Part shown: in pieces, positions 1 to 20,265 of the stretch
Layout: every line of letters starts with the position of its first letter
Position numbering within the stretch: position 1 is the stretch's first letter
Origin: Zoopage sp. CT-All
Taxonomy: Eukaryota; Zoopagomycota; Zoopagomycetes; Zoopagales; Zoopagaceae
NCBI GenBank assembly: GCA_004114245.1
Contig: QZWS01000163.1
Location: 1-20,265, forward strand
Direction of reading: 5' to 3'
Length of the DNA: 20,265 nt
Made by a program: the position numbers and the translations under genes
Notes under the pieces: generated by a model
What the model saw: only the letters and a program-made list of their open reading frames with translations
The model's database searches: none
Told to the model about the DNA's origin: nothing

Positions 1-185
1 TGAGCGAATGAGTTCTTCCAAAATTCGCGCGAGTACAGAACGGAATTGTCGTTGGCATCCGCTTCAGCACGTCCAGCTTCACCGCCTGCTGCTGAGTCAA
101 CATACACGTTTAAAAAGCCCTGTGTGAATATGGGCAAGCTTGGATGGTGCTTTTTCGGCGTCAGCCGAGAGCCGTTCAAGGGAAA
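1..185 (-). CDS. possible partial coding exon running off the left edge
   Basis: On the minus strand a stop-free frame of 61 codons runs from 185 to base 1. It follows a stop and a good splice acceptor (ttctag, ending at 186). Its last part reads like protein rather than noise, with mixed acidic and aromatic residues ending in YSREFWKNSFA at the edge. A plausible 44-nt GT-AG intron (gtacgt to ttctag, 229-186) precedes it. However, joining the best upstream frame across that intron enters a different frame, which hits a TGA before the edge, so I could not build one consistent model. No family is recognised. It may be the 5' part of a minus-strand gene whose body lies outside the window, or chance. 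Confidence is low. Confidence 0.25.
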
Positions 186-616
186 CTAGAAGCGCACGTC
201 AACGGGCTAACCAGTCGAGTCGGACGTACCAGGCGTTGCTTCGATCCAGAAATGCCAACACAGAAGACTGGAGATGGTAGAAAAGAGACGAGGCTGATGA
301 GAGGAGGGGTCGGACGCAGAAAGAGGGACGAGGTAGAGGGCACTGTGAAATGAGTAAGAGCGGAAGCGGAGGCAATAGCTGCGAGCATGGTGTAGAAGGC
401 TAGGAAGGAGAAAACGAGGGTCGGGTAGTGTAGGAACGAACGACGGCGACGACAGAGGTGGCGGAGAACGGAGGGGCGGGAGATGGGAATGGTGCAACAT
501 GCTGTTTTATCACAACGCGTTCCTTGTCAAATTGGGTCAAGGAACGCGCTGCCAATCTCCGCTTTGTCGTACAAGGACAAGTTGACACTTTAATTGTAGA
601 ACTAATGGAACAACGT
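186..616. other. no clear gene; pyrimidine/purine-skewed stretch
   Basis: About 430 bp between the left-edge fragment and the 3' end of the membrane-protein gene. The plus strand is purine-rich around 240-480 (many gagg and gaac runs), so the minus strand reads as Ser/Pro/Leu-rich low-complexity frames in all phases. None has a domain I recognise. It may hold the 3' UTR of the 617-1474 gene plus the promoter or 5' exons of a minus-strand gene leaving the window. No tRNA or repeat array was seen. Confidence 0.35.
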
Positions 617-1474
617 CTAAACAGTAAACGGCGATGGCTGCGCATTCCTGCCCCCCTGCTGCCGCAATGGCACATCGTTTCGTCGATTACCACCGCCACC
701 ACCACCGCCGCTGCCAGCTCCTGCGCTCTCCACATCCTTGTCGAATCCAGACAACGCGCCAGGCCACACAAGAACGGCGAGCCAGATGAACGCAATGATG
801 TAAGATGCCGCTGCAATGGACGGAATCCAAAAGGTCAGGGCGTAAATGAGCGCCGCAGCAAACATCAGTGTGGCAAATATGACCAGCCGCAGGAGTTGCT
901 TACGGAAGAAATCAGCATGTGCAGCACAAGACATGGAGGGCAGGCTTACACTGCGCTTGATATTGGCAACGCCTTTGCTCTCGCGAAAGTAGAACCAGCC
1001 AACAACGAATGCCTGCAGGCCAAGCGCAGCAACAATGACCCAGGACAGCGAAATATCAATCGCGGTAAAAGTTGTCGCGTCAAAAATCCCGCCCAAATAG
1101 AGCCCGATATTGACAATCAGCAAGACGGTAGCGAGCGGCACCACGATGTAAATCAGCATGGTCACTGAGCGCAGCCGCCGAGCCATCTTGTCTTCGATTT
1201 CCCATTCCAATGACCTCAGCCAAACCCGAATCAGATACGATATGCCAAGGATGAAGATGCAGTTGGAGAGTAGATAGGCCAGTTTGGAGCCAAAGATGGC
1301 GGTTTGGGAATCGCCGCCGACAAGCGCAAGAATAGCGCCGGCGAGGGAGATGGCCACGCCAACGATGAAGAAGTAGTACACCTTGATCTTTGGGTCGCGC
1401 TTGAGCGCATACAGCAGAAGGGCAAGGACGATTGCGGACGTGACAATGTTGATGATCGCGTTTACGGCCGACAT
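617..1474 (-). CDS. seven-helix integral membrane protein, unknown function
   Basis: The open frame encodes 285 residues from ATG at 1474 to the stop at 617. I count seven hydrophobic segments, beginning near residues 5, 33, 62, 107, 144, 190 and 218, then a hydrophilic, Gly-rich C-terminal tail (a run of Gly near 255-263) that is probably cytosolic. The arrangement (short N-terminus, seven helices, polar tail) is receptor- or transporter-like, but I recognise no family signature and name no function. Between helices 5 and 6 there is a likely 51-nt in-frame intron (949-899: donor gtaagc, CTGAT-like branch site, acceptor gtaag). Removing it drops 17 residues from a loop and gives 268 residues. 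The gene is in tandem with the MAPKK, whose stop lies 136 bp upstream of this start. The reading frame is reliable; the function is unknown. Confidence 0.75.
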   Translation of the reverse strand: MSAVNAIINIVTSAIVLALLLYALKRDPKIKVYYFFIVGVAISLAGAILALVGGDSQTAIFGSKLAYLLSNCIFILGISYLIRVWLRSLEWEIEDKMARRLRSVTMLIYIVVPLATVLLIVNIGLYLGGIFDATTFTAIDISLSWVIVAALGLQAFVVGWFYFRESKGVANIKRSVSLPSMSCAAHADFFRKQLLRLVIFATLMFAAALIYALTFWIPSIAAASYIIAFIWLAVLVWPGALSGFDKDVESAGAGSGGGGGGGNRRNDVPLRQQGGRNAQPSPFTV

Positions 1475-1610
1475 ATGAGTTTGGGAGGGCCGGATTTAGC
1501 ACCCGGCTTGGCACTAGCCAATGTTGCTGGGCAAGCATAAGTATATTCGCGCATCTTACAAGCTGAGGAAGATTTCAATATTTTAGGCAGCATATGATAC
1601 TTGGAAACGC

Positions 1611-2942
1611 TCACGCCCAGACTTCGCGAACCCATCGCGAGAGGTCCACTTCGACATGCATCCAGCGCTGGACGAACGGGTGCTGCAGCATCTGTGCAGG
1701 CGTCGGCCGGTATGCGGGATCCTTTATAAGGCTACGGACGATGTGAAAATAGACAGCGACGCGGTATTATGCCATACCAGCAGTGGACAAAATCGCGCAG
1801 ATCATGCGACCAGCCCTCTGTCTCGGGCAGCTCGGGAATAGGCATGCTTACGACGTAGTCAAGCAGCTCAAATGGCGCTAGTGGAGGATGGCCGGCAGGT
1901 GGAAAAGGAAATCGATTTTGAGCAATCTCGAGAATGGACAGTCCAAGACTCCAGACGTCCGATCGGACATTGTAGCCACCCCCTTTGATTCGTTCGGGCT
2001 ACCCACAGCGTCAGAAGCGACGACCGAGATCGCAGAGGCAGCTTGCCGCCATGTAGTAGCTTGTGCCCGTAAACGTCTCGGCAATGGAATTTACTAGTTC
2101 TCCGCTGACACCAAAATCGCAGAGCTTGACCTGCCCGCTGCCATTGATAAGGACCTGGCTGAATTAGAGCACATGGCAGACAACGACTGTGTACGTTGCT
2201 AGGCTTCACGTCGCGGTGTATAATTCGCCGTTGATGAAGGTATACGAGACCTTGGAGCACCGAACTGGCAATCTTGCCCAAAACACCCTCTCCAACGCGT
2301 GCTTGTCGCTCCCGCACTCTCTTGTAAATGCCGTCCAGGGATCCACCCTCACAAAACTCCATGAATATTTCAATGTCGCCCTGCTCGATATACGCGCCGT
2401 AGTACGTGACGATGTGCGGAGAATTGCATCGTCGCATGGCTCGGATCTCGCGAACGATTTGCTTCTGGACGTCGGGGTTTGGGTCCGCCAAGATGGCCTA
2501 ATTACCATGAGAAACATCAGCAGCAAACAGAGACCACCTTCTTCGCCATGATGATGCCCGTGGGCTCGTGCAGGCACTTGAAGACGGCCCCAGCGGAGCC
2601 CTCGCCCAACTTGCCAAGCATCCGCACGTCTTCGCTCTTGAGCTCGCCAACCGCAGCCACCTCGGGCGATAGCATATCATCCCCGTTGATCACAATCGCG
2701 TAGTTTTTGAGACTCGCGCTCGCGAATGCGGCGGAGATGGTGCTGCTTGGGGCATTGTCGCCATGCGATGAGCCGGGTGCTGAGCCGGGCGCCGAGCCGG
2801 GCGTGCCCTCGCAATCGCTGTTGCCCCCCGAAATACCTCCGTTGCCTAGTCCGTTCGGGAGCTGTAGGCCCGTCTTGTTGCGGTTTTTTTTGACCGGCTT
2901 GGATGCGTTGGAGCGGGCCAGCGACGCCATGGCAGCTGTCAA
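1611..2942 (-). CDS. MKK1: MAP kinase kinase of the cell-wall integrity pathway (Mkk1/Mkk2/Pek1 type)
   Basis: Five exons on the minus strand: 2942-2538, 2497-2195, 2154-2047, 1998-1778 and 1731-1611 (1158 nt, 385 residues). The kinase domain is complete: Gly-rich loop GEGSAGAV near residue 115, catalytic Lys in MAKK near 134, HRDVKPSN with Asp about 231, DFG near 249-251, and the MAPKK activation segment [10 protein letters not shown] with the dual sites S259 and T263, followed by [29 protein letters not shown] and the C-terminal VREVW are characteristic of the Mkk1/Pek1 branch, which phosphorylates the Slt2/Pmk1 MAPK, rather than the Ste7 or Pbs2 branches. The N-terminus is Ser/Gly-rich with three GSAP repeats. 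Intron 1 may end one codon differently (donor at 2537 or 2534). Intron 3 is GC-AG. The branch assignment is from remembered motifs; the MAPKK call is firm. Confidence 0.9.
1999..2046 (-). other. GC-AG intron in the MAPKK gene (48 nt)
   Basis: The exon ends ATGGCG and the intron begins gcaagc and ends gggtag. A CTGAC branch-like motif lies 11 nt before the acceptor. Splicing joins Met-Ala to Pro-Glu-Arg, rebuilding the invariant kinase MAPE(R) motif exactly. No GT lies near the junction that could keep this motif; reading through gives a stop within the intron. Confidence 0.85.
2770..2805. repeat. 12-bp tandem repeat, three copies, inside the MAPKK N-terminus
   Basis: Three copies of gagccgggYGCY lie in the coding region and encode the Gly-Ser-Ala-Pro repeats of the disordered N-terminal region of the kinase. 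Such in-frame repeats can vary in number between strains. It has no other visible role. Confidence 0.7.
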
Positions 2943-3412
2943 ATGTAATCAGAAGATTTCTCCCGATCACCGGAGGGGTGCTACTGGTTTCTCTCTCCAC
3001 CTGGGTGACGCTGCCGCACTCTGAATCTCTGTGGCGCCAATATTAGCTGTTGGCAGGAACACTCCGAGTCTGCGATATCCCTGCTGAGCTCACTCGCACT
3101 GGCTACCAACACTCACGCGTCTGGTGGTGATCGGATCGCTTTTGTCAGACAACATCGCTGCCTCGCCATCCTTGTGAGTAATACCATCAAAAGCTGACCT
3201 GGTGCGGTAACAGCATACTGATAGCTCATCATGCTCGCTTGCACATCGAGTCATTGAATGAATTGGTGCACACGCATCGTCCGCCGTCATTGAGCGCTTT
3301 GACGGACACGTATGCGCTGCGTGATGGTGAAAAGACAGGCCTCGTGGCCGGGTGCCAGTGACGGATCGCAATGACGTGGCAAATCGTCAACTTTTACTGA
3401 TAAAGGAACAAT
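2943..3412. other. intergenic: MAPKK upstream region and MINDY 3' flank
   Basis: A 470-bp gap between two minus-strand genes. It should contain the MAPKK promoter and 5' UTR (right after 2942) and the 3' UTR of the MINDY gene. I see no domain-bearing frame, tRNA or clear repeat; the short open frames here (for example 3090-3371 on the minus strand) have no protein-like features. Confidence 0.5.
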
Positions 3413-5804
3413 TTACATCAAGACACACTTCTCCTTATCGTCGTTGACACTGTTTGACTGCTGATGCCGACGATGATCGGCTTTAGTCATATGTGACTGA
3501 GGCTGCGACTGAGACTGCGGCTGCTGAGCATGCCGTTCGCCCTGAGGCTGTCGTTGCTCGTGCATTCGCCTTCGACATTCCGCTGCTTCCGCATCCTCCT
3601 GTTGCTGCAAGCTGATTGCCAATGCTAGACTATGACTGTTTCAGCAACAGGCCATTCAACGTACGGCTTACTCGGCGTCAACGTTTTGGCCGCCATCATA
3701 TGCTTCCGGCTGATGATAAACGGGGTCGTGACTCGATTCGGCAGGAATGGGTTGAAATGATGAGTCCAGTAGTAGGGATCCACGTCCATAGACGTCCATC
3801 AAGCTCTCCCAGACAACAGCACTTCGGTTGAGATACCCAGCATCCGTGACCAAGAGGTACAACTGGTCATTGGCTGGATGCTTGAATATCGTGGCAAACT
3901 AAGAAATATGGCTAAAATAGTACGCCCATATGCACATACGTGATTATTGCGGAATAGAACGCCAAGACCAGCGGTGGGAAGCGACTCTCGCAGCATATCG
4001 AGCCCGAATGAGGTCAGCTGTGACGCAGTCTGCTCCAAGAATTGCCTTGCTATGAGTGCTATTGACCATCATCACAGGAAACGGTTATTGAAGCAACGCT
4101 ACCGTCAACAATGATGTCTTGCTTGTCTGGCAACGGTGGAGATGTCTGGTCCGCTTGAGCACTGGTCTGTCTGGAGACATATGCGCTGCCAGACGGGGTT
4201 TCAATCCCAGCCCAATCTCCATGAGCTATCAGCTCCGTTACGCTATTGTAGCTCCCTCCGCAACGATCTATGAGAACACGCCAATACTCTGACAAGTCTG
4301 GATCAAGCACCCAGCCATGAGCAAGCTCGACAGCGAAAGCCTCGAAAACAGCCATGTTGTCCGAGGGAGAGAATTTTCGCGGAGACTTGAAATTAACGTC
4401 GACATCGAGACCACGAATGAGGCCAGGGAGGTGGGTGAGCGCTAGGGTGGCGGCAGCGCTACGGTCAATGGCATCCTGCACCATTCGAGGGTCGTCAACG
4501 TCCGTGTCCGTCTAAATGGGGATTGTAATGGGGATTTTCATATTTACAGCCTCACATTGGCATCTTCCATGGCAAAAAGAAGACGCTCGGCCAATAAATT
4601 GACCAGGTAATCGTTGGTAACGAATGGTCGATCCGGTGGCGTGATCTCTAAATCGCCGCGTAATATAAGAACGTTTGCTAGCCAAGGGCATAGTTAATCT
4701 ATGAGTTACGCAGCACGTTCACAAACCGATGGCGATCAATGGGCATGGTCCGTTGAGGTTCTGCGTGACAACCCGCACCTTGACTTTGCGATCTGCGTTC
4801 CACCAGTCAATGGTCTTGAGGTAGTACTTGTCGGCCTCATCATCATTGCTCATGGGCACATTTGCATCTTGAAACACGGGCGCCTTGCCTTTATCTTTAG
4901 ACACTGGTGGCGGCGGATATGCTTCCACGGCGGGTGCTGCTTGGGCGGGTGTCGATGGGTTGCGAGGAAGCATGAAAGGAATATCTTTGGCCGGCGTCTT
5001 TGGCGGTTCATCTCTAGCGTCGCATGCTGGAACCGCAGACGGGAGCAGAGTGATTGAAACAGGCTCGGCGACCTCAGCTTGGGTTGGTGTAGAAGGCGGC
5101 GACGGAAGAGCTTCCTTCTGCGCAGGAGCAAAATTAGATTGCATGGCATCGGTGTCAGCAGTAACGATGGCATTTTCAGGCGTCTGAGGCGGCGACGGAA
5201 TGGACATGGGCATGGAAGGCTGCAACACGGAGGTTGACGGCGCATTAGCCGAGGAATCAACCATAGCAAGGACGTGGATTGGCGGAGAAGGCTGCGATGA
5301 TGAGAGCACATCATGCTCGTTGGGCGAATCAAGGGAATAGGCGATGGATTCAGCGTTGGTGGGAGCAGGAGTAGTATCGGTCGGAAGGGTCGGCAACGAG
5401 ATTGGTTCAGCAGCCTGCAAGTGGGGCATGGCTTCAGCCTCCAGCAAGTTGTTAGATTCGCCTTGTACCGACACTGCGGCATCGAAGTTTGCCGAGACGG
5501 AATGACCCGAACGGTGCTGCAGCGACGGCCCGCCCGGTTGATCGGAAGCCAGGTCTACAGTCGTGCCCGTATCGGGCTTGTCCGATGCTTCCAACACCCT
5601 GACACTGCTTTCAGGTGCATTTTCCTGGAGCTGCCGCTGAAAATGCCACTTCACATGGTGATCGACAATATGCACCCCAAAAACGTCCTTCTCGCCGCTC
5701 AGCTGCACGGCGTCGATGGTGCCAAGGTTTGGGTGCGGCGCGACGAAGAGAAACTCGTCGTCCTCCGTATCGGTGGTAGCCGCGGCGGCGTTGTCGGGGT
5801 GCAT
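3413..5804 (-). CDS. MIY1: MINDY-family K48-ubiquitin deubiquitinase with C-terminal UIM-like motif and CaaX box
   Basis: Six exons on the minus strand: 5804-4727, 4677-4556, 4511-4103, 4058-3940, 3898-3672 and 3629-3413. They total 2172 nt and 723 residues; introns are 49, 44, 44, 41 and 42 nt, all GT-AG. The first about 320 residues are Pro/Ser/Thr-rich and probably disordered. The MINDY (FAM63) domain follows. TQNLNGPCPL carries the catalytic Cys (about C354) and oxyanion Gln (about Q348), then come NDYLVNLLAERLLFA, ELAHGW and CGGSYN, and FRNNH carries the catalytic His (about H576), followed by LYLLVTDAGYLNRSAVVWESL. A DADLALAISLQQQ stretch is ubiquitin-interacting-motif-like. The protein ends KCVLM, a farnesylation-type CaaX box, as is predicted for yeast homologues. 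An upstream in-frame ATG at 5888 would add 28 residues, but it overlaps the J-protein start, so I chose 5804. Confidence 0.88.
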
Positions 5805-5860
5805 GGCGAGTGGTTGGTGGGAAGCGTGACTGCACAAGCCAAAGCAGACCACGAGGGCAA
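5805..5860. promoter_or_regulatory. 56-bp divergent intergenic region (MINDY / J-protein)
   Basis: The chosen start codons of the two head-to-head genes lie only 56 bp apart, so promoters and 5' UTRs must overlap the neighbouring transcript or coding region. No TATA or CCAAT box is evident. If the upstream MINDY ATG at 5888 or the J-protein ATG at 5810 is used instead, the coding regions themselves overlap. Confidence 0.4.
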
Positions 5861-7219
5861 ATGGCCACCATCTCCGTGACTGCGCCAAGAGCCACCCGCA
5901 TGTCCGCTGTCATCGACGCCACGCGCCCGGCGCATGCCCACGTCGCCTGCGCGTCGTGCACCCAGCCGCTCGAGTTCCCCATCCCCGTGGGCCCGGCACG
6001 AGTGCGCTGCTACCACTGCAGGGTCGTGTTCGAGCACCCCGTCGCTGCGGCCGCGTCCGAGGACGCCTTCGCGGCGACGAATGGCAAGGACGAGGCGGAG
6101 GATGCGAAGCGACGCAGTGCCAGGGCGGGTGCTCGGTCGTGGGGGGGCGCCAAAGCCGGCTCGGACGAGAGCCCCGCCTCCATGGAGTACTACAACCTGC
6201 TCGAGGTGCCGGCGACCGCCACCGCAGAGGACATCAGGAAGAAGTACTATCGGCTCGCGGTCAAGTACCACCCCGACAAGAACAAGGACGCGGGGGCCGA
6301 GGAGACGTTCAAGAACATCTCCAAGGCGTACCAGGTGCTCTCGGATCCTGACTTGCGGAAGAAGTACAACATGTATGGCGAGAGCGGCGCGTCGCCCGAC
6401 GGCGGCTTCGTCGATCCCGAGGAATTCTTCCGCCAGCAGTTTGGCGGCGAGAAGTTCTTTGATCTGATCGGCAACATCTCCATCGCCCAGGACTTTTCGT
6501 CAATGATGACCAAGGACGAGATGGACGACGATCCAGAGGCGCGGGCCAAGCTCTCCGAAGCCGAACTCATCCAGCGCCGCGCCGACCGGGAGATCCAGCA
6601 GAGGAAAATCGCAGAGCAGAAGGAGAAGCTGCACAAGGAGCGCGTCGATATGCTCGCGGGCAATCTCAAGCGCAAGCTGAACGTCTGGGTGCAGTCGGAT
6701 GGGAGTCCGGATGCCCTGGCGGCGTTCACCGAGATCCAGCGAATTGAAGCAAATGATCTGCGTGGCGAGTCATACGGCGTTGAGCTACTGCATGCGATTG
6801 GGTATACATATGCGGCCAAGGCCCAGCAACATCTCGGCGGGGACTACCTTCTCGGCCTGCCAAAGTTCTTCGAGCGAGTGCGGGAGAAGTCTCACATCAT
6901 CAGCGAGACGGTCTCAACCATCCGCACGGCGGTGGATCTACAGCGCAGCTTTGCCGAGCTGCAGCAGGCAGATAAAGAGGGGAAGCTGACTGCCGAGGAG
7001 AAGGTCCAGATGGAGCAGCGCGCGACGCAGCAAGGCCTAAGGGCATTGTGGAAGGGAAGCAAGCTAGAGGTCCAGTCGGTTTTGCGCGAGGTATGCGATT
7101 TGGTGCTCGAGGAGTCGGGCGTGCCAAGGGAGCAGCTTAAGAAGCGCGCCGTGGCACTCAAGGTGATCGGCGAGGCGTACCAGGCAGTGAAGCCAGAAGG
7201 CGAGTTGGCGCAGAAATAG
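5861..7219 (+). CDS. J-domain co-chaperone with DnaJ-X domain and N-terminal zinc ribbon (Caj1/Djp1-like)
   Basis: This intronless frame encodes 452 residues from ATG 5861; in-frame ATGs at 5810 and 5900 are alternatives. Residues 30-53 form CASC...CYHC, a CxxC-x16-CxxC zinc ribbon with an LSD1-finger-like core (LEFP, VGPARVRC). After a charged linker comes a canonical J domain (about 108-175) with YYNLLEV, KKYYRLAVKYHPDKN (HPD at 137-139), ISKAYQVLSD and RKKY. This activates Hsp70 ATPase. The rest matches the DnaJ-X region of yeast Caj1 and Djp1 (GGFVDPEEFFRQQFGGEKF, then a long helical part to the end). There is no Gly/Phe region or DnaJ zinc-finger domain, so it is a class C (type III) J-protein. 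Its role is probably cytosolic or peroxisome-related protein folding or import, by family. GC content is visibly higher than in flanking genes. Confidence 0.9.
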   Translation: MATISVTAPRATRMSAVIDATRPAHAHVACASCTQPLEFPIPVGPARVRCYHCRVVFEHPVAAAASEDAFAATNGKDEAEDAKRRSARAGARSWGGAKAGSDESPASMEYYNLLEVPATATAEDIRKKYYRLAVKYHPDKNKDAGAEETFKNISKAYQVLSDPDLRKKYNMYGESGASPDGGFVDPEEFFRQQFGGEKFFDLIGNISIAQDFSSMMTKDEMDDDPEARAKLSEAELIQRRADREIQQRKIAEQKEKLHKERVDMLAGNLKRKLNVWVQSDGSPDALAAFTEIQRIEANDLRGESYGVELLHAIGYTYAAKAQQHLGGDYLLGLPKFFERVREKSHIISETVSTIRTAVDLQRSFAELQQADKEGKLTAEEKVQMEQRATQQGLRALWKGSKLEVQSVLREVCDLVLEESGVPREQLKKRAVALKVIGEAYQAVKPEGELAQK

Positions 7220-7318
7220 GACAGAGGACGTCATTTGTGTATCAGCTATTAAGTTGTGTGAATGCTGTTTCTGAAATCATGCTTCATGTGGATGCACTGA
7301 GGAAGATATGTCACCGGG

Positions 7319-9287
7319 CTACCAACAGCGAACAGAAAGCACCGCGGCGATCAATGCAAACACCCCACCTGCCCGCAGCACCCACCCCACAGACTCGTAT
7401 TGTCCGGTCGTCAGTGCAAGATCCTTGGGAGGATCGCCGATATAGGCGAATATGGCCGCGCATAGCAGAATACTTAGAAACTGTGGCAGAACAACAAAAA
7501 CATTGTGAATGCCGAGCACAACGCCAGAATCCAACGGTTCGTTTAGGCGACGCTGTGCTGCGCCTGTTGCGATTTCCTCGCCGGCTATATCGCTCGACGT
7601 CACGGGCGTATATGTCCCGCTGGGATATTCGTCCTCTTCATCCTCGTCGGGGAGCCCGGCCTGCCAGCGACGCATGAGCTTGGCGCACTCTTCCCCGATC
7701 ATTGCAAAGGGCGCCCAGGTGGCCACTGCCATGGACACGCCACAAGCTGCAATGATTTGAATCGCATCGGATACGTCCTGTGCCCACCATGTTGCGACAA
7801 GCATGGCCGCGAGCCACGCCAAGGACCAGGTCCAAATGCGGCGCATGCCAAAGATGCTTCGGGTGTAGCGACCAAAGAGGCGATTCAATATTCCTGTCAA
7901 AGTCGGCAATAGGATAGAGGCAACGAGGGCGGTGAGGGCATGCAGGAATAGCGCCAGACAGCCAGTGCGGATGGCCGCATCCGGGAACCCGGGTTCCTTG
8001 GGCGAGTGTGTTCGCAAAAGGACCTCAAGAATCCAAGTCGTGCTTCAAATGTGTCAGTCACAGAGTCGACTAAGGGGTGATACCTGTAAAATAGGAAAGG
8101 AAACCAGGCCATCCATGAAAAGAACTGGACGATGCAGATCCGGGCAATTGACAGGGGCAAGCGCGGGATGGCTGCAAACGCATTGAGGAGTGGCCGCCAC
8201 CACCCACGCACCTCGCCCACATCCCCGTCCCATTGCATCTCGCTCGTCCACAGGCAAGTCCATAGCACACTGGTGGAGAAGACTGCAGCAGCAATTAAGC
8301 AGAGCGCTTCCATTTGCGTGTCGACTGGGATCTCGGGGAAGAGGTCGAGGAGATCGAGAAGACCAGCGAAGTAGCCAAACACTGCACCTACTTGTATCAT
8401 GAATGACGCAAGTGCGTTGGCGCGGGATTGATGGCGAATGGCTGCGCGGTCAAGCACAAGAGCACGAGCGGTGGCCTGGACGGCATTGATGGCGAAATCA
8501 AGCACGAAGAAGCCGACTACAGCACATGCGATCGCTACATTGGCAATCTAGCGGGAGATGAATTAACAGGGCTGATCAGCCTGACGCTACCGTATTTTTC
8601 GAATGCTGCTTATCCGATGCGACATAGCTAAGGAGCATCTTGGCGAGCGGCCGAGCACGGGCAACAAGAAACAGCCCAAAGAGCACGAGAATTGCGCCTA
8701 GAAGCATATACGGCCGGCGTCGACCGATTCGAGATCGACACTGATCGCTATACGCACCGACCAGAGGCTGCATCAGCAGGCCTGACAAACGAGTGAGTTT
8801 ACATCATTGATCAGGAACGAATGCTACGAACCGGATAAAGGGCCAGCGACCCAAACGAGGGATAATAGCTGCTTAGACAAACCAAGTTCGAGCAAATAGG
8901 GTGTTCCGTATCTGCAGGTTGGCAACGTAAGAGGCGACAATTGAGAGGCTGGTCACCCACGCAAGCTCCACGGTCCCTAGAACAGTGCAGAGTATTAGCC
9001 AAAGCGAGTGAACCACGCCACTCACACATAAATTGAATGCCGCACAAGCATACGGACGCATTATACAGCGACAGCCACCCAGACGCCGGCTTGTCGTCAA
9101 CGTTGTCGAGAGAAGCGAGGCGCTGCCGTCGCCGCTCTGCCCGCGCCACGCCCTGCGGCAGAATGAGCTGCTCGTCGGCGGTGCATGAGGCGGCCGATAG
9201 CTGGCGCGCGTGGAACGACGGCGGAGCACGCGTGGGGATTGCGCTGGCGAGGAGGGGCCGTGCTTCAGGATCGGGCTGGGCGGGCAT
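7319..9287 (-). CDS. SLC45/GPH-family sugar (sucrose or alpha-glucoside) H+ symporter
   Basis: Six exons on the minus strand: 9287-9026, 8976-8961 (16 nt), 8911-8832, 8781-8591, 8547-8084 and 8042-7319 (1737 nt, 578 residues). Introns are 49, 49, 50, 43 and 41 nt, GT-AG. Joined exons give the family's motifs in order: GIQFMWTVELAYGTPYLL in helix 1-2, LGLSKQLLSLVWVAGPLSG, MQPLVGAYSDQCRSRIGRRRP (the loop 2-3 signature), VVGFFVLDFAINAVQATARA, then FSWMAWFPFLFYSTTWI and a second hydrophobic half with about six helices and an acidic central loop (DEDEEDEY). This is the plant SUT, animal SLC45 and S. pombe Sut1 family of proton-coupled disaccharide carriers; the exact substrate cannot be read from sequence. 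It is convergent with the J-protein gene (99-bp gap) and divergent from the methyltransferase. Confidence 0.88.
8961..8976 (-). other. 16-nt micro-exon of the sugar carrier gene
   Basis: Flanked by two 49-nt GT-AG introns (9025-8977 and 8960-8912), this exon encodes most of W-T-V-E-L-A in the conserved first helix. Including it restores the family pattern GIQF-x-W-x-VEL-x-YGTPYLL. The exon is not a multiple of three, so skipping would shift the frame. Confidence 0.8.
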
Positions 9288-9385
9288 ATGTGAAAGTTGA
9301 AGGTCACATGAGCGGGCGAGGCGGTCCATGTGGTCAGATCGGGAAAATACGCTCGTGGCTCACCACTCGCGACGCTTCTCAACAT
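9288..9385. promoter_or_regulatory. 98-bp divergent intergenic region (sugar carrier / tRNA methyltransferase)
   Basis: Head-to-head start codons at 9287 (minus) and 9386 (plus) leave 98 bp for both promoters. No clear TATA box or repeated site is seen. In-frame upstream ATGs on both strands (for example 9329 minus) would shorten it further. Confidence 0.4.
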
Positions 9386-10611
9386 ATGGTGGTCGATGGC
9401 TCCCTTGCCAGCGCAGCAAAGAACACAGCAACGGATGACGCTCCGTGCGCAGCATTTGGCAGCCGGCTGCTGGAGGATGCCGACCGGGTATTTGACTTCA
9501 ACGCCTGGTGCGTGACAGCACCTTCCGCCACTGCCTGCTGCTGACAGTCGTTCTGCGGCGGTGCCAGGGACAAGATAGCGTGGGGCGAGGAGCAGATCGA
9601 GCGTGCGGAGGCAATTGTTAAGGCGCAGACGGCCGCAGCGCCCGAGGTGGCCGGTGCGTTCCACGCCCCCCATCACTCGCCTTTACCCACCGCTTGTGTC
9701 TTAGACAAATTAAACAACACTCCCGCGCAGCAATGGGACAAGTTCTACCGGCAGAATCAGAACCGGTTCTTCAAAGACAGAAACTGGCTGGCCCGCGAGT
9801 TTCCCGAGCTGTATGAGCCTATTCCCGCTGGAACGGTATTGTTGCGCTTACTCCTGGATCAATATTCTAGCATTCTGAGCTAGAAACGAGTGGTATTGGA
9901 GGTAGGTTGCGGCGCGGGAAATACTGTGTTTCCGCTACTGCAGAGCAACCCGGATCCGAGCCTGTTTGTGCATGCCTGTGATTACTCTGCCGAGGCCGTT
10001 GCTGTTGTGCGCGTATGCATCCTTGTATTGATCACTGCTCTAAGCAATTGCCTAGGGATGCCCAAACTATGACACGAATCGGTGCCGCGCAGAGATTTGG
10101 GATCTGGCTGGCGATGCGCTCCCACCCGGTCTCGAGCCTGCCTCAGTCGATGTCATTGTGCTCATCTTTGTGCTATCTGCACTCAAGCCCACGCAATGGC
10201 AGCAGGCCCTGGACAATATCTACAAGGCAGGTCGCGGTTCTATGCTTGCTCTTCAGTGAGTTGACCAGCACACAGCTGTTGAAGCCGGGTGGGTTCGTTC
10301 TCTTCCGTGGTTAGCAGCCTCCTTGGTCTTTTCCGGTGGTAAATACTGCACTAGACTATGGTCGCTACGACCTGGCCCAATTGAGATTCAAATCTGGCCG
10401 ACTGCTGGAACCGAACTTCTATGCGCGCGGCGACGGCACACGCGTCTATTTTTTCAGCCTTGACGAGATCGCTGCTCTGTTTGGCGCGCAATTCACGATT
10501 CTGCAGAACACAGACGACAGGCGGTTGATTACTAATCGCAAGCGCCAGCTGCAGATGTACCGTGTGTGGTTGCAGGGCAAGTTTCAGAAGAGTCATACAT
10601 TCCTTGAATAA
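9386..10611 (+). CDS. TRM140: tRNA N3-methylcytidine (m3C32) methyltransferase, Trm140/METTL2 type
   Basis: Seven exons: 9386-9507, 9568-9653, 9705-9835, 9884-10012, 10056-10226, 10276-10309 and 10355-10611 (930 nt, 309 residues). The joined protein shows the family's ordered motifs: [41 protein letters not shown], the SAM-binding motif [82 protein letters not shown] and a C-terminal [16 protein letters not shown]. The protein transfers methyl from SAM to C32 of tRNA-Thr/Ser/Arg types. [14 protein letters not shown] and MYRVWLQ favour METTL2/Trm140 over METTL6. It lacks the actin-binding N-terminal extension of S. cerevisiae Abp140. Intron 5 is GC-AG. Intron 2 (9654-9704) is 51 nt, stop-free and inferred from homologue spacing. 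It is convergent with the WW gene. Confidence 0.9.
10227..10275 (+). other. GC-AG intron in the tRNA methyltransferase gene (49 nt)
   Basis: The exon ends TACAAG; the intron begins gcaggt and ends cacacag. Splicing joins NIYK to LLKPGGF, the conserved motif. The nearest GT (donor gtcgcg at 10231) leaves phase 1 and puts the next exon out of frame, so GC is required unless the exon is mis-sequenced. Confidence 0.85.
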
Positions 10612-10622
10612 ACAGTGTTTCT

Positions 10623-10731
10623 CGCCTATTCAATCTCGAGCCGCCATTTGCACCCGCTCCACCACTTGCACCGCTCCACCACTTGCACCGCTCCACCACT
10701 TGCGCCTACTCAATCTCGAGCAGCCATTTGC
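10623..10731. repeat. duplicated 3' end of the WW gene plus 17-bp tandem array
   Basis: A 29-bp segment at 10703-10731, which contains the last codons and stop of the WW gene, recurs at 10623-10651 with two mismatches. The copies are exactly 80 bp apart in the same orientation. The downstream copy still encodes Lys-Trp-Arg-Leu-Glu-Ile-Glu-stop on the minus strand. Between them are three head-to-tail copies of a 17-bp unit (cgctccaccacttgcac) at 10655-10671, 10672-10688 and 10689-10705, the last with one mismatch. The repeat fills the short gap between two converging genes. Confidence 0.9.
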
Positions 10732-11638
10732 GCCGACTCAACTCCTTCTTCTCCTTGCGCTTTTTGATGGCCCGTGCTAGCTCCTTCCTCGGTATGTTTA
10801 CTGCGCGACGTGCCTCCTCGCTCATGCCACGCTCCTCTGCAAACTTGTCGTAGTCAAAAAAGAACCCGCACTGGCGCTGCATACGCGCAGCATACGACAT
10901 GTGATCTGCAGCGTATCCAGCCTCAATCTCTCCGGTGCGGGGGTTGTAGCGCCCCCGGGCAACGTAGTTCGGGTCATGATAGCCGTATTTTGTCATGTAG
11001 TAGTTGTAAGGGTCGGATGGATCGTCGGTGAGGGCGAGCGATGGCACGGCTCCGCTGGCTGATACCTCGGGAGTGCCATTGCTGGAATCGGGTAAAGGGA
11101 TTGCGGGCTTCTCTGTCGTCGTTGTCTCAGCGGCATCCGTGGTGACGACAGCATCTTCGGACTCATCAAAGAACTCGCCAAATAAACGCTGTCGTTTCAC
11201 GCGCTCCATCTTATCAAAGACTGCGTCGAGTGCGGATTCATCGTATACGCCTCCATCATCCTCGTGCGCATGTTCGATACCCTCATGGTGACGTTCGGAT
11301 GGATCTAAGCTGTCGGCGTCAGCTGCGTGATCAGCAACAGATGTCACTGCTGCTGCCGCTGTCATTGCCGCCTCCGCATTCACAGCACCCTCCGAGTCCA
11401 TCATGCCACTATTTGCAGCGTATGGATTCTCCCACGTGGTGATCCCGGTATGCGTATTCCAGTAGTAATATGCGGCGGCGCTTGGATCCCAACAGGCGTG
11501 CCACTCAGCACTGGACAATGCACTCCCATCCGTCGCCCCCGAGGCAGCAACATTACTGTCAGCGTGAGCAGGATTTAGATCCGAGGCGTTGTCGTCGGTA
11601 GCTGGGCGCTTACGCGAGCGGATGTCGACAGAGGCCAT
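10706..11638 (-). CDS. WW-domain protein with conserved basic C-terminal region, probable nuclear/RNA-related factor
   Basis: This intronless frame encodes 310 residues. A KRP-containing N-terminus (possible nuclear signal) is followed by one WW domain at about residues 46-72: W46...YYYWNTHTGITTWENP, with W69 and P72. WW domains bind Pro-rich ligands. After an acidic, low-complexity middle there is a conserved C-terminal block: YNYYMTKYGYHDPNYVARGRYNPRTGEIEAG (cut here), MQRQCGFFFDYDKFAEE and a lysine-rich helix near the end. This resembles a family of uncharacterised fungal WW proteins with an FFDVDxxA-like motif and a basic tail; I recall it only in outline. The start lies 51 bp from the divergent zinc-finger gene. 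The stop region is duplicated just downstream. A splicing or transcription role is inference. Confidence 0.8.
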   Translation of the reverse strand: MASVDIRSRKRPATDDNASDLNPAHADSNVAASGATDGSALSSAEWHACWDPSAAAYYYWNTHTGITTWENPYAANSGMMDSEGAVNAEAAMTAAAAVTSVADHAADADSLDPSERHHEGIEHAHEDDGGVYDESALDAVFDKMERVKRQRLFGEFFDESEDAVVTTDAAETTTTEKPAIPLPDSSNGTPEVSASGAVPSLALTDDPSDPYNYYMTKYGYHDPNYVARGRYNPRTGEIEAGYAADHMSYAARMQRQCGFFFDYDKFAEERGMSEEARRAVNIPRKELARAIKKRKEKKELSRRKWLLEIE

Positions 11639-11689
11639 GCAGGTGGGCAGACAAGCTCAGCTCTGCACCTCGGCACATCCACGCATCCC
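11639..11689. promoter_or_regulatory. 51-bp divergent intergenic region (WW / zinc-finger genes)
   Basis: The shortest head-to-head gap in the window. It must hold both 5' UTRs and part of both promoters if the chosen ATGs are right. No recognisable core element is seen. Confidence 0.4.
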
Positions 11690-13546
11690 ATGAACCCAGC
11701 CGACCGGGACGTCGTGGATGCAAACGGGGCCCTGCTGTCACACGCATCGGGCACAGGTGATGCTGAACCCTCCGCGGGATCACCCATTACTCTGCCGCTG
11801 CCTTACTACACGCATCCGTCAGCTGCAACCACCTCGTATCCACCTTATCCAGGATACGCGTCATACTATCCGCCGCCTCCGCCTATGTATGATTTTCCTC
11901 GCTCCGGGTACCCCGCATACAGCTATCATAATCCAAATCAGTATCATCCATATACGCACCATCCTCCATATAGCAGTACATACCCAGCGCACTACCAATA
12001 TTCGACACAAGCATATCTCGAGTCAGGAAGCGAAGGTATTGCTAGGGATACAGCGTACAAGAAGCGCCCTTCTCACTCTGGCCAAGCATTCCAGACAGCA
12101 GCTTTATTAAAGAAACCAAGGATGGCCTATTCGACGACCGTCAAGTTGGATGCTTCCGTGCACTCATTTGTGGCAGCCTCAAGCGATAGTCATCCTTTGA
12201 ATAGCACTACTAACGGATTGGTGTTGGTACATGCCCAGTCGGGGTCAATTGTAGACGATGGTGGTGATCCAGCAGCAGAAAATGGCGTCACAGAGACAGA
12301 TATTGTCGAGAAGCTAGCGATGCATCGCAAGCCAAGGAGTACTGCCAAGGAGCAGACGATCGCTGGCCTTTATTATCCTGCCATTTCCCCCATGGCCATT
12401 GCAACTCCCGACAAGGTCTCATGGGAAGCTGACCTGCCCGAGGCACACAAAACGCTTATCCTCGATACCATCTCTCTTCCCGCTGCCGTCGCCACCCCTG
12501 ACCTTCCGCACCCCTGCCCTCACTGCTCCGCCGCTTATCCCCGCCGATGGGCACTCGCCTCCCACGTTGAGTCCATCCACTATGGATTCCGTCCATTCAG
12601 GTGCCAACTATGCAAGTCGTCCTTCAATCGATCGAATGACCTTCGGCGTCACATCGGGTACCATCAGCGCGATATTCTCTACACATGCCTCGGGTGTGGA
12701 AAGAATTTCTTGCGCGAGGATGGATTGGCAAAGCATGTCTCCAAGCGACGCACGCTACCGTGCTGGGATGAGTGGGCTATAGCTCGGAAGGCGCAAGGAA
12801 AAGACCTCGAGTATGATCCTAACGAGATGATCGCTCGCGAAGCCGCACAGGCTGCAGCAGCTGCGGCGACTGCAACTACAGCGGCAGAGGCTGCTACTGC
12901 TGCCACCCCACCAACCAAGTCCTCTGGCGTCAAGAAAGGCACTGTCGCCACTTCCAATCAACGTCCCACTGTCAAGTCAGAAAAGGCCTCCATGCAAGAC
13001 ACTATTGCATCCGAGATTGCCGCAAAACGCCGTTGGTTGCGCCGCCTGCGCAACCCCGTTGTGCAGCTCTCCTCGGCCGATCTCAACTTTGACGCAGGTA
13101 TACTTGAGCAGTCCGCGCCCATCGATGTGCTCGCCCCCATCTTTGGCGAGTTGATGGCCGATGAAACGTCGGTCTCCATCGACGATACCCTCGATATGAA
13201 TTGGCTCGACGACAACTGGATAGATCAAGATGAGATGCTCACCGATGTGGTGCTCAGCAAGGATGCATACACTGGCGAGGAGCAGGCTATGGTAGCGCTT
13301 GGACTTGGTGCAATTGCGTCCAAGACTGTGCGATGGAATGGGAACATGCTGCATTTGTGCAAGTTGCTCGAGACGGCTCTGCTCAAAGAGAGACAAGAAT
13401 TGGAGGAACTCGAGGGTGGCTATGAAGCGGCCGTGATAGAGCAAACTGAGCTGCGGGAACAGCTACGGCTGGCTGGCGGATCGCTTCCCAGTGACGATGA
13501 TGGCGATGCGAATGGTGCTCTGAGTGCCAAGCAAGTGGAGGTATAG
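11690..13546 (+). CDS. C2H2 zinc-finger transcription factor, three fingers, Tyr/Pro-rich N-terminus
   Basis: This intronless frame encodes 618 residues. The N-terminal 120 residues are rich in Tyr, Pro, His and Ser (YPPYPGY-like repeats), probably a disordered activation region. Three tandem fingers follow. Finger 1 is C276-x2-C279-x12-H292-x4-H297, finger 2 is C305-x2-C308-x12-H321-x3-H325, and finger 3 is C333-x2-C336-x12-H349-x8-C358, ending in Cys instead of His. A third finger closing with Cys is seen in Crz1-type calcineurin-responsive factors, but fingers 1-2 are not close enough to call it that. An Ala-rich run (about 384-410), an acidic segment (MNWLDDNWIDQDE) and a C-terminal coiled-coil-like region (KERQELEELEGGYEAAVIEQ) complete it. 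Targets are unknown. Probably nuclear. Confidence 0.85.
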   Translation: MNPADRDVVDANGALLSHASGTGDAEPSAGSPITLPLPYYTHPSAATTSYPPYPGYASYYPPPPPMYDFPRSGYPAYSYHNPNQYHPYTHHPPYSSTYPAHYQYSTQAYLESGSEGIARDTAYKKRPSHSGQAFQTAALLKKPRMAYSTTVKLDASVHSFVAASSDSHPLNSTTNGLVLVHAQSGSIVDDGGDPAAENGVTETDIVEKLAMHRKPRSTAKEQTIAGLYYPAISPMAIATPDKVSWEADLPEAHKTLILDTISLPAAVATPDLPHPCPHCSAAYPRRWALASHVESIHYGFRPFRCQLCKSSFNRSNDLRRHIGYHQRDILYTCLGCGKNFLREDGLAKHVSKRRTLPCWDEWAIARKAQGKDLEYDPNEMIAREAAQAAAAAATATTAAEAATAATPPTKSSGVKKGTVATSNQRPTVKSEKASMQDTIASEIAAKRRWLRRLRNPVVQLSSADLNFDAGILEQSAPIDVLAPIFGELMADETSVSIDDTLDMNWLDDNWIDQDEMLTDVVLSKDAYTGEEQAMVALGLGAIASKTVRWNGNMLHLCKLLETALLKERQELEELEGGYEAAVIEQTELREQLRLAGGSLPSDDDGDANGALSAKQVEV

Positions 13547-13759
13547 AATAAGTGTTGAGATATGACAGCTACCTTTGAATAGTGCCATTCAGTAGTTAAG
13601 AGACTGTTATGGCCACATGGCCTTGTAAAAGAATACTTTCTACATCTTCCAGCTCTACATCCTAATGATCTTGCCCAATTACCTATATTCTAACAATAAG
13701 GGCATTCGAACAAGCCGCGATTGTGTGCTATGCAAGATGTAGGACACTGTATTGGTATT
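13547..13759. other. 213-bp convergent intergenic region
   Basis: Lies between the zinc-finger stop at 13546 and the RAD4 stop at 13760, which point towards each other, so it holds two 3' UTRs. It is more AT-rich than the coding flanks. No gene is seen. Confidence 0.5.
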
Positions 13760-16343
13760 CTAGTCTGGCAGGATAAATCCACCCATGAGCTCCTTGTTTG
13801 CGATTGTCTGGAACTTGTCGGTGGCCTGTGGCAGCATCGATTCCCCCTCCTCCCCATAATCTGCAGCAAGACGAGCCCGCAGCTGGACACCGATGATAAG
13901 CTCGCGCCAGAGCGAAAATGCTCGCTCTTCGATCCGCTTCTGCTCCCGATCCGCACGCCGTTGCTCTTGCTCAGCATGGGCCTGGCAAGGTGGTCGTCAG
14001 AATTAGTCTCCAACGTAGAGCCTACCGCTAGCAAAGCGTCGGCATACTCTTCGGCAACAACAACGCCGTCTGTCAGAGGGAAGCAGCGATACTGCTCAAA
14101 TTGGAATCCAACTACAGCTTCGGCGACATCAATGCCAAGCTTCTTGGCAATGGAAGGAAGGCCGCGGTCTGTTGCATACATGAGCGATTCAGGTGCTGAT
14201 GTTGGACCTACACGGAAGGTGGACTGCACCCACGGGCAACATCCACGGCTGAAATAGGTCAATGTTTCCATAGCTATTCTTCGGTATGACGCCCTACAGA
14301 GATAAGGTTATTTTCGCAATACAGCGAGCAGAAATGCTACGTTCGCCACGGGTGGCGGCATATACAGCTCCGTTTGCCATTCACCATAAAGTCCGCTCAT
14401 AGGTGCCTCGCCGGTTTCCGCAATCTGGGCTTCTTTGGCGCGCTTTGATTGCATTGTCATTGTGCGCGACTTGGCCCACTTTACGGGATGCTCGCCTTCC
14501 TAAGCGGATGTTTATAAATCGCATGACAAAGCAGATTTGCCTTTATCTGTCGACCCTCTTTAAACCAAAGCTCGACAGTGTGCAGGTCCCTGAGACAGCT
14601 TCGCGGGTAAATTGCCTCTTTGCCGACATATCCGATAACAGGCTCCTTGGGATGGATAATTGAATACTTAGTCTCGTGCTTTTCGATGACGTAAAGTGGA
14701 TGGTTTCGCACGCTCTCGAGCGTTGTTGGCATTTTTGTGAGTTCTGCCTCCGTCAAAGCAGACTCTTGGACAACATCGGCATCCTAAAACACATGAAAAA
14801 GGGCCTGTCTTGTTGGAAACTTGCCAGAGGGTTTGGATCGGCAAAGAGAGCGCACACGTTTTCCCACCAACTTTGCCCCGAGTGCTTGTCAGCTGAGATC
14901 CGGAGTTTGCGCGACTTGGACCAGTGATTTGCATATCGAATCGTAACATCTCTTGCATAATTTCCTATAATTGGGGTCAGAATAATATGATGCCGCAAGC
15001 CAACATGCCTTGGTCAAACGATAGGCAATAGCTCAACACGCCACACTTGACGCGCTTTTCCAATGACGACGCATCAACGACCATGGCAGCATCGGCGTCA
15101 ACGCAAAGCCATTTTGAACTGGCCGGCTCCAACACCTCGCACCAAAATCCCGAGCAAGGGATGGATTTCGTCCTGTTCGCCTTGGTCCATTGTGTGGTCA
15201 GATCATCGTCACCATTGTTGACGTCAAAATCAGAATCATAGTCGGGCATTTTCCGCTTCCTGCTCGCCTTTGTTTTGTCGCTCTTTGGCGCAGACACTGT
15301 AAGACCACGGTTTGCATTTGCCTGAGATTTTGTGCACGCGATGGCAACCGGGTTGATAGCGACGACAAAGCGAGCACGATATCCTTGGCTTCGGAGTATG
15401 ATAACGAGTGCCAATACTCGCGTCAGCTGATCACCACGCAGCCGGAGCAGCGATTTTATATAGTGTCGTCGAACAGCACCCGCTTCCCACCACTTGACGT
15501 TCATGATATCGTTTGCGGAGGAGGTATCGTGACGATATCGCGCTTTCCACCAGCTCAATGCCCGATCGAGGGCTTCTGCGAATTTGTCAGCGCGAACTAC
15601 AGCTGCGGTCGTCCTTTTAAACATGGGCATGCTCAGGTCGTCGGGCAGGAGCGATAGGAATCGAGCCTGCAGACCTGGATTGTCAAGAACGGCAGTGTGA
15701 TGGCGCCAGAAGGTCAGCAGACAGAGAATGTGCGCCTGATGGGTGTTGCGCTGGATTTGACGGTCGATTTTGGTTATCCCACGCTGCTTGGATCTATTAC
15801 AACATGGATGAGTTCTCGCGTCTAGATATATATGGCCAACTTTATCGCAGTGGCAGACTGAACAATGATCTGGACGCCATTCTCACTATCGGCGTGTCTC
15901 GGCTCCTCAGAGCCATCATTGTCGACGCCAGGAGAAGAATGTTGCGCACTCGCTGTGCTCTGTATCATTGAAGGTAGAACATCCTCGAACTCGTCATCAC
16001 TCTCCTTGACTCTCATCTCGGCATCGTCAATCGCTACGCGTGTCGGCGAGACGCTCGAGACGCGTTGCTTGCCATGCGCGCGAGTCCCCGCCATATTCCG
16101 TCGCTGCACCCTGGACGCGTCCATCTCCATAGGAGGAGACGGAAAATAGGGCGAGATTTGATCGCTCCTGCCTCTTCTGGTAGTTTGGCGACGCGCCGCG
16201 GTGCTGGAAGCCGCGAGACGACTGCTTTCCTCGACCATTGCCTCGAGCAATGCGCGCTTCAGCGGGAGTGATGTGGTGTCATTGTCTGATGCTTCCATGT
16301 AGTCGACGCCGGCGGATGCACGGCGCTTGGCTGGGCGGGGCAT
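13760..16343 (-). CDS. RAD4: Rad4/XPC nucleotide-excision-repair damage recognition protein
   Basis: Eight exons on the minus strand: 16343-15841, 15793-15009, 14964-14825, 14783-14541, 14499-14341, 14293-14212, 14168-14026 and 13981-13760 (2277 nt, 758 residues). The acidic N-terminus leads to a transglutaminase-like domain ([55 protein letters not shown]). BHD1 has [11 protein letters not shown] and [23 protein letters not shown]2 has [20 protein letters not shown] and [17 protein letters not shown]3 has [45 protein letters not shown] and [15 protein letters not shown] charged helical tail ends the protein. It binds distorted DNA with Rad23 to start global repair. Three consecutive introns (2, 3, 4) are GC-AG. 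Intron 1 borders are the least certain. The gene is divergent from NMD3. Confidence 0.92.
14500..14540 (-). other. GC-AG intron 4 of RAD4 (41 nt)
   Basis: The exon ends ATAAAG; the intron begins gcaaat and ends cgcttag. Phase 0 splicing joins WFKEGRQIK to [12 protein letters not shown], the conserved BHD1-BHD2 boundary. No GT near the junction preserves the frame. Confidence 0.85.
14784..14824 (-). other. GC-AG intron 3 of RAD4 (41 nt)
   Basis: The exon ends CCTCTG; the intron begins with gcaagt, the ideal GC-type donor, and ends gttttag. Phase 0 splicing joins FADPNPL to [15 protein letters not shown]. The overlapping GT donor 3 nt inside (aagttt, GT at 14820) leaves phase 1 and is out of frame with the tttag acceptor. 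Confidence 0.8.
14965..15008 (-). other. GC-AG intron 2 of RAD4 (44 nt)
   Basis: The exon ends CAAG; the intron begins gcatgt and ends attatag, with CTGAC 15 nt upstream of the end. Splicing gives [16 protein letters not shown], the conserved RDVT motif. A GT alternative exists (donor 15004, acceptor gcaag ending 14952) but would lose NYAR before DVT and needs a poorer acceptor. Confidence 0.7.
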
Positions 16344-16862
16344 GCGGTGGAGCGGTGGATGTGGGTCGCGATTGTGGCTGAGTCAGCAACCAAGCAGCCG
16401 ATGTCTCGTGGCAGAACACGTCGTCATCGAGATCGAAGCAGGCCGCGGATGGTCAGCAATGCCGCAGATCCCAACCCTTAAAGATGGCACCGAGTCCTAG
16501 CAAGTAGGGACGCATGGCAAGCTACCCCAGAATCACCCGAGTCTACACTATGCGGATTCAGGCCCATGAGGCCTGTGCATGACCGTCAGTGGAAAGCATT
16601 GCAAGGACTGGCAATGATATTCGATTGCTGGACAAGTCATGGCTTTAAAACCTGTGCCTTGTCGACCAATCAGCCTGTGCGTGCGCGGACACCATCAGAC
16701 ATCCGAGTATCCGCTAACCGCTACCTTCCCGCGCCTTCTCACCGGATCCGGTCGGGTCATGCCGCCGCGGGATGTGCCAGGACGCGTCTGCCACTAACAT
16801 CACAGCACCGATTTTTTTGTTCTCCCGATCACCAAACACCTGCTCCCCATCCCCGCGACAAG
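16344..16862. promoter_or_regulatory. 519-bp divergent intergenic region (RAD4 / NMD3) with a CCAAT box
   Basis: The largest gap between divergent genes here. It contains CCAATCA at 16666-16672, about 195 bp upstream of the NMD3 start, and a T-run at 16811-16818 near that start, both common in fungal promoters. A short perfect inverted repeat (CAGGCC, 5-nt loop, GGCCTG) lies at 16559-16575. The open frame continuing upstream of the NMD3 ATG to 16566 is not needed for the family match. No other gene is seen. Confidence 0.45.
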
Positions 16863-18502
16863 ATGGAATACGAGCCCGAGATCCAGCAGCAGATGATTCT
16901 GTGCTGCCACTGCGGCACCCCCATCGCCGCCAACCCAACCAATATGTGCGTCGACTGCCTGCGCTCCCGCGTCGATATCACCGATGGCGTGCCCAAGCAG
17001 GCCATCATCCATTTTTGCCGCAACTGCGAGCGCTACCTGCAGCCGCCAAATCACTGGGTCGCCTGCCAGCTTGAATCGCGCGAGCTGCTTGCGCTGTGCT
17101 TGAAGAAGCTCAAACAGCTGTCGAGGGTGCGGCTGGTCGACGCCCAGTTTATTTGGACAGAGCCGCACTCGCGCCGCCTGCGGGTGAAGATCACCGTGCA
17201 GAAGGAGGTCTTTGCCGCCGCCGTGCTGCAGCAGGCGTTCGAGGTCGAGTTTGTGGTGACTGGGCAGCAGTGTGAGGCGTGCCAGCGCTCGCAGGCCCAG
17301 AATACCTGGAAGGCGCTGGTGCAGGTCCGCCAAAAGGTGCCGCACAAGCGCACGTTCTTGTACCTCGAGCAGCTCATTCTCAAGCATGGTGCGCACAGGG
17401 AGACGGTTAATATTAAAGAATCCAAGGATGGCTTGGATTTCTACTACGCACATCGCGGACACGCCGTCCGGATGTGCGAATTCTTGCAGCAGGTTGTCCC
17501 CGTTCGCACCAAAACCTCGGAGCAGCTCATCTCCAAGGACATCCACAACAACACGTCGAATTACAAGTTTACGTATTCGGTTGAAATTGTGCCTGTTTGC
17601 AAGGACGATTTGATCTGCTTGCCCAAGAAGCTGGCCAACTCGCTTGGGAATATCACGCAGCTGGTGCTCTGCACGCGCATCGGAACCTCCATCCAGTTGC
17701 TGGACCCAAACACGCTACAATGTAGGTGCATTCCTTGCGTATTCTCGTGGTACTGATCGCATGCATAGCTGCTGATCTGACTACACAAATCTACTACCGC
17801 TCAACCTTCATGCCGCTCTGCACTACCCCACAACTTATCCAGTACGAAGTCCTTGACGTCGAGCTGCTCGGGCCCACGCGCGGGCGCCTTGCACTCGCCG
17901 ATATCCTTGTCGCGCGCACCTCAGACTTTGGTCGCAATGACACCACCTTTTACGCCCGCTCGCACCTCGGCAACATCCTCAAGCCTGGCGACGCGGTGCT
18001 CGGATATGATCTCTGTCGCTCCAACTTCAATTCGGACGAGTTTGACTCGTTGAACCGCGGCGAAGTAACCGACGTGATGTTGGTGAGGAAGAAGTACCGA
18101 GACGATAAGCGGAGGAATCGTGGTCGCAAGTGGCGTCTGAAGCGCATGAAGAAGGGCGAGGAGGAGGATGCCGAGAGCGTGGCTGGAGGCTCGCGGCGTC
18201 GTCCAGCCGCGGATAAAGAACGCAACGAGGACGACTACGAGGCCTTTTTGCGTGATCTCGAGGAGGACCCCGAGTTGCGCGCTAATATTAACCTTTACAA
18301 GGTTGGCGCCGGGGCTGCATCCAACAGTCGCGATGTTGCCATGGGCGATGCAGCAGACAATGGAGCAGTGGCCGATGTGGAGGACATTGGCGAGGGCGAG
18401 GACGAAACTCCCGAGGTGCCGCTGGAGGAGCTCTTGGAGGATTTGAGAATTGGCGATAGTGACGAGAATGGTGACGAGGATATTATGATGGCTGAAGTGT
18501 AG
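16863..18502 (+). CDS. NMD3: Nmd3, 60S ribosomal subunit nuclear export adaptor
   Basis: Two exons, 16863-17721 and 17769-18502 (1593 nt, 530 residues), separated by a 47-nt GT-AG intron with an ACTGAT branch-like site. The N-terminus has paired zinc-binding Cys motifs (C14-x2-C17, C29-x2-C32, C52-x2-C55, C68), followed by a further CEAC, typical of the Nmd3 treble-clef region. ILCCHCG, FCRNCERYLQPP, VQVRQKVPHKRTF and DFYYAHRGHAVRM are strongly conserved. The C-terminal part ends with a basic stretch (KKYRDDKRRNRGRKWRLKR) acting as a nuclear localisation signal, then an acidic, Leu-rich tail (LEELLEDLRI) fitting the Crm1 export signal. Nmd3 joins nascent 60S subunits to Crm1. I chose ATG 16863 because homologues start near the first Cys motif. 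It is convergent with the SET-MYND gene. Confidence 0.95.
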
Positions 18503-18672
18503 AACAATTGGTCGTCAATGGATTCGATGGATTCTATGCATCGGCGTTGTAGTCGTGTCAAAAATGGTGTTGACTCGGTTGAGTGTCCGCTCAAAGCACA
18601 CAATCGTTGCTTCATAAGTCAAGTATTCGACGTGCGGATAATAGTTCCCATTTCGACTCCTGTATGCTGCTT
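18503..18672. other. 170-bp convergent intergenic region
   Basis: Holds the 3' UTRs of NMD3 and the SET-MYND gene, whose stops face each other. Near its left end are two ATGGATTC units 9 bp apart (18519-18535), probably chance. No gene is seen. Confidence 0.4.
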
Positions 18673-20121
18673 TTATTGCGCACCTGAGCACAATTCAATC
18701 AATTGATGACATTCAAGCATTGTGCTGCGGTATTGATAAAACAGACCAGATTCAAGACTTGTCTGAATCGGGGCCACACAATGAAGTGCTGCGTGACACC
18801 AGCGTAATACCTCGACACGATCGCCCACTATCCAGCGATTGCTAGCTCGCAACTCGTCTGGGATTTCAGACCTGCTCGGCTGTGTTGAGACGACACCATT
18901 GTATAGAGTCTTCGCGATCTCTAGCATCCATTCCCAGACAGGAGGGTAGCGACGCGGGTAAACAAGCAAATAAATTGCTAATATTTGATAACCGAGAGCA
19001 ACAGCATCAAAATATCGGCCTTCATCGACGCGATTGTGAAACCTTGTTGTTAGGCGAGGAAGAATGGTGCCTGCCTGATGTGTTGCTGCCAGATTGGAAG
19101 TAGGAAGACTGGCGCGGAGTTGGTAGAAAGTCATGTTGGGGTGCTTATACAAGCTGGCTATGCCTTTGGATATGAAGGTACTGAATACTGCCGTAGTTAC
19201 CGCTGTCAAATCGATTTCAGAGGGCATGCTGTGCACAACACAATCTTCAATGCAACGAAGACACTCACACTCAAAAATGTACCTTTCTCGCAGCGCCTCT
19301 CGTCGTTCGCTGACGTTCAGTGCAATGTCAATATATGCGATGGTTAGCTCGTCTCCGACTGCAATTTCTTCCAAAGCCACAAGTGTCACTTTCCCATCGA
19401 GCTGATAGTAAGGAACACAGTTTGGATGGCAAGAGTGATTCAAAAGAGAAAGGATGGGATGGCAGAGACTTGCGATGGGCTTGTGAGTATGCGGTGCAGG
19501 AAGTGTATGATTATTGCGCTCGAATCGGGACAAATCGTCTAGAAACGAGCGGTACGAGATCGCTAGTGCCGGCGAGGAGACATGAGATATCAAGGCGTGG
19601 AGCCTGGCGTGTTCATTCTGGTCAATCTCGTCGATATGGCTCGGGAGCGTGTCGAATAGAGCGAGAGCAATTCGCTGCTCAGGACACGGCGTCTCTCCCT
19701 TAAGCGCCAGCATGTCCCGTAAGCTCTTCAGCCGCAAGTATGATAGGACTGCAGCCTCGTCGTGCTCCGACAGTAGTCTCAGCTGCCTTCCGACCTCGGC
19801 AACGGACCGACACTCCCCAGCATGACCGGCCTGCCAGGACTGCTTCTGGCAACCAGCGGAGCAGTAGTACGCCACCTTGCACCGAGAACACGTCTTCGTC
19901 GAGGATGTGTCGGTAAGGATGGGCATTCCCGATTTGAAACAGGCGTGACACAAGAAGGCCCGGGAATGGCGATGGAAGACGGGTGGCATGAGCGCCGGAA
20001 CCGAGTCCCATACAGCGCCCCCCGCTTCTATGAAGCGCTCCGTGTGCAGAGCGCGTGTTTTTTGGGGATGAAGGCGGAGTTGCAGGCCGAGCTTTGCGAG
20101 ATACTGAGCAGCTTCGGACAT
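18673..20121 (-). CDS. SET- and MYND-domain protein (SMYD-like lysine methyltransferase)
   Basis: This intronless frame encodes 482 residues from ATG 20121. An in-frame ATG at 20202 adds 27 residues but overlaps the divergent gene start. A first SET segment (about 15-50) is interrupted by a MYND zinc finger at C58-x2-C61, C78-x2-C81, C87, C91, H100, C104. The rest of SET follows, with SLLNHSCHPNC (the NHSC SAM/substrate motif), LEEIAVGDELTIAYID and a post-SET FECECLRC cluster (CxCx2C). The C-terminal about 200 residues are helical, as in SMYD proteins. Split SET around MYND defines the SMYD class, which methylates histone or non-histone lysines. The catalytic motifs look intact. The substrate cannot be predicted. 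It is in the same fungal group as many uncharacterised SMYD paralogues. Confidence 0.88.
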   Translation of the reverse strand: MSEAAQYLAKLGLQLRLHPQKTRALHTERFIEAGGAVWDSVPALMPPVFHRHSRAFLCHACFKSGMPILTDTSSTKTCSRCKVAYYCSAGCQKQSWQAGHAGECRSVAEVGRQLRLLSEHDEAAVLSYLRLKSLRDMLALKGETPCPEQRIALALFDTLPSHIDEIDQNEHARLHALISHVSSPALAISYRSFLDDLSRFERNNHTLPAPHTHKPIASLCHPILSLLNHSCHPNCVPYYQLDGKVTLVALEEIAVGDELTIAYIDIALNVSERREALRERYIFECECLRCIEDCVVHSMPSEIDLTAVTTAVFSTFISKGIASLYKHPNMTFYQLRASLPTSNLAATHQAGTILPRLTTRFHNRVDEGRYFDAVALGYQILAIYLLVYPRRYPPVWEWMLEIAKTLYNGVVSTQPSRSEIPDELRASNRWIVGDRVEVLRWCHAALHCVAPIQTSLESGLFYQYRSTMLECHQLIELCSGAQ

Positions 20122-20200
20122 TTGCAACAGTAGAGGCAGGTGATCGCCGATTCGCCAATTGACCCGCGGGACAAGTTGGCTTACTTTCCCCACCCACGCC
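20122..20200. promoter_or_regulatory. 79-bp divergent intergenic region (SET-MYND / proline-rich gene)
   Basis: If the SET-MYND start is 20121 and the plus-strand start is 20201, only 79 bp separate them, in keeping with the other head-to-head pairs here. No core element is recognised. Confidence 0.3.
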
Positions 20201-20265
20201 ATGCCACCGCGGCCCCCGATCCCCGCCCCTGCGCCACCGCCCCAAGCCCGTGCATCGTACGCATT
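20201..20265 (+). CDS. possible 5' end of a proline-rich protein, cut by the window edge
   Basis: ATG at 20201 opens a stop-free frame to the edge (21 codons) reading MPPRPPIPAPAPPPQ and on, a proline-rich, probably disordered N-terminus. Position and direction fit the strict alternating, head-to-head pattern of the preceding genes, and give a reason to choose the downstream start of the SET-MYND gene. Too little is present to assign a family; it could be chance. Confidence 0.35.
   Translation, partial: MPPRPPIPAPAPPPQARASYA

Follow-up and report, generated by a model that had tools for sequence, protein, structure and literature searches.

GC-AG is the main non-canonical intron type of fungi, at a mean frequency of 1.009% (Frey and Pucker, 2020; PMC7072748), and the curated annotation of Ganoderma lingzhi counts GC-AG introns at 1.85%, with several in some genes (PMC11590231). 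Far higher frequencies are described in algae: 39.6% in Aureococcus anophagefferens, 22.2% in Micromonas pusilla and 7.7% in Chlorella sp. (Iwata and Gotoh, 2011; PMC3033335). In that study, the U1 sequence is judged an unlikely explanation of the excess, a high G+C content (69.5% in A. anophagefferens and 65.9% in M. pusilla) is a correlate of GC-AG introns rather than a strict rule, and the cause of the tolerance at donor position +2 is left open by the authors. The GA-AG-rich animals Eurytemora affinis and Oikopleura dioica likewise have an unusual +2 base, but it is A there and C in the introns described here (PMC7072748). Searches of the open-access literature, covered mostly as titles and abstract openings, listed no fungus in which GC-AG introns are reported to reach 5%.

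The window is the whole stretch of 20,265 nt analysed here, from contig QZWS01000163.1 of Zoopage sp. CT-All. Its split genes are the four listed in Table 1, an MFS transporter gene and a MINDY-like gene, the last two with five introns each. By hand reading they hold 28 introns in six genes, five of them with a GC donor (5/28); the first-pass annotation had counted 29 introns in seven genes, which our recount lowers. The introns of the MFS transporter and MINDY-like genes come from a by-eye reading of the frames, and the ends of the other 18 were tabulated, with one METTL2 row about 2 bases off.

Table 1. Split genes of the window with their GC-AG introns and one ambiguous donor (slashes mark exon-intron boundaries or the junction in the product)
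Feature	Positions	Strand	Introns or junction	Length (nt)	Product at junction	Read from
MAPKK-like gene	1611..2930	-	4 introns (3 GT, 1 GC)			
MAPKK-like kinase GC-AG intron	1999..2046	-	GCG/gcaagc...gggtag/CCC	48	MA/PERI	frames and spliced profile alignment
METTL2/METTL6-like tRNA m3C methyltransferase gene	9386..10611	+	6 introns as read (5 GT, 1 GC)			
METTL2/METTL6-like GC-AG intron	10227..10275	+	AAG/gcaggt...cacacag/CTG	49	NIYK/LLKPGG	frames and PDB alignment
RAD4/XPC gene	13760..16343	-	7 introns (4 GT, 3 GC)			
RAD4 GC-AG intron	14965..15008	-	AAG/gcatgt...attatag/GAA	44		frames and ungapped XPC alignment
RAD4 GC-AG intron	14784..14824	-	CTG/gcaagt...tttag/GAT	41	ADPNPL/DADVV	frames; XPC alignment with one gap adjoining the junction
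RAD4 GC-AG intron	14500..14540	-	AAG/gcaaat...gcttag/GAA	41		frames and ungapped XPC alignment
RAD4 intron, ambiguous donor	14294..14337	-	two in-frame cuts, ahead of GTAGC or ahead of the GC 3 nt further on; tallied as GT			
NMD3 gene	16863..18502	+	1 GT intron, 17722-17768			

At all five GC donors, the reading frame and a conserved motif demand the junction, and no fitting GT..AG pair was found as an alternative when the frames were read by eye. Each of these introns joins a GC donor to an AG acceptor, as U2-type GC-AG introns do. The MAPKK junction was picked by a spliced profile alignment that penalized every non-GT donor equally, a run made on the MAPKK alone. The METTL2-like product aligns to METTL6 (PDB, 4.8e-61) ungapped across its GC junction, and the RAD4 product aligns to XPC (PDB, 2e-66). 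Frames, intron ends and alignments bear out both the five GC donors placed here by the first-pass annotation and its claim that each junction restores the frame and a conserved motif, so that the five are confirmed as genuine features at the level of the sequence; splicing of the GC-AG introns in the cell is inferred. That sequencing or assembly errors changed GT to GC is very improbable: the assembly does lie in 419 contigs, but the flanking exons have open frames and good conservation, and errors would neither favour donor position +2 nor bring the better pairing with U1 described below.

At a rate of 1%, five or more GC donors among 28 introns have P = 8e-6, in a window that was itself chosen for looking extreme. 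The rate elsewhere in the 8.62-Mb genome was taken from kinase and SNF2 genes, picked by family with donors disregarded at selection; the CCT and Ras genes were unusable as samples because their introns are too few. Outside the window, six clear GC introns were found beside 82 clear GT introns (6/88, 6.8%, 95% interval 2.5-14.3%), as judged by one reader able to see the donors. We left out introns falling in variable regions, candidates that could be in-frame insertions and picks for which two solutions fit before making this tally, in which six of the aligner's 21 GC picks were counted (L031, L033, L035, L036, L057 and L070) and 15 dropped (L026, with a GT 3 nt upstream, L029, L030, the second site of L033, L040, two in L043, L046, L048, L054, two in L056, L060, L072 and L075). 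Two of the six counted introns were run against PDB structures, with L031 aligning ungapped to CDK2 (7.6e-112) and L035 to PDK1 (1.3e-88). The window and these family samples compare at Fisher p = 0.13. Since six of 88 introns outside the window have GC donors, the excess appears to extend genome-wide, yet to be smaller than the 5 of 29 first reported. The strong over-representation claimed by the first-pass annotation thus holds elsewhere, as seen in the kinase and SNF2 samples, at a rate nearer 7% than the window's 17%.

It is rather improbable that the excess is largely a matter of sampling, with a true rate of 1-3% as in many fungi and with high draws or misread junctions in both the window and the family samples. 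The samples are indeed small, as the wide interval indicates, and the choice of the window points the same way; however, six of 88 has P = 2.7e-4 against 1% and six of 89 has P = 0.009 against 2%. Donor context argues against sampling as well: the aligner ignores it, yet its 21 GC picks carry donor-like flanks (mean flank score 0.24) and its 255 decoy picks do not (-0.79, p = 5e-5). More favourable to a sampling effect is that GA decoys come close to GC once the context is left off, with gains in the kinases of 202 for GA, 214 for GC and 47-146 for other decoys. The all-donor mode at a stricter flank cut-off gave 5 GA and 3 GC. GA donors here amount to at most one candidate, a pick in L038 that was likewise kept outside the 88.

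Outside the window, allowing GC donors improved the score of a gene finder, which included a branch-point term, by 76.5 nats, as compared with 5.6-35.5 nats for 14 decoy dinucleotides. GC donors were also permitted in its training, and its 14 raw GC picks outside the window fall inside the decoy range of 6-15. Of the 133 introns that its final run placed outside the window, 19 were GC picks. Two further GC introns among its picks, in the PPC decarboxylase (L004) and Dna2 (L011) genes, are confirmed by ungapped alignments (PDB), and one in L020, which we take to be WDR18/Ipi3-like, looks right by eye. Four picks read GTA/GC and equally /GTAGC, and for those in L018 and L015, presumably UPRT and kinesin, another solution looked better. 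The pick in L009, presumably a tyrosinase, and all the others are candidates. No rate was taken from the gene finder, whose first version drifted and whose ab initio coding signal amounts to a weak 0.027 nats per base.

The 13 accepted GC donors form more pairs with U1 outside +1/+2 than 59 GT donors taken as raw aligner output without a hand filter (5.1 versus 3.1 of 7, p = 2.6e-6). Such compensation by better U1 pairing in the remainder of the donor marks U2-type GC-AG introns, although the comparison is partly circular, the clear sets having been judged by a reader who saw the donors. The likely explanation is that the genome of this early-diverging fungus, probably one of the Zoopagomycota, carries GC-AG introns of the ordinary U2 type, with GC as the donor of roughly 7% of its introns. 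Mutation of T to C at +2 would set C opposite A7 of U1, a mismatch that would be tolerated; +2C would persist where the remaining donor positions match U1 closely (-1G, +3A, +4A, +5G, +6T/C), and many such sites may have accumulated by weak selection or T-to-C mutation pressure, with the U1 sequence unchanged. A published assay found that +2C binds U1 snRNP better than +2A (PMC4383343). This reading is supported by what the sequence itself shows: the five junctions, a GC-AG rate above the mean published for fungi, better U1 pairing elsewhere in the donor, and no change in the 5' region of U1 or in the U6 box.

The first-pass annotation had instead suggested a relaxed or altered U1/5' splice-site recognition, to be sought in the U1 5' end and Luc7, among others. 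The sole U1 match, among the 41 of 147 candidates that were scored, reaches 61 bits, short of Rfam's gathering score (69.5), and its positions 3-10 are unchanged (ACUUACCU), with A7 facing intron +2. A whole-genome exact-pattern scan for ACTT[A/G]CCT followed downstream by an Sm-like site gave this normal gene alone and none with the G at position 7 that would match GC; its backward-pattern control gave one chance match. The ACAGAGA box of U6 is intact and LUC7 is present in the genome. An altered U1 was rejected as the cause, since A7 is retained and neither the pattern scan nor the scored Rfam candidates gave a second U1, and so was a minor (U12-type) spliceosome, as the 39 of 383 U11 (RF00548) candidates that were scored gave no hit at E <= 1.

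For U1-C, 119 homologues were compared (120 listed of 288 matches, one not parsed, a set that leans to close kin). F12, A19 and W28 differ from human and, set against human and yeast, strikingly resemble lost contacts, but they are common to 77, 8 and 39 of the 119 listed homologues, and this candidate was dropped. Asn16 is peculiar, the residue being Asp in 118 of these homologues and Gly in one. The NMD3 tree leaves the placement of the species unsettled; among the matches listed, Coemansia has the nearest U1-C zinc finger.

It is unlikely that the 5'-splice-site machinery has changed, through a variant U1, U1-C, LUC7 or Prp8 or an RNA modification, so as to accept +2C about as readily as +2U. 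A GC frequency several-fold over the fungal mean would agree with such a change, as would the absence of Asn16 from all 119 listed homologues and the fine-tuning of mismatched sites by U1-C in vitro (PMC4383343), but U1 and U6 are normal as far as described above, other fungi have the remaining unusual U1-C residues too, and GC donors continue to depend on additional U1 pairs, which is unexpected if +2C is fully accepted. Altered U1 or 5'-splice-site machinery is thus not supported as the cause by the genes found here. Also unlikely is a relaxed +2 reading in this lineage caused by an altered protein close to the duplex of U1 and the 5' splice site, e.g. U1-C Asn16 or Prp8, which would yield a GC-AG rate very high for a fungus despite normal U1 RNA, and perhaps a few GA-AG introns such as the candidate in L038.

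Taken as ordinary GC-AG introns, those of Zoopage resemble the GC-AG-rich algae (PMC3033335) in a rate far above 1% with an unchanged U1 pairing region; the host here is a fungus, and its ~7% is nearest to Chlorella. The several-fold excess over 1%, as in genomes of the Aureococcus kind, was found in family samples rather than by a whole-genome count. The very high G+C of the algal cases is absent, G+C being 51-56% across the 20 pieces measured and the window itself, so that the algal high-G+C account fits poorly here. Fungi generally share GC-AG as the main non-canonical type, at a mean far below the ~7% of our samples. This looks like a fungal case of a GC-AG-rich genome in which U1 does not explain the excess, and the combination of raised GC-AG, moderate G+C and a normal U1 in a fungus would offer a natural test of what determines +2 tolerance. 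Gene prediction restricted to GT donors would miss about 1/15 of introns here and break genes such as RAD4.

Reading frames were inspected around each of the five GC donors of the window. The MAPKK junction yields MA/PERI (a slash marks the junction), a conserved kinase motif that is lost in the GT-only alternative of the spliced profile alignment; the METTL2-like junction yields NIYK/LLKPGG, where METTL6 aligns without a gap (4.8e-61); and the three RAD4 junctions lie within a stretch aligning to human XPC (2e-66), two of them ungapped and the third with one gap beside it. The first-pass annotation had held that these junctions restore frame and conserved motif, and this stands; shifted GT donors, which it had named as grounds for refutation, were sought by eye, and no GT..AG pair of suitable phase was found at any of the five sites. 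Its count of 5 GC introns among 29 in seven genes keeps the five GC junctions, but the tally becomes 28 introns in six split genes (18 with printed ends, 10 read from frames), a GC share of ~18%. The GTAGC donor of one ambiguous RAD4 intron (Table) recurs in one gene-finder intron each of the loci L011 (Dna2), L014, L017 and L020, GT and GC cuts both being in frame; such donors could give two protein forms one residue apart.

Table. Coordinates of introns and junctions discussed (G000, this assembly; C, contig; L, locus)
Feature	Location	Strand	Remark
MAPKK GC intron	window, 2046-1999		
METTL2-like GC intron	window, 10227-10275		
RAD4 GC introns	window, 15008-14965, 14824-14784, 14540-14500		
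Ambiguous RAD4 intron	window, 14337-14294	-	donor GTAGC: cut at GT, or at GC 3 nt on; counted GT
L024 kinase junction KPE/N/FLID	G000:C256:13900-15100, about 522-615	reverse	GT..AG fit only as two back-to-back introns
L038 GA-AG candidate	G000:C44:10400-11500, position 534		AAG/GAATGT...gcattag/CCG, 43 nt

To estimate the GC rate outside the window, kinase and SNF2 genes were chosen by family, irrespective of their donors, and passed through a spliced profile aligner that takes no account of donor context. A single reader, with donors visible, judged 82 introns as clear GT (35, 30 and 17 over three batches) and 6 as clear GC (in L031, L033, L035, L036, L057 and L070), a GC rate of 6.8% in these family samples (interval 2.5-14.3%). 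Since the accessible parts of published surveys give a mean GC-AG share of 1.009% across fungi (PMC7072748) and 1.85% in a curated basidiomycete, Ganoderma lingzhi (PMC11590231), the GC share here is several-fold over the fungal mean. The over-representation claimed from the window thus holds outside it, at a rate below the window's own; the difference is non-significant (p = 0.13), and the 18% is a high draw. PDB alignments cross the GC junctions of L031 and L035 ungapped, and ungapped alignment backs two further GC introns in 20 pieces of 10 kb, in the PPC decarboxylase (6.1e-50) and Dna2 (3.5e-14) genes. Donor-like flanks were present in the aligner's 21 GC picks and absent in 255 picks of decoys, i.e. 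other dinucleotides allowed in place of GC (p = 5e-5, same-locus picks being non-independent).

A small gene finder was also run on the 20 pieces and the window, with one extra donor dinucleotide per run. Outside the window, allowing GC gained 76.5 nats, against 5.6-35.5 for 14 decoys; this test is supportive only, because GC was permitted in training and the 14 raw GC picks are not above the top decoy (15).

The case for a genome-wide excess is weakened by GA donors. On 41 kinase stretches the context-free gain was 214 for GC, 202 for GA and 47-146 for the remaining decoys. With all donors permitted, a flank cut-off of 8 left 56 GT, 6 GC and 5 GA, no other dinucleotide exceeding 3, and a cut-off of 12 left 40 GT, 5 GA and 3 GC. 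Good GT solutions exist for the GA picks in L041 and L053, and L024 has one with introns of 47 and 44 nt separated by a 2-nt exon (AT), the alternative being a single intron with a GA donor and loss of the catalytic-loop Asn. The pick in L056 may be an in-frame insertion. The L038 junction is needed for DLK/PDN in a divergent kinase, and the spliced aligner, searching for a GT solution, found none; judged from sequence, the GA-AG intron may be genuine, or else an error or the product of a decaying gene.

The first-pass annotation had attributed the excess to relaxed or altered U1/5' splice-site recognition. The single U1 match (L002, G000:C309:31256-31418; 61 bits, below Rfam's gathering threshold of 69.5 bits; 41 of the 147 candidates were scored) has the 5' end UAACUUACCUUG, and therefore positions 3-10, the stretch that pairs with -2 to +6, have the standard sequence, A7 facing +2 among them; a genome-wide pattern scan for a U1 form matching GC returned this normal gene alone. 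These results speak against an altered U1. Relative to the Rfam consensus, U1 carries A for U at position 2 and U for G at position 11, where U would pair with A, frequent at donor -3. The U6 ACAGAGA box is standard, and a search with RF00548 gave no U11 match at E <= 1 (39 of 383 candidates scored). For U1-C the genome yielded a single match, and for LUC7 one full gene plus a weak LUC7-like match. U1-C positions 12, 19 and 28, close to RNA in the human structure according to the accessible part of PMC4383343, are unlike human, but the changes also occur in other fungi. Among the matches listed, the sole peculiar residue at the examined U1-C positions is Asn16 (L065, G000:C282), which is Asp in 118 of 119 homologues and Gly in one.

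Thirteen GC donors were accepted (5 from the window, 6 from the kinase/SNF2 families and 2 from the pieces), with G at -1 in 11, A at +3 in 12, A at +4 in 8, G at +5 in 11 and T or C at +6 in all 13. Outside +1/+2 they form 5.1 of 7 possible U1 pairs, vs 3.1 for 59 GT donors of the kinase alignments (p = 2.6e-6). In a published assay, as far as the accessible text goes, U1 snRNP bound better with +2C than with +2A, presumably via C-A wobble (PMC4383343). The simplest and most likely reading, on these sequence comparisons, is that a normal spliceosome would remove GC introns whose remaining donor positions pair well with U1, and that such well-paired GC sites would have built up in this genome. 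Algal genomes rich in GC-AG, where U1 fails to explain the excess, are described in the accessible part of PMC3033335; like them, this genome has a raised GC-AG share for which U1 offers no explanation. It is, on that partial source, another such genome, in a fungus, and the open-access literature, as far as accessible, yielded no fungus with a share at this level.

The assembly, of which the window is contig C411, spans 8.62 Mb in 419 contigs, with a G+C of only 51-56% in the window and the 20 pieces. The nearest relatives of the NMD3 protein (16863-18502) are early-diverging fungi, finer placement being beyond the resolution of its tree; the U1-C zinc finger is nearest to Coemansia among the matches listed, which makes Zoopagomycota the likely group. 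Introns here are short: of 56 GT introns with good flanks in the spliced profile alignments, 45 measure 40-54 nt. Intron density is uneven: CCT genes mostly matched as a single unbroken frame, and many kinase and repair genes carry several introns.
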